Shown piece by piece: positions 1 through 64,000 of a stretch of 64,000 nucleotides of DNA. A program made the position numbers and the translations under genes. The DNA is from Salarchaeum sp. JOR-1 (GTDB lineage Archaea; Halobacteriota; Halobacteria; Halobacteriales; Halobacteriaceae). The DNA is taken from the NCBI RefSeq assembly GCF_007833275.1, contig NZ_CP042241.1, positions 930,001 to 994,000 on the forward strand, given 5' to 3'. Every line of letters starts with the position of its first letter. Position 1 is the first letter of the stretch. The notes under the pieces were generated by a model. That model worked only from the letters and a program-made list of their open reading frames with translations. It made no database searches and was not told the DNA's origin.

Positions 1-202
1 CGTCCGCGTCGAGGACGCCGCTCGGGATCTCGTCCGGCGTGAGCGCCACGCGCTCGTCGAACGCCGGGCCGGGCGCGACCGTCACCACGTCCAGAATCCG
101 GTTTCCGGTTCCGTGAACGCTCGCGCCGAGCTGTCGGCTCACGACGCCCTCGCGGGGTTCGAGGTGGGCGCAGAGCCGGAGTTCGAACGCGAACTCGCGC
201 AT
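1..202 (-). CDS. DUF5787-like haloarchaeal protein (3' part cut by window edge)
   Basis: The reverse strand reads from an ATG at 202 into the window edge without a stop, giving 67 residues that begin MREFAFELRLCAHLEPREG. The sequence resembles, from memory, the haloarchaeal family DUF5787, which has no assigned function. It lies 30 bases downstream of the flippase-like gene on the same strand, so the two are probably co-transcribed. The C-terminal part is outside the window. Family assignment is by recall of the N-terminal pattern only. Confidence 0.6.
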   Translation of the reverse strand, partial: MREFAFELRLCAHLEPREGVVSRQLGASVHGTGNRILDVVTVAPGPAFDERVALTPDEIPSGVLDAD

Positions 203-232
203 GCGGTGAGGAAGGCTGTCGTCGCGGAAAAG

Positions 233-1246
233 CTAGTCGGCGATGACGGCCGCGGCCGCGCCGCCGAGCACCATCGGGAAGAGGTAGGTGGCGACGCGGT
301 GGACGAGCGCGGCGGCGGCGACGGCGGCCGCGGGAACCGGGGTGAGGGTGGCGACGACGAGGACGAGCAGGGCTTCGAGGCCGCCGAGGCCGCCCGGAAT
401 CGGGACGACGGCGGCGAGGTCGCCAACGGGGATGGCGACCAGCGCGACGACGAGCGGTATCGTGTACCCGAGCGCGTAGAGCGAACTCCAGAGGGAGGCG
501 GCGAGCGCCAGCCAGCCGAGCGCGGAGAACCCGATTGCGAGCAGGAGGCCGCGGCGGTCGGCGGCGACGCGGTCGATGGCGCGGAAGAACTCGTCGACGC
601 GCGCCTCCACGGCCGCCGCGTCCGGCGTGTCGATTCGCGGGACGACGCGGCCGACGAGGCGAGCGACGGGCGCGACGGCGCGGGCGACGCCGCGCTCGAC
701 GGGGTCGCGGTTCGTCCACGCGAGGTAGACGAGGACGGGGAGGCCGACCGCGAGGACGGCGACGGCGGCGGCGACGAACGTCAGCCGGTCGCCGAGCGTC
801 GCGGTCGCGGCGAGGTAGCCGAACCCGGCGACGCCGAGCGTGAGCGACGGGACGAAGTGGAGGGCGTCCACGCTCGAAATCGCCGCGAACCCCGTGCCGT
901 ACTCCACGTTGGTCTCCCGCGAGATGAGGTACGCGCTGAACGGTTCACCGCCCGCCTGCCCGAACGGCGTGACGTTGTTCGCGAACGTCGTCGAGGCGTA
1001 CACGGCGACCGCTCGCAGCACGCTCACGTCCCGTCCGAGCACGCGGAGGACGGTGCGGAGGCTGAGCGCCCACGCGACCAGCCAGCAGACCGCGGCCGCG
1101 GCGACGAGCAGGAGGCGGCGCGGGCGCGCTCTGGAGAGCGCGTCTACGACCGTTCCGACGCCGACGACCCAGAGCAGGAGCGCGGTGAGCAGCACTCCCG
1201 CGAGGAAGCCGACGACCACCGACCGGGTTTCGACGGGTGTGTCCAC
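233..1246 (-). CDS. UPF0104/flippase-like integral membrane protein
   Basis: A 337-residue polytopic membrane protein with about eight hydrophobic segments, starting at GTG 1246. It belongs to the lysylphosphatidylglycerol synthase transmembrane/UPF0104 group, whose members are thought to move lipids or lipid-linked sugars across the membrane; no catalytic domain is attached here. The signature FANNVTPFGQAGGEPFSA lies near residues 88-105 and a glycine-rich PGGLGGLE segment near 285-293. A paralogue with the same signature is encoded at 36878-37894. The gene is divergent from eif2g, with about 100 bases between them. The substrate cannot be inferred. Confidence 0.85.
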   Translation of the reverse strand: MDTPVETRSVVVGFLAGVLLTALLLWVVGVGTVVDALSRARPRRLLLVAAAAVCWLVAWALSLRTVLRVLGRDVSVLRAVAVYASTTFANNVTPFGQAGGEPFSAYLISRETNVEYGTGFAAISSVDALHFVPSLTLGVAGFGYLAATATLGDRLTFVAAAVAVLAVGLPVLVYLAWTNRDPVERGVARAVAPVARLVGRVVPRIDTPDAAAVEARVDEFFRAIDRVAADRRGLLLAIGFSALGWLALAASLWSSLYALGYTIPLVVALVAIPVGDLAAVVPIPGGLGGLEALLVLVVATLTPVPAAAVAAAALVHRVATYLFPMVLGGAAAAVIAD

Positions 1247-1346
1247 GCACCCGACTGGGGACGGCGACGGGATGTAGCTGACGGGCGTCGAACTGTAACA
1301 GTAGGTTTATCAGGCGCTCGGGGCGAAAATCACGCAAGATTACTCA

Positions 1347-2585
1347 ATGGCCCAAAACAATCGACAACCGGAGGTGAACATCGGCCTCGTCGGACACGTC
1401 GACCACGGCAAGACGACGCTCGTGCGCGCGCTGTCCGGCGAATGGACCGACCAGCACTCCGAGGAGATGAAGCGAGGCATCTCCATTCGGCTCGGGTACG
1501 CGGACGCGACGTTCCGCAAGTGCCCCGAGTGCGAGGAACCCGAGGCGTTCACCGTCGAGGAGACTTGCCCCGAACACGGCGTGGATACCGAGGTTCTGCG
1601 AACCGTCTCGTTCGTGGACGCACCGGGTCACGAGACGCTGATGGCGACGATGCTCTCCGGCGCGGCGCTGATGGACGGCGCGGTGCTCGTCGTCTCCGCG
1701 AACGAACCCGTCCCGCAGCCGCAGACCGAAGAGCACCTGATGGCGCTCGACATCATCGGCATCGAGAACGTCGTCATCGCGCAGAACAAGGTCGACCTCG
1801 TGGACGCCGAGCAGGCGCGCGAGAACTACGAGCAGATCAAGGAGTTCGTCGCGGGAACGGTCGCGGAGGACGCGCCCATCGTGCCCGTGAGCGCCGAACA
1901 GGATATCAACACGGATCTCGTCATCGACGCCATCGAGCGCGAGATCCCGACGCCCGACCGCGACCCGAACGCCGACCCCGAGATGTTCGTCGCGCGCTCC
2001 TTCGACATCAACCGCCCCGGAACCACCTGGGAGGGCCTCCAGGGCGGCGTCGTCGGCGGGAGTCTCGTCGAGGGCGAACTCGAAGCGGGCGACGACTTCG
2101 AGATCCGGCCCGGCCGCGAAGTGGACGAGGGCGGCGAGACCGAGTGGCGCCCGATCACCACGGAAGTCCGGTCGATTCAGGCCGGCGACGAGATGGTGGA
2201 CGCCGCCACCCCCGGCGGCCTGCTCGGCGTCGGAACGGGTCTCGACCCGTCTCTGACGAAGGGCGACGCGCTCGCCGGCCAGGTCGCCGGCCACCCGGAC
2301 GCGCTCCCCCCGGTCTGGAACGACTTCACGATGAGCGTCGAGCTCCTCGACCGCCTCGTCGGCGCGGAGGAGGGCGAGACGGTCGACCCGGTCAACACGG
2401 GCGAACCCCTCATGCTCACCGTCGGCACCGCCACCACCGTCGGCGCCGTCACGAGCGCGCGGGACGGCGAGTGCGAAGTCCAACTCAAGCGCCCCGTCTG
2501 CGCGAAGGAGGGCTCGAAAATCGCCATTAATCGCCGCGTCGGCGCGCGCTGGCGGCTCATCGGCGTCGGGACGCTGGACGGATAA
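1347..2585 (+). CDS. eif2g: Translation initiation factor aIF2 subunit gamma
   Basis: The GTPase subunit of archaeal aIF2 (412 residues), which with alpha and beta delivers initiator Met-tRNA to the small ribosomal subunit. Visible motifs are the P-loop GHVDHGKT (residues 16-23), DAPGH near 91-95 and NKVD near 148. A zinc knuckle CPEC...CPEH lies near residues 58-73, as is typical of the gamma subunit rather than EF1A. Two beta-barrel domains follow. The preceding 100 bases contain a TATA-like TTTAT near 1306-1310. It heads a co-directional cluster with the PIN, rpoE1 and spt4 genes, and only one base separates it from the next gene. Confidence 0.97.
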
Positions 2586-2586
2586 C

Positions 2587-2967
2587 ATGACGCGAGTGGC
2601 CGTGGACGCGAACGCGCTGATGATGCCCGTCGAAGCCGGCGTTCGGCTGTTCGACGAACTCGACCGCCTCGTCGGCACGTACGACGCGGTCGTCCCCGAA
2701 CCCGTGCTCGCCGAACTCGATTCCCTCTCGGAGTCGGGCGGCGAGGAGGGCCGGGCGGCCAGCGTGGGCGCGGACCTCGCGGCCCGTTGCGACACCGTCG
2801 AAACGGAGGAATCGTACGCGGACGACGCCGTTCACGCGCTCGGCGCGTCGGGCGCGGTGGACGCGGTCGTCACGAACGACGCCCCCCTGAAGGAACGCCT
2901 GCTCGACGCGGGCGTGCCAGTAATCCATTTACGGGGCCGGAATCAACTCACACGCACTCAACCATAG
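2587..2967 (+). CDS. PIN-domain protein (Fcf1/Utp23-type)
   Basis: A 126-residue single-domain PIN protein. The N-terminal VAVDANALM carries the first conserved aspartate, an ExxxELD segment sits near residues 36-45, DDAVHAL near 79-85 and VVTNDAPL near 95-102, matching the acidic quartet of PIN nucleases. In archaea a PIN protein commonly sits between eif2g and rpoE1 and is presumed to act on RNA (rRNA processing-like), but the substrate is unproven. It starts one base after eif2g and its stop is directly followed by the rpoE1 ATG, so it is part of a translationally coupled operon rather than a toxin-antitoxin pair. Confidence 0.88.
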   Translation: MTRVAVDANALMMPVEAGVRLFDELDRLVGTYDAVVPEPVLAELDSLSESGGEEGRAASVGADLAARCDTVETEESYADDAVHALGASGAVDAVVTNDAPLKERLLDAGVPVIHLRGRNQLTRTQP

Positions 2968-3528
2968 ATGTACAAGCGAGCACGCCTCACGGACACGATC
3001 GAAGTTCCCCCCGAACACCTGGCGGACGTCACGCCCGACCTGGTGAAACGACTCCTGCAGGACAAACTCGAGGGCCGGATGGACGAAGACCTCGGGAGCA
3101 TCGTCACCGTCACCGACGTCCACGAAATCGGGGACGGCGCGGTGCTCCCGAACCGGCCGGGCGTCTACTACGAGGCCGAGTTCGACGCGCTCGCGTTCGA
3201 CCCCGAGATGCAGGAAGTCATCGACGGCGAGGTCGTCGAGGTCGTGAACTTCGGCGCGTTCGTCGGCATCGGGCCCGTGGACGGCCTGCTGCACGTCAGC
3301 CAGATCTCGGACGAGTACCTCGCGTACGACGAGGAGAACCAGCAGCTCGCCAGCCGCGAGTCGAACCAGGTTCTCAGCGTCGGCGACTCCGTGCGGGCGC
3401 GCATCGTCACGAAGAGCATCGACGAGCGCAACCCCCGGGAGTCCAAGATCGGTCTCACCGCGAAGCAGCCCGGGCTCGGGAAGCACGGCTGGCTGCAGGA
3501 GAAGCGCGAGGAAGAGGAGGGCCTCTAG
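2968..3528 (+). CDS. rpoE1: DNA-directed RNA polymerase subunit Rpo7 (RpoE')
   Basis: A subunit of the archaeal RNA polymerase stalk (Rpo4/Rpo7), involved in open-complex formation and binding the emerging RNA. The 186 residues have the usual order: an N-terminal tip domain (MYKRARLTDTIEVPPE...), then an S1 OB-fold from about residue 82, with VVEVVNFGAFVGIGPVDG and HVSQI. The C-terminal tail is acidic. The start codon follows the PIN gene stop directly and the stop abuts the spt4 ATG, the conserved archaeal order. Confidence 0.96.
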   Translation: MYKRARLTDTIEVPPEHLADVTPDLVKRLLQDKLEGRMDEDLGSIVTVTDVHEIGDGAVLPNRPGVYYEAEFDALAFDPEMQEVIDGEVVEVVNFGAFVGIGPVDGLLHVSQISDEYLAYDEENQQLASRESNQVLSVGDSVRARIVTKSIDERNPRESKIGLTAKQPGLGKHGWLQEKREEEEGL

Positions 3529-3726
3529 ATGGCGTCCAACAGGCTCGCGTGCCACGACTGCCACCGCATCGTCGACCCGGACGAGGAGACGTGTCCGTAC
3601 TGCGGGTCGAACTCGCTCACGGAGGACTGGGCGGGCTACGTCGTCATCACGCACCCCGAGCAGTCCGAGATCGCGGAGAAGATGGAAGTCGCGGAAGCGG
3701 GCGAGTACGCGCTCAAGGTTCGATAG
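3529..3726 (+). CDS. spt4: Transcription elongation factor Spt4 (RpoE'')
   Basis: A 65-residue zinc protein with CHDCHRI near residues 8-14 and CPYCGS near 23-28. It pairs with Spt5 to raise RNA polymerase processivity. Older annotations call it RNA polymerase subunit E''. It abuts rpoE1, and its TAG stop overlaps the GTG start of the dephospho-CoA kinase gene by one base (TAGTG), so the three are almost certainly translated from one message. Confidence 0.95.
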   Translation: MASNRLACHDCHRIVDPDEETCPYCGSNSLTEDWAGYVVITHPEQSEIAEKMEVAEAGEYALKVR

Positions 3727-4262
3727 TGCCCCGGACGGTCGCACGCCTCCCGAAGTCCGCGCGCGCGGAGTTCAAGGACCCGCTCGGCCGCATCTACACG
3801 GACGCCCAGGCGTTGCTCGCGGACGCCGGCAGCCCGGTTATCGCCGTCGGCGACGTGGTGACGTACCACCTCGAACGCGCGGGGGCGACGCCGCACGTGT
3901 CGGTGGTGGACGGCCGCACCGAACGCGAGGCCGTCGACGAGGAAATCGTGGAGGGGTTCCCGGACGCGGACACGGACGTGCACGTCGCGTCCGACCCGGC
4001 GACGCTCTCCCACGAACTCGTGGCGGCGCTCGTGGACGCCATCGGCCGCGAGGAGACGACGCTACTCGTCGTGGACGGCGAGGAAGACCTCGCGTCCCTG
4101 CCGGCGGTCGTCGCCGCGCCCGCCGGCGCGTCCGTCGTGTACGGCCAGCCCGGCGAGGGGATGGTGCTCGTGAACGTGGACAGCGAACGCAAGGAACGGG
4201 TGCGCGACCTCCTCGGGCTCCTCGAAACCGAGGCGGCGTTCTGGCGGCTGCTGGACTCGTAG
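3726..4262 (+). CDS. GTP-dependent dephospho-CoA kinase (DUF359)
   Basis: A 178-residue protein of the DUF359 family, which in Thermococcus was shown to phosphorylate dephospho-CoA with GTP, the last step of coenzyme A synthesis. Seen are an N-terminal LGRIYTDAQAL segment, GDVVTYHL near residues 42-49, VVDGEEDLASLP near 116-127 and YGQPGEGMVLV near 139-149, all typical of the family. The start GTG at 3726 was chosen because it overlaps the spt4 stop; a longer open frame further upstream overlaps three real genes and is not used. About 50 bases separate it from S24e. Confidence 0.93.
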   Translation: MPRTVARLPKSARAEFKDPLGRIYTDAQALLADAGSPVIAVGDVVTYHLERAGATPHVSVVDGRTEREAVDEEIVEGFPDADTDVHVASDPATLSHELVAALVDAIGREETTLLVVDGEEDLASLPAVVAAPAGASVVYGQPGEGMVLVNVDSERKERVRDLLGLLETEAAFWRLLDS

Positions 4263-4314
4263 GGGGCTTCGAAATCCTTTTGAGCGAACCGAGACAAGTG
4301 AGGGTCAACTGACC

Positions 4315-4641
4315 ATGGAAATCGACATTCTGGAGCAGGACGACAACCCCCTGCTCCACCGGACCGAGGTCTCGTTCGAAATCACGCACGAGGATGCGTC
4401 TCCCTCCCGTCTCTCCGTTCGCGACAGTCTCGCGGCGCAGCTCGACAAGAACTCGGACGAGGTCGTCGTGCACAGCCTCGACACGAAGTTCGGGATGCGC
4501 AAGACCGTCGGGTACGCGAAGGTGTACGACTCCGCGGAGTCGGCCGTGGACGTGGAGCAGGCGTACATGCTCGACCGGAACAAGATCTCCGCCGAGTCCG
4601 AGGAGGGCGCGGACGCCGCGGAAGCGGAGGGTGAGGAGTAA
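4315..4641 (+). CDS. rps24e: 30S ribosomal protein S24e
   Basis: A ribosomal protein of the small subunit (108 residues). The core [19 protein letters not shown] and the later [17 protein letters not shown] block match archaeal/eukaryotic S24e. The last 15 residues are an acidic, low-complexity tail ([13 protein letters not shown]), common in haloarchaeal ribosomal proteins. The TAA stop overlaps the ATG of S27ae by one base, and the S24e-S27ae-Kae1 order is conserved in many archaea. Confidence 0.97.
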
Positions 4642-4772
4642 TGGCGCGACACGAGTACTACGAGGACGGCGAGGTGACGAAGGAGCAGTGCCCCCGATGC
4701 GGGAACACGTTCCTCGCGGACCACGGTGACCGCCAGCACTGCGGGAAGTGCGGGTACACCGAGTGGGAGTAA
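4641..4772 (+). CDS. rps27ae: 30S ribosomal protein S27ae
   Basis: A short zinc-ribbon ribosomal protein of 43 residues ([20 protein letters not shown] at the N-terminus). Two CxxC pairs are visible, CPRC near residues 17-20 and CGKC near 34-37, followed by GYTEWE at the C-terminus, the S27ae pattern. The ATG overlaps the S24e stop (TAATG). The gene is missed by length-filtered gene calls. Confidence 0.96.
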
Positions 4773-4787
4773 GGTAACGCTCTTTTG

Positions 4788-6431
4788 ATGCGCGTTCTCG
4801 GCGTCGAGGGTACTGCGTGGTGCGCGAGCGCGGCCGTGTACGAGACCGACGACCTGCAGGATCCGGACGCCGGCAGCGTGACGATTCACTCGGACGCCTA
4901 TCAGCCCGCCGAGGGCGGGATCCATCCGCGGGAGGCCGCAGAGCACATGCGGGACGCGATTCCGGGCGTTATCCGGGACGCGCTCGATTCGGCGGCCGGC
5001 CCCGTCGACGCGGTGGCGTTCTCGCGCGGCCCGGGACTCGGGCCGTGTCTCCGCATCGTCGCGACGGCGGCGCGGTCGCTCGCGCAGGTGCTCGACGTGC
5101 CACTGGTGGGCGTGAACCACATGGTCGCCCACTTGGAGGTCGGCCGGCACTACGCGGACTTCGACGCGCCCGTCTGCCTGAACGCCTCCGGCGCGAACGC
5201 CCACATCCTCGGGTACCATAACGGCCGCTATCGCGTGCTCGGGGAGACGATGGACACGGGCGTCGGGAACGCTCTCGATAAGTTCACGCGACACCTCGAC
5301 TGGAGTCACCCCGGCGGCCCGAAGGTCGAAGAACACGCGAAGCGGGGCGAGTACGTCGACCTCCCGTACGTCGTGAAGGGCATGGACTTCTCCTTTTCGG
5401 GTATCATGTCCGCGGCGAAGGACGAGGTGGACGACGGCACGCCCGTCGACGACGTATGCAGGGGTCTCGAAGAAACGATATTCGGGATGCTCACCGAGGT
5501 CGCGGAGCGCGCGCTCGGCCTCACCGGCCGCGACGAACTCGTGCTCGGCGGCGGCGTCGGACAGAACGCTCGGCTGCGGGGAATGCTCGAATCGATGTGC
5601 GAGCAGCGCGGCGCGCAGTTCTACGCGCCCGACCCCCGGTTCCTCCGGGACAATGCGGGCATGATAGCGGTGCTGGGCGCGAAGATGTACGACGCCGGCG
5701 ACACCCTCCCCGTCGCGGAGTCCGCGGTGGACTCGGACTACCGGCCGGACGAGGTGCCTGTGACGTGGCGCGACCGCGAGACGAGCGTCCTTCAGCCCGC
5801 GGGCGCGGCGGACGTGCAGGGCGCGGAAGCCGTCGTCTCCCTCGGGGACACGGTGACGAAACACCGACGGCCGAAGGCGTACCGGCACGCCGCGCTCGAC
5901 TCGCGGCTCCGCCGCGACCGCACGGTACTGGAGGCCCGCCTCACGAGCGAGGCGCGACGCGTCGGCGTTCCGACGCCTGTCGTGTTCGACGTGGACGTTC
6001 CCGAGAGCACCATCGAGTTCGAACACGTCGGGCACGCCGATCTCCGGGACGCCCTCACCGAGACCACGGTGCGCGAGACCGCACGCCACCTCGCCCGGAT
6101 TCACGACGCGGGGTTCGTGCACGGCGACCCGACAACGCGGAACGCGCGCGTCGCGACCCGACGCGGAACGACCGAGCGGGGGAGCCGCGACGACGCGACG
6201 GACGACACCCGCGTCTACCTCATCGACTTCGGCCTCGGGTACTACACGGACGACGTGGAGGACTACGCGATGGACATTCACGTCTTCCAGCAGAGCCTCG
6301 CCGGCACCGCCGACGACCCCGACCCGCTCCTCGACGCCGCCGCGGACGCCTACCGCGAACACGGAGCGGCGGACGTGCTCGACCAGCTCGGCGAGATCCT
6401 GGGGCGCGGCCGCTATCGCTCCCCCAACTGA
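4788..6431 (+). CDS. KEOPS Kae1-Bud32 fusion (tRNA t6A synthase/kinase)
   Basis: A 547-residue two-domain protein of the KEOPS complex, which makes N6-threonylcarbamoyladenosine at position 37 of ANN-decoding tRNAs. Residues 1-325 are Kae1: MRVLGVEGTAW at the start, metal-binding HMVAHLEVGRH near 107-117, and GGGVGQN near 255-261. Residues 345-547 are the small Bud32 kinase/ATPase: HGDPTTRN near 445-452 and the DFGL metal motif near 481-484. Start ATG 4788 is preferred over an in-frame TTG three bases upstream. The fusion is common in Euryarchaeota. It follows S27ae by 15 bases. Confidence 0.96.
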   Translation: MRVLGVEGTAWCASAAVYETDDLQDPDAGSVTIHSDAYQPAEGGIHPREAAEHMRDAIPGVIRDALDSAAGPVDAVAFSRGPGLGPCLRIVATAARSLAQVLDVPLVGVNHMVAHLEVGRHYADFDAPVCLNASGANAHILGYHNGRYRVLGETMDTGVGNALDKFTRHLDWSHPGGPKVEEHAKRGEYVDLPYVVKGMDFSFSGIMSAAKDEVDDGTPVDDVCRGLEETIFGMLTEVAERALGLTGRDELVLGGGVGQNARLRGMLESMCEQRGAQFYAPDPRFLRDNAGMIAVLGAKMYDAGDTLPVAESAVDSDYRPDEVPVTWRDRETSVLQPAGAADVQGAEAVVSLGDTVTKHRRPKAYRHAALDSRLRRDRTVLEARLTSEARRVGVPTPVVFDVDVPESTIEFEHVGHADLRDALTETTVRETARHLARIHDAGFVHGDPTTRNARVATRRGTTERGSRDDATDDTRVYLIDFGLGYYTDDVEDYAMDIHVFQQSLAGTADDPDPLLDAAADAYREHGAADVLDQLGEILGRGRYRSPN

Positions 6432-6459
6432 TTTAGTCCGCCTCCGCGTATCCACGGGT

Positions 6460-6732
6460 ATGTCCGAGAAGCCGTCATCCGGTGAACTGTTCGGCGTGCC
6501 GTACAACTTCGAGCGTCCCTCCCTCTCGAACATGGCGTCGTCGTACTGGCAGCCCGGCGAGGGGATGCTCGTGGAGAAGCCGTTCGGCGTCGGGTACACG
6601 CTGAACCTCGCGAACTGGCGGTCGTGGGTCGTGCTCGCGGTCGCGGGCGTCCTCCTCTACCAGCAGCAGTCCGGCGACGAGAGCGAGGACGACGTCGTGG
6701 ACGACGCGGTCGAAGTCGTCGTGGACGACTAA
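6460..6732 (+). CDS. Small membrane-anchored protein, DUF5808-like
   Basis: A 90-residue haloarchaeal protein. The segment WQPGEGMLVEKPFGVGYTLN resembles the DUF5808 pattern (from memory), in which a large residue-rich stretch precedes a transmembrane helix. One hydrophobic segment lies near residues 53-66 (SWVVLAVAGVLLYQ), followed by an acidic tail of Asp, Glu and Val. It sits 28 bases after Kae1-Bud32 and 37 bases before the XTP diphosphatase gene on the same strand. Function is unknown. Confidence 0.8.
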   Translation: MSEKPSSGELFGVPYNFERPSLSNMASSYWQPGEGMLVEKPFGVGYTLNLANWRSWVVLAVAGVLLYQQQSGDESEDDVVDDAVEVVVDD

Positions 6733-6769
6733 CCGACGGCGTTTTTCTCTCCGCCCGTCCAGGAGGCGT

Positions 6770-7312
6770 ATGAAGTTCGTCACGACCAATCAGGGAAAGG
6801 TGCGGGAGGCCCGCGAGTACCTCGCCGACCTCACTGCAGTCGAACAGTTCGACTACGATTACACGGAGATTCAGAGCGACAGCCTCGCGGCCATCGCCGC
6901 GTCGGGCGCGGAAGAGGCCTACGAGGCCGCGGGCGGCGACGAACCCGTCATCGTCGACGACGCCGGGCTCTTCGTCGAAAAACTCGACGGCTTTCCGGGC
7001 CCCTACTCGGCCTACGTCGAGGACACGCTCGGCATCGATCGCGTCTGGGAACTCGCGCAATCACTGGACGACCGGCGCGCCGCGTTCCGCTGCACGGTCG
7101 CGTACGCCGACAGCGACACCGTCGAGACGTTCGACGGCGCGGTTTCGGGGACGCTCGTCGCCCCGCGCGGGTCGGGCGGATTCGGCTACGACCCGATATT
7201 CGAACACGACGGCGAGACGTTCGCGGAGATGGAGACGGAGAAGAAGAACGCGCTCAGCCACCGCGGTCGCGCGCTCGCGAAACTCGCGGACTGGCTTGCC
7301 GAGGATTCATAG
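6770..7312 (+). CDS. rdgB: XTP/dITP diphosphatase (Ham1/RdgB family)
   Basis: A nucleotide house-cleaning enzyme (180 residues) that hydrolyses dITP and XTP to the monophosphates, keeping deaminated purines out of nucleic acids. Family signatures are TTNQGKVREA at residues 4-13, the catalytic DDAGLFVE near 63-70, GGFGYDPIF near 138-146 and KNALSHRG near 160-167. The gene ends the first rightward cluster and is convergent with the PIN-like gene. Confidence 0.95.
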   Translation: MKFVTTNQGKVREAREYLADLTAVEQFDYDYTEIQSDSLAAIAASGAEEAYEAAGGDEPVIVDDAGLFVEKLDGFPGPYSAYVEDTLGIDRVWELAQSLDDRRAAFRCTVAYADSDTVETFDGAVSGTLVAPRGSGGFGYDPIFEHDGETFAEMETEKKNALSHRGRALAKLADWLAEDS

Positions 7313-7372
7313 GGGAAGCCGCGGCCAGACCGGTCGTGTCGTAACGCTCGCGGACGGGGAGACAGCGAAACC

Positions 7373-7409
7373 CGGCGGCACGCTCCCCCTCCGACACGCC
7401 GTGCCGCCG
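7373..7409. terminator. Inverted repeat between convergent genes
   Basis: A perfect 10-base inverted repeat, CGGCGGCACG at 7373-7382 and CGTGCCGCCG at 7400-7409, with a 17-base loop. It lies in the 110-base gap between rdgB and the leftward PIN-like gene, where a bidirectional terminator would be expected. There is no T-tract, so the terminator role is an inference from position. Confidence 0.45.
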
Positions 7410-7422
7410 TGCTAGCTCTCCC

Positions 7423-7896
7423 TTACGCCCGCGGGTCGCGGTCGGGGCCGGGATACTCGCCGTCCGCGACGACGGGGTACAGTCGCTCGGGGTCGAACAG
7501 CCGCGCGAACGCGTCCGGGGACTTCACGCTCGTCGTCACGTACTTCTTCAGCGACGCGTTCGCGTCGACGGACCGCAAGTCGTCGTCGAACGTGACGAGG
7601 TGCGCGGCGTTCCCGTGGTACGCGCACGCCAGCCCGGGATGGTCGCCGGCTGGATGCTCGACGAACTCTCCGAGTTCGCTGATGCGCTCGCGCCACGCGT
7701 CGGCGAGGTCGGCGTCCGCGAGTTCCGCGACGACGGCGTGAGCGTCGTCCAGCAGCGGATCGCTCACGACGAGCGTCGCCCACGAGTGCGAGCGCACGTG
7801 GTCGAGAGCGTCCCGCGCTGCGCCGCCGCAGAGCAGGTCGGCGGCGAGCACGTCCGCGTCCGCGACGACGGTCGCGGGATCAGGTTCGTCACTCAT
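7423..7896 (-). CDS. PIN-like domain protein (DUF7384-type)
   Basis: A 157-residue protein starting MSDEPDPATVVADADVLAADLL. The early VVADADVLAADLL carries the first PIN-type aspartates, SDPLLDDAHAVVAEL lies near residues 44-58 and HLVTFDDDLRS near 97-107, which would supply the remaining acidic residues. Family name DUF7384 is from memory. Its ATG overlaps the end of a 30-residue ORF, which in turn overlaps the lipoprotein gene stop. The tight linkage to a tiny partner gene suggests, but does not prove, a VapBC-like nuclease arrangement. Confidence 0.75.
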   Translation of the reverse strand: MSDEPDPATVVADADVLAADLLCGGAARDALDHVRSHSWATLVVSDPLLDDAHAVVAELADADLADAWRERISELGEFVEHPAGDHPGLACAYHGNAAHLVTFDDDLRSVDANASLKKYVTTSVKSPDAFARLFDPERLYPVVADGEYPGPDRDPRA

Positions 7897-7981
7897 TCCG
7901 GTAGTCGTCGAGGGCCGCCCGTATCTCCGACTCGCTGACCTCGTATTCGTCAGCCGCGTCGAACAGGTTCTGCCAGGTCAT
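7889..7981 (-). CDS. 30-residue micro-ORF between lipoprotein and PIN-like genes
   Basis: Reading leftward from ATG 7981 gives MTWQNLFDAADEYEVSESEI... (30 residues, ending DDYRNE and TGA). It is predicted to be helical and acidic. The ATG overlaps the lipoprotein TGA (ATGA) and its TGA lies inside the start of the PIN-like gene, an 8-base overlap. Two-sided overlap argues for a real, translationally coupled gene. It could be the antitoxin-like partner of the PIN-like protein or a short regulatory peptide; no known family was recognised with confidence. Confidence 0.6.
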   Translation of the reverse strand: MTWQNLFDAADEYEVSESEIRAALDDYRNE

Positions 7982-8751
7982 GACGTCTGACGCATGAACC
8001 GGTGGATCTCCTGCTGATACGCCCCGGGTTCGAGGTCTAGGTCAACATCTACGGACACGGTGATGGCGTCCGAGATCTCCTCCGTGACGGATCGTGCGAA
8101 GTTCTCTCCGACCCACGCGCCGCCGGCGACGACGCCGTAGTCGCCGTGATGCCAGACTGCGAGGTCGCCGCGAACGGTCAGCGTCTCCCCGTCGATGGTC
8201 ACCGTTTCGCTGTTCGTGACGGGGAACTCGAACGTCGGTATCTTGTAGGTCGCCTTGTACTCGGTGAGGCTTGCTGACTCTCCGGTCGCCACCTCGAACG
8301 ACCCTGTTCCGGTGCGTTCGACGTTCGACAGTCCAGCGTCGGTGAGGCGGTCGCGGAACTGCGCGCGCGCGCTCGCCTCAACCTCGGCCAGCACTTCCTG
8401 CTGACCGATACCGCCCGGGAGGTTCCCGATGTCCGGACTGAAGTCGATGCGGGTCGCGGAGAACAGCGCGAGCCGGCTCGTCACGCGGCCGAGCGTCGCC
8501 TCCTGGATTCGTTGATTGAGCGCGGCGTCCGTGTACGTCGTCGTGTAGCCCTTCGCGGTGAACGTCACGGGGCCGTAGGACTGTTCGATGAGCGTGCGTT
8601 CGCTCGAATCAGTCTGCTTCCAGCCGGCGTCCTGCATCTCTTGGGTCGGCACGTCCGGTGGTGAGACGGACGCTCGCGCCAGCGTCGAGCAGCCCGCGAG
8701 TCCGGCGAGCCCGAGTCCGGCGCTCGCTCCGAGTAGCGTTCGGCGGTTCAT
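7978..8751 (-). CDS. DUF6517-type lipoprotein
   Basis: A 257-residue secreted protein with a Tat-like, twin-arginine start (MNRRTLLGASAGLGLAGLAG) and a lipobox LAGC near residues 17-20, so the mature protein should be a membrane-anchored lipoprotein facing outside. The remaining sequence, with SRLALFSATRIDF near residues 92-104 and a beta-rich C-terminal half, resembles the haloarchaeal DUF6517 family (from memory). Function is unknown. It is the first gene of a three-gene overlapping set with the micro-ORF and the PIN-like gene. The start is ATG 8751, and 23 bases separate it from the wtpC stop. Confidence 0.82.
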   Translation of the reverse strand: MNRRTLLGASAGLGLAGLAGCSTLARASVSPPDVPTQEMQDAGWKQTDSSERTLIEQSYGPVTFTAKGYTTTYTDAALNQRIQEATLGRVTSRLALFSATRIDFSPDIGNLPGGIGQQEVLAEVEASARAQFRDRLTDAGLSNVERTGTGSFEVATGESASLTEYKATYKIPTFEFPVTNSETVTIDGETLTVRGDLAVWHHGDYGVVAGGAWVGENFARSVTEEISDAITVSVDVDLDLEPGAYQQEIHRFMRQTS

Positions 8752-8774
8752 ACCCGTGGTAGGGAGCCCATACC

Positions 8775-9725
8775 CTAAGTTCGTTCGACGGGGTGGAGCC
8801 GGTTCGCGGGAACGCCCACGGTGACCGTGTCGTTCTGGGGTGCGTGATCGGTGAGCGCGTCGAACTCGACGCCGTCGACGGCGAGGGTGACGCGGTGGGT
8901 GGCGTCCTCCCGGACGACTCGGACGACGTCGGCGGTAGCGTCGCCGCTGCCGAGCGTGACGTGTTCCGGGCGGAACGCGACGCGATCGGCGTCGGCGGTC
9001 TCGCAGCGGGCGGCGGGAATGATGGACGGAGGGACGCAGTTCGCGCCCGTGAATCGCGCGACGAACGGTGAGTCCGGCCGGTCGAAGACGTCCGCGACGC
9101 TTCCGACCTGTCGGACGCGGCCGTCGGCGATGACGGCGACCCTGTCGGCGAGCGCGCGAGCGGTCGTTCGGTCGTGAGTCACGTAGACCGCTGTCTCGCC
9201 GTCGAGGACGTCGAGGAGTTCGGCGCGGAGCTGGTCGCGGGTCGGGGCGTCGAGCGCCGAGAGGGGTTCGTCGAGGAGGAAGGCGTTCGGGCGGACGGCG
9301 AGCGCGCGCGCGAGCGCGACGCGTTGGCGCTCCCCGCCGGAGAGCGTCGTCACGGAGCGGTCGGCGAGGTCGCTGACGCCGAACTGCGCGAGGAGGTCGT
9401 CTGGGTCTCGGGCGTCGTCGTGGTACTCGGTTCCGAACGCGACGTTCTCTCGGGGCGTGAGGTGGGGGAAGAGCGCGTAGTTCTGGAAGACGAATCCGAA
9501 CCCGCGGTCTTCCGGCCGTCTGTCGGTCACGTCGGTGCCGCCGAGTTCGACGATGCCGTCGTGGTCGTGGAAGCCCGCGACCAGTTCGAGGAGGAGGGTC
9601 TTCCCGCTTCCCGACGGTCCCAGAAGGATGAGGGTTTCGCCGTCCGCGACGGCGAGGTCGGCGGCGACGTCGAACGCGGCGTCGGCGTCGCTGAACCGGG
9701 CGGAGACGTCGAAGTGGAGGGTCAT
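8775..9725 (-). CDS. wtpC: Tungstate/molybdate ABC transporter ATP-binding protein
   Basis: The cytoplasmic ATPase (316 residues) of an oxyanion importer. Seen are Walker A GPSGSGKT near residues 33-40, signature LSGGERQR near 125-132, Walker B FLLDEPLSALD near 145-155, H-loop VYVTHD and a C-terminal TOBE-like region (about 240-316) that usually senses the oxyanion. ATG 9725 was chosen because it overlaps the permease stop (ATGA), although an in-frame ATG lies at 9731. Neighbours wtpB and wtpA fix the substrate class as tungstate/molybdate. Confidence 0.93.
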   Translation of the reverse strand: MTLHFDVSARFSDADAAFDVAADLAVADGETLILLGPSGSGKTLLLELVAGFHDHDGIVELGGTDVTDRRPEDRGFGFVFQNYALFPHLTPRENVAFGTEYHDDARDPDDLLAQFGVSDLADRSVTTLSGGERQRVALARALAVRPNAFLLDEPLSALDAPTRDQLRAELLDVLDGETAVYVTHDRTTARALADRVAVIADGRVRQVGSVADVFDRPDSPFVARFTGANCVPPSIIPAARCETADADRVAFRPEHVTLGSGDATADVVRVVREDATHRVTLAVDGVEFDALTDHAPQNDTVTVGVPANRLHPVERT

Positions 9726-10954
9726 GGCCATCCTCCCTCGTCGTACGCGACGGTTCTGATGAGCACGAAGATGACGGCGACGAGCACGAGCAGCAACGCG
9801 GAGATGGCGCCGGAGTCCGCGAGTCCCTGCGAAGTGAACGTGTTGTAGATGAACACGGGGGCGTGCTGGCTGGTGACGTTCTCGCCGGCGGGCGGGTAGA
9901 AGAAGGAGACGTTGTAGGCGACGACGGCGACGGCGCCGAACTCGCTGACGGATCGCGCCCACGAGAGGACGCCGCCGGTGAGGACGCCGCGGGCCGCGAG
10001 CGGCGCTTCGACGCGCTTGAAGGTCTCCCAGCGGTTCGCGCCGAGGCTCCGGGCGGCCCGGGAGAGGCCGTCGTCGGTGGCTTCGAAGCCTTCGCGGGCG
10101 GCGTTCACGGCGAACGGCGCGCTGACGAACATCATCGCGAGCACCATGCCGGCGAGGCCGAGGTAGACGTTGAGGTCGGGGAAGGCGGCGCTCCGGCCGA
10201 ATGCGAAGAGGATGGCGAGGCCCGCGACGGAGTGGGGGACGACGAGGGGGAGGTCGACGAGGCTTTCGACGAGCGTGTGTCCGGGGAAGCCGCGTGAGAG
10301 GAGGTAGGCGAGCGGCACGCCGAGCGCGACGGTCGCGACGGCGGCGAGCAGCGGCGCGAAGATGGTGATGTAGAGCGAGCGCTGGACGGCGGGGTTCGTG
10401 GCTTTCTCGAAGACCAGTCCGGGGTCCTGGCGCGCGACGATCATGGTGAGTGGGAGGCCGAGCGCGACGAGGAGGCTGGCGCCGACGAGCGCGAAGAGCG
10501 TGTCGAACGCACCGGCTCCGGCGACGATGGCGAGCGCGGCGCCGAGCGCGACGAACCCGGCGGCGGCGAGGGCGTATCCGGCGAGCCCGAATCCGGCGAG
10601 GAACTCCCACGAGAGGGAGAGAACGGCGCCGACGAGTACGGCGAGCGCGAGGCCGAACAGGCCGCGGTCGCGGTCGCGGTCAGCGGTGAGGACGGCGGTG
10701 GCGAGGAGGACGATACCGCCGACGCCCGCGTAGAGGACTCCGTTCTCGCCGGTGGCTATCAGGAGGACGAAGGCCAGCGGGGGGACGGCGAACCCGGGGA
10801 GCGTGCCGAGCGCGAGCGCGCCCGCGGACAGCACCGCGAAGACGGCGTACGCGGTCGGGTGGCCGGTGCCGATGGCGACGGCGAACGCCGCGAGTTGTAC
10901 GACCACGCCCGTGAGGAGGAGTGGTCGCGTTCCGATGCGCGAGGTGAGGGTCAC
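9722..10954 (-). CDS. wtpB: Tungstate/molybdate ABC transporter permease
   Basis: A 410-residue membrane permease. The C-terminal half is the binding-protein-dependent transport domain with the EAA loop near residues 285-310 (EGFEATDDGLSRAARSLGA). The N-terminal 150 residues add about five extra hydrophobic segments, making it longer than the roughly 250 residues of typical WtpB/ModB; this extension occurs in some haloarchaeal homologues. Start is GTG 10954, three bases after the wtpA stop. It forms the channel with wtpC and receives substrate from wtpA. Confidence 0.92.
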   Translation of the reverse strand: MTLTSRIGTRPLLLTGVVVQLAAFAVAIGTGHPTAYAVFAVLSAGALALGTLPGFAVPPLAFVLLIATGENGVLYAGVGGIVLLATAVLTADRDRDRGLFGLALAVLVGAVLSLSWEFLAGFGLAGYALAAAGFVALGAALAIVAGAGAFDTLFALVGASLLVALGLPLTMIVARQDPGLVFEKATNPAVQRSLYITIFAPLLAAVATVALGVPLAYLLSRGFPGHTLVESLVDLPLVVPHSVAGLAILFAFGRSAAFPDLNVYLGLAGMVLAMMFVSAPFAVNAAREGFEATDDGLSRAARSLGANRWETFKRVEAPLAARGVLTGGVLSWARSVSEFGAVAVVAYNVSFFYPPAGENVTSQHAPVFIYNTFTSQGLADSGAISALLLVLVAVIFVLIRTVAYDEGGWP

Positions 10955-10957
10955 GCC

Positions 10958-11977
10958 TCAGAGTTCCAGGGGGCCGAGGGTCTGTTTTGCGGTCGCGTGC
11001 TGCATCACCGTCTCGGGGACGTCGCTCTCGTGGGCGGCCGGAACGACCATCGGGGCGACTGGCTGGAAGCCGTTTTCGGCCATGATCTGTTGGCCGGGGT
11101 CGGTCGCCATGAACTCCACCCAGGTCGCGCCGGCTTCGGGGTTCTTCCCCGTCGAGGGGACGGTGATGCCGTACGCGATGGGTGCGCCCGTGTACGTGTT
11201 CCCGCCGGCGTTCACTTCGGCGTTCGCGTAGTGTTCGGCGTACGTCTGCGTGGCTTTCGAGAGGTCGACGTGCGGCTGGAGGTCGACGGTCTTGACGTCG
11301 TGGCTCGCGCCCGCGGACTGGTACTCCCAGGCGTAGTCGAGCTTTCCGGACTGGAGTTGCTGGAGGAGTGCGGACTCCGTGGCACCGCCGACGACGGCGT
11401 TGTCCTTCAACTTCTGGGCCTGGGAGTCGCCGTACAGTTTGGTTCCGTCGAGTTCGATGGCGCCGAGTTCCATCGCCATCACGGATCGATAGCCGTTCGG
11501 GTCGGCGGCGGGATCAGAGTGTGCGACGCTGACGTCGTCGCGCGCGAGTACGTCGTACCACGTGTCCGGGCCGAACTCGTCGGCGTATTTCGACTGGTCG
11601 GTGTACGCGACGGTCATCGCGTTCGTCGCGAAGATGCCGTACCAGGAGCTGTATTCGGGGAGTACCATGTCGCGGATGAGTCGGAAGTCGGAGACGCCGA
11701 GGGCGTCCGCGGGCTTGTGTGGTTCCGACGTGACTTTCTTCGTCGACTTCACGGAGCCCGCGCCCGCCCGGGTTATCGCGATGTCGTGGGACTTCTCGAA
11801 CTGTTCTTCGGCGTCGCTCCAGGGGGCGCCGAGACTGCCGGCGTGGAAGACCGTCGCCGTCGGTGTGCTCCCGTCGTTGGTTCCCGTAAGGCTCGCACAG
11901 CCGGCGAGCCCGGTGAGGGCAGCCGCGCCGGTTCCAGCGAGGAACCCACGGCGCGTTCGTTGTTTCGTCATAGACAT
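10958..11977 (-). CDS. wtpA: Tungstate/molybdate-binding lipoprotein
   Basis: The extracellular substrate-binding protein (339 residues). It has a twin-arginine signal (RTRRGFLAGTGAAALTGLAGC) with a lipobox LAGC near residues 24-27, so it is likely Tat-exported and lipid-anchored. HAGSLGAPW near 43-51, KPADALGVSDF and PEYSSWYGIFATN are WtpA rather than ModA patterns. Two in-frame ATGs (11977, 11971) are possible; 11977 is used because a TATA-like TTATGT lies about 25 bases upstream, as expected for a leaderless mRNA. It is the first gene of the wtpA-wtpB-wtpC operon. Confidence 0.92.
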   Translation of the reverse strand: MSMTKQRTRRGFLAGTGAAALTGLAGCASLTGTNDGSTPTATVFHAGSLGAPWSDAEEQFEKSHDIAITRAGAGSVKSTKKVTSEPHKPADALGVSDFRLIRDMVLPEYSSWYGIFATNAMTVAYTDQSKYADEFGPDTWYDVLARDDVSVAHSDPAADPNGYRSVMAMELGAIELDGTKLYGDSQAQKLKDNAVVGGATESALLQQLQSGKLDYAWEYQSAGASHDVKTVDLQPHVDLSKATQTYAEHYANAEVNAGGNTYTGAPIAYGITVPSTGKNPEAGATWVEFMATDPGQQIMAENGFQPVAPMVVPAAHESDVPETVMQHATAKQTLGPLEL

Positions 11978-12035
11978 AACGATCGTGCGGTGGCGTCGAC
12001 ATAACTGTTTTCCTCCCCGCTGTCGAACGAATCGT
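11973..12035. promoter_or_regulatory. Shared divergent promoter wtpA / ModE-type regulator
   Basis: Only 58 bases separate the two start codons. The octamer GACATAAC occurs twice, at 11973-11980 and 11998-12005, 25 bases apart in the same orientation; on the reverse strand these read GTTATGTC and could include the wtpA TATA element or a regulator site. The layout suggests that the regulator controls the transporter and itself. Binding is not demonstrated. Confidence 0.4.
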
Positions 12036-12719
12036 ATGGACGCCGGGTTCGACGCACGCCTCACCGCGGGCGATGTCGCGTTCGACGAGCGGGACGCCGC
12101 GCTGTTGCGCGCCGTCGACGCCGAGGGGTCGCTGAACGCCGCCGCGGACGGCCTGAACCGGTCGTATTCTCGCGCACACGCCCGGCTCACGGATCTCGAA
12201 GACGCGTTCGGGCCGCTCGTCGACCGCCAGCGCGGCGGCTCCGGCGGCGGCGGGAGCGCGCTCACGGAGAACGCGGCGGACGTGCTCGCCCGCTTCGACC
12301 GCCTCCGAACCGGCTACGCAGGTATCGCAGAAACTACCGAAGCGGTCTTCGACGGCGAGGTCGCGTCCCGGAACGGCGAACTCGCGACCGTCGACACCGC
12401 GGCGGGACGCCTCAGCGCGCTCGTCCCGCCGGACGCCTCGTCGGTCTCCGTCGCGGTGCGCGCGGACGCCGTCACCCTCCACGACCCCGCGGACTCCCCG
12501 GAACCGGACGCCACCAGCGCCCGCAACCGATTCTCCGGCACGGTCACCGCGGTTGAACGCGGCGACGCCGTCTCCCGGGTCACGATCGACGTGAACGCGG
12601 CGACGCCGCTCTACGCCTTGCTCACCAACGACAGCGTCGAACGCCTCGCGCTCGCCGCGGACGCCGCCGTCGTCGCGTCGTTCAAGGCGACCGCGACCCG
12701 CGCCACCCCCCGTCGATAG
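12036..12719 (+). CDS. ModE-type transcription regulator (HTH + TOBE)
   Basis: A 227-residue regulator. Residues 18-90 are a LysR/ModE-like winged helix (DAALLRAVDAEGSLNAAADG, then RSYSRAHARLTDLE); residues 100-225 contain a TOBE-like half (FSGTVTAVERGDAVSRVTIDV near 168-188) that in ModE binds molybdate or tungstate. The glycine-serine run RGGSGGGGSAL in the middle is a flexible wing or linker. It is divergent from wtpABC, the classic place for the repressor of that operon. Start ATG 12036 is set by frame and promoter distance. Confidence 0.88.
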   Translation: MDAGFDARLTAGDVAFDERDAALLRAVDAEGSLNAAADGLNRSYSRAHARLTDLEDAFGPLVDRQRGGSGGGGSALTENAADVLARFDRLRTGYAGIAETTEAVFDGEVASRNGELATVDTAAGRLSALVPPDASSVSVAVRADAVTLHDPADSPEPDATSARNRFSGTVTAVERGDAVSRVTIDVNAATPLYALLTNDSVERLALAADAAVVASFKATATRATPRR

Positions 12720-12763
12720 CCGCTGTCGCAACCGTCATACGCCTCGCTGGAATAGCCGAGAGC

Positions 12764-13924
12764 GTGTCGGATACGCGCGTTCCCTGGACGTCCCCGCAGT
12801 TCCAGGTCATCGTCCTGAGTTCGCTCATGGGCGTGATGGGCGTCTCGCTCATCAGTCCCGCCCTTCCGACGGTCCGCGAGGCGCTCGCTATCACGGACGG
12901 ACAGGCGGCGCTCCTCGTCACCGCGTTCACGGTACCCGGTATCGTGCTCGCCCCGCTCGTGGGCGTGTTCGCGGATCGGTACGGCCGGCGCGCGGTGCTC
13001 GTGCCGTGCCTGATCGGCTACGGCGTGTCGGGCGCGGCGGTCGCGCTCACCACGGACTTCACGGTGATTCTCGGCCTGCGCGTCCTGCAGGGCGTAGCGG
13101 GGAGCGCGCTCGTCACGCTCGCGGTGACGCTCATCGGCGACCTCTACGACGCCGGCCAGCGCAACCACCTGATGGGCGTGAACGGCGCGGCCATCTCGGT
13201 CGGGACGGCGTCCTACCCGCTCGTCGGCGGCGCGCTCGCGAGCGTGTCGTGGCGGGCGCCCTTCCTCCTCTACATCGTCGGCGTCCCCGTCGGTCTCGTC
13301 GCGTACCGGTCGCTCGACGACGGCGACGGCCGCGCGCACGGCCTCGACTACTTCCGGAACGCCCTCGCCGCCGTTCCGACCCGGCGAACGGCCGCGCTCT
13401 ACGCGACGTACGTCGCGGCGTTCGTCGTGCTGTACGGCACGCTCATCACGGCGGTGCCGTTCCTCCTGCACGAGGCGTACGGACTGGGGTCGTTCGGGAC
13501 GGGACTCGTGCTCACGTCGGCGTCGGCGATGACGGCGGTGACGGCGAGCCAGAACGGCCGGCTCTCGGGGCTCGCGAGCAACGACCGCCTCGTCGCGCTC
13601 GGGTTCGTGGGGTACGGCGTCGGACTCGTCGGCGCGTACTTCGCGGGGAGTCCGGTGGCGTTTGCCGTCGCGATACTCGCCTTCGGCGCGGGCCAGGGCG
13701 TCGTTCAGCCGAGCATCGACACGGCGACGAGCAGCCTCGTGTCGGCGGAGTTCCGCGGCGGCGTGATGAGCTTCCGCACTACGGCGATTCGGACGGGACA
13801 GACGCTCGGCCCGCCGCTCGCCACGGCGGCGGACGCGGTCATCGGCTACCGGGCGTTCCTGCTCGCGGTCGGCGTCGTCGCGCTCGCCGCCGGGGCGGTC
13901 GCGGCCGTTCTCGTGGCGGAGTGA
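12764..13924 (+). CDS. MFS transporter (drug/proton antiporter-like)
   Basis: A 386-residue major facilitator with twelve predicted hydrophobic segments. The GVFADRYGRR motif near residues 67-76 is motif A of the family, and the N-terminal SLMGVMGVSLISPALP resembles the DHA1 drug-resistance branch (bicyclomycin/tetracycline type). Start is GTG 12764, 44 bases after the ModE-type gene. The substrate is unknown; polyspecific drug or metabolite export is a guess from the branch. Confidence 0.9.
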   Translation: MSDTRVPWTSPQFQVIVLSSLMGVMGVSLISPALPTVREALAITDGQAALLVTAFTVPGIVLAPLVGVFADRYGRRAVLVPCLIGYGVSGAAVALTTDFTVILGLRVLQGVAGSALVTLAVTLIGDLYDAGQRNHLMGVNGAAISVGTASYPLVGGALASVSWRAPFLLYIVGVPVGLVAYRSLDDGDGRAHGLDYFRNALAAVPTRRTAALYATYVAAFVVLYGTLITAVPFLLHEAYGLGSFGTGLVLTSASAMTAVTASQNGRLSGLASNDRLVALGFVGYGVGLVGAYFAGSPVAFAVAILAFGAGQGVVQPSIDTATSSLVSAEFRGGVMSFRTTAIRTGQTLGPPLATAADAVIGYRAFLLAVGVVALAAGAVAAVLVAE

Positions 13925-13954
13925 GTGCGCCCGTGAGCGACGGCGTCCACCTCG

Positions 13955-14458
13955 GTGTGGTATGCCGTGCCGGTGCGTTCAGGCGGGTTGACCGTGTCGC
14001 TCGGCGAGGACGCCCGCGACGCGCTCGACACCCTCACGAGCGAGACCGACCGTTCACGGGGCGAGCTGGTGCGGCGGGCGCTGACGTTCTACGCCGCGAA
14101 CTACGAGGCGGCGAGCACGGACCGCTCGACATCGACTTCCGCCACTGCTTTCTCGACCACGTGACGGACGAGCGCGTCGCCGACGCCGGAGTTCGTCGCC
14201 GACGCCGACCAGGTCTCGGACTACCACGCCCAGGCGTACGTCGACCGGTTCGACTCGCTGGACGAACGCCGGGAGTGGCTGTCGCCCTGCGGATTCCTGA
14301 CGGTTCGCCGAACCACGGAGAACACCTACCACCTCGTCTTCCCGTCGGCGGACATCCGGTGGTTCATGGCGCGGTTCATCGAGCGGCGCGTCGAACCGCT
14401 CCCGTTCGACGTGACCCTCAATCCGGGCGTCGCGAAGGCTCCCCGCGTCGAGGAGTAG
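13955..14458 (+). pseudogene. Frameshifted ribbon-helix-helix (CopG-type) regulator
   Basis: The intact start reads VRSGGLTVSLGEDARDALDT and SRGELVRRALTFYAANYEAA, a CopG-like DNA-binding domain. After about 14125 the coherent protein continues in another frame (LDIDFRHCFLDHVTDERVAD, 14125-14184) and then returns to the first frame (TPEFVADADQVSDYHAQAY to the TAG at 14456-14458). The first frame is stopped by a TGA ending at 14164. Two indels, or one deletion plus one indel, explain this. The gene is probably non-functional unless the sequence is in error. It stands upstream of hyuA. Confidence 0.7.
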
Positions 14459-14611
14459 GGTGAACGTTCGGTCACTATCCGCCCTGCCGTCTTTCTTTTC
14501 TCACCGTCCCACGGCTGTTTCGTACTAACTCGAACTCGGTCACGCGCGATATCCGTGACGCGTGCGCTCTTCACAAGTACCACTAAGTGGGCGCTTTGGA
14601 ATTGACATACT
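14459..14611. promoter_or_regulatory. hyuA upstream region with inverted repeat
   Basis: This 153-base gap holds an inverted repeat, GTCACG at 14540-14545 and CGTGAC at 14554-14559, about 55 bases before the hyuA GTG, and a short CCACTAAGTGG near 14580-14590. Both could be operator-like. No clear TATA box was picked. Regulation is an inference. Confidence 0.3.
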
Positions 14612-16669
14612 GTGTCACACAACGACGACGTCCGGGTCGGCGTCGACATCGGCGGTACGTTCACCGACATCGTCAGCCTCCGCGACGGCGACGTGCACGT
14701 CACGAAGACGCCGTCGACGCCGAGCGACCCCGAGGAGGGCGTCGTGAACGGCCTGGAGAAGAGTTCCGCGGACGCGGGATTCGGGTTCGACGACGTGGGC
14801 TTTCTCAGCCACGGCACGACGGTGGCGACGAACGCCGTCCTCGAAGGCACGTGGGCGGACACCGCGCTCGTCACCACCGAGGGGTTCCGCGACGTGCTCG
14901 AAATCGGTCGGCAGGATCGCCCCGACATCTACGATTTCGACGTGGAGAAACCCGAACCGATCGTCCCCCGCGACCGGCGGTTCGGGGTGCCGGAGCGCCT
15001 CGACGAACGCGGGAACGCGCTCCGGGAGCTGGACGAGGACGCCGTTCGCGACCTCGCGCGCACGCTCGACGACCGCGGCGTCGACTCCGTCGCGGTCTCG
15101 CTGTTGTTCGCGTTCGAGGACGACAGCCACGAGCGCCGCGTCGCCGAGATTCTGGACGAGGAACTGGACGCATCGCTCTCGCTGTCGAGCGACGTGCTCC
15201 CGGAGATCCGGGAGTACGAGCGCACGCTCACCACGTCGCTGAACGCCGCGCTGAAGCCTGTGATGGACGACTACATCGGGAACCTCGAAGGCCACGTCCG
15301 CGACCACGACATCGGCGCGGAACTGAAAATCATGCAGTCGAACGGCGGCCTCATCACGGCGGACGCCGCCCGTACCCGCCCCGTCAACACTCTGCTCTCC
15401 GGCCCCGCCGGGGGCGTGCAGGGCGCGACGTACGTCGCGGAGCGCGCGGGCGTCGAGGACGTCATCACGATGGACATGGGCGGAACCTCCTGTGACGTGT
15501 CGCTCGTCGAGGGCGGCGACCCGCTCGTCTCGACGGACGTGCAGGTCGGGGACTACACGGTCGGCGTCCCGATGATCGACATCCACACCGTCGGCTCCGG
15601 CGGCGGCTCCATCGCGTGGGTGGACACCGGCGGCGCGCTCCGCGTCGGCCCCCGGTCGGCGGGCGCGAACCCCGGCCCGATCTCGTACGGCCGCGGCGGC
15701 ACGCAGCCGACGACCACGGACGCCCACCTTCTGCTCGGCAGGCTCGACCCCGACCGCTTCCTCTCCGGCGAACTCGACGTGGCGGTCGCGGACGTGGAAC
15801 GCGCGTTCGAGTCGGAACTCGGCGACGAACTCGGAATGAGCCCAGAGGAGGCCGCGCAGGGCGTTCTCGACGTGGCGAACGCGAACATGGCGCGCGCGCT
15901 CCGCGTGGTGTCCGTCGAGCGCGGCTACGACCCCCGGGAGTTCGCGCTCGTCGCGTTCGGCGGCGCGGGCCCCCTGCACGCGTGCGGCCTCGCCGAGGAA
16001 CTCGACATCCCGAAGGTCATCGTCCCGCAGACCGCGGGCGTGCTGTCCGCGCTCGGGCTCCTCATCAGCGACGTGCTCTACGACTACAGCGTCTCGCGCG
16101 TCCGCGAGTGGAGCGAGGTCACGCCCGCGACCGTGCGCGACGCGCTCGCCGACCTGCACGCGGAGGGCGAGGAACGCCTCGCGAACGAGAACATCCCGGA
16201 GTCGGGTCGCGTGTACGAGCGCACGGCCGACCTCCGGTACGTCGGGCAGTCGTTCGAGATTTCGGTGCCGCTCCCCGAGGGCGACCTCGACGCGGACGCG
16301 CTCGCCGCCGTCGAACGCGAGTTCCACGAGCGCCACGAGCGCCGGTACGGCCACGCCGACCCCGCGGAACCCGTGGAGCTCGTGACGCTCCGGCTGCGGG
16401 CGCGTGGTCTCGTGGAGACGCCCGACCTCGCCGCGCCGAACACGGACGGCAGCGTCGAGGACGCGATTCGCGAAGTCCGGGACGTGACGTACGACGGCAC
16501 GGTCTACGATACCACCGTCTACGACCGCACGCGGCTGCCGACGGACGCGACGTTCGACGGCCCCGCGGTCGTCGAGGGCCCCGCGTCCACCGTCGTCGTC
16601 CATCCCGGACAGACTGTCTCCGTCGACGCCGACGCGAACCTGGTCGTGGAGACCGGGGGTGACGCCTGA
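14612..16669 (+). CDS. hyuA: Hydantoinase/oxoprolinase subunit A
   Basis: A 685-residue ATP-dependent amidohydrolase subunit, family of N-methylhydantoinase and 5-oxoprolinase. The phosphate-binding GVDIGGTFTDIVSL at residues 9-22 and the central TMDMGGTSCDVSLV near 288-301 are ASKHA-type nucleotide-binding motifs. With HyuB it hydrolyses a cyclic amide such as a hydantoin or 5-oxoproline; the exact substrate cannot be read from sequence. Start is GTG 14612. The TGA overlaps the hyuB ATG by one base, so the subunits are co-translated. Confidence 0.93.
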   Translation: MSHNDDVRVGVDIGGTFTDIVSLRDGDVHVTKTPSTPSDPEEGVVNGLEKSSADAGFGFDDVGFLSHGTTVATNAVLEGTWADTALVTTEGFRDVLEIGRQDRPDIYDFDVEKPEPIVPRDRRFGVPERLDERGNALRELDEDAVRDLARTLDDRGVDSVAVSLLFAFEDDSHERRVAEILDEELDASLSLSSDVLPEIREYERTLTTSLNAALKPVMDDYIGNLEGHVRDHDIGAELKIMQSNGGLITADAARTRPVNTLLSGPAGGVQGATYVAERAGVEDVITMDMGGTSCDVSLVEGGDPLVSTDVQVGDYTVGVPMIDIHTVGSGGGSIAWVDTGGALRVGPRSAGANPGPISYGRGGTQPTTTDAHLLLGRLDPDRFLSGELDVAVADVERAFESELGDELGMSPEEAAQGVLDVANANMARALRVVSVERGYDPREFALVAFGGAGPLHACGLAEELDIPKVIVPQTAGVLSALGLLISDVLYDYSVSRVREWSEVTPATVRDALADLHAEGEERLANENIPESGRVYERTADLRYVGQSFEISVPLPEGDLDADALAAVEREFHERHERRYGHADPAEPVELVTLRLRARGLVETPDLAAPNTDGSVEDAIREVRDVTYDGTVYDTTVYDRTRLPTDATFDGPAVVEGPASTVVVHPGQTVSVDADANLVVETGGDA

Positions 16670-18369
16670 TGGTCGATTCGGTCACGCTCGAAGTGATTCG
16701 GAACGGCTGCATCGCTATCGCGGAGGAGATGAACGCGAACCTCATCCGAACGGGGTACTCGCCGAACATCAAGGAGCGCCGCGACTGCTCGTGCGCGCTG
16801 TTCGACGCCGAGGGCGAGATGATAAGCCAGGCGGAGAACATGCCCGTCCACCTCGGCGCGATGCCCTTCTCGGTGGCTGCGGCGGTCGACGCGTACGGCG
16901 GCGACCTCGAACCCGGTGACGCCGTCCTCCTGAACGACCCGTTCCGGGGCGGCGCGCACCTCCCCGACCTCACGCTCGTCTCCCCCATCTTCGACGACCC
17001 CGAGAGCGAGAACCCCGACCTCGTGGCGTACGCGGCGAACCGCGCGCACCACGCCGACGTGGGCGGGAGCACCGCCGGGTCGGTCGCCGCGGACTCCACC
17101 GAAATCTACCAGGAGGGCCTGCGGATTCCCCCGGTGAAGCTGTTCGCGGGCGGTGAGGTCGTCGAGGACGTGATGGAGATGATACTGACGAACGTCCGCA
17201 CGCCCGACGAGCGCCGGGGCGACATCCGCGCGCAGGAGGCCGCGAACGAGACGGCGCGCGAGCGCGTGCACGACCTCGTCGACGACTACGGCGCGAGCGA
17301 CCTCGCGGAGGCGTTCGGCGAGGTGAAGGACTACTCGGAGCGCCGGATGCGCGCCGAAATCGAGGCGTTCCCGAACGGCACGTACAGTTTCGAGGACGTG
17401 CTGGACGACGACGGCCGCGGGAACACCGACCTCCCCGTCGAGGCGACCGTTACCGTCTCCGGCGACGAGGTCGGCGTGGACTTCTCGGGAACCGCAGCCC
17501 AGACCGAGGGGCCGGTGAACGCCGTGCTCGCGGTCACGTCCTCCGCGACCTACTACGCGATTCGGTGCGTGACTGACCCCGACATCCCGCCGAACCACGG
17601 CTGCTATCGCCCCATCACCATCGACGCGCCCGAGGGAAGCATTGTCAACCCGGAGCCGCCGGCGGCGGTCGTCGGCGGCAATCTCGAGACCAGCCAGCGC
17701 GTCACGGACGTGGTGCTCGGCGCGTTCGCCACCGAAGCCCCCGAGCGGGTGACGGCTGCCGGCCAGGGAACGATGAACAACATCACGTTCGGCGGTACCG
17801 ACCCGCGAAGCGACAGCCCGTACGCGTTCTACGAGACGCAGGGCGGCGGGTTCGGCGCGCGCGAGGGCACGGACGGTATGGACGGCGTGCACGTCCACAT
17901 GAGTAATACGATGAACACGCCCGCCGAGGTGCTGGAGACCGCGTACCCGCTCCGGGTGCGTCGGTACGCCTACCGTCCCGACTCCGGGGGCGCGGGCGAG
18001 TTCCGGGGCGGTCTCGGCCTCCGGCGCGACATCGAAGTGCGGGGGCACACGGCGCGGTTCAGCCTGCTCGCCGACCGCCACCAGCACGCGCCCTACGGCC
18101 TGCTCGGCGGCGAACCCGGTGAACCCGGCGCGGCGTACGTCTTCGACCCGGACGCGGACGACACCGACGACGCCGAGGGCGAGCGCCTCCCGCAGAAGTC
18201 CGTGCACGACCTCCCGCCGGGGACGGTCGTGAGCGTCCGCACGCCGGGCGCGGGCGGGTACGGCGACCCCGCCGACCGCGACCCCGACGCCGTCGAACGC
18301 GACCTGCGCCGCGGGAAGATCAGCGACGAGTACGCCGACCGGTACCACGAGGGGGGCGACGGTGAGTGA
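16669..18369 (+). CDS. hyuB: Hydantoinase/oxoprolinase subunit B
   Basis: A 566-residue B subunit. Family features are the N-terminal MNANLIRTGYSPNIKERRDC, DPFRGGAHLPDLTLVSPIF near residues 88-106 and RAHHADVGGSTAGSV near 125-139, likely the metal and substrate region. The C-terminus carries SVRTPGAGGYGDP, also typical. It overlaps hyuA and ends just before a fragment of an ABC transporter ATPase gene, hinting that a former uptake-plus-hydrolysis cluster has been partly lost. Confidence 0.94.
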   Translation: MVDSVTLEVIRNGCIAIAEEMNANLIRTGYSPNIKERRDCSCALFDAEGEMISQAENMPVHLGAMPFSVAAAVDAYGGDLEPGDAVLLNDPFRGGAHLPDLTLVSPIFDDPESENPDLVAYAANRAHHADVGGSTAGSVAADSTEIYQEGLRIPPVKLFAGGEVVEDVMEMILTNVRTPDERRGDIRAQEAANETARERVHDLVDDYGASDLAEAFGEVKDYSERRMRAEIEAFPNGTYSFEDVLDDDGRGNTDLPVEATVTVSGDEVGVDFSGTAAQTEGPVNAVLAVTSSATYYAIRCVTDPDIPPNHGCYRPITIDAPEGSIVNPEPPAAVVGGNLETSQRVTDVVLGAFATEAPERVTAAGQGTMNNITFGGTDPRSDSPYAFYETQGGGFGAREGTDGMDGVHVHMSNTMNTPAEVLETAYPLRVRRYAYRPDSGGAGEFRGGLGLRRDIEVRGHTARFSLLADRHQHAPYGLLGGEPGEPGAAYVFDPDADDTDDAEGERLPQKSVHDLPPGTVVSVRTPGAGGYGDPADRDPDAVERDLRRGKISDEYADRYHEGGDGE

Positions 18370-18462
18370 CCGCACGGCCTCTCCGGTACGCGCCGCACGT
18401 CGCGGTGTTCGCGGTCGGGCACGTAACGTTCGCGTACTCCGCCGTCCCGGGACATCGACCCC

Positions 18463-18681
18463 GTGCTCGGCACGCCCGCGGGCGACCAGGCTATGTTCGA
18501 CCGCATCGACGACAGCAACCAAGCAGGCACAGCCGTCCTCACGGTCGAACAGAACGCCAAAGCCGCCCTCCGCCGCTGCGACCGCGACTCCGTCCTCGTC
18601 AACGGCGAAAACGCCTACGACGGCCCCGGCCGCGACCGCCTCGACGACCCCGAAGTCCGCCAACGCTTCCTCGGCGGCTAA
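18463..18681 (+). pseudogene. 3' fragment of livF (branched-chain amino acid ABC ATPase)
   Basis: This 72-codon frame ends with AGTAVLTVEQNAKAALRRCD, VLVNGENAYDG and DDPEVRQRFLGG, the characteristic C-terminus of LivF-type ATP-binding proteins. The MFDRIDDSNQAGTAV segment matches the switch region after Walker B. The Walker A, signature and Walker B parts are absent upstream, where hyuB ends. It is therefore a decayed remnant, in the same direction as hyuAB. Several residues differ from the family consensus, consistent with loss of function. Confidence 0.72.
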
Positions 18682-18748
18682 CGGGACTACCCGGTTTCTC
18701 AACTTCGACAAAACACGAACCCGAAGCTACGGCTTTGGGTTGTAGTTC

Positions 18749-18772
18749 AGAGCGCCCAGGCCGGAATTTGAA
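18749..18772. repeat. Duplicated 3' end of the tRNA-Thr gene
   Basis: Bases 18749-18772 match 18871-18894, the 3' end of tRNA-Thr and its flank, at 22 of 24 positions, including an exact 12-mer CCGGAATTTGAA. The offset is 122 bases. The 5' half of a tRNA is absent, so this is not a second gene. Between the copies, 18808-18822 read in reverse include CGGAATT and may be a degenerate inverted copy. Such copies are typical traces of site-specific integration at a tRNA, but no integrase is present. Confidence 0.55.
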
Positions 18773-18874
18773 CAGCGTCAGACTCCCGTTGGTCGTCTGA
18801 CTGTCCGTAATTCCGAGACGGCTCGCGTTCGTCACGTCCACGAAGCCGCTGGCTTCGCGATGTGATTCGGAGAG

Positions 18875-18946
18875 AGCCTAGGCCGGAATTTGAATCCGGG
18901 GTCTCGTCCTTACCAAGGACGCGCTTTACCGCTAAGCTACCCAGGC
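18875..18946 (-). tRNA. tRNA-Thr (anticodon GGT)
   Basis: Read on the reverse strand, the acceptor arm GCCTGGG pairs with CCTAGGC (one G-U pair). The D-arm is GCTT/AAGC, the anticodon arm CGTCC-TTGGTAA-GGACG gives anticodon GGT, and the T-arm CCGGA-TTCAAAT-TCCGG is regular. No intron and no encoded CCA are seen. A copy of its 3' end lies 122 bases downstream. Confidence 0.96.
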
Positions 18947-18988
18947 AAGCACTCTCTGGTAGTCGGGTTTCATCTAAAAGGGCTTCGA

Positions 18989-19657
18989 TTACGGGTCGGT
19001 GGCGGATCGGGGTTTGGCGGTGTCGTCGGCGCGGGGGGTGCTGACGCGCTGGAGGACGTCCTCGATGGTGTCGGGGAGGAGGTCGTCGGCGGACGCGAGC
19101 GGGGGTGGGCTGTTGGAGCGCGCGAGGCCGATGGCGTACCGGCGGAGGTCGAGCGGCGTGTCGTTGCCGGTGGCGGTCGCGCCCGCGACGACGCCGAGTT
19201 CGAACACCGTTGTTTCGAGGGTGCGGGCGTCGCTCGCGCGGTCGTGCTGGCGGTCGGTCTCGTGGCGGCCGAACTCGCGGACGGCGGCGACGGCGTCGCT
19301 CGCGGCTTCGGTGTGCGCGAGCAGGCGGAAGCCGCGCGCGACGAGGACGTCCGCGGCGAGCACGTCGAGGTCGGCGGGGAGGTCGGCTCCGGGGCTGGCG
19401 TGCTCCCAGGGTTCGGTTTCGACGAGGTGGCGGGTGAGCCGGAGGCCCTCGTAGATGAGTTGGACGCCGGCGGCGCGCCGTGCGACGGCGTCCTCGTCGA
19501 CGGGGCCGGTGAGCGCGTCCGCGCTCAACACGGTGAGCGCGCCCGGCACCATCGAGGCGTCGCTGAGAAGGTCGTCAATGACGTCCCGCAGGCCGCGCGG
19601 AGTGATGTCCGCGACTGCCTCGCGGGCCGCGGTGCGCGCCAGTTCGGCCTCGTCCAT
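18989..19657 (-). CDS. Haloarchaeal conserved protein (DUF7114-like)
   Basis: A 222-residue, mostly helical, acidic soluble protein. The pattern DASMVPGALTVLSADAL near residues 34-50 and GVQLIYEGLRLTRHLVE near 67-83 suggests a bundle like the DUF7114 family (name from memory), possibly with an isoprenoid-synthase-like fold, but no DDxxD pair is present. The C-terminal 30 residues are low complexity. It is divergent from the enoyl-CoA hydratase gene, 104 bases away. Function is unknown. Confidence 0.72.
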   Translation of the reverse strand: MDEAELARTAAREAVADITPRGLRDVIDDLLSDASMVPGALTVLSADALTGPVDEDAVARRAAGVQLIYEGLRLTRHLVETEPWEHASPGADLPADLDVLAADVLVARGFRLLAHTEAASDAVAAVREFGRHETDRQHDRASDARTLETTVFELGVVAGATATGNDTPLDLRRYAIGLARSNSPPPLASADDLLPDTIEDVLQRVSTPRADDTAKPRSATDP

Positions 19658-19761
19658 CGCCCGGAAGAAGGGGTGCGAGCGGCAAAGACCTTTGGAAACG
19701 CACCACCCGCGGGCGCGCCAGGGCGGGATGCGAGCGGTAGTTCCTTGGCGTGGCTGTTCCG

Positions 19762-20445
19762 ATGACGTGTATGCTCTCGATTCGCGACGAGGAGCGGGTG
19801 CGGGTGGTGACGCTCGACCGGCCGGAGCGGCGGAACGCGCTCACGCCCGCTGGATTGGACGCGCTCGCGGACGCGGTTCGTGACGCCGAGCAGGCGGTGG
19901 TGTACGTGCACGGCGCGGGGTCGGCGTTCTGTGCGGGCGCAGACCTCGACGTCGTGCGAGACCTGGACGGAGAGTCCGCGCCGGCGTTCGCGGAGCGCGG
20001 GCAAGCGGCGCTGAACGCGGTCGAGGACGCCGATTCGGCGGTCGTGGCGGGCGTTGACGGCGCGGCGCGCGGCGGCGGCGTGGAACTCGCGCTCGCGTGC
20101 GACGTGCGGGTCGCGACGCCAGACGCGACGTTCGCGGAACCCGGGGTCTCGATGGGTATCTTCGGTGCGTGGGGCGGCACTCGCCGCCTCCCGCGCGCTA
20201 TCGGAGAGGCGAACGCGCTCGACCTCTCGCTCTCCGGCCGCACCGTCGACGCCGCGACCGCGCGCGAAATGGGGCTCGTCTCCCGCGTCACCGATACACC
20301 CCGCGCGGTCGCGGACGAACTCGCCCGCAACGACCCGGACGCGCTTCACTACCTCAAACGCCTCCTTAGAGAACAGTACGACCGCGACGAACAGGACGCC
20401 AGAGAGCGGGAGGCGTTCGGCGCGCTCCTCGAGGACGGCCTATAG
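19762..20445 (+). CDS. Enoyl-CoA hydratase/isomerase family protein
   Basis: A 227-residue crotonase-fold enzyme acting on an acyl-CoA, probably hydration or isomerisation. The oxyanion-hole segments GAGSAFCAGADLD (about residues 49-61) and GAARGGGVELALACDVRVA (about 96-114) are clear. At 227 residues it is somewhat shorter than the usual 255-260. Start ATG 19762 was chosen; ATG 19771 is also possible. The stop lies in the palindrome CTATAG shared with the convergent nadE stop. No pathway partner sits beside it. Confidence 0.86.
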   Translation: MTCMLSIRDEERVRVVTLDRPERRNALTPAGLDALADAVRDAEQAVVYVHGAGSAFCAGADLDVVRDLDGESAPAFAERGQAALNAVEDADSAVVAGVDGAARGGGVELALACDVRVATPDATFAEPGVSMGIFGAWGGTRRLPRAIGEANALDLSLSGRTVDAATAREMGLVSRVTDTPRAVADELARNDPDALHYLKRLLREQYDRDEQDAREREAFGALLEDGL

Positions 20446-21252
20446 CGGGTCGGGCGCGGGCGGCATCGCGCGCTTGTGCGCGCTCGACTCGTAGAGGTCG
20501 CGCACCGTCTCCACCACCGTCTCATCGATGTCGAGGTTTCGCGCCGTCGCGGTCGTCGAGAGGTCGCCGTCGATGTGGAGCGCGAGCACCGCGTCGAGCG
20601 TGTCGTATCCGACCCCCATCTCCTCCTCGTCCGTCTGGTCTTCCCAGAGTTCCGCCGTCGGCGTCTTCTCCACGAGGTCGTCCGGCACGCCGAGCGCGCT
20701 CGCGAGCTGGCGCACCTGTTGCTTGTAGAGGTTCCCGATGGGGTTGCAGTCCACCGCCTGATCGCCGTACTTCGTGAAGTACCCGACCATGGCTTCCGCG
20801 CGGTTCCCCGTCCCCAGGACGACCCGCGACTCGTGGTTCGCGACCATGTAGTTCAGCACGCCACGCGCCCGAGCGCGAGCGTTCCCGACCGCGAGCTGGT
20901 CGGTTTCGGCTTCCGGATACGCGTCTGTCAGCACGTCAACGATGGGATCGATTTCGATGACGTCGTACTCGATTCCGAGCAGTTGGGCGACGCGTTCCGC
21001 GTCGCTCATGTTCTCCTCGCTCGACACCGACGCCGGCAACACCAGCCCGTGCACCGAGTCCGCGCCCAGTGCCTCGACTGCCAGATGCGCGACCGTCGTG
21101 CTGTCGATACCGCCGGAGAGTCCGAGCACGACACCGTCGGCGTTCGCCGCCGCCACCGTCTCCGCGATGAACGACTCGATGTGCTCTCGACGCTCCTGTA
21201 ACTCCGCCTCCGAGAACCGCAGGTCCATCGGCTCGATAACGTCTTCGACCAT
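20440..21252 (-). CDS. nadE: NAD+ synthase (ammonia-dependent)
   Basis: A 270-residue enzyme that amidates deamido-NAD to NAD+ with ATP. The PP-loop GLSGGIDSTTVAH lies near residues 44-56, and TGNRAEAMVGYFTKYGD near 151-167 is the conserved substrate-binding segment. There is no N-terminal glutaminase domain, so free ammonia should be the nitrogen source. Start ATG 21252 gives the usual length; a longer frame upstream has no family similarity. Stop codons of this gene and the convergent hydratase share CTATAG. Confidence 0.95.
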   Translation of the reverse strand: MVEDVIEPMDLRFSEAELQERREHIESFIAETVAAANADGVVLGLSGGIDSTTVAHLAVEALGADSVHGLVLPASVSSEENMSDAERVAQLLGIEYDVIEIDPIVDVLTDAYPEAETDQLAVGNARARARGVLNYMVANHESRVVLGTGNRAEAMVGYFTKYGDQAVDCNPIGNLYKQQVRQLASALGVPDDLVEKTPTAELWEDQTDEEEMGVGYDTLDAVLALHIDGDLSTTATARNLDIDETVVETVRDLYESSAHKRAMPPAPDPL

Positions 21253-21303
21253 ACCTATTGTTCCCGCGCGCCCGACAAAAAGCCACTCGCCGCTCACAGA
21301 ACC

Positions 21304-21319
21304 GTGGACGGCCGTCCAC
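21304..21319. promoter_or_regulatory. 16-base perfect palindrome upstream of nadE
   Basis: GTGGACGGCCGTCCAC is a perfect palindrome 51 bases before the nadE start. Its position on the promoter side of nadE makes it a candidate operator. It may also be structural, since it lies close to the duplicated tRNA-Gly ends. No known binding motif was recognised. Confidence 0.4.
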
Positions 21320-21367
21320 TTCGAGCCGGACGAACTGCGGAGAACGGCACACCTCCGGAGCACCACC

Positions 21368-21399
21368 CGCAGTAGAAATGCGCTGGCCGGGAATTGAAC
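21368..21399. repeat. Duplicated 3' end of tRNA-Gly with flank (direct copy)
   Basis: A 32-base block at 21368-21399 is identical to 21479-21510, which covers the 3' end of tRNA-Gly and its downstream flank. The offset is 111 bases. The 5' half of the tRNA is absent. Together with the inverted copy at 21441-21469 it forms a three-unit structure. Confidence 0.9.
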
Positions 21400-21440
21400 T
21401 GGGCGAGCCGGTTCTCGCTCTGCTCCGCTGCGACTCGCGT

Positions 21441-21469
21441 GCTCAACTCCCGGGAGCGATTTCACTGCT
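21441..21469. repeat. Inverted, degenerate copy of the tRNA-Gly 3' end
   Basis: The reverse complement of this segment reads GCAGT, GAAAT, CGCT, CGGGAGTTGAGC in order, matching the repeat unit blocks GCAGT, AGAAAT, GCGCT, CGGGAATTGAAC with two or three small gaps. It lies between the two direct copies, so either could pair with it to form a hairpin. Confidence 0.6.
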
Positions 21470-21489
21470 CACTTTGGTCGCAGTAGAAA

Positions 21490-21560
21490 TGCGCTGGCCG
21501 GGAATTGAACCCGGGCTATGAGCTTGGGAAGCTCATGTCCTACCACTAGACCACCAGCGC
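21490..21560 (-). tRNA. tRNA-Gly (anticodon CCC)
   Basis: On the reverse strand the acceptor GCGCTGG pairs with CCAGCGC. The D-arm is GTCT/GGAC, the anticodon arm TGAGC-TTCCCAA-GCTCA gives anticodon CCC, and the T-arm CCGGG-TTCAATT-CCCGG is perfect. No intron is seen. Its 3' end is duplicated 111 bases downstream. Confidence 0.96.
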
Positions 21561-21601
21561 GCGCTTCTAAATTGCCGACTCCGGCACTTGAACGTAGCGC
21601 T

Positions 21602-22267
21602 TCACGCTTCCCTGCGGCGGTAGGCGAGGTAGGAGTAGACGGTGGCGTAGGCGGCGGCGAGCAGGGTGGGCGCGACCACGAACACGAGGAAGTAGTCCGG
21701 GAGGACGACGCCGCCGAGCGCGAGGACGGCGGCGAGTTTGAACGCGAGCGCGCCGCGCTCGTGAGTCTCTCGCCAGACCTCGTCGTCGTCGAGCGTCCAC
21801 GGGGTGCGGACGCCCACGAACCAGTTCGGTTCCGCGCGGTCGAGGAGGACGCCGCAGGCGTAGAGGAGCGCGGCGAACGCGGGCGCGAGCGCCTGTCCGA
21901 TGGGGATCGCGTAGTCGAGGTTCCACGCGAGCACGAGCACGTGGACGTACGCGAGGAAGCCCGCGGTTCCGGCGACGACCCACTCGTAGACGCCGCGGAA
22001 CGACTCGTAGCGCTGTTTTCGCGGGTCGATACTCGGCGCGGCGAGCAGCAGGCCGACGACGAACGCGGTGAGCGCGGGGAGGAAGAACGCGCCCGCGAGG
22101 CGGGACATCGTGCCGTCAACCTCGCCGCTCGCGTTCCAGTGCGTCGCCATCCGCGCGGGGAGGTCGGGGTATGCGAGCGCGCTCGCGGCGAACCCCGCGA
22201 GCACGAACGCGAGGGTGAGCGCGCGCTGACGCCGGTACTTCACGTCTCCCTCTCGGACGCCCGGCAT
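21602..22267 (-). CDS. SdpI/DUF1648-family membrane protein
   Basis: A 221-residue membrane protein with about six to seven hydrophobic segments. The segment LPARMATHWNASGEVDGTMSR near residues 34-54 is the DUF1648 signature, and NWFVGVRTPWTLDDDEVW near 146-163 is the SdpI signature. SdpI in Bacillus is an immunity protein; in archaea the function is unknown. Start ATG 22267 fits the family N-terminus and leaves 36 bases to the divergent neighbour. It lies just downstream of tRNA-Gly's 5' end. Confidence 0.85.
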   Translation of the reverse strand: MPGVREGDVKYRRQRALTLAFVLAGFAASALAYPDLPARMATHWNASGEVDGTMSRLAGAFFLPALTAFVVGLLLAAPSIDPRKQRYESFRGVYEWVVAGTAGFLAYVHVLVLAWNLDYAIPIGQALAPAFAALLYACGVLLDRAEPNWFVGVRTPWTLDDDEVWRETHERGALAFKLAAVLALGGVVLPDYFLVFVVAPTLLAAAYATVYSYLAYRRREA

Positions 22268-22303
22268 CGTCACGCTTTCGCCGGTCGCCCGCGCACTCCC
22301 GGT

Positions 22304-22705
22304 GTGCCCGCTCTCGACACCGACGCCGCCCGGGACGCCGTCCGCGAGCGCGACGCCCTCCTCGACACCATCGGCGAGTGCGCGGACGCCGTCGCCGCGA
22401 CCTGGGACGCCGACGCCGTCGCGGACAGCGACCGCCTCACGCCGCTCCTCCGCCGCGCGCTCACCGACGCCGGCGTGCTCGACGCCCTCCCCGCCGTCCT
22501 CCAGGAAGCCGTAGACGCCGCTGGCGGCAGTCTCACCGCGCCGCCGGTCGCCGCGCCGCCCCACGTCGTCGTCACCAGCCGCGGCCCCCTCCTCCGCGCC
22601 ACCGTCGACGACGCCCGCCTCCTCGTCCGCTTCGACTGCTTCGACGTCACTGAAAACGCCTACCGCCGCCGCGACGGCGTCACCGTCACCGTCGAAACCG
22701 CGTGA
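22304..22705 (+). CDS. Haloarchaeal conserved hypothetical protein
   Basis: A 133-residue acidic protein from GTG 22304. The N-terminal 75 residues are helical (RDALLDTIGECADAVAATWD, LTPLLRRALTDAGVLDALPAV), followed by a proline-rich PPVAAPPHVVVTSRGPLLRA beta segment. It resembles haloarchaeal proteins I recall under DUF7988, but I cannot confirm this. The 3' end overlaps the 3' part of a leftward glutaredoxin-like pseudogene by six bases. Confidence 0.65.
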   Translation: MPALDTDAARDAVRERDALLDTIGECADAVAATWDADAVADSDRLTPLLRRALTDAGVLDALPAVLQEAVDAAGGSLTAPPVAAPPHVVVTSRGPLLRATVDDARLLVRFDCFDVTENAYRRRDGVTVTVETA

Positions 22706-22945
22706 CCGGCCTACTCTGTCGTCGCGCTCGTAGGCTGTTTCCTCGCGCGCGGTGTCCACGAGGGCGGGGATCTGGTCTCCGCCGCCGGCCTTCAGTTCCT
22801 CGTGCGTGGTCTCGTTGGCCACGTCGCCGCCGATGCCGCCGGGAAGGCGGGGGCTGTGGGTGGCGTGGGGGCCGCCGAGTTCGCTTCGCTTCTCGCTGAC
22901 TTCCGCGCAGTGCGGACAGCGTTCGGACTCGTAGCGTTCGAGCAC
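22700..22945 (-). pseudogene. Degenerate glutaredoxin-like (thioredoxin-fold) gene
   Basis: Reading from GTG 22945, the frame gives LERYESERCPHCAEVSEK, then GGDQIPALVDT and TAYERDD, matching haloarchaeal glutaredoxin/GST N-terminal domain proteins with a CPHC active site. The expected C-terminus after YESDDIV is missing. The frame has no stop and continues unrelated through the convergent gene. Several usually conserved positions are altered. Loss of the true 3' end, perhaps by a frameshift near 22715, is the simplest reading. Confidence 0.6.
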
Positions 22946-22975
22946 ACACCCGTTTTCCCACGAGTGAGGTGCGCG

Positions 22976-23656
22976 TTAGCGAACCGACGGATAGGTGTCG
23001 CGGTCTACCCACTCCCTGAGCGCGCTCGCGCCCTCGTCGTCGAAGCGGAGCGGGCGCCGCCACCACGGCCCCTTCCCCGAATCGTCCGAGTACTCAGTGA
23101 CGACGCGGTTCGCGTCGACGCCGCGCTCGCCGCTCAGCGGAACCGCGGTGTCGTACAGGCGGCTTTCGTCGGTTCCCTCGACGAGCACGGCGGCGTCGAA
23201 CTCCTCGCGGGCGAGGTGGGCGTTCCAGGGGAACGCGTCGCGCTCGGGTTTCGCTGTGAGCGGGTCGCGGGCGAGCGTGAACTCCCCGATGAGGTACGCG
23301 CCCCAGTCCGGCGTTACCCAGGCCGCGGGGGCGTCGCCGTGACTGGTGAGCGTGGCGTAGAAGTAGAGGCGGTCGCCCGCCGAGAGGGCAGCGATGGGGC
23401 GGGCTTTCACGCCGTGCGGGTCGCCGTACGTGTACGCGTCACAGCACGCGTACTCCGCGAACGACGGGTCGAGGTGCACCGGCGTTTTCGCGGGCGTGTC
23501 GATGTCGAGTTCGAGGTCGCCGTACGTCGGCACGCGCTCGCACGTCGGTTCCGCCTCGGGGATCGGGACGTACTCGAACCGCCCGTCCTCGCGAACCGGG
23601 CCTCGAAAACCGGGCTGGTTGGTGTTCGCGGCGACGTTGATCGCGAGCGCGCCCAT
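22976..23656 (-). CDS. Nmad3-like putative nucleotide-modification protein
   Basis: A 226-residue protein. The start INVAANTNQPGFRGPVREDG, then RFEYVPIPE near residues 27-35, VHLDPSFAEYACCD, TYGDPHGVKARPI near 76-88, GDRLYFYATL near 95-104 and GAYLIGEFTL near 121-130, follow the layout of the Nmad3 family (named a putative nucleotide-modification-associated domain, from memory). Biochemistry is unknown. Its ATG overlaps the stop of the acyltransferase gene (TGATG), so the two are coupled. A decayed glutaredoxin gene follows 30 bases downstream. Confidence 0.72.
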   Translation of the reverse strand: MGALAINVAANTNQPGFRGPVREDGRFEYVPIPEAEPTCERVPTYGDLELDIDTPAKTPVHLDPSFAEYACCDAYTYGDPHGVKARPIAALSAGDRLYFYATLTSHGDAPAAWVTPDWGAYLIGEFTLARDPLTAKPERDAFPWNAHLAREEFDAAVLVEGTDESRLYDTAVPLSGERGVDANRVVTEYSDDSGKGPWWRRPLRFDDEGASALREWVDRDTYPSVR

Positions 23657-24546
23657 CAGATGTCGCGCTGGAACTCGTCGTAGTCGTCGAAGTCGGCGGG
23701 GAGCGCGTAGGGAATGCGGCGGCTCTCGCGATCGCCCGCGGCGTCGTCGGCGTCCTCGACGGGAACCGCTTCGTCCTCGAACCCGGGTTTGACGCGGACG
23801 CTCGCCGCGGGCATCCCGACGGCGACGTGGTGGGCGGGGACGTCGGACTGGACGACCGAGCGCGCGCCGACGAGGCTGTTCTCGCCGACGGTGACGCCCG
23901 CGCGGACGAGCGCGCCCTGCGTCACGCGCGCGTCGTCCTCGATTGTCGTGTGGTAGTTCGTCACCTCGGTCTGGTCTACGATGTCGTGGTCGTGGGTGTA
24001 CACGTGCGCGCCGTCGCTGAGGCTCACGCGGTCGCCGACGGTGAGTTCGCCGCGGTCGTCGAGGTGCACGTCGTCGTGGATGACGACGTTGTCTCCGAGT
24101 TCGATGTTGTGGCCGTACGTCATCGACACGCCCTTGAAGATGCGTAATCCCTCGCCGGCGTCCGCGAACAGGTGGCGGGCGAGCATCTGCCGGAACTCGA
24201 GCGCGAAGTCCACGTTGTCCGCGACGGGCGTGTTGTCGAACTGCCGCCACAGCCACTGCAGGGGCTTCGACTCCGCGAACGCCTCTTCGTCCTTCTCCGC
24301 GTAGTACTCCGACTCCAGGGTGGCGTTCCGCGGGTTGTACGACTGCAGGCGCGCTTCCTCGATGCTCGACACCGTGTTTCCGTTCTGCCAGGCCTCGTAG
24401 GCCTCCCGGTCGCCGTTCAGGTCCACGAGTACGTCCTCGACGACCTCGTAGGGGTCTTCCGTCGAGAGGCGCTCGTCCACCTCACCCACGAAGTCGCGGA
24501 GCGTCGCCTCCGCGTCGTCAGGGAGGGAGACGTGGCGTTTCGTCAT
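23656..24546 (-). CDS. LpxA-like hexapeptide acyltransferase
   Basis: A 296-residue protein. Residues 1-130 are a helical, acidic extension (LPDDAEATLRDFVGEVDERL and others). From about 135 there is a left-handed beta-helix with isoleucine/valine-led hexapeptides (IELGDNVVIHDDVHLD, LTVGDRVSLSDGA, VTVGENSLVGARSVV). HDHD near 188-191 could hold the catalytic histidine. The family transfers acetyl or acyl groups from CoA to sugars or small metabolites. The closest relatives are maltose O-acetyltransferase-like. It is the first gene of a two-gene operon with the Nmad3-like protein. Confidence 0.88.
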   Translation of the reverse strand: MTKRHVSLPDDAEATLRDFVGEVDERLSTEDPYEVVEDVLVDLNGDREAYEAWQNGNTVSSIEEARLQSYNPRNATLESEYYAEKDEEAFAESKPLQWLWRQFDNTPVADNVDFALEFRQMLARHLFADAGEGLRIFKGVSMTYGHNIELGDNVVIHDDVHLDDRGELTVGDRVSLSDGAHVYTHDHDIVDQTEVTNYHTTIEDDARVTQGALVRAGVTVGENSLVGARSVVQSDVPAHHVAVGMPAASVRVKPGFEDEAVPVEDADDAAGDRESRRIPYALPADFDDYDEFQRDI

Positions 24547-24782
24547 ACCACAACGCTCGTGTGGGACGTTGATAGGGGTTTCCGTCCCGACGCTGCCTGC
24601 CGTTACTCCGCGTCGGCGTCGAGTTCTCCACTAGCCGCCGGACGAACGGGTCGAGGCGGCCGTCCGCGACCCCGTCGTGGACGCGGGCCGGCACGCCCGG
24701 AGATGTCTCCGGGCCGTTCGCTGGTTCCCGCTGCGTGGGAGGAACCGCACCCGCTAAGTGTCCGCCGGCAGTACGCTCGGGC
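24547..24782. other. Divergent intergenic region with two inverted repeats
   Basis: This 236-base gap between the acyltransferase and the aldo-keto reductase holds CCCGGAGA-TG-TCTCCGGG (24696-24713) and GGTTCC...GGAACC (24723-24728 and 24741-24746). A leftward stretch around 24600-24690 reads ARVHDGVADGRLDPFVRRL and, in another frame, ASGELDADAE then a stop, possibly a remnant gene end. No intact gene was found. Confidence 0.45.
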
Positions 24783-25835
24783 ATGCAGTACCGTGAACTC
24801 GGTGACTCCGGTGTCGAGGTGAGCGAGGTCGGGTTCGGCGCGTGGGTCGTCGGCACCGACTGGTGGGGTGACCGCGACGAGGACGACCAGCGCGAGATGG
24901 TCGAACACGCGGTCGAGCAGGGCATCACGTACTTCGACACGGGCGACGTCTACGGGCACGGACAGAGCGAGGAGTTCCTCGGGGACTTCCTCGCGCCCTA
25001 CCGCGAGGAGGTGACGCTCGCAACGAAGATCGGGTACGACTTCTACAACAATCCGCAGGCGGGCCACGGCGAACTCCCGAAGGAGATGGATCCCGGCTAC
25101 CTCCGGGAGGCCGTCGAGAAGAGCCTCGACCGTCTCGGCGTCGAGCACGTGGAGTACCTCCAGCTCCACAACCCGAACGTCTCCGAGATGACGCCGGACG
25201 TGCTCGAAGTCCTCGACGAGGTTCGCGAGGACGGGCTGGCGGACGCTATCGGCGTCGCGCTCGGCCCGAGCATCGGCTGGCTCGCGGAGGGGGACTTCGC
25301 CATCGAGAACGAGTTCGACGGCGTCCAGTACGTCGGGAACCTCCTCGAACAGGACGTCCACCGACACTTCGTGGAGACCGTCCGGGAGGCGGGTGCGGAC
25401 ACGTCGCTCATCGCCCGCGTCCCCCACTCGTCGGGCATCCTGAACGAGCAGGTGACGCCGGACACGGAACTCGACGCGGGCGACCACCGCGGGTTCCGGC
25501 CCGACGAGTGGTACGAGACCGGCTGGGAGAAACTGGAGGAACTCCGGTTCCTCGAACGAGACGGCGAGCGCACGATGGGGCAGGCCGCGATTCAGTGGTT
25601 GCTCTCGTTCGACGAGGTCGCGTCCGTGACGCCGACGTTCCGCTCGAAGGAGGACATCACGGAGTGGGCCGCCGCGCCCGACACGCCCGCGGTCAGCGAC
25701 GACGAACAGGAGCGCGTCGCCGACCTCTACGAGGCGAACTTCGGCGTAGAGCGCTTCGACGGCATGGACGCCGAGGACTACCGGACGAGCGTGGACGGCG
25801 ACGACCTGCGGGACGCCGGTATCCTCGCGGACTGA
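24783..25835 (+). CDS. Aldo/keto reductase
   Basis: A 350-residue NAD(P)H-dependent oxidoreductase of the aldo-keto reductase superfamily, a TIM barrel. The start MQYRELGDSGVEVSEVGFGA is typical; the catalytic tyrosine lies in FDTGDVYGHGQSEE (about residues 53-66), the lysine in ATKIGYDF near 81-88, and the histidine in YLQLHNPN near 127-134. The C-terminal GDDLRDAGILAD is partly duplicated 101 bases downstream. Start ATG 24783 fits the family. The physiological substrate is unknown. Confidence 0.93.
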   Translation: MQYRELGDSGVEVSEVGFGAWVVGTDWWGDRDEDDQREMVEHAVEQGITYFDTGDVYGHGQSEEFLGDFLAPYREEVTLATKIGYDFYNNPQAGHGELPKEMDPGYLREAVEKSLDRLGVEHVEYLQLHNPNVSEMTPDVLEVLDEVREDGLADAIGVALGPSIGWLAEGDFAIENEFDGVQYVGNLLEQDVHRHFVETVREAGADTSLIARVPHSSGILNEQVTPDTELDAGDHRGFRPDEWYETGWEKLEELRFLERDGERTMGQAAIQWLLSFDEVASVTPTFRSKEDITEWAAAPDTPAVSDDEQERVADLYEANFGVERFDGMDAEDYRTSVDGDDLRDAGILAD

Positions 25836-25903
25836 CGACCCGGCTGCGTTTTCTGGAACGTTTCGAGGCGGAGGGGCTCCGCCCAGGAGACTTCCCGCGA
25901 CTT

Positions 25904-25933
25904 GACCTGGGGGACGCCGGTATTCTCGCGGCC
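25904..25933 (+). repeat. Duplicate of the aldo-keto reductase 3' end
   Basis: This segment matches 25803-25832 at 27 of 30 positions, offset 101 bases. Its frame reads DLGDAGILAAELT then TAA, parallel to the gene's own DLRDAGILAD end. It looks like a relic of a tandem duplication or of a replaced gene tail. Confidence 0.7.
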
Positions 25934-26225
25934 GAACTAACTTAAATGATTTCGGTTTCCTCGAACCCCTTCGTTTCCGGTCGAAACCCGCAGACTGCAG
26001 CGCGTTCTTAACCGCTCATTTCACTTTCACTCCGCACTTCTTGGGATAGTCGGCGCAGCCGTCCGGAAACGCCTCTCAGGACGCCTGCTCGTTCCGACGC
26101 GACGACTATTCGAAACGGGGCGGCACGGGCCGGCGGCGACGTGTTCCCGGCGCGGTTCCGAGGCGGGTTCGACACCGACCGCGCTCGGAGGCACGCGGTG
26201 TTTTTTCATCCAACGTTTTGCGAGC

Positions 26226-26246
26226 GGGGTTCGCCGTGCGAACCCC
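26226..26246 (-). terminator. Hairpin terminator after pitA
   Basis: GGGGTTCGC (26226-26234) and GCGAACCCC (26238-26246) form a nine-base perfect stem with a CGT loop. On the reverse strand it comes 12 bases after the pitA stop and just after a run of five T residues, so it may mark the transcript end. Confidence 0.5.
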
Positions 26247-26258
26247 CGAAGCAAAAAT

Positions 26259-27710
26259 TTACGCGAGGAAGACGTGTCTGGGGCGGTCTGCGAGCACGTC
26301 GCGGCCCCACTGGACGGTGTCGCGGAAGGCGTCGCTGCGGAAGAAGTCGGTGGCGGCGTCCTGGGAGTCCCAGCGGGAGTCGATGAAGAACGCGTTCTCG
26401 TCGTCGGTGTCCTGGAGGAGGCGGGTCTGGCGGTGGCCGTCGATGCCGGCGAGGGCGTCGCCGACGGCGTCGAACTTCTCCACGAAGTCGTCTCGGTGTT
26501 CGGGTTTGACGGTGTAGAACATGCCCATGGTTCCCCAGCCGTCCTCCGATTCGGCGACTTTGCTGGTGATGCCGGGGAGGTCGTTGAGGAAGCCGGCGGC
26601 GGTGTCCGCGGCGCTCTGCGTGTCCCAGAGGGAGACGACGGCGGCCGCCCCCTCGTTCGTGGGTTCGTAGACGGTGGTCTCGACGTGGGTGTCGTAGTGG
26701 TCGAAGCTCTCCGCGAGATCCGCGACCTCGGATTCGAGGTCGTCGAGGTCGGCGTCGGAGTAGAGGCCGACGGCGTACACGTCCTCGCCGTGCGGTTTTC
26801 CGGCGTACACGTCGAGGTCTGCGAGTTCGTCTCGCAGCGACTCCTCGCCCGCCTCGTCGGCGTCGTCACTCCGGTCGTCGTGGCCGTGCGCGCTCTCGCC
26901 GCGTCTGTGGTCGTGGGCGGTCTCGTCGTCGGGGGTCGGGACTTCTTCGCCGGCGAGGAACGCGTCGAAGTCCGCGGGCGGGAACCGCCGGCCGACGTAG
27001 AAGTCGCCGAACTCGCCGTACTTGGAGGACGCGTCGTCGAAGCGCATCTCGTACACGATGTCCTTGATGTCCGTCGGGTCGTCGCCGAACAGCGTCACGC
27101 CCCACTCCCAGTCGTCCAGTCCCACGCTGGAGGCGATGACTTGCTTGATCTTCCCGGCGTACTCGCGGCCCACGTCGCCGTGGCCGGCCATCAGGTCGGC
27201 GCGCTCCTCGAAGTCGAGGTCGTACCAGTTCTGACCGGGCCGGCGGCGCTTGCTCATCGGGTAGAAGGAGACGTAGGTGTCCTCGGGAATCTCGGGCGTG
27301 AGCTTCCCCTCGATGTAGTTCTTCAGGCCGTCGTCCACCGCCTCGGGATTCGTGAAGTACTCGTCGCTCACGTACCCCGAGACCTCGCTCACGGAGACGT
27401 AGGAGTGCGCGCGCTCCGTGTACGCCGCGAACTCGGTCTGCTCGAACGACCGCTGGATGCGGTCGAGTTCGTCCAGGCGCTCCCGGAAGTGGACGAACAG
27501 GAGGTCGGCCTTGCTTCCCGTGACGCTGAACACGGCGGAGTCGCCCGCGTCGCTCCGCGCGAGCGCCTCCCGGTGGGTCTGGAACGCGGCCGCGTCCTCG
27601 ATCGCGGCCTCGCGGTCGCGTTCGGGCGCGTCCCGCCACGCGTCCCAGTCCACGGTCCGGAAGTCGTGCAGCGCGAACCAGCCCTCCTCGGTCTCGGGCG
27701 CGTCAACCAT
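26259..27710 (-). CDS. pitA: PitA: chlorite dismutase-like/ABM fusion heme protein
   Basis: A 483-residue haloarchaeal fusion. Residues 1-245 are a chlorite dismutase/HemQ-type domain (VSFYPMSKRRR near 145-155, GLDDWEWGVTLFGDDP near 194-209, the YEMRFDDASSKYGEF segment near 216-230). A His/Asp-rich linker (AHDHRRGESAHGHDDRSDD) follows near 262-282, then an antibiotic biosynthesis monooxygenase-like domain (about 390-483). Such proteins are linked to heme metabolism or oxidative chemistry; the enzymatic activity here is not demonstrated. Start ATG 27710 fits. It is divergent from a PadR-type regulator. Confidence 0.88.
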   Translation of the reverse strand: MVDAPETEEGWFALHDFRTVDWDAWRDAPERDREAAIEDAAAFQTHREALARSDAGDSAVFSVTGSKADLLFVHFRERLDELDRIQRSFEQTEFAAYTERAHSYVSVSEVSGYVSDEYFTNPEAVDDGLKNYIEGKLTPEIPEDTYVSFYPMSKRRRPGQNWYDLDFEERADLMAGHGDVGREYAGKIKQVIASSVGLDDWEWGVTLFGDDPTDIKDIVYEMRFDDASSKYGEFGDFYVGRRFPPADFDAFLAGEEVPTPDDETAHDHRRGESAHGHDDRSDDADEAGEESLRDELADLDVYAGKPHGEDVYAVGLYSDADLDDLESEVADLAESFDHYDTHVETTVYEPTNEGAAAVVSLWDTQSAADTAAGFLNDLPGITSKVAESEDGWGTMGMFYTVKPEHRDDFVEKFDAVGDALAGIDGHRQTRLLQDTDDENAFFIDSRWDSQDAATDFFRSDAFRDTVQWGRDVLADRPRHVFLA

Positions 27711-27798
27711 ACCCGGAACTTGGGCGACCTCCGACAAGCAACTTTCGCGTTCGCGCTCGCGCTGGCCGCTATCCCACCGACCGAAACCCTTTCCGTGA

Positions 27799-27808
27799 TT
27801 CCCGGGAA
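27799..27808. promoter_or_regulatory. Palindrome TTCCCGGGAA before the PadR gene
   Basis: A perfect 10-base palindrome 12 bases before the PadR ATG, in the 110-base gap shared with pitA. It could be the regulator's autoregulatory site. Short palindromes are frequent in GC-rich DNA, so the claim is weak. Confidence 0.3.
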
Positions 27809-27820
27809 AACGACGAGAGA

Positions 27821-28342
27821 ATGCGTAAGAGTGATCCGCCGAAGGGACTCGTCTCGTACCTCGTCCTCGAACTCCTCGCCGAACAGCCACGATACGGGTA
27901 CGAGCTCCTCAAGGAGATAACCGAACTCAGCGGCGGCCACTGGGAGCCCTCCTACGGCTCGGTCTACCCGATCCTCTACAAGTTCGAGGACAACGGCTGG
28001 GCACAGCGCATCGAGCGCGAGGACGAACCCGACCGGAAGTACTTCGAACTCACCGAGGCGGGCCGCGAGGAACTCGCGGAGAAACGCGAGGAAGTCGGCG
28101 GAACCGCGAAGGACTTCGCCGACATCATTCTCGGGTTCTACCACATGTACGCCGTGCTCGGCATCGACGACCGCTTTCAGGTGGAGAACCCCGAGGACGG
28201 CTGGCAGTTCGGCGAAGCGTTCTCCGCGTGGATAGTCGAACAGGTCGTCCGCCACCACGAGCACTACTTCGACACGACGTTCGAGCGCATCCCGGACACG
28301 CCCGAGGCGTTCAACGACCGGATGGACGTCTCAGACGAGTAG
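27821..28342 (+). CDS. PadR-family transcription regulator
   Basis: A 173-residue regulator with the PadR winged helix in residues 8-85: GLVSYLVLELLAEQPRYGYE, then WEPSYGSVYPILYKFEDNGW. The C-terminal half is helical and acidic and would make the dimer. PadR proteins repress neighbouring genes until an effector binds. It is divergent from pitA. Its last 12 bases overlap the end of the convergent M50 protease gene. Confidence 0.93.
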   Translation: MRKSDPPKGLVSYLVLELLAEQPRYGYELLKEITELSGGHWEPSYGSVYPILYKFEDNGWAQRIEREDEPDRKYFELTEAGREELAEKREEVGGTAKDFADIILGFYHMYAVLGIDDRFQVENPEDGWQFGEAFSAWIVEQVVRHHEHYFDTTFERIPDTPEAFNDRMDVSDE

Positions 28343-30121
28343 GTTCGGGAACAGCATCAGGACGAGGCAGGCGAGCATCGCGAAGCCGACGCTCGTCGTC
28401 ACCGCCCTGACCGCGCTCCGCTTGTCCTCGATGGGGAGCCGTGAGACCACGGACTCCGCGCTCGTCCGCAGGAGGTGGCCGCCGTCGAGCGGGTATCCGG
28501 GAATGCAGTTGAAAAACCCGAGGTTGATGTTCACCCAGCCCACCCAGAACAGGGCGTTCGCGAGCAGTAAGCCCGCGCCGCCGAGCGGGTCGAGGACGCC
28601 GGTGGTCGTGTAGAACGCGGCGTTATCGGGGACGAACCCGGGGAAATTGTAGGGGACGCCGAGTCCGACCGCCGCGAGGAACGGCAGGAACACGAGGAAC
28701 ATCGCCGACTGCGTGAGGGTCACGCCGGTGAGGTCGCCGCCGAGCACGTCGAGGTAGAACCCGGCGGGGTAGAGTTCGATGCCCGCGTCGCTCACGGTCA
28801 TCCCGGAGTAGCCCGGCGACCCCTGCACGCCGAGGAAGCCGATGTCGCCGTTCGGGCTCTCGGCGAGCGTCACGGTCGCCGTCCGCTGTTCGCCGTCGAC
28901 GTCGTACTCGATCTCGACGCTGTCGCCGGGGGCGGTGTCCGCGAGCGCGTCGCTCACGTCCGCGTAGGTGACGACGCGCTGGCCGTCGAGGCGCGTGACG
29001 ACGACGGCGTCGCCCGCGGCGAGGCCGGTCTGGCTGGCGAACGGCTCCCCGTCCACGAGCGTCACGAGCGCGCCGACGGGGCCGGTCGTCGTGTTCCCCG
29101 TTGCGGTCGTGACGGTCGCAATCGTCGTGTTCGCGACGAGGGCACGGAACCCGGCTTCCGTCTCGACGCTCGTGCCGTTCACGCTCACGATAGTGTCGCC
29201 GGTTGAGATGCCGTTATGCGGGCTGAACGCCGTTGCAGCGGCCAGGTCGCTCCCGGCCTCCGGGACGCCCGTCACCAGCACGGATCTGTTCACGGTGACC
29301 GTCTCACCGCTCGCGAGCGTCATCGAGACTGACTGACTGCTTCGGTTCGCGAGCACGGCCTCGAACTCCTCGTTCGACTCGATGGACTCGTTCCCGACGG
29401 CGACGATGCGGTCGCCGGGTTCGATGCCGGCCTGCGCGGCCGGGGACTGCTCGACAACCCCGCCGACCGCCGCGCCGGGCGCGACAGCGATAGCGCTCGC
29501 GACGGGGCCGAACAGCAACCCGAAGGCGAGGAGGGCGACGAGGAAGTTGTTCGTCACGCCCGCTGCGAACATCCGGGCGCGACTCCCGCGGGAGACGAGG
29601 CGCTGGTCTTCCTGGTCGGGTTCGACGAACGCGCCCATCGGGAGCACCGCGAGCAGGACGACGCCCATCGACTCCACGCCGATGCCCTCGACGCGGCTCA
29701 TCACGCCGTGTCCGCCCTCGTGCACCACGAGGCCGACGAACAGTCCGAGCACGATTTCGGGTGCGACGGCGACGGGAAGGAACGGATTCACGCCGGGGAC
29801 GACGAGCGCGCTCCGCGGGTTCCCGACCGCGGACGCCGCCGCCGGTGGGTTCTGTACGAGCGCTATCGCCGTCGTCGCGAGGAGGGCGAACGCGCCGACG
29901 AGCACGACCAGCGCGACACCGAGGCCGAAGTTCCCCCACGCGCGCCACGCGCGCTTCGGTCGGGCGAGCCGGTCGAGCAGCCGCTTCCCGCGGTTCGTGT
30001 GCACCGTCAACAGCGGCCCCATCGTGTTCACGTAGTCCGGCAACAGCCCGCGGTTCCGGGCGACGGCGACCACCACCCAGTACGCGAGCACGCCGGCGAG
30101 AACCCACGTCCACTCGTTCAT
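28331..30121 (-). CDS. M50 site-2 protease with PDZ domains
   Basis: A 596-residue intramembrane zinc metalloprotease. The zinc-binding HEGGH motif is near residues 133-137 in the segment VGLVVHEGGHGVMS, and the third ligand region is NCIPGYPLDGGH near 538-549. Two or three PDZ-like repeats (GDRIVAVGNESIESNEEFEAV; GDTIVSVNGTSVETEAGF; GDAVVVTRLDGQRV) lie between the hydrophobic blocks. Such proteases cut membrane-bound regulators. Start ATG 30121; an in-frame GTG at 30124 is possible. It lies 39 bases downstream of lysS in the same direction. Confidence 0.9.
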   Translation of the reverse strand: MNEWTWVLAGVLAYWVVVAVARNRGLLPDYVNTMGPLLTVHTNRGKRLLDRLARPKRAWRAWGNFGLGVALVVLVGAFALLATTAIALVQNPPAAASAVGNPRSALVVPGVNPFLPVAVAPEIVLGLFVGLVVHEGGHGVMSRVEGIGVESMGVVLLAVLPMGAFVEPDQEDQRLVSRGSRARMFAAGVTNNFLVALLAFGLLFGPVASAIAVAPGAAVGGVVEQSPAAQAGIEPGDRIVAVGNESIESNEEFEAVLANRSSQSVSMTLASGETVTVNRSVLVTGVPEAGSDLAAATAFSPHNGISTGDTIVSVNGTSVETEAGFRALVANTTIATVTTATGNTTTGPVGALVTLVDGEPFASQTGLAAGDAVVVTRLDGQRVVTYADVSDALADTAPGDSVEIEYDVDGEQRTATVTLAESPNGDIGFLGVQGSPGYSGMTVSDAGIELYPAGFYLDVLGGDLTGVTLTQSAMFLVFLPFLAAVGLGVPYNFPGFVPDNAAFYTTTGVLDPLGGAGLLLANALFWVGWVNINLGFFNCIPGYPLDGGHLLRTSAESVVSRLPIEDKRSAVRAVTTSVGFAMLACLVLMLFPNLLV

Positions 30122-30160
30122 CACGCTACCCTCCGGGCGCGGAACGGTAAGCGGTTTGGG

Positions 30161-31795
30161 TTACCGCTCGCGGCGCAGCCGCGCGACGACGAACTCGTCG
30201 TCCAGCGCGGCGAGGAACTGCCCGAGTTTCGGCCCCTCCTCCTCCTCGAAGAACAGCCGGTAGCCGACGGAGAAGAACTCGCCGATGTCGATGTCGTGGC
30301 GCTTCGCCGTCTCGTAGATCTCGCCCTGCACCTCCTCGCCGTCGTGGCCTTCCGCGACGAAGTCCGCGAGTTCGTCGAGCGCCGCCGCCGTCTCCGAATC
30401 GAGGTCCACGTCGGGGAGGCGCTCGCGGTTGATGCGGTAGTTGTACTCGTTGTCCGTGCGCTCGGCCCACTCGCGGGCGAGGTCGACGCGCGCGAGCGCC
30501 TCCTCGACCGCCCACTCGGGCGCGTCCTCGGGAATGTGGCCCTCGCGTCGCGCGATCTCCTCCCTGAGTTCGGGGTCGTCCGTCATCCCGAGCACGGCCG
30601 CGAACGTGTACGGGATGCGGATGCGCTCCTCTCGGACGTCGTCCACGACGAGCGGGTAGACGCGCTCCGCGAGTTCCCGCTCGTCCTCCGAGGCGTCCGC
30701 GACCTCCCCGAAGTAGACGCGCTCGAAGCGGTCGAACTCGTCCACGAGCAGGTCGATGCGTTCCGTGCTGAAGTCTCGGGCCTTCTTCGGTTCCTTCGTG
30801 AAGAAGTACCGGAGTACGTCCCGCTCCACGAGGTCGAGCACGTCCGAGACGAGGATGACGTTCCCCTCCGAGGAACTGAACGGCTCGCCGTTCAGCGTGA
30901 ACCACTCGTACACCATCGGCACCGGCGGTTCCCCCTCGAACACGGTCTCCACGATGTCCACGCCGGACGGCCACGACCCCTCCGCGTGGTCTTTCCCGAA
31001 CGGCTCGAAGTCCACTCCCAGAACCTGCCACTGCGCCGGCCACTCGAACCGCCAGGGGAGCTTTCCGTCCCGCAGACTCGCGGTTCCCCGATGCCCGCAG
31101 CCCTCGATGACGCGGTCGCCCGCGTCGAGGTCGGTGCACTCGTACTCGACCGTCCCGCCGTCGGCGTCGATGTCGCGGACGGTCTCCGTTATCTTCCCGC
31201 AGTTCTCGCAGACGGGATTGAACGGGACGTAGGACTCGTCCACCTTGTCCTGGTACTGCGCGAGAACCTCGCGGGCGAGGTCGGCGTTCGCGAGCACGTG
31301 CCGGGTCGCGTCTTCGAACTCCCCGGACTCGTAGAGCGCGGTGTTCGACACCATCTCCACGGGGATTCCCATGAGTTCCGCGGAGTCCTCGATGAGGCTG
31401 GAGAAGTGCGCGCCGTAGGAGTCACAGCACCCGAACGGGTCCGGAATCGCCGTGTAGGGATGACCGAGGTTCGTCCCGAGAGCGCCCGCGTTCACGTCCC
31501 CGAGGTCGACGATTTCGCCGTCGAGGTCCGCGAGTTTCCGCGGGAGCTTCCGCAGCGGGTCGCGGTCGTCCGACGTGAAAATCTGTCGCACGTCGTGGCC
31601 GCGCTCGCGGAGGACTTCGGCGACGAAGTAGCCGCGCGCGAGTTCGTTCATGTTCCCGAGGTGGGGGACGCCGGACGGCGAGATACCGCCCTTGATCACG
31701 ATTGGGTCGTCGGGGTCGCGCGCCTCGACGCGGTCCGCGATTTCGTCCGCCCAGAAGACGTACTCCGCGTCGCTGAGAACGTGTGGACTGCTCAT
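30161..31795 (-). CDS. lysS: Lysyl-tRNA synthetase, class I
   Basis: The archaeal class I LysRS (544 residues), which charges tRNA-Lys. The HIGH-like motif is HLGNMNE near residues 46-52 (GISPSGVPHLGN), and the KMSKS-like motif is FSSSEGN near 291-297. A zinc-like CENCGKI segment lies near 180-186 and CCDSYGAHF near 114-122. The ATG overlaps the pyrH stop (ATGA), so translation is coupled. This is unrelated in fold to the class II LysRS found in bacteria. Confidence 0.96.
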   Translation of the reverse strand: MSSPHVLSDAEYVFWADEIADRVEARDPDDPIVIKGGISPSGVPHLGNMNELARGYFVAEVLRERGHDVRQIFTSDDRDPLRKLPRKLADLDGEIVDLGDVNAGALGTNLGHPYTAIPDPFGCCDSYGAHFSSLIEDSAELMGIPVEMVSNTALYESGEFEDATRHVLANADLAREVLAQYQDKVDESYVPFNPVCENCGKITETVRDIDADGGTVEYECTDLDAGDRVIEGCGHRGTASLRDGKLPWRFEWPAQWQVLGVDFEPFGKDHAEGSWPSGVDIVETVFEGEPPVPMVYEWFTLNGEPFSSSEGNVILVSDVLDLVERDVLRYFFTKEPKKARDFSTERIDLLVDEFDRFERVYFGEVADASEDERELAERVYPLVVDDVREERIRIPYTFAAVLGMTDDPELREEIARREGHIPEDAPEWAVEEALARVDLAREWAERTDNEYNYRINRERLPDVDLDSETAAALDELADFVAEGHDGEEVQGEIYETAKRHDIDIGEFFSVGYRLFFEEEEGPKLGQFLAALDDEFVVARLRRER

Positions 31796-32505
31796 TCCTG
31801 CCAGAGCGCGGGCGTCTCGGTCGCGCTGTCGGGGCGGATGTCCGTGCCGTCGTGCTCGCCGCGCAGCACGGCGTCCACGATGTTCTCGGAGTCCGTGCCG
31901 TCGAGCACGACGACCCGCATCCGGGAGCGCTCGATGAGCTTCGCCGCGAGGATGTCGACGGGCGCGCTCGACCCCGCGCTCATCTCGATGTTCCCGATGA
32001 CGTCCACGAGTTCGCTCGCGGTCATCGAGTCGAAGCGCTGCGCGGAGCTGTCCTCGTTCGGGTCGGCGCTGAACACGCCGGGCACGCTCGTCGCGTACAC
32101 GAGGAGGTCGGCGTCCGTGTACTCGGCGAGCGCCGCGCCGACGGCGTCCGTCGTCTGTCCGGCGGTGACGCCGCCCATCACGGCCACGTCGCCACGCCGC
32201 ATCGCCTCGCCCGCGGTCTCGTAGTCCTTCGCGGGACTCGGGGCCGCGTCGTCCAGCGCGGAGATGAGGAGGCGGGCGTTCAGTCGGGTGACCGAGATGC
32301 CGATGTCGTCCAGTTCGATCTCGTTCGCGCCCAGGCTCCGGGCGGTATCGATGTACTCGCGGGCGATACCGCCGCCGCCGACGACCACGCCGACGGAACA
32401 CCCCTCCTCGACCAAGCGTTCGATGGCGGCGGCGTGCGCTCGGATTCGCTCGTGCGCGAGGTCCGGAGCGAGCACGCTCCCGCCGATAGAAACGACTACT
32501 CGCAT
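31792..32505 (-). CDS. pyrH: Uridylate kinase (UMP kinase)
   Basis: A 237-residue amino-acid-kinase-fold enzyme making UDP from UMP, in pyrimidine synthesis. Visible are MRVVVSIGGSVLAPD at the start, GVVVGGGGIAREY near residues 38-50, and LVYATSVPGVFSADPNED near 139-156. The archaeal form is compact. The gene is followed by lysS (overlap ATGA) and is divergent from moaE with 87 bases between. Confidence 0.95.
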   Translation of the reverse strand: MRVVVSIGGSVLAPDLAHERIRAHAAAIERLVEEGCSVGVVVGGGGIAREYIDTARSLGANEIELDDIGISVTRLNARLLISALDDAAPSPAKDYETAGEAMRRGDVAVMGGVTAGQTTDAVGAALAEYTDADLLVYATSVPGVFSADPNEDSSAQRFDSMTASELVDVIGNIEMSAGSSAPVDILAAKLIERSRMRVVVLDGTDSENIVDAVLRGEHDGTDIRPDSATETPALWQE

Positions 32506-32592
32506 TCTTACCCGGACTAGCCCGGATGCGGCCTTAAGGGTTGTCAACTCCCCGGCGACAGGCACAAGCCACGCGCACGCCACGACTCCCGT

Positions 32593-33369
32593 ATGCACGT
32601 GCTCGGTCTCGCAACGGGCCCCGGCGTCCCCGCCGACCCGCTCGCGGACAGACTCGCCGCTGATCTCCCCGGTACCGTGGCCGTCGTCGAACGCAGCGCG
32701 GGCGCGGGCGGAGACCCTACGCGGTACGAACTCGGCCCCGAGGGCTCCACCGTCTCCCGGCCCGGCGGCGACCTCCTGGGCGCGCTCGACGATCTGGCGC
32801 GCGACCACGACTACGCCGTCCTCGTCGGGTTCGCGGACGTGAGCGTCCCCCACGTCGTCGTCGGGGACGCGGACGCAGAAACCGCGCTCGTCCGCGTCTC
32901 GACCCCCGAGGAAGTCGAGACGGACGCGGTCGTTCGCGCGCTCGCCGACCGCGACGAACACGAGTCTCGCCAGTCGCTCGTCGCGGAGGTCACCCGGGCG
33001 CCGAGCGCGGAGTTCGCGGGCGCGGTCGCCACGTTCACCGGTATCGTCCGGGAGCGAGAGGGGCCCGGGGACGACCGAACGGAGTCGCTGACGTTCGAGA
33101 AGTACGAGGGCGTCGCCGCCGAGCGCCTCGCGCGCATCCGCGACGAACTCGAGGCCCGCGACGGCGTCCACGAGGTGCGCCTCCACCACCGAACGGGCCG
33201 CATCGAGGCCGGCGCGGACATCGTGTTCGTCGTCGTGCTCGCCGGCCACCGCCGCGAGGCCTTCGAAACCGTCGCGGACGGTATCGACCGACTGAAGGAC
33301 GAGGTTCCGATTTTCAAGAAGGAACTCACCGTCGAGGACGAGTTCTGGACGCACGAACGCGGCGAGTAG
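32593..33369 (+). CDS. moaE: Molybdopterin synthase MoaE with N-terminal MobB-like part
   Basis: A 258-residue protein. Residues 120-258 are MoaE, the large subunit of molybdopterin synthase (GAVATFTGIVRERE near 146-159, HHRTGRIEAGADIVFVVVLA near 198-217, catalytic-type lysines in FKKELT near 245-250). Residues 1-110 are a Rossmann-like extension resembling MobB (MHVLGLATGPGVPADPLADR). It works with MoaD to convert precursor Z to molybdopterin. With the wtpABC transporter this points to active molybdenum or tungsten enzymes in the cell. Confidence 0.9.
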   Translation: MHVLGLATGPGVPADPLADRLAADLPGTVAVVERSAGAGGDPTRYELGPEGSTVSRPGGDLLGALDDLARDHDYAVLVGFADVSVPHVVVGDADAETALVRVSTPEEVETDAVVRALADRDEHESRQSLVAEVTRAPSAEFAGAVATFTGIVREREGPGDDRTESLTFEKYEGVAAERLARIRDELEARDGVHEVRLHHRTGRIEAGADIVFVVVLAGHRREAFETVADGIDRLKDEVPIFKKELTVEDEFWTHERGE

Positions 33370-33433
33370 GTTCGCCGTTCGCCCTCGAAAGCACTCGTTA
33401 AACAATCCGAAAGAACCTACCAGAACAGTCTAT

Positions 33434-33545
33434 AAAACGTCTCGCGGGCTCTCGCGGTTTCGTAAAACGTTCGGAGGGTGTCCGTGAAACGTTCTGTCGG
33501 TGTGAAACGTAGCGAATACACCCCAACGTTCTCCCCTTTATATGA
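33434..33545 (+). promoter_or_regulatory. Repeated AAACGT boxes and TATA element before DUF7123 gene
   Basis: Five copies or near-copies of (A/G)AAACGT or CAACGTT occur at 33434-33440, 33464-33470, 33486-33492, 33504-33510 and 33524-33530, spaced 30, 22, 18 and 20 bases. They end a few bases before a TATA-like TTTATATG near 33538-33545. The array sits in the 212-base gap upstream of the small DUF7123 gene and looks like a multi-site regulator-binding region. Confidence 0.55.
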
Positions 33546-33581
33546 TGCACCGGGTGTTACGGAGGAGTGAGGCGATTACAA

Positions 33582-33830
33582 ATGAGCGCTACTGCCGACC
33601 CCTCCACGGCCGACAGCAAGGAAACGCGTCTCGCGAACTACCTGCGCGAGAAGGCTCGCGACGGCGAGCTCTACTTCAAGGGCAAGTTCATCGCGGACGA
33701 GGTCGGGCTCTCCCCGAAGGAGATCGGGGCGCTGATGGTGAACCTGAAGGACTCCGTCTCCGACCTCGAAATCGAGAAGTGGTCGTACACGAGCGCGACC
33801 ACGTGGCGCGTCGCCCCTGCCGACGCGTAG
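33582..33830 (+). CDS. DUF7123 family small protein
   Basis: An 82-residue protein with KETRLANYLREKARDGELYF (about residues 13-32) and IADEVGLSPKEIGALMVNLK (about 37-56), consistent with a small winged-helix fold. The C-terminus WSYTSATTWRVAP is conserved in haloarchaea. DUF7123 is recalled from memory. Start ATG 33582 is about 37 bases downstream of the TATA-like element. A DNA- or RNA-binding role is plausible from the fold only. Its long promoter suggests tight regulation. Confidence 0.82.
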   Translation: MSATADPSTADSKETRLANYLREKARDGELYFKGKFIADEVGLSPKEIGALMVNLKDSVSDLEIEKWSYTSATTWRVAPADA

Positions 33831-33869
33831 AGCGACACGCATTAAGCCGCGCTCCCGCTTTCTCCCCGT

Positions 33870-34814
33870 GTGTCGTTCGTCTCCGCGCTGACCGACGCCA
33901 TCCTCCCCGTTCTCGCGGTCGCGCTCGCGGGCTTCCTCCTCGGGCGCTTCCGCGAGGTCGAGGTGGACGCGCTCGGCACCGTCACGCTCTACGTTCTCAC
34001 GCCCGCGCTCGTGTTCTCGACGCTCGCGACCACCACGCTCTCCGGGAGCGCGGTCGTCAGCATCGCCGTCGGCGTCACCGCGTTCACGGTCGTGATGGCC
34101 GCCGTCGCGTACGCCGTTGTCACCGTCACCGACGCTCCGCACCCGAACGGGACAATGCTCGCGTCGACGTTCTCGAACGCGGGCAACTACGGGATTCCAC
34201 TCTCCGCGTTCGCGTTCGGCGCGACCGGCCGCAGCACGGCGGTCCTGTTCATCGCCGCGCAGTCCGTCCTGATGTACTCGCTCGGCGTGTTCATTGCCGC
34301 GCGCGGCACCGGCGCGGGCGTCCGGGACTCCGTCGGCCAGATATTCGAACTCCCCCTCCTGTACGCGGTGCTCGCCGCCGGCCTCGTCCGGTTCCTCGGC
34401 GTCGTCCCGCCAGAGACCGGGCCGGCGATGGAGACGATTTCGATGGTCGGGAACGCCGCCATCCCCGTCATGCTGCTGATGCTCGGCATCCAACTCGGGA
34501 ACACCGGCCGCGGCGTCGCGCTCTCGAAGGTCGCGACGCCCACGGTGCTCAAACTCGCTGTCGCCCCTGTCGTCGCCCTCGCTGTCGCGGTTCCGCTCGG
34601 GTTCTCCGACCCCGTGGTCGCGCGGACGTTCGTCCTGGAGTGCGCGATGCCCGCCGCCGTCACGCCGCTCGTCTTTACTGTCGAGTTCAGCGACGACCCC
34701 GCCGCGCCCGCGTACGTCTCCACCGCCATTCTCGTCACCACCCTGCTCTCCATCCCCGTGCTCGCCGTGCTCCTCACCGCCCTCCGCGGCGGCCTCCCGC
34801 TTCCGGGAGTTTAA
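33870..34814 (+). CDS. AEC family transporter
   Basis: A 314-residue membrane protein of the auxin efflux carrier (AEC) family with ten predicted helices. Typical are SALTDAILPVLAVALAGFL at the start, STFSNAGNYGIPLSAFAFG near residues 103-121 and GNAAIPVMLLMLGIQLG near 194-210. Bacterial and archaeal members export organic acids or other small anions, and the cargo here is unknown. Start is GTG 33870, 39 bases after the DUF7123 gene. Confidence 0.92.
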   Translation: MSFVSALTDAILPVLAVALAGFLLGRFREVEVDALGTVTLYVLTPALVFSTLATTTLSGSAVVSIAVGVTAFTVVMAAVAYAVVTVTDAPHPNGTMLASTFSNAGNYGIPLSAFAFGATGRSTAVLFIAAQSVLMYSLGVFIAARGTGAGVRDSVGQIFELPLLYAVLAAGLVRFLGVVPPETGPAMETISMVGNAAIPVMLLMLGIQLGNTGRGVALSKVATPTVLKLAVAPVVALAVAVPLGFSDPVVARTFVLECAMPAAVTPLVFTVEFSDDPAAPAYVSTAILVTTLLSIPVLAVLLTALRGGLPLPGV

Positions 34815-34839
34815 CCGCGTCCACATCCAATCACTGGTA

Positions 34840-35955
34840 ATGTCGGCCGACCCGCCCGACGCCGGCCCGACGCCGGACGCGTTCAGCGACGTGTTCCGCG
34901 TGTACGAGATCCGCCGCGAGGGCGACACGATCCACTACTACGGCGCGCCGCTCGCGGACTACCAGACGCTCATGCGCGAGGTGTGGCCGCGCTTCGAGAA
35001 GTCCGGGTACGACGTGCAACTCGAGGAGCGCACGGGCGAGTACGTCCTCGTCGCCACTCCCGAGAGCGACGGCGGGGGGTTCCCGACGACGAACCTCGTC
35101 CTGTTCATGCTCACCGTGCTCTCGACGCTGTACGCGGGCACGGGCTGGTACTACGTCCAGGACGTGCTGTCGCCCGGCCTCCTGCGCGCGCTCCCGTTCA
35201 CGCTCGGCGTGCTCGGCGTGCTCGGGACGCACGAACTCGGCCACTACGTCCTCTCGAAGTACCACGACGTGGACGCCAGCCTCCCCTACTTCATCCCCGT
35301 CCCCACCCTGTTCGGGACGATGGGCGCGCTCATCCGGATGAAGGGCCAGATACCCGACCGGGACGCCCTCTTCGACATCGGCGTCGCCGGGCCGCTCGCC
35401 GGTCTCGCCGCCACCGTCGTCGTCGGAACGGTCGGCCTCCTCCTCCCGCCGCTCCAGGTGCCCGGATACATCCTGAACGCGCCCGCGAGCGACCTCGTCC
35501 AGATAGAGTTCAACTACCCGCTCCTCCTCCACGGGCTCTCGTGGCTGCTCGACACGCCCCTGCACTACCCGAACGACCCGACGGTGGTCGCGAACCCGCT
35601 CGTCATCGCTGCCTGGATCGGCGCGTTCGTCACCGTTCTCAACCTCATTCCCGTCGGCCAGTTGGACGGCGGTCACATCCTCCGCGCGATGCTCGGACCC
35701 GCCCACGAGCGCGTCGCTCCGCTCGTCCCCTTCGCGCTCTTCGGACTGGCGGGCTCGCTCTACGTTCTCGGCGACGCCGGGCAGGCCGTCTTCCTGTGGG
35801 TTCTCTGGGGGTTCATCGCCGCCTACATGGCGTTCCGGGGGTCGGCAGTCCCGCTCGACGACAGCCCGCTCGACCGGAACCGGATGGCGGTCGGCGCGTT
35901 CACCTTCCTGGTCGGCGCGCTCTGCTTCGTCCCCGTCCCCGTCACCATCGGCTAG
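34840..35955 (+). CDS. M50-family site-2 metalloprotease
   Basis: A 371-residue membrane protease. The first 85 residues are a soluble domain (VYEIRREGDTIHYYGAPLAD). The HELGHYVLSK zinc motif is near residues 130-139, and the second ligand region is NLIPVGQLDGGHIL near 268-281. Seven or so hydrophobic segments surround these. This family cleaves membrane proteins; no substrate is evident. Its TAG stop lies in a CTAG palindrome shared with the convergent thiL stop. Confidence 0.93.
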   Translation: MSADPPDAGPTPDAFSDVFRVYEIRREGDTIHYYGAPLADYQTLMREVWPRFEKSGYDVQLEERTGEYVLVATPESDGGGFPTTNLVLFMLTVLSTLYAGTGWYYVQDVLSPGLLRALPFTLGVLGVLGTHELGHYVLSKYHDVDASLPYFIPVPTLFGTMGALIRMKGQIPDRDALFDIGVAGPLAGLAATVVVGTVGLLLPPLQVPGYILNAPASDLVQIEFNYPLLLHGLSWLLDTPLHYPNDPTVVANPLVIAAWIGAFVTVLNLIPVGQLDGGHILRAMLGPAHERVAPLVPFALFGLAGSLYVLGDAGQAVFLWVLWGFIAAYMAFRGSAVPLDDSPLDRNRMAVGAFTFLVGALCFVPVPVTIG

Positions 35956-36788
35956 TGCGTGTAGCCCTCGTCGGGCAACGGCTCTCCATCCAGCAGCACG
36001 CCGGACTCGCTGACCGCACCGATCACTGAGAGCGAGACCTCGGTTTCGACCCGTTCGACGTCCTCCGGGGGGAGCGTGCAGACGAGCTCGAAGTCCTCGC
36101 CGAACGTCACCGCGCGCTCGAACGCGACGTCCTCGAACACCGGCACCGCCGCCGAGTCGACGCTGAACCCGCAGTCGCTCGCCTCCGCGAGCTGGTGGAG
36201 CGAGCGCGCGAGGCCGTCGCTCGAATCCATCAACGCCGTCGCGTGCGGGGCGAGCGCTTTGCCGGCCGCGACGCGGGGCGTGAACCGGAACAAGTCGTTC
36301 CCGCGCTCCTCGTCCCCGGCCGCGAACGCGTCGATGGCGGCGGCGCTCCGACCGAGGTCGCCGGTCACGCACACGGCGTCCCCGGGTTCTGCGCCCGACC
36401 GGAACACGGGATTCGCGGTCTCGCCGACGGCGGTGGTCGCGGTGGTGAACTCCGCGGTGTCGTCGAGGTCGCCGCCGACGTACTCCGCACCGACGCGCTC
36501 GCAGACGTCCCGCGCCCCCCGCACGAACGCCTCCAGCGAACCGGGGTCGAAGTCGGGCGCGCCGTACACCGCGACCGCGCCGGTCGCGGCCGCGCCCATC
36601 GCCGCCACGTCCGAGAGGGACGCGCCGACCGCCCGCCAGCCCTGCGTGTACCGCGTCGTCCCCGCCGGGAAGTCCGTCCGGTCGTGGAGCATGTCGATGG
36701 TCACGACGGTGTCGTCGAGGAGCGCGGCGTCGTCGCCCGCCGCCGGCACGAGGTCCGCGACCCGCGCCAGCGCCGCCCGTTCGTCCAT
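35952..36788 (-). CDS. thiL: Thiamine-monophosphate kinase
   Basis: A 278-residue enzyme phosphorylating thiamine monophosphate to the active diphosphate. The N-terminus VPAAGDDAALL (residues 14-24), TIDMLHDRTDF near 31-41, GASLSDVAAMGA near 55-66 and LMDSSDGLARSLHQLAEAS near 181-199 are family motifs, including magnesium-binding aspartates. The C-terminal GEDFELVCTLPP near 228-239 is also conserved. It is convergent with the M50 gene (4-base overlap) and divergent from the second UPF0104 gene. Confidence 0.95.
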   Translation of the reverse strand: MDERAALARVADLVPAAGDDAALLDDTVVTIDMLHDRTDFPAGTTRYTQGWRAVGASLSDVAAMGAAATGAVAVYGAPDFDPGSLEAFVRGARDVCERVGAEYVGGDLDDTAEFTTATTAVGETANPVFRSGAEPGDAVCVTGDLGRSAAAIDAFAAGDEERGNDLFRFTPRVAAGKALAPHATALMDSSDGLARSLHQLAEASDCGFSVDSAAVPVFEDVAFERAVTFGEDFELVCTLPPEDVERVETEVSLSVIGAVSESGVLLDGEPLPDEGYTH

Positions 36789-36877
36789 ACCCGGGGGGTC
36801 GCGTCCGGCCGGGAAAAACGCCGCGGGTCGCCGCTCGGTCGGAGGATTTACCGTCCGCGCACGCCTCGCTCGCAAGC

Positions 36878-37894
36878 ATGGACTTCGACGAACGCGGCAT
36901 CGTCATCGGGTTTCTCGCCGCGCTCGCCGTGCTCGGCGGCCTGCTCTGGTTCGTCGGCTTCGACGACATCCTCGCCGCGCTCCGCCTCCTCGACCTCTCG
37001 ACCTTCCTCGGCATCGTCGCGCTCGGCGTCGTCTGGCTCGCCTCGTGGGGGCTCGCGCTCCGCCGCGTCCTCGACAGCATCGGCGTCGCCGCGAGCGCGC
37101 TTGACGCCTTCCTCCTCTACGCGGCCGCCGCGTTCGCGAACAACATCACGCCGTTCGGGCAGGCGGGCGGCGAACCGTTCAGCGCGCTCCTCATCTCTCG
37201 CGCCACCGGCAGCGACTACGAGGAGGGCCTGGCGGCCATCGCGAGCGTCGACACCCTCAACTTCATCCCGAGCCTCCTCCTCGCCGTCCTCGGCCTCACC
37301 TACTACACGCTCACGTACGCCGTCGGCGACCGCGTCCAACTCGTCTCCGCTGCCGTCGCCGTGCTCGCCGTCACCATTCCCCTCACCGGCTACCTCCTCT
37401 GGCGGTACCGCGACCGCTTCAAGGCCGCGCTCGCGTCCACGCTCGCCCCCGTCCTCCGCGTCGTCGCGCGCGTCGTCCCCGGGTTCAGCGCGCCCGGCGC
37501 GGGCGTCCTCCGCGACCGAATCGCCGCGTTCTACCGGTCTATCGGCCGCGTCGCCGCGAACCGCCGCGACCTCGCGTTCGCGCTCGCATACAGCACGCTC
37601 GGCTGGCTCGTCATGTGCCTCGCGCTCTACGCCACCCTCTGGGGGCTGGTGCCGGTCTCCTTCTCCGTCGCCATCGTCTTCGTCGTCGTTCCCGTCGCCA
37701 CTATCGCGTCCGTCACCCCGCTCCCCGGCGGCGCGGGCGGCGTCGAGTTCGCGATCGTCCTCCTGCTCGTCCCGACCACGTCGGTGGACGCGGCCACCGC
37801 CACCAGCGCCGCGCTCGTCTTCCGCGCCGCGACCTACTGGATACCCACCGTCATCGGCGGCGTCGCCGCCTTCCTCCTCGAAAGCCGAGCGTAG
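36878..37894 (+). CDS. UPF0104/flippase-like integral membrane protein (second copy)
   Basis: A 338-residue paralogue of the protein at 233-1246. Shared landmarks are FANNITPFGQAGGEPFSALL near residues 87-106 and the glycine-rich PLPGGAGGVEFA near 286-297. Overall layout and length are the same, with about eight hydrophobic segments. The likely role is lipid or glycolipid movement across the membrane. It is divergent from thiL and 39 bases ahead of S19e. Confidence 0.87.
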   Translation: MDFDERGIVIGFLAALAVLGGLLWFVGFDDILAALRLLDLSTFLGIVALGVVWLASWGLALRRVLDSIGVAASALDAFLLYAAAAFANNITPFGQAGGEPFSALLISRATGSDYEEGLAAIASVDTLNFIPSLLLAVLGLTYYTLTYAVGDRVQLVSAAVAVLAVTIPLTGYLLWRYRDRFKAALASTLAPVLRVVARVVPGFSAPGAGVLRDRIAAFYRSIGRVAANRRDLAFALAYSTLGWLVMCLALYATLWGLVPVSFSVAIVFVVVPVATIASVTPLPGGAGGVEFAIVLLLVPTTSVDAATATSAALVFRAATYWIPTVIGGVAAFLLESRA

Positions 37895-37933
37895 AAAGCA
37901 AGCGTTTTACTTCGCGGACGAGAAACACCGGCC

Positions 37934-38389
37934 ATGGTAACTCTCTACGACGCCCCCGCAGACGAGCTCATCGACGAGCTCGCCGCGGAACTCGACGACC
38001 GACTCGACGAGCCCGACTGGGCCGAGTACGCGAAGACCGGCGCGGATCGTGAACTTCCGCCCGAGCAGGAGGATTTCTGGGCGCGCCGCGCCGCCAGCCT
38101 CCTCCGGAAGGTCGCGACAGACGGCCCGGTCGGCGTCGAACGCCTCAGCACCGAGTACGGCGGCACCCGCGACGGCTCCAACCGCTACCAGGTCGCGCCC
38201 TCGAAGAAAGCGGACGCGTCGAAGAACGTCATCCGCACCATCCTCCAGCAGCTCGAAGACGAAGGCCTCGTCCAGGGGAAGGGCAGTGACGGTCGCGTCG
38301 TCACCGGCGACGGGCGCGCACTCCTCGACGACACCGCCGGCGACGTCCTCGAACAGCTCGACCGCCCCGAACTCGAACGCTACGCCTAA
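37934..38389 (+). CDS. rps19e: 30S ribosomal protein S19e
   Basis: A 151-residue small-subunit protein. [20 protein letters not shown] near residues 47-66, the short [10 protein letters not shown] near 76-85 and [12 protein letters not shown] near 103-114 are conserved S19e blocks. The archaeal protein takes part in 30S assembly. In many archaea S19e is followed by the PDCD5-like gene, as here, with 230 bases between. Confidence 0.96.
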
Positions 38390-38619
38390 CTCGGTTTTCT
38401 GCGGACGCTCACGTCTACGTTTTCCGCTCGAACAGCCGCGCTTCCGCCGCGCGTAGCGGTACGGACGGACGCGGTATCCGTTCCGTCGCCGTCCGGCGCG
38501 GCCCCGCCGCGCCGCTTTTTCTTCCGGTTTTTCGAGGAGCGGTGCGCGCTCCGCGCGCACCCGACGAGAAAACGGTGGGTGTGGAAAATCATTTGTCTCT
38601 CCGTCGAGTATACTCGTGT
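38390..38619. other. S19e-PDCD5 intergenic region with terminator and palindrome
   Basis: The 230 bases contain a T-rich run near 38514-38533 (CGCTTTTTCTTCCGGTTTTT) that may end the S19e transcript. A hairpin GGTGCGCG-CTCCG-CGCGCACC lies at 38541-38561. The perfect palindrome CGAGTATACTCG (38605-38616) ends three bases before the PDCD5 ATG and contains a TATAC core, so it might be a TATA element or operator. Confidence 0.45.
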
Positions 38620-38973
38620 ATGAGTCAGGACGACGAGGAGCGCTTGGAGGAGCTTCGCCAGGAGAAGATGGAGAAGCTCAAGGAACAGCAGCAGGGCGGC
38701 GGGCAGGCGAACCAGGAAGCCCAGCAGCAGGCCCAGCAACAGGCGGAACAGCAGAAGCAGGCGATGCTCCGCCAGTACCTCTCGGACGGCGCGCGGCGTC
38801 GGCTGAACTCGGTTCGGATGAGCAAGCCCGATCTGGCGGAGCGCGTCGAACAGCAGGTCGTGGCGCTCGGCCGGTCGGGCCGCATCCAGGATCAGCTCGA
38901 CGAGGAGCAGATGAAGAGCCTCCTCCGCGAGCTGAAGCCGGACGAGCAGTCCTTCAACATCTCGCGTCGGTAG
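38620..38973 (+). CDS. PDCD5-family DNA-binding protein
   Basis: A 117-residue, helical protein of the PDCD5/TFAR19 family, known in archaea as a DNA-binding protein. The first 50 residues are charged and glutamine-rich ([20 protein letters not shown]), probably a coiled region; the core [20 protein letters not shown] near residues 51-70 is the family signature. The TAG stop is directly followed by the ATG of the next gene. The cellular role in archaea is uncertain. Confidence 0.92.
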
Positions 38974-39564
38974 ATGGAGCTCGCGCTCCTCTACAGCGGG
39001 GGGAAGGATTCGACGCTCGCAGCGCTCGTTCTCGAACGTTTTTACGACGTGACGCTGGTGACGGGGTCGTTCGGCGTGACGGACGACTGGACGCACGCGC
39101 GGGACGCCGCCGAGCGCACGCCGTTCGACTTCGAGCGCGTAGACCTCGACCGGGACGTGGCGTTGGCCGCTGTCGAGCGGATGGTTTCTGACGGCTACCC
39201 TCGGAACGGCATTCAGGAGGTGCACGAGCACGCCCTCGAAGCTGTCGCGGAGATGGGCGTGGACGCGGTGGCGGACGGGAGCCGGCGGGACGACCGCGTC
39301 CCCACCGTCTCGCGCGCGCAGGCGCAGAGCCTCGAAGACCGCCACGACGTCCACTACCTCTCCCCGCTCTCCGGGTTCGGGCGGGGCGCGATCGACGACA
39401 TGGTCGCGGCGTCGCTCGACGTGGAGTCCGGCCCGAGCGAGACCCTGGAGAAGTCGGACTACGAGTCCGAGTTGCGCGAACTGCTCCGCCGCGAGTTCGC
39501 GGACGCGGTAGTCTCGGACGTCTTCCCCGAGCACACGCAGACGCGGGTGCGGGACGTGCGGTAG
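38974..39564 (+). CDS. PP-loop ATP pyrophosphatase family protein
   Basis: A 196-residue member of the N-type ATP pyrophosphatase group. The PP-loop LLYSGGKDSTLAAL lies at residues 5-18. VADGSRRDDRVPTVSRAQAQ near 91-110 and GFGRGAIDDMV near 129-139 are family-typical. Related enzymes include diphthine-ammonia ligase and tRNA-modifying synthetases, but the substrate cannot be assigned. It abuts the PDCD5 gene, which argues for one operon. Confidence 0.8.
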   Translation: MELALLYSGGKDSTLAALVLERFYDVTLVTGSFGVTDDWTHARDAAERTPFDFERVDLDRDVALAAVERMVSDGYPRNGIQEVHEHALEAVAEMGVDAVADGSRRDDRVPTVSRAQAQSLEDRHDVHYLSPLSGFGRGAIDDMVAASLDVESGPSETLEKSDYESELRELLRREFADAVVSDVFPEHTQTRVRDVR

Positions 39565-39616
39565 CGGCGCGGTCGAAGGCAGTGGTTTGAAGCGCGCGCC
39601 CGGTGAATCCCGGGGC

Positions 39617-40912
39617 ATGTACGACCGCTTGAAGGGATTCAGGGACTTCTATCCGCGCGAGATGCGGGCGCGGCGCGAAATCATCGACACCGTCGAGGAC
39701 GTGGCCGCGCGCTACGGCTTCCGCGAGGTCGGGACGCCCGCGCTGGAGCGCACGCAGATGTACGTGGACAAGTCGGGCGAGGAGATCGAGGAGGAACTCT
39801 ACTCGTTCACCGACCGCGGCGGGCGGGACGTGGCGATGACGCCCGAACTCACGCCGACGGTCGCGCGGATGGTCGTCGCGAAACAGCAGGAGCTCTCGAA
39901 GCCGATCAAGTGGTACTCCACGCGCTCGTTCTGGCGGTACGAGGAACCCCAGCAGGGACGCTACCGGGAGTTCTACCAGACGAACGTGGACATCTTCGGG
40001 TCGAGCGAGCCGACGGCGGACGCGGAAGTCCTGGCGGTGGCGGCGGACGCGCTCACCGGCCTCGGGCTCTCGCCCGATGACTTCGAGTTCCGGGTGAGCC
40101 ACCGCGACATCCTCTCCGGCCTGCTCGCGGCGTTCGACGGCGACGTGGACACCACGGCGGCGATTCGCGCGGTGGACAAGTCGGATAAGATCTCGCGGGT
40201 GGAGTTCTTCGATCACCTCGAAGCCGCGGGGCTCTCCCGGGGGGAGGCCGAGCAGTTCGCCGACCTCCTCGACTCGGACGACCTGGACGACCTCGTGGCG
40301 TTCGCGGGCGACGACGTGGCCGACGCGGTCGAGAACCTCCGCGCCGTCCTCGCCGCCGCCGAAGACTTCGGCGTGCGCGAGTACTGCGACATCTCCCTGG
40401 AGACCGCGCGCGGCCTCGACTACTACACGGGCGTCGTGTTCGAGTGCTTCGACAGCACGGGCGAGGTCAGTCGGAGCGTGTTCGGCGGCGGGCGCTACGA
40501 CGACCTCATCGAGTCCGTCGGCGGGCAGTCCACGCCGGCTGTCGGGTTCGCGCCCGGGCACTCCACCCTCCCCTTGCTCCTGGAGCGCGCGGGCGTCCAT
40601 CCCGACGAGGAGCTCCGCACGGACTATTACGTCCTCAGCGTCGGCGACACACGGGACGTGGCCGCCCGTGTCGCGCGCGACCTCCGCGAGCGCGGGAACG
40701 TCGTGGAGTCAGACGTGTCCGACCGGTCGTTCGGCGCGCAGATGAACTACGCCGACAGCGTGAACGCCGAGACGGTCGTCATCGTCGGCGAGCGCGACCT
40801 CGAGGACGGTAACGTCACGGTGAAGGACATGGACTCGGGCGACCAGACCCAGGCCCCGGTGGACGACTTCCCGGGCGACTATTCGCGCCCGACCTACGAC
40901 GACTTCGCGTAG
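39617..40912 (+). CDS. hisS: Histidyl-tRNA synthetase
   Basis: A 431-residue class II synthetase charging tRNA-His. Motif 2 is WRYEEPQQGRYREFYQTNVD near residues 112-131; the histidine-specific segments are ARGLDYYTGVVFECF near 263-277 and FGGGRYDDLIE near 289-299. A C-terminal anticodon-binding domain spans about 335-431. Start ATG 39617 begins with YDRLKGFRDFYP, the normal N-terminus. Its TAG stop directly precedes the truA start. Confidence 0.96.
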   Translation: MYDRLKGFRDFYPREMRARREIIDTVEDVAARYGFREVGTPALERTQMYVDKSGEEIEEELYSFTDRGGRDVAMTPELTPTVARMVVAKQQELSKPIKWYSTRSFWRYEEPQQGRYREFYQTNVDIFGSSEPTADAEVLAVAADALTGLGLSPDDFEFRVSHRDILSGLLAAFDGDVDTTAAIRAVDKSDKISRVEFFDHLEAAGLSRGEAEQFADLLDSDDLDDLVAFAGDDVADAVENLRAVLAAAEDFGVREYCDISLETARGLDYYTGVVFECFDSTGEVSRSVFGGGRYDDLIESVGGQSTPAVGFAPGHSTLPLLLERAGVHPDEELRTDYYVLSVGDTRDVAARVARDLRERGNVVESDVSDRSFGAQMNYADSVNAETVVIVGERDLEDGNVTVKDMDSGDQTQAPVDDFPGDYSRPTYDDFA

Positions 40913-41698
40913 ATGCGGGCGTTCCGGCTGGCGTACGACGGCACCCGCTTTCGGGGGTTTCAGCGCCAGCCGCACGGCGACACCGTGGAGGACGACCTGT
41001 TCGCGGCGCTCCGCGCGCTCGACGTCTTTTCGGGTGAGAAACCGGACGGGTACGCGGCGGCCGGCCGGACGGACGCCGGCGTCTCCGCCCGCGCCCAGAC
41101 GGTCGGCTTCGAGAGCCCGGAGTGGCTGACGCCGCGCGCGCTCAACCCCGAACTCCCCGAGGCGGTGCGGGCGTGGGCGTTCGCGGACGCCCCCGACGGC
41201 TTCCACGCCACCCACCACGCCCAGTACCGCGAGTACGTCTACCACCTGCACGCGCCCGAGTTGGACGACGACCGCGCTCGCGCGGCCGCCCGCCGGCTCG
41301 CCGGCGCGCACGACTTCCACAACCTCACCACGGACGCGAAAAACACCGAGCGGGACGTGTCCCTCTCGCTCAGTAGGGACGGCGACTACCTCGTGTTCAC
41401 GGTACGCGCGGGCGGATTCCCCCGCGGTCTCGTCCGACGGCTCGTCGCGCTCGTTCGCGATGTCGCCGCGGGCGGGTCGTTCGACCGCGTGGATCGCGTG
41501 CTCTCGTCGGAACCGCTCGACGGCCCGCTCGGCGTGCCGCCTGCGCCCGCGCATCCGCTCGCGCTCGCGGACGTGGGGTACGACCTCGACTTCACCGTCG
41601 ACGACCGCGCCGCGGTCGACTGCCGGGAGACCTTCGCGTCGCTCGCGGTCGAGCGCCGCACGCGGGCGCGGGTCGCGGACTCGCTCTACTCCCAGTGA
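40913..41698 (+). CDS. truA: tRNA pseudouridine(38-40) synthase TruA
   Basis: A 261-residue pseudouridine synthase modifying positions 38-40 of tRNA anticodon arms. MRAFRLAYDGTRFRGFQRQP at the start and the catalytic-aspartate motif AAGRTDAGVSARAQTVGF near residues 46-63 are definitive. VYHLHAPELDDDRARAAARR and HDFHNLT near 138-144 follow. It starts right after hisS. Its last 13 bases overlap the convergent M28 peptidase gene. Confidence 0.96.
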   Translation: MRAFRLAYDGTRFRGFQRQPHGDTVEDDLFAALRALDVFSGEKPDGYAAAGRTDAGVSARAQTVGFESPEWLTPRALNPELPEAVRAWAFADAPDGFHATHHAQYREYVYHLHAPELDDDRARAAARRLAGAHDFHNLTTDAKNTERDVSLSLSRDGDYLVFTVRAGGFPRGLVRRLVALVRDVAAGGSFDRVDRVLSSEPLDGPLGVPPAPAHPLALADVGYDLDFTVDDRAAVDCRETFASLAVERRTRARVADSLYSQ

Positions 41699-43002
41699 GA
41701 CGGCCAGACCTCAGCCGCCTCCATCCCGGGCCGCAGCCCCCGTGATTCGAGGTCGTCCGCGAGCGCGTCCGCGTCCGGTCGCGGCACCGACTCGCGGGTG
41801 AGCCGCTGGACGAGGAGCGCGGCGAGCATCCCGTGCTCGCGGACGTTCCGCGCGTCCGTCTTGTCCCACGTGTCGGCGTGCGTGTGCCCCCAGCCGCGGC
41901 CGCGCTCCGGGGTCACCGAGTGCAGTTGCACTGCCGGTATCTCGCGCTTGAGGAACGGCCAGTGGTCGCTGAACGGATGGAGCGCGCCCTCCACCCTGAG
42001 TTCGCGGCTCGCCGTGTTCGCGACCGATTCGAGCACGTCCTCGAACGCCGGCGTGCCGTGCGTGAACGCCCGCATCGTCCGGTACCGGCCCGCGCCGTCC
42101 ACGTTCACGACCGACCGGATATCTTCGGAGTCGAGGCGGTCTGCGAGCGCGCTCGCGCCGAGCAGGCCGACTTCCTCGCCGCCGACGGTGACGACGCGGA
42201 CGCGTGCGTCGAGGTCGAGGTCGGCGAGGACGCGGGCCGTCGCGACGACGGTGGCGACGCCGCAGCCGTTGTCCAGCGCGGCCTCCGCGATGTCGTGGCC
42301 GTCGTGGTGCGCGAGTACGACCACCTCTTCGTCCGTGTCGGGGCCGAACACGCCGGTCGCGTTGTGTCCCTCTCCCGGTACTGTGTCGGCGGAGACTGAG
42401 AGCGAGACCTCGCCGTCGCGGTCGGCGTACTCGCGCAGCCACGTCCCGGTCTCCGCGGAGACGCCGACAGCGGGGACGGCGGCCTCCCGGTCGAACCGGA
42501 GCGCGCCCGTCGGCGGCAACTGCCCCTGCTTGTGGTTCGCGAACACGAACGCGCTCGCGCCCGCCGCCACCGCGTGCCCGAACTTCTCCATCCGGTGGTA
42601 GAGCCGGTCCATCCCGGGCGGCGTCTCCGTCGAGGCGACCACGACCTTCCCCGCCACGTCCGCGGCTTCGATTTCCTCCGGCGTGCCGTGGCCCACGTCC
42701 ACCAACTCGCCGTGCACGTCCCCGCTCGGCGAGTAGGGGAGCGCGAGCGCCTCGAACGACCGCTCGACGGGACTCGTGACGCCGAACTCGGTGTCTCCGC
42801 GCCGCCACGCGTTCATCTCGAACGGTTCGACCGCGACGCTCCGTGCGCCCGCGTCCTCGAAGGCGTCCGCGACGAGGTCGGCGGCGCGGCGTTCGCCCGG
42901 CCGGCCGCTCATCCGGTCGCCGAGTTCGGCGAGGTCGCGGAGGAAGGTTCCTGGGTAGTCGTCCGCCCACAGCCGTCCGAACGCCTCGGGAGTCTCGACC
43001 AT
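41686..43002 (-). CDS. M28-family zinc aminopeptidase with PA domain
   Basis: A 438-residue peptidase. Metal ligands are recognised in VVVLAHHDGHDIAEAALDN near residues 223-241, the catalytic glutamate pair in VTVGGEEVGLLGA near 259-271, and a final histidine in HTHADTWDKTD near 381-391. A PA-type insert spans about 95-185 (VAGKVVVASTETPPG; FVFANHKQGQLPPTG). No signal peptide is seen, so it is probably cytoplasmic. Start ATG 43002. It is divergent from pepF. Confidence 0.92.
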   Translation of the reverse strand: MVETPEAFGRLWADDYPGTFLRDLAELGDRMSGRPGERRAADLVADAFEDAGARSVAVEPFEMNAWRRGDTEFGVTSPVERSFEALALPYSPSGDVHGELVDVGHGTPEEIEAADVAGKVVVASTETPPGMDRLYHRMEKFGHAVAAGASAFVFANHKQGQLPPTGALRFDREAAVPAVGVSAETGTWLREYADRDGEVSLSVSADTVPGEGHNATGVFGPDTDEEVVVLAHHDGHDIAEAALDNGCGVATVVATARVLADLDLDARVRVVTVGGEEVGLLGASALADRLDSEDIRSVVNVDGAGRYRTMRAFTHGTPAFEDVLESVANTASRELRVEGALHPFSDHWPFLKREIPAVQLHSVTPERGRGWGHTHADTWDKTDARNVREHGMLAALLVQRLTRESVPRPDADALADDLESRGLRPGMEAAEVWPSHWE

Positions 43003-43092
43003 ACCCGGGGTGTCGCTCGCTCGCCGGAAAACTACTGCCCCCGCCGACCCGGTTTGCGAACGCTTAACAGCGCTGACCGGTTGGATTCGCCC

Positions 43093-44883
43093 ATGAGCAG
43101 CGTTCCCGAGCGCAGCGACATCGCGGAGGAGTACAAGTGGGATCTGGAGAGCATTTACGCCACCGACGAGGCGTGGGAGGAGGCGTTCGAGACGGTGAAG
43201 GGACGGCTCGACGACCTCTCGAACTACGAGGGCCACGCCACCGAGGACGGCGACACCCTCCTGGACGTGCTGGAACTCCGAGACGAACTCATGCGGGAGG
43301 TCGCGAAGGTGTCGTCGTACGCGCGGATGCGGTCCGACGAGGACACGCGCGACCAGGAGTATCAGGCGCTGTCCGCGCGAGCTTCGAGCCTCGTCTCGCA
43401 GGCGTCGAGCGCGGCGTCGTTCATCGAGCCCGCCATCCAGGAACTCAGCGAGGACGACATCGCCGAGATGGTCGCGGAGACGGAGGGCCTCGACGAGTAC
43501 GAGCACTACTTCGAGGACGTGCTGCGGCAGAAGGATCACACGCGCTCCGCCGAAATCGAGGAACTCCTCTCGGAACTCGGGGAGGTCACGGGCGCGCCCG
43601 GCGACATCTACTCGATGCTGACGAACGCGGACATGACGTTCCCCACCGTCGAGAAGCCGAGCGGGGACGCCGTCGAAATCAGTCAGGGGAACTTCACCAG
43701 CCTCCTCAAGAACTCCGACAGGGAGTTCCGCCAGACCGTCCACGAGTCCTACTTCGAGGAGCTCGAATCGGTGCGGAACACCATCGGGTCGACGCTGAAG
43801 AACAGCGTGAAGGCGGACGTGAAGACCGCGCAGGCCCGGTTCTACGACACCGCCCGGGAGGCGGCATTGGACGACACGAACGTCCCCGTCGAGGTGTACG
43901 ACACCCTCGTGGACACGGTGAAGGGCAACCTCGACAAACTCCACCACCACGCGGAACTCAAGCAGCGCCAGCTCGGCGTCGACGAGCTGAAGCCGTGGGA
44001 CTTCTACATGCCGCTCGCGGACACCGAGAGCCCCGACATCACGTACGAGGAGGCGAAGGAGCACGTGGTGGACGCGGTCGCGCCGCTCGGCGAGGACTAC
44101 CAGAACCGAGTGGACGAGGGCCTCGACTCCCGCTGGGTGGACGTGTACGAGAACCGCGGGAAGCGCTCGGGCGCGTACTCCGGCGGCACCTACGACACCC
44201 AGCCGTTCATCCTGATGAACTACCAGGACGACATCTCGTCGATGTACACGCTCGCCCACGAACTCGGGCACAGCCTTCACAGCCAGTACACGGGCGATGA
44301 ACAGCCGTACGTCTACTCGCACTACGACATCTTCGTCGCGGAGGTCGCGTCGACGGTGAACGAGGCGCTGCTCACCCAGCACCTCCTCGACACCGTGGAG
44401 GACGACGCGTTCCGCCGGCACGTCCTCAGCGAGTACCTCGAACGCTTCCGCTCCACGCTCTACCGGCAGACGCTGTTCGCGGACTTCGAACACCAGATTC
44501 ACACGCTCTCCGAGGAGGGCGAAGCGCTCACGCCCGACCGCATGGACGAGGTGTACGGCGACCTGAAGGAGTCGTTCTACGCGCCCGCCGACCTCGACGA
44601 CCACATCCGCCGCGAGTGGATGCGCATCCCCCACTTCTACTACAACTACTACGTCTATCAGTACAGCACGGGCATCTCGGCGGCGGTCGCGCTCAGCCAG
44701 GACATCCTGAGCGAGGGCGACGACGCGGCGCGGCGCTACCGCGAGTTCCTCGCGATGGGGAACAGCGAGTACCCGCTCGACGCCCTCCAGCACGCCGGTG
44801 TGGACATGACCTCGCCCGAGCCGATCGAGGCCGCGATTTCGGTGTACGGCGACTACCTGGACGAGATGGACGACCTGGTGTAA
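43093..44883 (+). CDS. pepF: Oligoendopeptidase F (M3 family)
   Basis: A 596-residue cytoplasmic metallopeptidase that degrades oligopeptides. The zinc motif lies in [12 protein letters not shown] near residues 388-399 with the third ligand glutamate in [12 protein letters not shown] near 417-428. The N-terminal domain begins [20 protein letters not shown], typical for PepF. Start ATG 43093. It precedes the proteasome ATPase gene by 47 bases on the same strand, a reasonable pairing for peptide turnover. Confidence 0.95.
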
Positions 44884-44930
44884 CGACCCAAAGGGACTTC
44901 TACGCGCGGGCCATACTGACGGCTAACAGG

Positions 44931-46157
<1,227 letters not shown>

Positions 46158-46205
46158 CCGTCCGGTAACCGACACTCCTTATTTCGCGCGGTCGCTTTTC
46201 GGGGT

Positions 46206-46685
46206 ATGAGCAGTATCCGTATCGCGTGGGGAACCGGGACGGCCCCCACCGAGATGGCGGCGTACGACGCCGCGCTGGCGGACGCGAACCTCCACAACTA
46301 CAACCTCGTCACCGTCTCCTCGGTCATCCCCGCGGACGTGCCCGTCGAGGTCGTCGGCACCGCGCCCGACCTCGGGCCGGCGGGGAACCGATTGACGGTC
46401 GTGGAGGCGCACGCGAGCGTCGCCGGCCCCAGTCGGGCGAGCGCGGGGCTCGCGTGGAGTCGCAGCGAGGGCACCGGCCCCGGGTTGTTCTACGAGGCCT
46501 CCGGCGAGACGGACGCGGACGAGATCGCGGACGTGGTTCGCACGGGCCTCGACGCGGGCCGCGACCTCCGCGACTGGGCGTTCGCCGGCGAACAGGTGGA
46601 GACCGCGACCGTCACCGCGGGGGCGGGCGAGTACGCGTCCGCCGTCGTTCTCGCCGCGTACGGCGACAGCACGCCGCTCTGTTAG
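46206..46685 (+). CDS. pdaD: Pyruvoyl-dependent arginine decarboxylase
   Basis: A 159-residue proenzyme that makes agmatine from arginine, feeding polyamine and agmatidine formation. Self-cleavage at the serine pair in LVTVSSVIPADV (residues 35-46) would create the pyruvoyl group. NYNLVTVSSVIP and the later GPSRASAGLAWSRSEGTGPG are typical. Start ATG 46206, with the TATA-like TTATTTC about 25 bases upstream (46178-46184). It stands alone after pan. Confidence 0.93.
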   Translation: MSSIRIAWGTGTAPTEMAAYDAALADANLHNYNLVTVSSVIPADVPVEVVGTAPDLGPAGNRLTVVEAHASVAGPSRASAGLAWSRSEGTGPGLFYEASGETDADEIADVVRTGLDAGRDLRDWAFAGEQVETATVTAGAGEYASAVVLAAYGDSTPLC

Positions 46686-46781
46686 CGCGCCGACCGAGCA
46701 TTGCTCATTTATGCACGCGCCTCCTACTATCAGGTAGATTGCTGTGAGTCGCTCGCGAACCACGCCAGTAATCGCACACTC

Positions 46782-47354
46782 ATGACAGGCCACGTATACC
46801 AGCTCTCCGCGAACTTCGACCTCCCGCTCGAGGACTTAGAGGACTATCTCGACGACCCCGACCTTCCGCCGGAAGTCGAAGCCCTCGAAATCGACCGTCG
46901 GAACCGCATGCTGTTCATCAAAGCCGTCGCGGCCGATGATTCCCTCAGCAAGTACACGCCGACCGCTCAGCTCAAGGCGAAGGTCGAGGAGAAACGCATC
47001 TACGACCAGGACGAGGAGGAACGCCAGTGGGCGCGCCGGAACGACGAAGAAGACGAAATCACGTCCGAACTCGTCGAGTACGCGAGCTTCTCCGGCGACC
47101 TCGAAACCGTCCTCCAGAACACCGCCGTCCGCTACCCGATGTTTCTCCTGCTCCGTGACATCGCCCTGCTCGACGTGGAGGGAACGCTCACCGCCATCAC
47201 CGCCGACGACGAGGGGGACGAACTCCAGGCGACCCGCGTCGTGGACGGCGAAGCCCGCCGCGCGGCCGTCGAAGTCGTCGAGCAGTCTCAGGCCAACGGG
47301 AACGGCAGCGGGAACGACGGCGTCGACTGGCGCGGCAACGAGTACATCAACTAG
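46782..47354 (+). CDS. Haloarchaeal conserved protein (DUF7110-like)
   Basis: A 190-residue acidic protein. Its N-terminal half has YQLSANFDLPLEDLEDYLDD and SKYTPTAQLKAKVEEKRIYD, which I recall from the haloarchaeal DUF7110 family; the central region YASFSGDLETVLQNTAVRYP is helical, and the C-terminal 40 residues are disordered, glycine and asparagine rich. Start ATG 46782. Function is unknown. It is followed by the DUF5811 gene 50 bases later. Confidence 0.75.
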   Translation: MTGHVYQLSANFDLPLEDLEDYLDDPDLPPEVEALEIDRRNRMLFIKAVAADDSLSKYTPTAQLKAKVEEKRIYDQDEEERQWARRNDEEDEITSELVEYASFSGDLETVLQNTAVRYPMFLLLRDIALLDVEGTLTAITADDEGDELQATRVVDGEARRAAVEVVEQSQANGNGSGNDGVDWRGNEYIN

Positions 47355-47404
47355 CTCGCCCCGGGACGAAGGCTTATCCGCAGTCCCGCCCAAACACGAA
47401 TATC

Positions 47405-47770
47405 ATGAACGGGAACACGCCGTACGCCGGGCCGAACACGCCCGACGTCGCACTCTCCTCCGCGCAGCATCGCGCGCTCCGCGAGAGCCTCTCCCGCATC
47501 GCGTCCCGAACCCGCGAGTTTCTGCCGGACGAGTACACCGTCGGCTCCGAGGTGAATCAGGGGTCGAACGGCCCGCAGGCCACCGTCGCCGTCCGCCCGC
47601 CCGTCGGAAACCCCGTCTCAGCGGGTTTCACGCCCGACTTCGACGAGGGTGACGCCGACCTCATCCCGCCCGCCGAACGCGACGAAGTCGCGCGGGGACT
47701 CGCCGCGAGCGCCGCCCTCCAGGTGAAGGTCGCGCTCGCGAACGCGGACATCGACCCGCCCGCACGATAA
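47405..47770 (+). CDS. DUF5811 family protein
   Basis: A 121-residue haloarchaeal protein. The start MNGNTPYAGPNTPDV, the segment RTREFLPDEYTVGSEVNQG near residues 37-55 and VRPPVGNPVSAGFTPDFDEG near 63-82 match the DUF5811 family (from memory). The protein is small, acidic and soluble. No function is known. It is convergent with a small membrane protein gene 14 bases downstream. Confidence 0.83.
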   Translation: MNGNTPYAGPNTPDVALSSAQHRALRESLSRIASRTREFLPDEYTVGSEVNQGSNGPQATVAVRPPVGNPVSAGFTPDFDEGDADLIPPAERDEVARGLAASAALQVKVALANADIDPPAR

Positions 47771-47783
47771 CTCTCCGACTCTC

Positions 47784-48044
47784 CTACTCGGCGCGCGGCG
47801 GTGCGCCGAACAATCCGTACGCGACGAGCGCGAGCGCACCGAAACTCCCGGCGCTCACGCTCGCCGTCACCGACGCGCCCACCGACTGTCCGATGACGAC
47901 TCCCGCCAGCAGGAGCAACGGCACTCCGACCAGCACGAGGTCGTAGACGGACGCCCCGACCGCCGACCCGAGCAGGCGGTCGAGCGGCGACGGCCCTTCA
48001 CCGGACGGTACAGTCTCACCAGTACTCGTATCGGGTCGATACAT
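47784..48044 (-). CDS. Small two-helix membrane protein
   Basis: An 86-residue protein from ATG 48044 (MYRPDTSTGETVPSGEGPSP). Two hydrophobic segments lie at about residues 32-52 (VYDLVLVGVPLLLLAGVVIG) and 57-79 (VTASVSAGSFGALALVAYGL), with a short polar C-terminus. No known family was recognised. The N-terminal 20 residues are polar, so the ends are probably cytoplasmic or both outside. Confidence 0.65.
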   Translation of the reverse strand: MYRPDTSTGETVPSGEGPSPLDRLLGSAVGASVYDLVLVGVPLLLLAGVVIGQSVGASVTASVSAGSFGALALVAYGLFGAPPRAE

Positions 48045-48059
48045 CACGCGCTCTAGCAC

Positions 48060-48384
48060 GCACTACGAAATTCTAAACGTTACGGCGGCTGTTCTCGCCC
48101 GATACCAGTGCAGTACGGAAGAGAACGCCACACTCGGAGCCCGGAGCGCTTTGACACGCCGACAACGGAAGAAACAGCGCGCCCCCCGTTCGGCCGACGG
48201 CCCTAAACCCTCCCGCGGCTCGCGGCTTCGCCGCCCGCGTGTTCGGCGCCCGCCCACTTCGCTCGGCCCGGCTTCTAGACGCTCGCGCTCGGCGGTCGAC
48301 TGTCCGGCGGCGCGTCGCACCGCCTCGGCTCGCGTCTCGCTGGCGCTCGCTCGTTCGGTGGAACCTCGCTACGCTCGGCTCCAC
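48060..48384. other. Gene-free region rich in CGCT/GCGAGC-type inverted repeats
   Basis: No gene was found in these 325 bases. The right half repeats elements such as CTCGCGGCTTCGCCGC, CACTTCGCTCGG, CTCGCGCTCGGC and GCTGGCGCTCGCTCG, forming many possible hairpins. The last 27 bases (48358-48384) make an imperfect hairpin directly after the infB stop and could be its terminator. Such repeats are common at haloarchaeal transcript ends. Confidence 0.5.
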
Positions 48385-50187
48385 CTACTTCCCCCAGAAG
48401 GGGTCGCGGTTCCGGCGTTTGTCGACGAACATGGAGAGGGCTTCGCGTTCGTCCGCGGGGATCTCCTCGGCGAGTTCCTGTTCGAGTACCTTGGCGTGCT
48501 TCTCGGGGAGGTCGACCCAGAGCTCGTCGCCTTCCTTGACGTCGCGGCCGACCGTGGGGCCGTCGATGGAGACGCTGACTCTGTTGCCGGCGCGGACTTC
48601 GTCCACGTCCTCGCCCTGCTCCTGGATGCCCTTGACGACGCCGACGCGTTCGAGTTCGTTCCCGTCGAACTTCCCGACGGGCGTGTTGCGCTTGAGGGTG
48701 CCGGAGAGGACTTCGACGCCGACGACGGCGGGGTCGGACTGCCGGAAGACGTGGTCTTCGAGGATGCGGAAGCGCGCGGGCCGCCGGATGTTCTCGAAGA
48801 CGGCTTCCTTCTGCTGGCGTTCGATGGCCTCGACGTGCTCCTCGTAGCGCTCGACGAGCTGGTAGATGACGTCGCTCTCGAAGAGTTCGACGCCGTCCTC
48901 CTCCGCGCGCTGTTCGGCGTCCGCGAGCACGTCCACGTTGAATCCGAGGATGCAGCGGTGGGTGTCCTCGTCGGCGGTGGTCGCCATGGACACGTCCCGG
49001 GGCGCGATGTCGCCGACTTCGGCGCGCATGATGGGGATTTCGGCCTCCTCGAGGGCGTTCGCGAGCGCTTCGAGGCTGCCGAGCGTGTCGGCTTTCACGA
49101 CGACGCCCTCCTCCTCGGTCTCCACGGCGATCTCCGCGAGTTCGGCCTCGACTTCGTCGATGACGTCTTGCAGCGGGCGGTCGCGGACGGCGCGGACGGG
49201 CGCGCCCGCCATCGCGTCGTCCAACTCGGGTGCGGCGATCTTCACGCCCGTCGCGGCGGAGAGTTCCTCGACGTTCTCGAACCGCTTTTCGGTTCGTATC
49301 TCGGCGAGCGGCTGGGGTTTCAGGAGCGCCCTGACCTCGGTGACGATGGTCTCGTTCAGGCCGCCGACGACGATTGTGTCGTCCTCGCGGACGGTGCCGT
49401 CGTAGAGGATGACGTCCACGGTCGTCCCGAACCCCTGCTCTTCTTTCACCTCCAGCACTGTCCCAGCGCCGGGGCCGGTGATGTCGACCTCCATGTCCTC
49501 CTTCATGTAGCGCTGCGCGAGCCCCATCAGGACGGTGAGGAGGTCTGGGACGCCCTCGCCGGTCTCCGCGGAGACGGGGATGACGCCGATGTTGTTCTGG
49601 AAGTTCTGGAGCCGCCAGTAGAGGTCGCTGGAGAAGCCGTGATCGGAGAGTTCGCCGATGAGTTCGTAGAGCGCCTCGTCCAACTGCTGGCGGACTCTGT
49701 CCGATTGCGCTTCGTACGTCTCCTGGACGGGCGCGTCCTCGTGCGGCCGCCATCCCGGAATGGTGTCGATTTTGTTCGCGGCGACGACGAACGGCGTCTG
49801 GGTGTCCTGGAGGATGCGGATTGCTTCCTCCGTCTGCGGCTGGAAGCCGTCGTTCACGTCCACGACGAGGATGGCGATGTCGGCGAGCGCGCCGCCGCGG
49901 GAGCGCAGCGTGGTGAACGAGTGGTGGCCGGGCGTGTCGATGAACAGCAGGCCGGGGAGGTCGAAGCTCCCCGGGTCGATGAGGCTGCCCGCGACCTCCG
50001 ACACGACGTCGAGCGGCACGGCGGTCGCGCCGATGTGCTGGGTGATAGCGCCGGCTTCGCCCTCGATGACGGCGGATCCTCGAATCTTGTCGAGGAGGCT
50101 GGTCTTTCCGTGGTCGACGTGTCCGAGGACGGCGACGATGGGCGTACGGAGGTCGCCGGGTTCGGACGCAGAGTGTTCCTGAGACAT
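48385..50187 (-). CDS. infB: Translation initiation factor IF-2 (aIF5B)
   Basis: The 600-residue GTPase aIF5B, which promotes subunit joining in archaeal initiation. P-loop GHVDHGKT near residues 22-29, IDTPGHHSF near 86-94, and NKIDTIPGW near 140-148. Domains II, III and IV follow, and the C-terminal FWGK is family-like. Start ATG 50187 gives a short acidic leader MSQEHSASEPGDLR; the reading upstream has no similarity. Divergent from the PRC-barrel gene. The leader RNA has a hairpin just before the start. Confidence 0.96.
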   Translation of the reverse strand: MSQEHSASEPGDLRTPIVAVLGHVDHGKTSLLDKIRGSAVIEGEAGAITQHIGATAVPLDVVSEVAGSLIDPGSFDLPGLLFIDTPGHHSFTTLRSRGGALADIAILVVDVNDGFQPQTEEAIRILQDTQTPFVVAANKIDTIPGWRPHEDAPVQETYEAQSDRVRQQLDEALYELIGELSDHGFSSDLYWRLQNFQNNIGVIPVSAETGEGVPDLLTVLMGLAQRYMKEDMEVDITGPGAGTVLEVKEEQGFGTTVDVILYDGTVREDDTIVVGGLNETIVTEVRALLKPQPLAEIRTEKRFENVEELSAATGVKIAAPELDDAMAGAPVRAVRDRPLQDVIDEVEAELAEIAVETEEEGVVVKADTLGSLEALANALEEAEIPIMRAEVGDIAPRDVSMATTADEDTHRCILGFNVDVLADAEQRAEEDGVELFESDVIYQLVERYEEHVEAIERQQKEAVFENIRRPARFRILEDHVFRQSDPAVVGVEVLSGTLKRNTPVGKFDGNELERVGVVKGIQEQGEDVDEVRAGNRVSVSIDGPTVGRDVKEGDELWVDLPEKHAKVLEQELAEEIPADEREALSMFVDKRRNRDPFWGK

Positions 50188-50190
50188 GGT

Positions 50191-50213
50191 GTAACCCCGA
50201 AAACGGTTGTTAC
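50191..50213 (-). promoter_or_regulatory. Leader hairpin immediately upstream of infB start
   Basis: In the transcript the segment reads GTAAC, then two bases, CCG, a TTTT loop, CGG, one base, and GTTAC: five plus three paired bases with a small bulge. It ends three bases before the infB ATG. A TATA-like TTTAA lies at 50236-50240, so the hairpin should be in the mRNA leader. It could restrain translation of infB. Confidence 0.45.
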
Positions 50214-50307
50214 GTGTGAAGAACGCGCTCGGCGATTTAAGACTCCCGGAATACGGGACTTCGGGCGCCCCGCGGGCTTTATGTGGATTCGGGAACCAGC
50301 GTGGGGT

Positions 50308-50550
50308 ATGGCCGACATTCTCGCCGAGAACCTCTCCGGGAAGGCGGTGATGGGCTCTGACGGAACCGAACTCGGGATGCTGTACAACATCACGATGAAC
50401 CTCAAGACGGGCGAACTCGTGGACTTGCTCGTCGAACCGAACGAGGAACTCGGGACGGCGCTCGACTTCTCGCGGGACGACCGCGGGCACTACGAGGTTC
50501 CCGTGGGTCGCGTGCAGGCGGTGAAAGACTACATCGTCGTTCGGCGATAG
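50308..50550 (+). CDS. PRC-barrel domain protein
   Basis: An 80-residue protein that is essentially one PRC-barrel: ENLSGKAVMGSDGTELGMLY near residues 7-26, then KTGELVDLLVEPNEELG and YEVPVGRVQAVKDYIVVRR. Archaeal copies are often linked to RNA metabolism. A TATA-like TTTATG at 50278-50283 is about 27 bases upstream of the ATG, consistent with a leaderless mRNA. Its TAG stop overlaps the nob1 GTG by one base. Confidence 0.93.
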   Translation: MADILAENLSGKAVMGSDGTELGMLYNITMNLKTGELVDLLVEPNEELGTALDFSRDDRGHYEVPVGRVQAVKDYIVVRR

Positions 50551-51008
50551 TGCGCGTCCTCGACTCGTCGGCGTTCATCGCGGGCTACGAGACGGACGAC
50601 GACGTCGCCACGATCCCGCTCGTCCGCGAGGAACTCACCGACGCGTCCGCCTATCGATTCGACGCGATGGAGGGCGGCGGGATGCGCGTGCACGTCCCTG
50701 ACGAGTCCGCCGTGCGCGCGGCCCGGCAGGCCGCCCGCCGCACCGGCGACCTCGACACGCTCTCCGACACGGACCTCCGCCTCGTCGCCGCGGCGCACGA
50801 CCTCGACGCCGTGCTCGTGACCGACGACTACGCGATGCAGAACGTCGCGGCCGACCTCGGCGTCGACGTGGACGTGGTTCAGCAGGCGGGAATCACGGAG
50901 AAACGCGAGTGGGTGTTCCAGTGCCAGGGCTGCGGACGGACGTTCGACGACGACCGGGAGCGCTGTCCGGTCTGCGGGAGTTCGCTGACGCGGAAGAACC
51001 CCGACTAG
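50550..51008 (+). CDS. nob1: rRNA maturation endonuclease Nob1
   Basis: A 152-residue PIN nuclease with a zinc ribbon, which in archaea cuts the 3' end of 16S rRNA. LDSSAFIAG at the start holds the first catalytic aspartate, DTDLRLVAAAHDL near residues 73-85 and VTDDYAMQN near 91-99 give the others, and CQGCGRTF plus CPVCGS near 128-149 form the ribbon. It is translationally coupled to the PRC-barrel gene, a known archaeal pairing. Stop shared in a CTAG with the convergent small gene. Confidence 0.94.
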   Translation: MRVLDSSAFIAGYETDDDVATIPLVREELTDASAYRFDAMEGGGMRVHVPDESAVRAARQAARRTGDLDTLSDTDLRLVAAAHDLDAVLVTDDYAMQNVAADLGVDVDVVQQAGITEKREWVFQCQGCGRTFDDDRERCPVCGSSLTRKNPD

Positions 51009-51136
51009 CGGGAATCGAGGCCGAGGGAGACGAGTTGGCGCAGTACTTCCTGCTGCGTGAGGTCGTGTTCGCTCGCGAGGCGTTCTACCTCCGCGATCAC
51101 TTCCTCGTCGTAGACGGCGGACAGCTTCCGACCCAT
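51005..51136 (-). CDS. Small ribbon-helix-helix-like protein
   Basis: A 43-residue protein, MGRKLSAVYDEEVIAEVERL followed by ASEHDLTQQEVLRQLVSLGL. The pattern fits a CopG/Arc-type ribbon-helix-helix DNA-binding protein. On the reverse strand a TATA box ACTTATAT (51161-51168) is centred about 29 bases before the ATG, so the mRNA is probably leaderless, and this decides the start over longer frames. No toxin gene is next to it. The stop shares CTAG with nob1. Confidence 0.72.
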   Translation of the reverse strand: MGRKLSAVYDEEVIAEVERLASEHDLTQQEVLRQLVSLGLDSR

Positions 51137-51160
51137 ATTGTGTGGGTTGGTAGCACGGGA

Positions 51161-51168
51161 ATATAAGT
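51161..51168 (-). promoter_or_regulatory. TATA box for the small RHH-like gene
   Basis: ACTTATAT on the reverse strand, 25 to 32 bases before the ATG at 51136. Spacing matches a leaderless archaeal promoter. No Shine-Dalgarno sequence is present between it and the start. Confidence 0.6.
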
Positions 51169-51195
51169 CTCTGTCAGTCGCGCGTCCGCGCACCG

Positions 51196-51897
51196 TCAGA
51201 CGGACAGGTAGACGAGGAGGAACTGGACGGCGTTGTACACCGTGTGCGCGAGAATCGGCGCGACGAGGTTCTCCGTGTGGAGGTATATCGCGCCGAGCAC
51301 GAGCGAGATACAGAACAGCTGGGTGAGGGACGCCGCGACGGCGAGCGCCGGCGCGGTCGCGTACGCGAAGACGTGCACGCCCGCGAACACCGCGCTCGCC
51401 ACGACGACCGCCAGCCGGGGCGAGTAGTGGCTGTACAGCGTCTTCTGGACGAACCCGCGCGCGAGCAGCTCCTCGCCCGGCGCGACGAACAGGACGGAGA
51501 CGACGGCCATCACGAGCGCGATGGTCGGATTCGCCTCGATGCGTTCTTGCACGCCGTGGCTCGCCGACGGCACGTTCAGGGCGGTCGTGAGCACGCTGAA
51601 CGCCCAGAGCAGGCCGAGCATCGCGACGCCGGCCGCGAGACCGATGCCGACCGTACGAGCGCTCGGGCGGTCGAGGTCGAAGAACGCCCAGTCGCCGCCG
51701 CGGACGTGCACCGCGGCGACGGCGACCGCGCCGATGACGGCGCTCGCGAGCGCGGACTGCACGCCGTACGAGAGGGCTCCGGGGACGCCAGCGGTGGCGG
51801 CCGCGCCGACCGCGCCAGCGACCGATCCGAGGAGGACGGCGGCGAGGCTGACGAGCGCGACCCGCGCCGCCGCGGCGTACGCGTCGAATCCCGCCAT
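51196..51897 (-). CDS. CPBP-family intramembrane protease (CAAX-like)
   Basis: A 233-residue membrane protein with about seven hydrophobic segments. The Abi/CPBP motifs are APGEELLARGFVQK near residues 142-155 (EEx3R type), FAGVHVFAY near 174-182 and PILAHTVYNAVQF near 214-226, which would form the catalytic site. Relatives cut prenylated or membrane proteins or give bacteriocin immunity; the role here is unknown. The ATG overlaps the pgi stop (TGATG). It is the second gene of that operon. Confidence 0.9.
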   Translation of the reverse strand: MAGFDAYAAAARVALVSLAAVLLGSVAGAVGAAATAGVPGALSYGVQSALASAVIGAVAVAAVHVRGGDWAFFDLDRPSARTVGIGLAAGVAMLGLLWAFSVLTTALNVPSASHGVQERIEANPTIALVMAVVSVLFVAPGEELLARGFVQKTLYSHYSPRLAVVVASAVFAGVHVFAYATAPALAVAASLTQLFCISLVLGAIYLHTENLVAPILAHTVYNAVQFLLVYLSV

Positions 51898-53174
51898 CAC
51901 TCCACGCGCAGCGACGGCGTCTCCGGGAGTGACTCGTCGCCCCGGAGCAGGCCGCGAGCGGCCTCCTTCCCCCACTCGACAGCCGGCTGTGTGAACGTCT
52001 CGACGCCGTACAGTTCGCCGGCGAGCACGCACGCCGCCTCCATCCCGAACAGCAATCCGCCGACGCTCTCGGGGTCGAGCGCGTCCAGTTCCACGCGGAC
52101 GCTCGGACACCCGGATTCGGCGAGGCTCGCCTCCGTCGCGCGGAACTCCGCGTCGAGAAGGCTGCCGAGGCTCTCGCCGTCGAGGTAGTCGAGTCCGTCG
52201 AGGTCGCTGGACGGAATCGGCACGTCCGGTCGGTCGCGGGCGGTGACGAGGCTCACCATCTTGTCGTGGGGGCCGGCGCGATACAGTTGCAGTTGGCTGT
52301 GCTGGTCGGTCGCGCCGAGCGCCCGCACCGGCGTCTGCCCGAGGCCGTCCTTCCCCAGGCTCTCGGCCCAGAGCTGCGCGAACCACTCCGCGAACGTCTC
52401 CAGGCCCTCGGCGTACGGCATCACGGCGTTCACGCCCGCGCCCCGCACGTCGAGCGCGTAGGCGAGCGCGCCGTACGCGTACGCGGGGCAGTCGAACAGG
52501 CTTCCCGACAGCGTTTCGCGCTCCTCGCGTGCGCCCGCGACGACGCCCTCGATGTCCACGCCGGCGAGCGCCGCGACCGGCAACCCCACCGTCGAGAGCG
52601 CGGAGAACCGCCCCGGGACGCCCGCTGGAACCGAGAGCGCGGGGAGGTCGTGGGCGTCCGCGAGGTCGCGGAGGTTTCCGTCGGGTCCGGTGGTGACGAA
52701 CGTGCGTTCCGTCCAGTCGACGCCCGCGTCCCGCATGGCCTCGCGGACGACGAGGAAGTTCGCGAGCGTCTCCGCCGTCGTTCCCGACCGCGACACCACG
52801 TGCATCACTGCGTCGGAGAGGTCGATGTCGTCGAGGAGGGCGCGGACGCCCGCCGGGTCGACGTTGTCGAGGAACTCGGTGCGGGTGTCGTCGCCGAGCG
52901 CGTCACAGAGCGCGGCCGCGCCGAGCGCGCTCCCGCCGATGCCCACGGTGAGCACGGTCTCCGCGTCCGCGAACGGCTCGACCGCCGCCCGAACCTCGTC
53001 GGTGTCGACGGTCTCGGGGAGGTTCAGCGCGGCGTACCCGAACTCGCCGTCGTCCGTCCCGCTCGCGATTGTGTCGTGCGCGTCCGCCACGCGGTCGTCC
53101 AGTCGGTCGAGCGCGCCCCGCGGGACGCCCGGCGTCGCCACCTCGTCCAGTGCGTTCCCCACGTCGATGTTCAT
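51897..53174 (-). CDS. pgi: Glucose-6-phosphate isomerase
   Basis: A 425-residue enzyme of the PGI superfamily interconverting glucose-6-phosphate and fructose-6-phosphate. VGIGGSALGAAAL near residues 73-85, VSRSGTTAETLANFLVVREA near 125-144 and GATDQHSQLQLYRAGP near 307-322 carry the substrate-binding and catalytic residues. Start ATG 53174 (MNIDVGNALDEVATPGV). It is divergent from the DUF5812 gene and followed by the CPBP protease gene. Confidence 0.94.
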   Translation of the reverse strand: MNIDVGNALDEVATPGVPRGALDRLDDRVADAHDTIASGTDDGEFGYAALNLPETVDTDEVRAAVEPFADAETVLTVGIGGSALGAAALCDALGDDTRTEFLDNVDPAGVRALLDDIDLSDAVMHVVSRSGTTAETLANFLVVREAMRDAGVDWTERTFVTTGPDGNLRDLADAHDLPALSVPAGVPGRFSALSTVGLPVAALAGVDIEGVVAGAREERETLSGSLFDCPAYAYGALAYALDVRGAGVNAVMPYAEGLETFAEWFAQLWAESLGKDGLGQTPVRALGATDQHSQLQLYRAGPHDKMVSLVTARDRPDVPIPSSDLDGLDYLDGESLGSLLDAEFRATEASLAESGCPSVRVELDALDPESVGGLLFGMEAACVLAGELYGVETFTQPAVEWGKEAARGLLRGDESLPETPSLRVE

Positions 53175-53262
53175 ACTCGAAGTCCCGGCGGCCGCCGTCT
53201 TAACGCCCGCGCTCCGCCGCCGCGAGCGAAACCCCGAAAAGCCGGCGTCCCCCAGTACGGGT

Positions 53263-53733
53263 ATGAGCGAGAAGTCCGGCACGTTCCTCGTGACGCACGC
53301 GGACGACGACTCCGCGGTGCTCGCGGACGTCCGCGACACCCACGTCCACACCCTCTCCTCGAACCCCGGCGTCGAGGTCGGCGAGGTTCTGGAGGCGACG
53401 GTGAGCCCCGACCCGCCGATGGAGGTGACGTGGTCGGTGACCGCGGTCGAGGAGCGAACGACGATTCCCGTCGAGCGGAGCGAGGAGCGGCCGACGACGC
53501 AGGCGTACGACCTCCACGACGACCTCGCGGAGGGCGACGTTACGACCACCGAGCGCGCGGGGACTGGCGAGGTGCACGTGCTCGCGGTGCCGCCCGCGCA
53601 GACCGAGGACGCGGTCGCGGACGTGGCGGACGACCAGGCGACGCTCGAACGCGCTGCGCGCCTCGGCGTCGACCGCGTGGAGGTCCGGTTCGACGCCGAG
53701 GCGGGCGTCGTGAGCGTGCGCTACCTCCCCTGA
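53263..53733 (+). CDS. DUF5812 family protein
   Basis: A 156-residue acidic haloarchaeal protein. The start MSEKSGTFLVTHADDDSAVL and LSSNPGVEVGEVLEATVSPD near residues 32-51, with VEERTTIPVE, match the DUF5812 family (from memory). An OB-like beta-rich start is followed by a helical C-terminal half ending VRFDAEAGVVSVRYLP. Function unknown. Its last 13 bases overlap the convergent membrane gene. Confidence 0.82.
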   Translation: MSEKSGTFLVTHADDDSAVLADVRDTHVHTLSSNPGVEVGEVLEATVSPDPPMEVTWSVTAVEERTTIPVERSEERPTTQAYDLHDDLAEGDVTTTERAGTGEVHVLAVPPAQTEDAVADVADDQATLERAARLGVDRVEVRFDAEAGVVSVRYLP

Positions 53734-54326
53734 AGCCGCCCCTCTAGTTCTCGCGAGACGCGGTCGAGTCGCGTCGTGCCGAACCACGCGACGAGCAGGC
53801 CGCCGAGCGCGTTGTACGCGAGGTCGACGACGGCGTCCTCGAGGCTGTACACCACGAGGAGGGGTCGGAATCCGAACGCGATGGCGAGGTCGCGCGCGAC
53901 GAACTCCGCGGTCTCCCAGACGACCCCAAGCCCGAGCGTGACGACGACGAGGAGGGCGCCGACGAACGGCGGCGGGAGGTAGATGTCGTCCGTGTGGAGG
54001 TCGACGGCGTGGACGGCGGCGTACGCGGCGCCGGCGACGACGCTCGCGGAGAGCGTATGCGTGAGGTGGTCCCACCACACGATGGCGTCGTAGAGGCCGA
54101 GCATTCCCACGGAGTGCAGGAGGACGGCGAGCGTCACCCAGAGCGCGGGGAGCGGGCCGAGGACGACGCCGTAGTCGCGCTCCAGGGCGTTCGGGGCGAG
54201 CGTCACGAGCAGGCCGAGGAGGGCGTTCACGGCGACGCTCGGGTTCCGCGTCACGACGCCCCCGACGAGCACGAGCGCGACGAGCGCCTGGAGGGCGTGC
54301 ACGAGCGCGCGGGCGGTTCGGACCAC
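53721..54326 (-). CDS. DUF2238/YjdF-like membrane protein
   Basis: A 201-residue membrane protein with about six hydrophobic segments. YDAIVWWDHLTHTLSASVVA near residues 79-98 and VWETAEFVARDLA near 137-149 resemble the DUF2238/YjdF pattern (WxDxLTHxxSG and WE), where the acidic and histidine residues may bind metal. Start is GTG 54326. It is divergent from the YdjM-like gene and convergent with DUF5812. Function unknown. Confidence 0.8.
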   Translation of the reverse strand: MVRTARALVHALQALVALVLVGGVVTRNPSVAVNALLGLLVTLAPNALERDYGVVLGPLPALWVTLAVLLHSVGMLGLYDAIVWWDHLTHTLSASVVAGAAYAAVHAVDLHTDDIYLPPPFVGALLVVVTLGLGVVWETAEFVARDLAIAFGFRPLLVVYSLEDAVVDLAYNALGGLLVAWFGTTRLDRVSRELEGRLQGR

Positions 54327-54403
54327 TACCGTGGGATTGAACCGACCCTCACTTAAGCGTCCGCGAAAGCGCTAAGTTCTGTCCTCGCGTAAGCGACAGT
54401 ATC

Positions 54404-55003
54404 ATGATGGCGACGACGCACGCGCTCATCGGGTTCGCAATCGCGGTGCTCGTGGCGCCGGACGCCGCGCCCGCCGTCCTCGCCGCCGGGTTCGCCGGCG
54501 GCGCGTTCCCGGATCTCGACCTGTACGCCGGCCACCGGAAGACCCTGCACTTCCCGGTGTACTACGCGGTTCTCGCGCTCCTGCTCGCCGCGGTCGCCGC
54601 GCTCGCGCCCGGCACGTGGACGCTCGCCGCCGCGCTGTTCGCGGTCGCGGCCGCCGTGCACTCCGCGATGGACGCCTTCGGCGGCGGCCTCGAACTCCGG
54701 CCGTGGGAGGGGACGAGCGACCGCGCGGTCTACGACCACTTCAACGACCGGTGGCTCCCGCCGAAGCGCTGGGTGCGCTACGACGGCGCGCCCGAAGACC
54801 TCGGCCTCGCCGCGGTCGCGGCGACCCCCGCGGTGGTCGCGCTCTCCGGCGGCCTCGAACTCCTCGCGGTCGGCGCGCTCGCCGTCTCCGCGGTCTACGT
54901 GCTCGTGCGGAAACCGATGGTCGCCGTCGCGGAGTGGCTTGTCGCGCGCACGCCCCCGACCGTCCTCGAATACGTCCCCGAGCGGTTCGTTCACGACCTG
55001 TAG
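54404..55003 (+). CDS. YdjM-family metal-dependent membrane hydrolase
   Basis: A 199-residue membrane protein of the YdjM/LexA-regulated membrane hydrolase family. THALIGFAIAVLV near the start, FPDLDLYAGHRKTLHFPVYY near residues 35-54, and AVHSAMDAFGGGLELRPWEG near 84-103 contain the HxxxD/H pattern thought to bind zinc. The C-terminal region is hydrophobic. It precedes secF by 51 bases on the same strand, perhaps by chance. Confidence 0.85.
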   Translation: MMATTHALIGFAIAVLVAPDAAPAVLAAGFAGGAFPDLDLYAGHRKTLHFPVYYAVLALLLAAVAALAPGTWTLAAALFAVAAAVHSAMDAFGGGLELRPWEGTSDRAVYDHFNDRWLPPKRWVRYDGAPEDLGLAAVAATPAVVALSGGLELLAVGALAVSAVYVLVRKPMVAVAEWLVARTPPTVLEYVPERFVHDL

Positions 55004-55054
55004 GGCGTCCGGAAAACTCAACCCTTATCCACGGGGCTCGCGCAAACCGAATGT

Positions 55055-55945
55055 ATGCCATCGTTCGAGGTTCCGGAGGTGGACTTCAGCCGGTACTCGA
55101 ACCGCCAACTCCTCGTGCCGCCGCTCGTCTCGCTCTTGGTGGCGTTGGCGGTTCTCGTCGGCGCGTTCGCCCTCACCGGGACGCCGGTTCCCCTCGGCAT
55201 CGAGTTCACGGGCGGGACCGAGCTCACGGTCACCTCTCCCGCATCGCAATCAGCCGTCGTCTCGGCGTTCAGCCAGCACCCGCCGGAGTCCGTTCGCGCC
55301 ATCCCCTCCCGGCCCGACACGTACGTGTTGACGTTCCAGCCGGAGACCGGACAGACGCAGGCCGCGCTCCAGGAGTACATCCGTCAGCGCGTCGACTCGG
55401 CGTCCGTCCAGATGGATCTCGAAGGCCTCCGCACCACGTCCGCGACGTTCGGCGCGAACAACCAGGAGTTCGCGATCATCGGCCTGCTCATCGCGTTCGC
55501 GGGTATGAGCGCCATCGTCTTCATCCTCTTTCGCTCGCTCGTCCCGAGCCTCGCCGTGGTGGCGTCCGCGTTCAGCGACATCGTGATCCCGCTCGCCCTG
55601 ATGAACCTGTTCAGTATCAAGCTCTCGCTGGGAACGGTCGCCGCGCTCCTGATGCTCATCGGGTACAGCGTCGACTCGGACATCCTCCTCACGAACCACG
55701 TGCTCCGCCGCTCGGGGAGCTTCTACGAGAGCGTCGACCGCGCGTTCATGACCGGCGCGACGATGACCACCACGTCGCTGGTCGCGATGGCCGTGATGGC
55801 GATCGTCGCGTACGCGTTCGGCATCGAACTCCTGACCTCGATCGGCCTGATACTCGTCTTCGGCCTCGCGGCCGACCTGATGAACACCTACATGTTGAAC
55901 CTCAGCCTGCTTCGCTGGTACAAGTACGAGGGGGTGGCGCGATGA
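55055..55945 (+). CDS. secF: Protein translocase subunit SecF
   Basis: A 296-residue membrane subunit of SecDF, which uses the proton gradient to help pull proteins through SecYEG. The GIEFTGGTELTVT motif is near residues 48-60, and a six-helix core (GLLIAFAGMSAIVFILFRSL, then IALLMLIGYSVDSDILLTNH) is seen. Haloarchaeal order is secF then secD, as here. The TGA overlaps the secD ATG (ATGA). Confidence 0.95.
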   Translation: MPSFEVPEVDFSRYSNRQLLVPPLVSLLVALAVLVGAFALTGTPVPLGIEFTGGTELTVTSPASQSAVVSAFSQHPPESVRAIPSRPDTYVLTFQPETGQTQAALQEYIRQRVDSASVQMDLEGLRTTSATFGANNQEFAIIGLLIAFAGMSAIVFILFRSLVPSLAVVASAFSDIVIPLALMNLFSIKLSLGTVAALLMLIGYSVDSDILLTNHVLRRSGSFYESVDRAFMTGATMTTTSLVAMAVMAIVAYAFGIELLTSIGLILVFGLAADLMNTYMLNLSLLRWYKYEGVAR

Positions 55946-57471
55946 TTCGCGAGAACTGGCGGGTCATCCTCCTCGTCGTCCTCGTTATCGGGAGCGGTAT
56001 CGCGCTGTTCGCGCCCGGCGTCGCCGGGAACGACGCCGGCACGGCGGCCGCACAGCCGACGAACCTCCAGTACGGCATCCAGCTCGATGGCGGCACCCGC
56101 ATCCGCGCGCCCGTCACCGGGATGACCGCGACCGTCGAGAACGTCACGGCCCAGAACCAGTTCGACGTGCAGAACACGGTCGCGAGCGAACTCGCCCTCG
56201 AACAGAGCCGGGTTCGCGTTCGCCCCTCCCTGGACACGGTGGAGGTGTACGCTCCGGTGAACGAGACGCCGTTCCGGAACGCGCTCGCGGCGACGAACCT
56301 CACCGTCACCGGCGTGCGTGACGGCGTCACCGACCCGACGCGCGCGACCATCGTGGACGTCCTGCAGGACAAGCTCGACCAGACGGGGCTCGGCGGGACG
56401 ACCGTCCAGCAGATCCAGTCCTCGCAGACGGGCGAGCACTACATCCTCGTGGAGGTCCCGGGCCGGAACGTCTCCAGCGTCCGCCAGCTCGTCACCGAGC
56501 GCGGGAGCGTGCGTCAGATCGCGTACTTCCCGCGGAACGGCTCGATGGCGAACGAGACGGTGCTCGCGCCGAGCGACCTCGAATCCGCGAGCATCGGCAC
56601 GCCCTACCGTAGCAGGGTGCTCGGTCCCGTCGTTCCGGTGACGCTCACGGAGCCGGTGGCGCGGGACTTCGCGGCGGCGATGCGTCAGTACGGCTTCACG
56701 TCGAGTCAGGGGATCAGTAACTGTCAGTACCGCACGAACCCGAACGCGACCCAGTACTGCCTGCTCACCGTGAACGACGGCGAGGTCGTCTACTCGTCCT
56801 CGATGGGCGCGGATCTCGCGCAGAGCATGGAGAACGGCGAGTTCGTGAAGAGCCCGCAGTTCGTGATTCAGGCGGACTCGATGGCGGACGCCCGCCAGCT
56901 CCAGATCGACCTCCGCGCCGGCGCGCTCCCCTCGACGCTCAACCTCGATACGGGAACGACGTACTACATCTCGCCGAGCCTCGCGGAGCGGTTCAAGCCG
57001 CTTTCCTTCCTCACCGGACTCATCGCGGCGCTCGCCGTCGGCCTCGTGGTCTACCTCCGGTACGGGGAAGCGCGGGTGGCGGTGCCGATGGTGGCGACCG
57101 CGCTCTGTGAGGTCGTCGTGCTGCTCGGGTTCGCGTCGCTCACACAGCTGGCGCTCGACCTCTCGCACATCGCGGGGTTCATCGCGGTCATCGGAACGGG
57201 CGTGGACGACCTCATCATCATCGCGGACGAGGTGATGACGGAAGAGGTGTCCTCGAGCAGAGTGTTCCAGAGTCGGTTCCGGAAGGCGCTCTGGATCATC
57301 GGCGCCGCGGCCGCGACGACAATCATCGCGATGAGCCCGCTCGCGTTCCTCAGCCTCGGCGACCTCCGCGGGTTCGCCATCGTCACCATCCTCGGCGTCC
57401 TCATCGGCGTGCTGGTGACGCGGCCGGCGTACGGCGACATCCTCCGTCGCCTCCTCACGGACGACCGCTGA
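55942..57471 (+). CDS. secD: Protein translocase subunit SecD
   Basis: A 509-residue partner of SecF. GIQLDGGTRIRAPV near residues 46-59 is the D1 motif, with a large extracellular P1-like domain (about 60-345) and a six-helix core (GTGVDDLIIIADEV near 418-431). Two cysteines in SNCQYRTNPNATQYC could form a disulfide. Start ATG 55942 overlaps the secF stop. Expressed as one operon with secF. Confidence 0.95.
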   Translation: MIRENWRVILLVVLVIGSGIALFAPGVAGNDAGTAAAQPTNLQYGIQLDGGTRIRAPVTGMTATVENVTAQNQFDVQNTVASELALEQSRVRVRPSLDTVEVYAPVNETPFRNALAATNLTVTGVRDGVTDPTRATIVDVLQDKLDQTGLGGTTVQQIQSSQTGEHYILVEVPGRNVSSVRQLVTERGSVRQIAYFPRNGSMANETVLAPSDLESASIGTPYRSRVLGPVVPVTLTEPVARDFAAAMRQYGFTSSQGISNCQYRTNPNATQYCLLTVNDGEVVYSSSMGADLAQSMENGEFVKSPQFVIQADSMADARQLQIDLRAGALPSTLNLDTGTTYYISPSLAERFKPLSFLTGLIAALAVGLVVYLRYGEARVAVPMVATALCEVVVLLGFASLTQLALDLSHIAGFIAVIGTGVDDLIIIADEVMTEEVSSSRVFQSRFRKALWIIGAAAATTIIAMSPLAFLSLGDLRGFAIVTILGVLIGVLVTRPAYGDILRRLLTDDR

Positions 57472-57523
57472 CCGACAGCGGTCTTTCTCGCGGACGTATC
57501 CTGTGTCGCGTCGCCGACTCGGT

Positions 57524-58273
57524 TCAGAAGTCGCTGAGTTTCGCGTCCGTCGTTCCCGTGGCGTCACGGTCGAACTCCGCGAGCTCCACGAACTCCAGGC
57601 CGGAGTCGCGGAGCGCGCGCCGCACGCGCTCGGACGCCGACGGCGCGACCAGCATCCCCCGGACGTCGGCGTTGTCCTCGTAGAGCGAGACGTACCGCTT
57701 CAGCTGGTCGAAGTGGTTGAGCGTCGCCTGGATGCGTTTCACTTCGACGACGACGGGGTTGCCCTCCGAGTCGGTGGCGAAGAAGTCGATGAAGCCGTAC
57801 TTCGTCTCGCGTTCGTGTTCCACGATTCGCAGGCCGTCTTCGAGTTCGCCGGGGTGGGCTTCGATGTAGGCGTGCATCTCGTCCTCGGTGCCGGACTCCT
57901 CGTATTCGGCGGCGTCGTCGGCGTCGTACCGGGTGACGCCGTACGCGTCGATGAGGCGGACTTCGACGCGCTCGCGGGGGTTGACGCGGCGCGCGACCAC
58001 GACGAGGTCGCCGTCCGACTCGCGGGCGGAGACGGTGCCGCCGGCGGGCATCCAGTTCACGGGCTTGTGGCCGTCCGGCTGGTGGACGAGGAGGGTGCCG
58101 TCGGGCTTGCAGACGAGCAGTCGGTCGCCGGGGCCGAGGTAGCCCGACGTGCGGCCGTCGTACTCGACCTCGCACTCGGCCTGCAGGGTCACCATCGCGC
58201 CCTCGTGGAGGCCGGTCTCCACGACGTTCGCGAGCGTCTCCGCGTCCGGGGTCTCGTAGTGGTCGGCCGCCAT
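57524..58273 (-). CDS. nucS: Endonuclease NucS
   Basis: A 249-residue DNA repair nuclease acting on mismatches and branched DNA. The C-terminal half carries the PD-(D/E)XK site: DEMHAYIEAHPGELEDGLRI near residues 131-150, GFIDFFATDSEGNPVVVEVK near 160-179 with catalytic D and E-V-K, and QLKRYVSLYEDN. The N-terminal half binds DNA (GYLGPGDRLLVCKPDGTLLV). In halophiles NucS supplies noncanonical mismatch repair. Start ATG 58273. It lies beside rnhB. Confidence 0.95.
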   Translation of the reverse strand: MAADHYETPDAETLANVVETGLHEGAMVTLQAECEVEYDGRTSGYLGPGDRLLVCKPDGTLLVHQPDGHKPVNWMPAGGTVSARESDGDLVVVARRVNPRERVEVRLIDAYGVTRYDADDAAEYEESGTEDEMHAYIEAHPGELEDGLRIVEHERETKYGFIDFFATDSEGNPVVVEVKRIQATLNHFDQLKRYVSLYEDNADVRGMLVAPSASERVRRALRDSGLEFVELAEFDRDATGTTDAKLSDF

Positions 58274-58381
58274 TCATCGACCGATGACGCGCGGCCCGCT
58301 TAAGCAGTGCGTTCGACGCGACACGGAACGGCGTTCGGGTTTCCCGGACGCCAGGCGCGCGCCTCGGGCGTCGAGGGCGCG

Positions 58382-59020
58382 CTAGAACTCGGAGAGTGCG
58401 GACTGCTCGGCCGCCGCCAGCACGTCGTCGCAGGTGCTCCACGACGCCCGCGCACAGCCCGGTAGCTCGCCGCGCTCTCGCACGTACGCCGCGAGGAATT
58501 CTCTGGTGGTCGGGTCGCTCGGGTAGCCGCTTCCCACGTTCCCGTACTCGTCGGCGAGCGCGTCGACGTGCGCGTCCCGCGCCACCTTCGCGACGACGCT
58601 CGCCGCCGCCACGATACTGTGGGCGTCGTCCGCGCCGTGCTCCGCGGTCACCTCGACGTCGCGGTCGGCCGCCGCTTCTACTCGGCTCGCGAACCGCTCT
58701 TCGGAGGTGTCGCCGGCGTCCACGATACCCCGGCCGTCGGCGTTCGCGGCGTCGATGGCGGCCGCGTGCGCGTCCACGGTGAGCGTGTTCATGTCCGTCC
58801 CGGGGTCGTCGATGCGCCCGACGGGGACTTCCGCCACGCCGAGTCGGACGCCGTCCGTGTCGCGGAGCGCGGCGTCCAGTTCCTCCCGTCGCGCGGGCGT
58901 GAGTTTCTTCGAGTCCCGGAGGCCCGCGGGGAGCGAATCGGGGTCGGCGACGACGCACGCGGCGAACATCGACCCGAGCACGGGCCCCTTCCCGGCCTCG
59001 TCCACGCCGAACCTACGCAT
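58382..59020 (-). CDS. rnhB: Ribonuclease HII
   Basis: A 212-residue RNase HII that removes ribonucleotides from DNA and RNA-DNA hybrids. Active-site signatures are GVDEAGKGPVLGSM at residues 5-18, DSKKLTPARREEL near 36-48, NADGRGIVDAGD near 93-104, and DDAHSIVAAASVVAKVARD near 130-148. Start ATG 59020. It overlaps the end of the Pus10 gene by 8 bases. Neighbours are nucS and pus10, all leftward. Confidence 0.95.
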   Translation of the reverse strand: MRRFGVDEAGKGPVLGSMFAACVVADPDSLPAGLRDSKKLTPARREELDAALRDTDGVRLGVAEVPVGRIDDPGTDMNTLTVDAHAAAIDAANADGRGIVDAGDTSEERFASRVEAAADRDVEVTAEHGADDAHSIVAAASVVAKVARDAHVDALADEYGNVGSGYPSDPTTREFLAAYVRERGELPGCARASWSTCDDVLAAAEQSALSEF

Positions 59021-60293
59021 CGAGGAAGAACTCGCCGCGCTCGAACGGCTCGTCCTCGCCCGCCACCGCCACCACGTCGAGCGCCGTCACGACCGCGTCG
59101 GTGTCGAGCAGTCCGGCGAGGCTCGGGGTCGTGCGGCCCGAATCGCCGCTCACGAGCTCCTTGATGTAGAGGCCGCCCTCGCCCAGCACTTCGACGGTCG
59201 CGTGCGTGTCGTCCTCCAGGTCGCCGGACACGTCGAGCACGCGGCGCTCCCGGACCTTGTCCGCGCGGCGGTGGGAGACGCGCTCGGGCGTGCGCTGTTC
59301 GACGGTCGCGCCCTCCAGGTCGGCGAGCGCGCCCGCGAACGCCTCGGCGTCGACCGGTGACGCGAACTCGATGTCCGCGCGGTAGGTCTTGTCCGCGTCG
59401 TGTTCTTTCACGCGCTCGACCATCTCGTAGGTCGCGAGCCGCAGCCCTTCGACTTCCGCCTTCCCGCCCGCGAACGCGTTGATGTCGTCTTCGAGGTCGT
59501 CGGCGTCGAGCAGGCGCTTCCGGGGGTTCTTCACCTCGACGACGAACGGCCGGCCCGTCCCCAGCATCAGCGCGTCGATGTCTTCTCGCCCCGCGCCGTG
59601 GAATTTCGATTCCGTGCCGTCCATCGCGTCCTCCACGACGGGCGCGGTCAGCTGTTCGACGCTCAGCGGGTACTGGTAGCCCGTGCCCTTGCAGGTCGGA
59701 CACACCTCGTCGCCGCGCAGCCCGCCGCCGCCGCAGTCGCCACACGGCCACTCCGTCTGCGGGATGCCGCGCGCGAGCTTCCGATACCGGCCGTAGACGA
59801 ACGCGGGGTTCACCTGGACGTCCACCTCGTCGTCCGCGAGGTCGACGACCGCGAGCACGTCCGGGCGGTCGAAGTCCACGTCAGCGCCCGTCTTCCGTCC
59901 GAGTCGCTTGCCGACCTCGCGGTTGAACTCGGACTTGAACGCCTCGCCCGCGTCCGAATCGAGGCCCGCTGACTCCCGGAGGAGGCGCTCGTTCTCCTCC
60001 ACGAGCGGCGGCGTCCGCGTCCCGACCTGGTAGGTCGCGAACTCGGTCTCGGCGAGCTCGTCCGCGATGCGGTCCGCCCAGTCGTCGAACTCGCGCGAGA
60101 GGCCCTCGCACACCCAGCAGTCGTCCGCGGGTTCGTGCGGGTCGTCGTCGTCGATGGCGACCGCCGTCCGCAGCGCCCGGCCGCGCTCGCGGTTCGTCAA
60201 CCCGAAACTTCGCTCCGCGAAACACCGCCCGAGACACGGGTCGCAGACCGGGCCTTCGGCCACGACCGCACGCGCGTCCTCGATAACACTCAT
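59013..60293 (-). CDS. pus10: tRNA pseudouridine(54/55) synthase Pus10
   Basis: A 426-residue archaeal Pus10 making pseudouridine at positions 54 and 55 of tRNA. N-terminal zinc cysteines CDPCLGRCF near residues 17-25 and CWVCEGL near 59-65, a THUMP-like region (about 70-190), and CPTCKGTGYQYP near 206-217. The catalytic aspartate lies in REDIDALMLGTGRPFVVEVK near 243-262. Start ATG 60293. It is divergent from trmY, whose product modifies the pseudouridine Pus10 makes at 54. Confidence 0.95.
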   Translation of the reverse strand: MSVIEDARAVVAEGPVCDPCLGRCFAERSFGLTNRERGRALRTAVAIDDDDPHEPADDCWVCEGLSREFDDWADRIADELAETEFATYQVGTRTPPLVEENERLLRESAGLDSDAGEAFKSEFNREVGKRLGRKTGADVDFDRPDVLAVVDLADDEVDVQVNPAFVYGRYRKLARGIPQTEWPCGDCGGGGLRGDEVCPTCKGTGYQYPLSVEQLTAPVVEDAMDGTESKFHGAGREDIDALMLGTGRPFVVEVKNPRKRLLDADDLEDDINAFAGGKAEVEGLRLATYEMVERVKEHDADKTYRADIEFASPVDAEAFAGALADLEGATVEQRTPERVSHRRADKVRERRVLDVSGDLEDDTHATVEVLGEGGLYIKELVSGDSGRTTPSLAGLLDTDAVVTALDVVAVAGEDEPFERGEFFLDA

Positions 60294-60365
60294 ACCTCCG
60301 TTTTCGGCCGGACGCACACGTAGCCCTTTCGACGCACCTTTCCACTCCGGCGCGAACCCACGGGT

Positions 60366-60959
60366 ATGCGCGAGTTCATCGTCCTCGGCCACGACGCCCC
60401 GACGGACGCCGACTTCTCCCTCGATTCGCTCCCGAACGCCGGCCGCCTCGACCTCCTCTGTCGCTGCATCGGCGCGGGCGTCTTCCTCAGTCACGACATC
60501 CGCGAGGCCGTCCAAGTGCACCTCGTCCTCCAGGACGAACTCACCGTGCGATTCGACAGTCGAACCCTCCGGAACGCCCGGCCCGACGAGCGCAACCTCG
60601 CCGGCCTCGTCCGGAACGCCCTCGACCACACGAACGAGGCAATCGGCCACCGCGAAGCCGAACCCAGCCCCGGCGTCCACGTCTCGAAACGCGGCTTCGA
60701 ACCGACGCTCGACCGACTCACAGAGCGCGCCACCGTCGTCCACCTCCACGAGGACGGCCAGCCGCTCGCCGACGCCGAACCCCCCGAACACCCCGCGTTC
60801 GTCCTCTCGGACCACAACGACTTCAGCGAGCGCGAAGCCGACATCCTCGCGGGCGAGGCCGACCAGCGCGTCCGCGTCGGCCCGCACGCCATCCACGCCG
60901 ACCACGCCATCGCCGTCGCGAACAACTACCTCGACACCGACGCCTACACCACCTACTAG
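60366..60959 (+). CDS. trmY: tRNA (pseudouridine54-N1)-methyltransferase TrmY
   Basis: A 197-residue SPOUT-class methyltransferase. It converts pseudouridine 54 to N1-methylpseudouridine in archaeal tRNA, replacing the bacterial ribothymidine. [20 protein letters not shown] at the start, [20 protein letters not shown] near residues 27-46, and [15 protein letters not shown] near 146-160 match. Start ATG 60366. Divergence from pus10 over 72 bases suggests joint control of one modification pathway. Confidence 0.95.
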
Positions 60960-61006
60960 ACCGCTTCGGAAGGGTTAAAGGCGAACGAGTCCGTACGAGA
61001 ACATGC

Positions 61007-61079
61007 GGGCCGGTGGGGTAGCTTGGTATCCTTCGGCCTTCGGGTGGCCGTAACCACGATTCAAATTCGTGCCGGCCCA
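61007..61079 (+). tRNA. tRNA-Pro (anticodon CGG)
   Basis: The acceptor GGGCCGG pairs with CCGGCCC. The D-arm is GGGT/ATCC type, the anticodon arm CGGCC-TTCGGGT-GGCCG gives anticodon CGG, and the T-arm CACGA-TTCAAAT-TCGTG is regular. No intron, no CCA. It marks the right edge of the GC-rich region; no duplicated 3' end was seen in the 360 bases after it. Confidence 0.95.
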
Positions 61080-61441
61080 CTAACTATCCCAGCCATTTTG
61101 GAGTCGAGGATAATCGCCATATAGCTTGGGGTTCACCGGGTCTCAGTGCCGCCAGACGAGTTACAGCACACTAACGCTCCCGGCCACACACCGCGCCGTC
61201 ACGCGGTTTTCTAGAGCCGAAATTCGCGCCGCGCGGCCGAACAGCTACCACGCTTCTCGCGCCGCGCGCCGCTGCCCGGATAGGCGTCGACGCGCCTCGG
61301 GGATGACGTAGGAGCGTCTCCTCGCGCGATGAAACACTCACCAGCGCGCGCCGCGCGCTGTGAGATCTTGGAGTCCAGCCAGACCTGGCGAGAACCTATT
61401 AGTTCACGACACCACAGGAATCGATAAGACGGTTACAGACT
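61080..61441. other. Gene-poor gap after tRNA-Pro
   Basis: These 362 bases contain no gene I can support. They hold several GCGCGCC-type clusters (for example near 61344-61362), two copies of TTGGAGTC (61097-61104 and 61367-61374), and AT-richer DNA near the Bat-type start. The base composition shift begins here. Confidence 0.5.
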
Positions 61442-64000
61442 ATGCCATCAGACCACGTTCTCAAATCCGCACTCTCGGATCCATCGGATGCAACTCTCTG
61501 TGTTAACAAGGAGGGAGAAGCAGTCTTTCTCACTGACGACTTCTGCGATCAAGTTGGATACGAGACTGACGAACTCCTTGCAGATGGATGGCTGACGACA
61601 CTTGTTCCGGAACAGGGGCAAGCCGAGGTCCGGAACCTGTTCGATACCGCCACCAACGAACCGACGATAGAGAGCGGTGACGAGCTAACAGTCGAATCGA
61701 AAGACGCGGGCAAAAAAACCATTCGATGGATGCAGACGGTCTATGCTGACGACGGCACCTATGTCGTTGGAACCCTCCAATCGGATTCCAGATCGTCTCC
61801 CGAGTGGCACGACCCCTATCGAACCCTCGTCGAGCATTTCCCGAACGGCATCGTGACGCTCTTCGACGAGGACTTCCAGTACCAGATCGTCGGCGGCCAA
61901 ATATTCGACGAACTACCCCTTTCTCCAGACGACCTCGAAGGACACACGCTCAAAGAAACCTTCCCCGCCGAGAATGTCACCGAGCTACGCCCACTTTATG
62001 AAGCCGCGTTTGAAGGCGAAGTGAACACAACGACAGTCACACTGGCAGACAAAATCTTCCAAGTACAAGTCCTACCAGTATACGACAGCGACGGTGATAT
62101 TTTCGCGGGAATGACGGTTTCCCAAGACATTACCCAGCAGAAGGAACAAGAGCAAGAACTCAAACAAGCCCAAGAACGGTACCACGCTCTCATCGAGAAC
62201 GCACCAGTCCCGATCTTCGTCGGCACAGCCGACGGCAAGATCATCGAAATGAACGAAGAAGCAGAAGCGCTCATCAACCGTCCCCAATCTGCTGTCATCG
62301 GAAAATCCCAGCGTATACTGCATCCCGACGAGAAAGCAGAAGAATACGAAGCCCTCTTTTCGACACACGCGATGAACGGCGGGACCCGTCGGTATCTTCC
62401 AAATGGAGATCAGATTCACGTCGAAACGAGCGACGGAGACCACATTCCCGTCGAAATCAGCGTTTCGACCATCGACAACGAAGACACCAAGCTCGTCCAC
62501 GGAATTTTCCGAGACATCTCCGACCAAGTCTGGTACGAATCCACACTCATGGATCTCCACGAAACCGCCGATGTATTCGTCCAAGCTGATTCTCAACTCG
62601 AAATTGCCCAATCGATCGTCGATACTGCAATCGACATCCTTGATCTACAACTCGCCTCCGTCAACCTCACGCAATCTGATGATAATACGCTCACCCCCGT
62701 CGCCTACTCGGACGATGTAACCGACATCCTCGGAGATCCACCGGCCCTTCCGTTGAACAAAAGCCTCGCGGGCAAAGCGTATCTCGACAACGAGACGATC
62801 CGAACCGGCGACGTTCGGTCACATGGAGCCGTGTACAACCCAAATACGCCGATTCGAAGCCAGCTCATCGTTCCGATCAACGGCTTCGGGACGATCATCT
62901 GTGGCGATACTGAACGCAACTCGTTCGATCAGCGTGATCAACAACTGCTTGAGCTGGTCGCCCGAACAGCTGAATCTGCATTCGAGCGTGTGGCTCGCAC
63001 GGCGGAGCTTCGAGACCACAAACGAGAACTCGAACAGACGTCCGAAGCACTGCGACAGGTTGAAGAGCTGGATTCGCGTATCCGTAAACTCACACAGATC
63101 GCAATTCAAGCAGAAACACGGGAAGAACTCGAACAGCAGGTCTGTGACATCTTCGCGTCGCTGGAGTCCTTCTCGTTTGTCTGGGTGAGCGACTTGACTC
63201 CTGAGGGGGATGAGCTTGTCCCACGCACGTGGGCCGGGGACGAACAGGGATATCTCGACAGCCGCTCGTTTACCATTAACGGTTCCGCGACGGAGCCGGC
63301 AGTCGAAACTGCCCGATCGAACGACCTGACTGTCGTGTCGAACACCGCTCGGAACGTCCAAGCAGAACCGTGGCGCCGGGATGCTATCCAACGTGACTTC
63401 GCGTCAGGTATCGCAGTCCCGATCACGTATCAAAACGTCTTCTATGGCGTCATTGAAATCTTCGCAAACGAGCGTGACGCCTTTTCAGATCGAATGCAAG
63501 CCGCGCTCAAAGACTGGGGACGGGTAATGGGATACGCCATTACGGAGATCCAGCGAACCAGCGCAATCCTGGCTCAGCGAGGAACTGTACTCGAGTTCGA
63601 ACTCGAATCGAAGACATGTCCACTTCTCCGAATCGCGCAGCAACACGAATGCACGCTACTCTTTGGCGGGCTTCGAGACCAAGACGGCGAGAATACAACG
63701 GTCTTCGTCCGGCTGCTCGAAGGCTCTGTCGATCGCCTGCTCGAAACAGCCAGAGACGCGACAGGAATCACATCGATCAACAATATTCAGGAAACGGAGG
63801 AGAGTTCACTCTTCCAGATCGAATTCTCAGAAGCGTTCATTGGGACCGTGCTTGCGAAATACGGAATCCAGTTGGATCGAATAGTCGGGGAGACAGATGG
63901 GAGCGTAGCGGCATATGTGAGTGTCCCCCCAACGATCCCGGTCCACCAGACTGTCGAAATCATTTCAACAGAATATCCGAATTCAACATTGCGTAGTACC
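61442..64000 (+). CDS. Bat-type PAS/GAF sensor regulator (3' end beyond window)
   Basis: An open frame of 853 codons that runs off the right edge. It begins MPSDHVLKSALSDPSD. Three PAS-like domains (about residues 10-110, 125-230, 245-360; for example LIENAPVPIFVGTADGKIIE), two GAF-like domains (about 370-515 and 545-690) and a bacterio-opsin activator (Bat) domain (about 695-850) are seen. An HTH_10 domain is expected after the edge. It likely senses light, redox or small molecules and drives nearby genes. Base and codon use (AAA, GAA, CAA, ACA) is unlike its neighbours, suggesting transfer. Confidence 0.85.
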   Translation, partial: MPSDHVLKSALSDPSDATLCVNKEGEAVFLTDDFCDQVGYETDELLADGWLTTLVPEQGQAEVRNLFDTATNEPTIESGDELTVESKDAGKKTIRWMQTVYADDGTYVVGTLQSDSRSSPEWHDPYRTLVEHFPNGIVTLFDEDFQYQIVGGQIFDELPLSPDDLEGHTLKETFPAENVTELRPLYEAAFEGEVNTTTVTLADKIFQVQVLPVYDSDGDIFAGMTVSQDITQQKEQEQELKQAQERYHALIENAPVPIFVGTADGKIIEMNEEAEALINRPQSAVIGKSQRILHPDEKAEEYEALFSTHAMNGGTRRYLPNGDQIHVETSDGDHIPVEISVSTIDNEDTKLVHGIFRDISDQVWYESTLMDLHETADVFVQADSQLEIAQSIVDTAIDILDLQLASVNLTQSDDNTLTPVAYSDDVTDILGDPPALPLNKSLAGKAYLDNETIRTGDVRSHGAVYNPNTPIRSQLIVPINGFGTIICGDTERNSFDQRDQQLLELVARTAESAFERVARTAELRDHKRELEQTSEALRQVEELDSRIRKLTQIAIQAETREELEQQVCDIFASLESFSFVWVSDLTPEGDELVPRTWAGDEQGYLDSRSFTINGSATEPAVETARSNDLTVVSNTARNVQAEPWRRDAIQRDFASGIAVPITYQNVFYGVIEIFANERDAFSDRMQAALKDWGRVMGYAITEIQRTSAILAQRGTVLEFELESKTCPLLRIAQQHECTLLFGGLRDQDGENTTVFVRLLEGSVDRLLETARDATGITSINNIQETEESSLFQIEFSEAFIGTVLAKYGIQLDRIVGETDGSVAAYVSVPPTIPVHQTVEIISTEYPNSTLRST

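Follow-up and report, generated by a model that had tools for sequence, protein, structure and literature searches.

The window, by which we mean the whole 64,000-nucleotide stretch of Salarchaeum sp. JOR-1 DNA analysed here, contains a tRNA-Gly(CCC) gene on its minus strand that is followed by partial copies of its own 3' end and by two hairpins (Table 1). The 32 bases at 21368-21399 are identical to those at 21479-21510, at a spacing of 111 bp and at exactly the positions given in the initial annotation; given the location and strand of the gene, the proximal repeat consists of the last 21 nt of the tRNA and 11 nt of its trailer. Read on the tRNA strand, the order of the unit is X (the tRNA 3' end), hairpin A, X' (an inverted copy), hairpin C and X again, and the 11 nt at 21479-21489 serve both as the start of hairpin A and as part of the 32-bp direct repeat. 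The T-arm part of X' (21441-21452, CGGGAGTTGAGC) could pair with either copy of X. The inverted, degraded copy had likewise been noticed before, and it is real: about 27 bases of X' align with the unit's reverse complement at the cost of two mismatches and three gaps of one base each, and the score of 16 exceeds that of all 2000 dinucleotide shuffles of the spacer (mean 7.0, maximum 12.5). Strong RNA folds are predicted for such units. The first 36 nt behind tRNA-Gly(CCC) are shared without change by the tRNA-Gly(GCC) unit elsewhere in this genome (L046). Recurrence of the arrangement at many tRNA genes, here and in other genomes, makes an assembly artefact very unlikely. The window itself holds a second unit, at tRNA-Thr(GGT), that resembles the first in kind and is more degraded; the tRNA-Pro gene of the window has no unit.

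Table 1. Features of the two tRNA-associated units in the window (positions of the whole stretch)
Feature	Position	Strand	Remarks
tRNA-Gly(CCC)	21490..21560	-	Host of the unit; ARAGORN; Rfam RF00005, 70.6 bits
X, proximal copy	21490..21510	-	From G53 (start on the T-loop side) to the discriminator base of tRNA-Gly
Hairpin A	21460..21489	-	TTTCTACTGC...GCAGTGAAA; adjoins the tRNA-Gly 3' end
X'	21441..21470	-	Inverted, degraded copy of X and trailer; overlaps an arm of hairpin A
Hairpin C	21403..21438	-	GCGAGTCGCAG...ACCGGCTCGC; variable paired stems, conserved internal loop AGTCGCAG / ACCG[T/G]CT
X, distal copy	21379..21399	-	Direct copy of the tRNA-Gly 3' end
Trailer, second copy	21368..21378	-	11 nt, TTTCTACTGCG; terminates the 32-bp repeat
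tRNA-Thr(GGT)	18874..18946	-	Host of the second unit; ARAGORN
Inverted T-arm copy	18801..18815	-	tRNA-Thr unit
Hairpin C counterpart	18776..18803	-	tRNA-Thr unit; CAGTCAGACGACCAACGGGAGTCTGACG
Direct copy of tRNA-Thr 3' end	18753..18773	-	3 mismatches

We surveyed every tRNA gene of the window genome (G000) and of G001, the only other genome of the same genus searched, for a copy of the tRNA's own last 21 nt within 400 nt downstream. X copies follow 14 of the 42 distinct tRNA genes in G000 (19 copies) and 17 of the 43 in G001 (22 copies), so that about a third of the tRNA genes in these two complete haloarchaeal genomes bear units, while reversed or shuffled decoy queries returned 0 copies. Nine tRNAs have a copy in both genomes and 13 in one only (five in G000, eight in G001), and the hosts include Gly, Leu, Arg, Thr, Val, Ser, Lys, Asn, Asp, Tyr, Met and Glu tRNAs. 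A BLAST search of the region against 98 relatives recovered the full arrangement, sometimes in tandem, at tRNA-Gly genes of several families. The orthologous tRNA-Gly next to nadE is followed by units in Halobacterium sp. TGN-42-S1, Halomicrococcus gelatinilyticus (five copies), Halorientalis persicus and Natronobiforma; none was detected at the nadE-adjacent loci fetched from Natrinema, Halorussus, Halogeometricum and Halosimplex. The comparison with relatives that the initial annotation had proposed thus uncovered a family that extends across the haloarchaea, rather than a repeat confined to this site. Altogether we collected 172 units, which represent 31 tRNA types and 121 loci; since the window unit and the core motif of hairpin C served as probes, this sample is biased by the way it was collected, and the two-genome survey alone is complete. 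Units measure about 60-180 bp and consist almost entirely of non-coding hairpin sequence that carries no gene, the most compact form being three identical 72-bp units in tandem at tRNA-Leu(TAG) (L068, G000:C2 around 1360236). We found no description of these haloarchaeal units in the PMC literature searched.

Two further types of structure were observed near the same genes. A second, shorter unit, mostly of 65-74 bp (CTCCCTGCGGTC...GCCGCCCGACTTCCC..GCGGGAATCCCGGCCGGCGCA), copies the acceptor end only and lies downstream of the main unit in several genomes (L005, L010, L024, L075, L126). On the 5' side there are mirror-image units that adjoin the gene and in which a copy of the initial ~11 nt of the tRNA is followed by a hairpin and then by an inverted copy; they were found at 27 of 236 tRNAs versus 3 in the shuffled control, nearly all of them at tRNA-Gly (L005, L007, L010, L018, L029, L030, L116, L118, L125 and others).

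Set side by side, G000 and G001 provide exact empty and filled alleles. At Arg(GCG), Asn(GTT), Asp(GTC) and Tyr(GTA), the trailer of the empty genome resumes exactly where the distal X ends in the filled genome, and at Leu(CAA), where both genomes have the trailer hairpin, the X'-C-X block lies inside it. As for the window locus, G000 has the unit and G001 lacks it, with a downstream flank too diverged for an exact junction. Together with the exact matches at the other four tRNAs, this bears out the earlier suggestion of a recent duplication or insertion at the tRNA 3' end, and from this unpolarised comparison of two genomes, units look as if they have been gained or lost between sister species. 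Among the 172 units, 126 have the left edge of X 1-2 nt before T54, and in 69 the right edge lies no more than 1 nt from where the annotated tRNA ends. Arrays are polar: when the nearest and farthest copies are compared, the tRNA-proximal one is less diverged in 19 cases, more diverged in 1 and equally diverged in 16 (p = 4e-5), so new units seem to arrive beside the tRNA.

The inverted copy agrees base by base with the tRNA that it follows. At tRNA position 57, X' tracks its host, with A facing T in 105 units, G facing C in 41 and a mismatch in 9 (p = 3e-27). Over the whole 5-nt T-stem, X' fits its own tRNA with 1.67 mean mismatches versus 2.53 for other tRNAs; this separation is weak because the pairing of X' fades towards the acceptor, and the per-position test is the clearer one. 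Some units share hairpin C at different tRNAs. Hairpin C is the same at 31 of 32 bases (97%) between Leu(TAA) and Leu(TAG) in G000 and at about 38 of 41 bases (93%) between Val(TAC) and Leu(TAA) in G001, and over both cases X' fits its own tRNA at 10 of the 12 informative positions and the partner's at 0 (18:0 for the own tRNA if the three identical Leu(TAG) units are counted separately). Flanks that match the local tRNA argue against a cassette that carries its own X'. The cases are few, two in all, and much the same picture would result if units already in place had later exchanged their hairpin C.

The core of hairpin C, AGTCGCAG followed by a stem and ACCGTCT, is present in 108 of 146 haloarchaeal genomes, in which the reversed control pattern is rare, and elsewhere among the archaea of the phylum it is at control level (3 of about 200 genomes); only 2 sites of the window genome match the exact core pattern. 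Of 101 sampled core sites, 77 follow a tRNA of the same strand at a distance of less than 450 nt, and the remainder belong mostly to a dispersed family of one genus or are accompanied by a copy of a tRNA end. In that genus the same hairpin C lies in a dispersed repeat away from tRNAs, between ...GACCTCGGA and TCCGGTGGCGAGCG...GGGGGCTTTC (L085-L094, L233, L235, L263). Relative to the tRNA, hairpin C is forward in 79 cases and inverted in 0. Its stems vary and yet remain paired, as would be expected of a structured RNA: in a set of 103 sites for which the loop AGTCGCAG/ACCGTCT served as the search anchor, the first outer pair beside this conserved internal loop is A-T in 35, G-C in 35 and C-G in 24. 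Such covariation implies that a single strand must fold. Selection on RNA normally leaves many G-U pairs, and the G-U tolerance that marks a structured RNA is not seen here: at the four most secure positions of the hairpin C stems the ratio of G-U to A-C is 6:6, versus 66:2 in the tRNA stems of the same loci (p = 7e-5). In the pairing of X with X', this ratio is 23:41, excluding three positions of recurrent wobble and the weakly paired last position. From the lack of a G-U excess we place the folding requirement at the level of DNA. The apical loops, mostly GAA, GGA, GCA or GTA, agree with this, GNA loops being known to form unusually stable DNA mini-hairpins; they fit such a structure and do not prove it. 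Hairpin stability shows no correlation with the divergence of X from the tRNA, so something maintains the structure in place, a result that neither supports nor excludes mobility.

Taken together, the compared genomes suggest, with a probability that we put at roughly 0.58, that a non-coding DNA fold-back element sits behind tRNA genes, spreads among them and re-copies its flanks from each target. Such an element would spread at the DNA level. The ends of hairpin C (...GAAC and GTTC...) correspond to T-loop sequence common to most tRNA genes, and could allow it to dock in the T-loop of a new tRNA gene, whereupon flanks would be copied from the target tRNA on both sides to give X'-C-X, the new unit being inserted between the tRNA and any older unit. 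Because the copy would start in the T-loop and stop at the tRNA end, the tRNA stays intact. The copying step might be fold-back (snap-back) repair synthesis or the action of a tyrosine recombinase on a folded single strand, between which the data do not decide; tyrosine recombinase domains have 13 matches in the window genome. Recombination between the two copies of X would remove a unit and restore an exact empty site. That these units form a gene-free, minimal class of mobile DNA that docks at the T-loop and has both flanks rebuilt from the target tRNA, leaving the host gene intact, is a more far-reaching proposal that we advance only tentatively.

The same features might instead reflect an RNA element in the primary transcript of the tRNA, in which hairpins A and C would act in 3'-end processing, in termination or as a small RNA, and X' would pair alternatively with the T-arm or with the downstream copy. 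Units lie on the tRNA strand and have strong predicted RNA folds, and the E. coli rtT repeat, similar in layout, is annotated as a small RNA (rttR). What speaks most strongly for such a function is the constant orientation of hairpin C, which an RNA function would require, together with its undiminished stability while X diverges. Against it stand the absence of any G-U preference in the stems and in X/X', when tRNA stems at the same loci show a strong one, and the lack of an Rfam match. Sister species, moreover, differ freely in the presence of units, more than half of the tRNA genes have none, and copying extends to the acceptor part of X, even though X' hardly pairs there. The hairpins at the 3' side of the tRNA that the initial annotation envisaged may form as RNA, but their stems do not show RNA-type conservation, and we consider an RNA element unlikely to be the explanation. 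It is rather improbable that nothing moves at all and that X' and the second X arise in place by local template switching when tRNA genes are replicated or repaired. This would account for the inverted copy and for X' and X being always local, similar mirror structures exist on the 5' side of tRNA-Gly genes, and stem-loop-primed synthesis is known for polymerase theta (PMC11292364). Hairpin C and its fixed internal loop, however, are not part of the tRNA and yet are common to different tRNAs, to different genera and to the dispersed family away from tRNAs, and template switching would erase the mismatches of the internal loop rather than keep them.

Attachment-site scars, in which deletion of the body of an ordinary integrated virus or plasmid leaves a duplicated tRNA 3' end, had been raised from the start as a known route to the direct copies. 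X, which runs from the T-loop to the 3' end, lies in the range known for attachment sites of archaeal integrases (PMC8371274), known haloarchaeal proviruses have partial copies of tRNAs at their flanks (PMC3119063), and the recombinase domains of the window genome are compatible with such integrations. As in proviruses and integrative plasmids at archaeal tRNA genes, the far end of the insert carries a direct copy of the 3' part of the tRNA; unlike them, the units have no body, no integrase and no other gene, and contain an additional inverted copy and hairpin C. We agree with the initial annotation that the inverted middle copy is an oddity that loss of a body leaves unexplained. A real element does not support such a loss either: at L223:1035-7400, tRNA-Thr(GGT) is separated from an older fold-back unit by an integrated element of 6.1 kb that carries a tyrosine recombinase gene and, by eye, N6-methylase-like and HNH-like genes, and the right end of this element has a longer identity block and neither X' nor hairpin C. 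The same A-X'-C module would also have to result from hundreds of independent body losses. Viral carriage is not apparent either: a specific 21-base pattern hit only two contigs, both of unrelated, tRNA-free sequence, none of the 119 examined among the viral-contig matches listed for a looser motif had a hairpin or T-loop context, and BLAST against phages and plasmids returned only a megaplasmid-borne tRNA-Gly unit (Natronorubrum bangense) and a short tRNA match. On the strength of the L223 element and of the hairpin C shared among units, the provirus scar was rejected as a candidate, and we regard attachment scars in general as very improbable.

Known systems offer only partial likenesses. 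Nearest in layout are the E. coli tyrT/tyrV repeats (rtT RNA, rttR, Rfam RF00391), for which we claim no common descent, no sequence relationship having been shown; the covariance model of rtT RNA has no match in the window at its gathering score. In both systems a repeat lies behind a tRNA gene, and each of its units closes with a copy of that tRNA's 3' end (in E. coli, 19 nt every 178 bp). The 178-bp tyrT unit (L323, K-12 1285800-1288000) also has an inverted T-arm copy between the direct copies of the tRNA end (GGGGAAGGATGAGAAGCTT versus GGGGAAGGATTCGAACCTT, 14 of the first 17 bases, score 13, shuffle p = 0.0007). To our knowledge no inverted T-arm copy has been reported in the tyrT repeats, the older tyrT papers lying mostly outside the literature searched. 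The E. coli repeat differs in being restricted to one tRNA locus, with near-identical tandem units that overlap the tpr gene and no AGTCGCAG/ACCGTCT hairpin C, whereas the haloarchaeal units occur at 31 tRNA types and turn over rapidly between sister species.

Integron cassettes with their attC sites are similar in that an array grows beside a fixed site and each unit is closed by an imperfect inverted repeat whose stems vary and whose unpaired bases are conserved. They differ in that the haloarchaeal units have no genes and that X' matches the local target and does not travel with a cassette. We rejected an integron cassette array, since no integron integrase (TIGR02249) scored above the family cut-off in any of 59 haloarchaeal genomes and since in both informative cases X' and X matched the local tRNA, as an attC of the unit's own would not. 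The palindromes of REP type, served by Y1 (TnpA-REP) transposases, are likewise short dispersed hairpins with conserved mismatches, and one haloarchaeal genus has the dispersed hairpin C family away from tRNAs. Unlike REP/Y1 systems, G001 contains its 22 unit copies with no match to a Y1 transposase, which makes a dedicated enzyme of this type unnecessary; Y1 (PF01797) matches are also missing from G016 and G057, where units are present. Dependence on a Y1 transposase was rejected because of its absence from G001, and the enzyme does not accompany recent copies in every genome.

If the fold-back reading is true, it would represent a new route by which very small pieces of DNA spread while leaving essential genes undamaged. 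Units would also clutter the tRNA sites that viruses and plasmids use, adding extra attachment-like sequences to them. The old and unexplained tyrT repeats of E. coli would gain a possible family of parallels, and re-copied flanks make the proposed mechanism directly testable.
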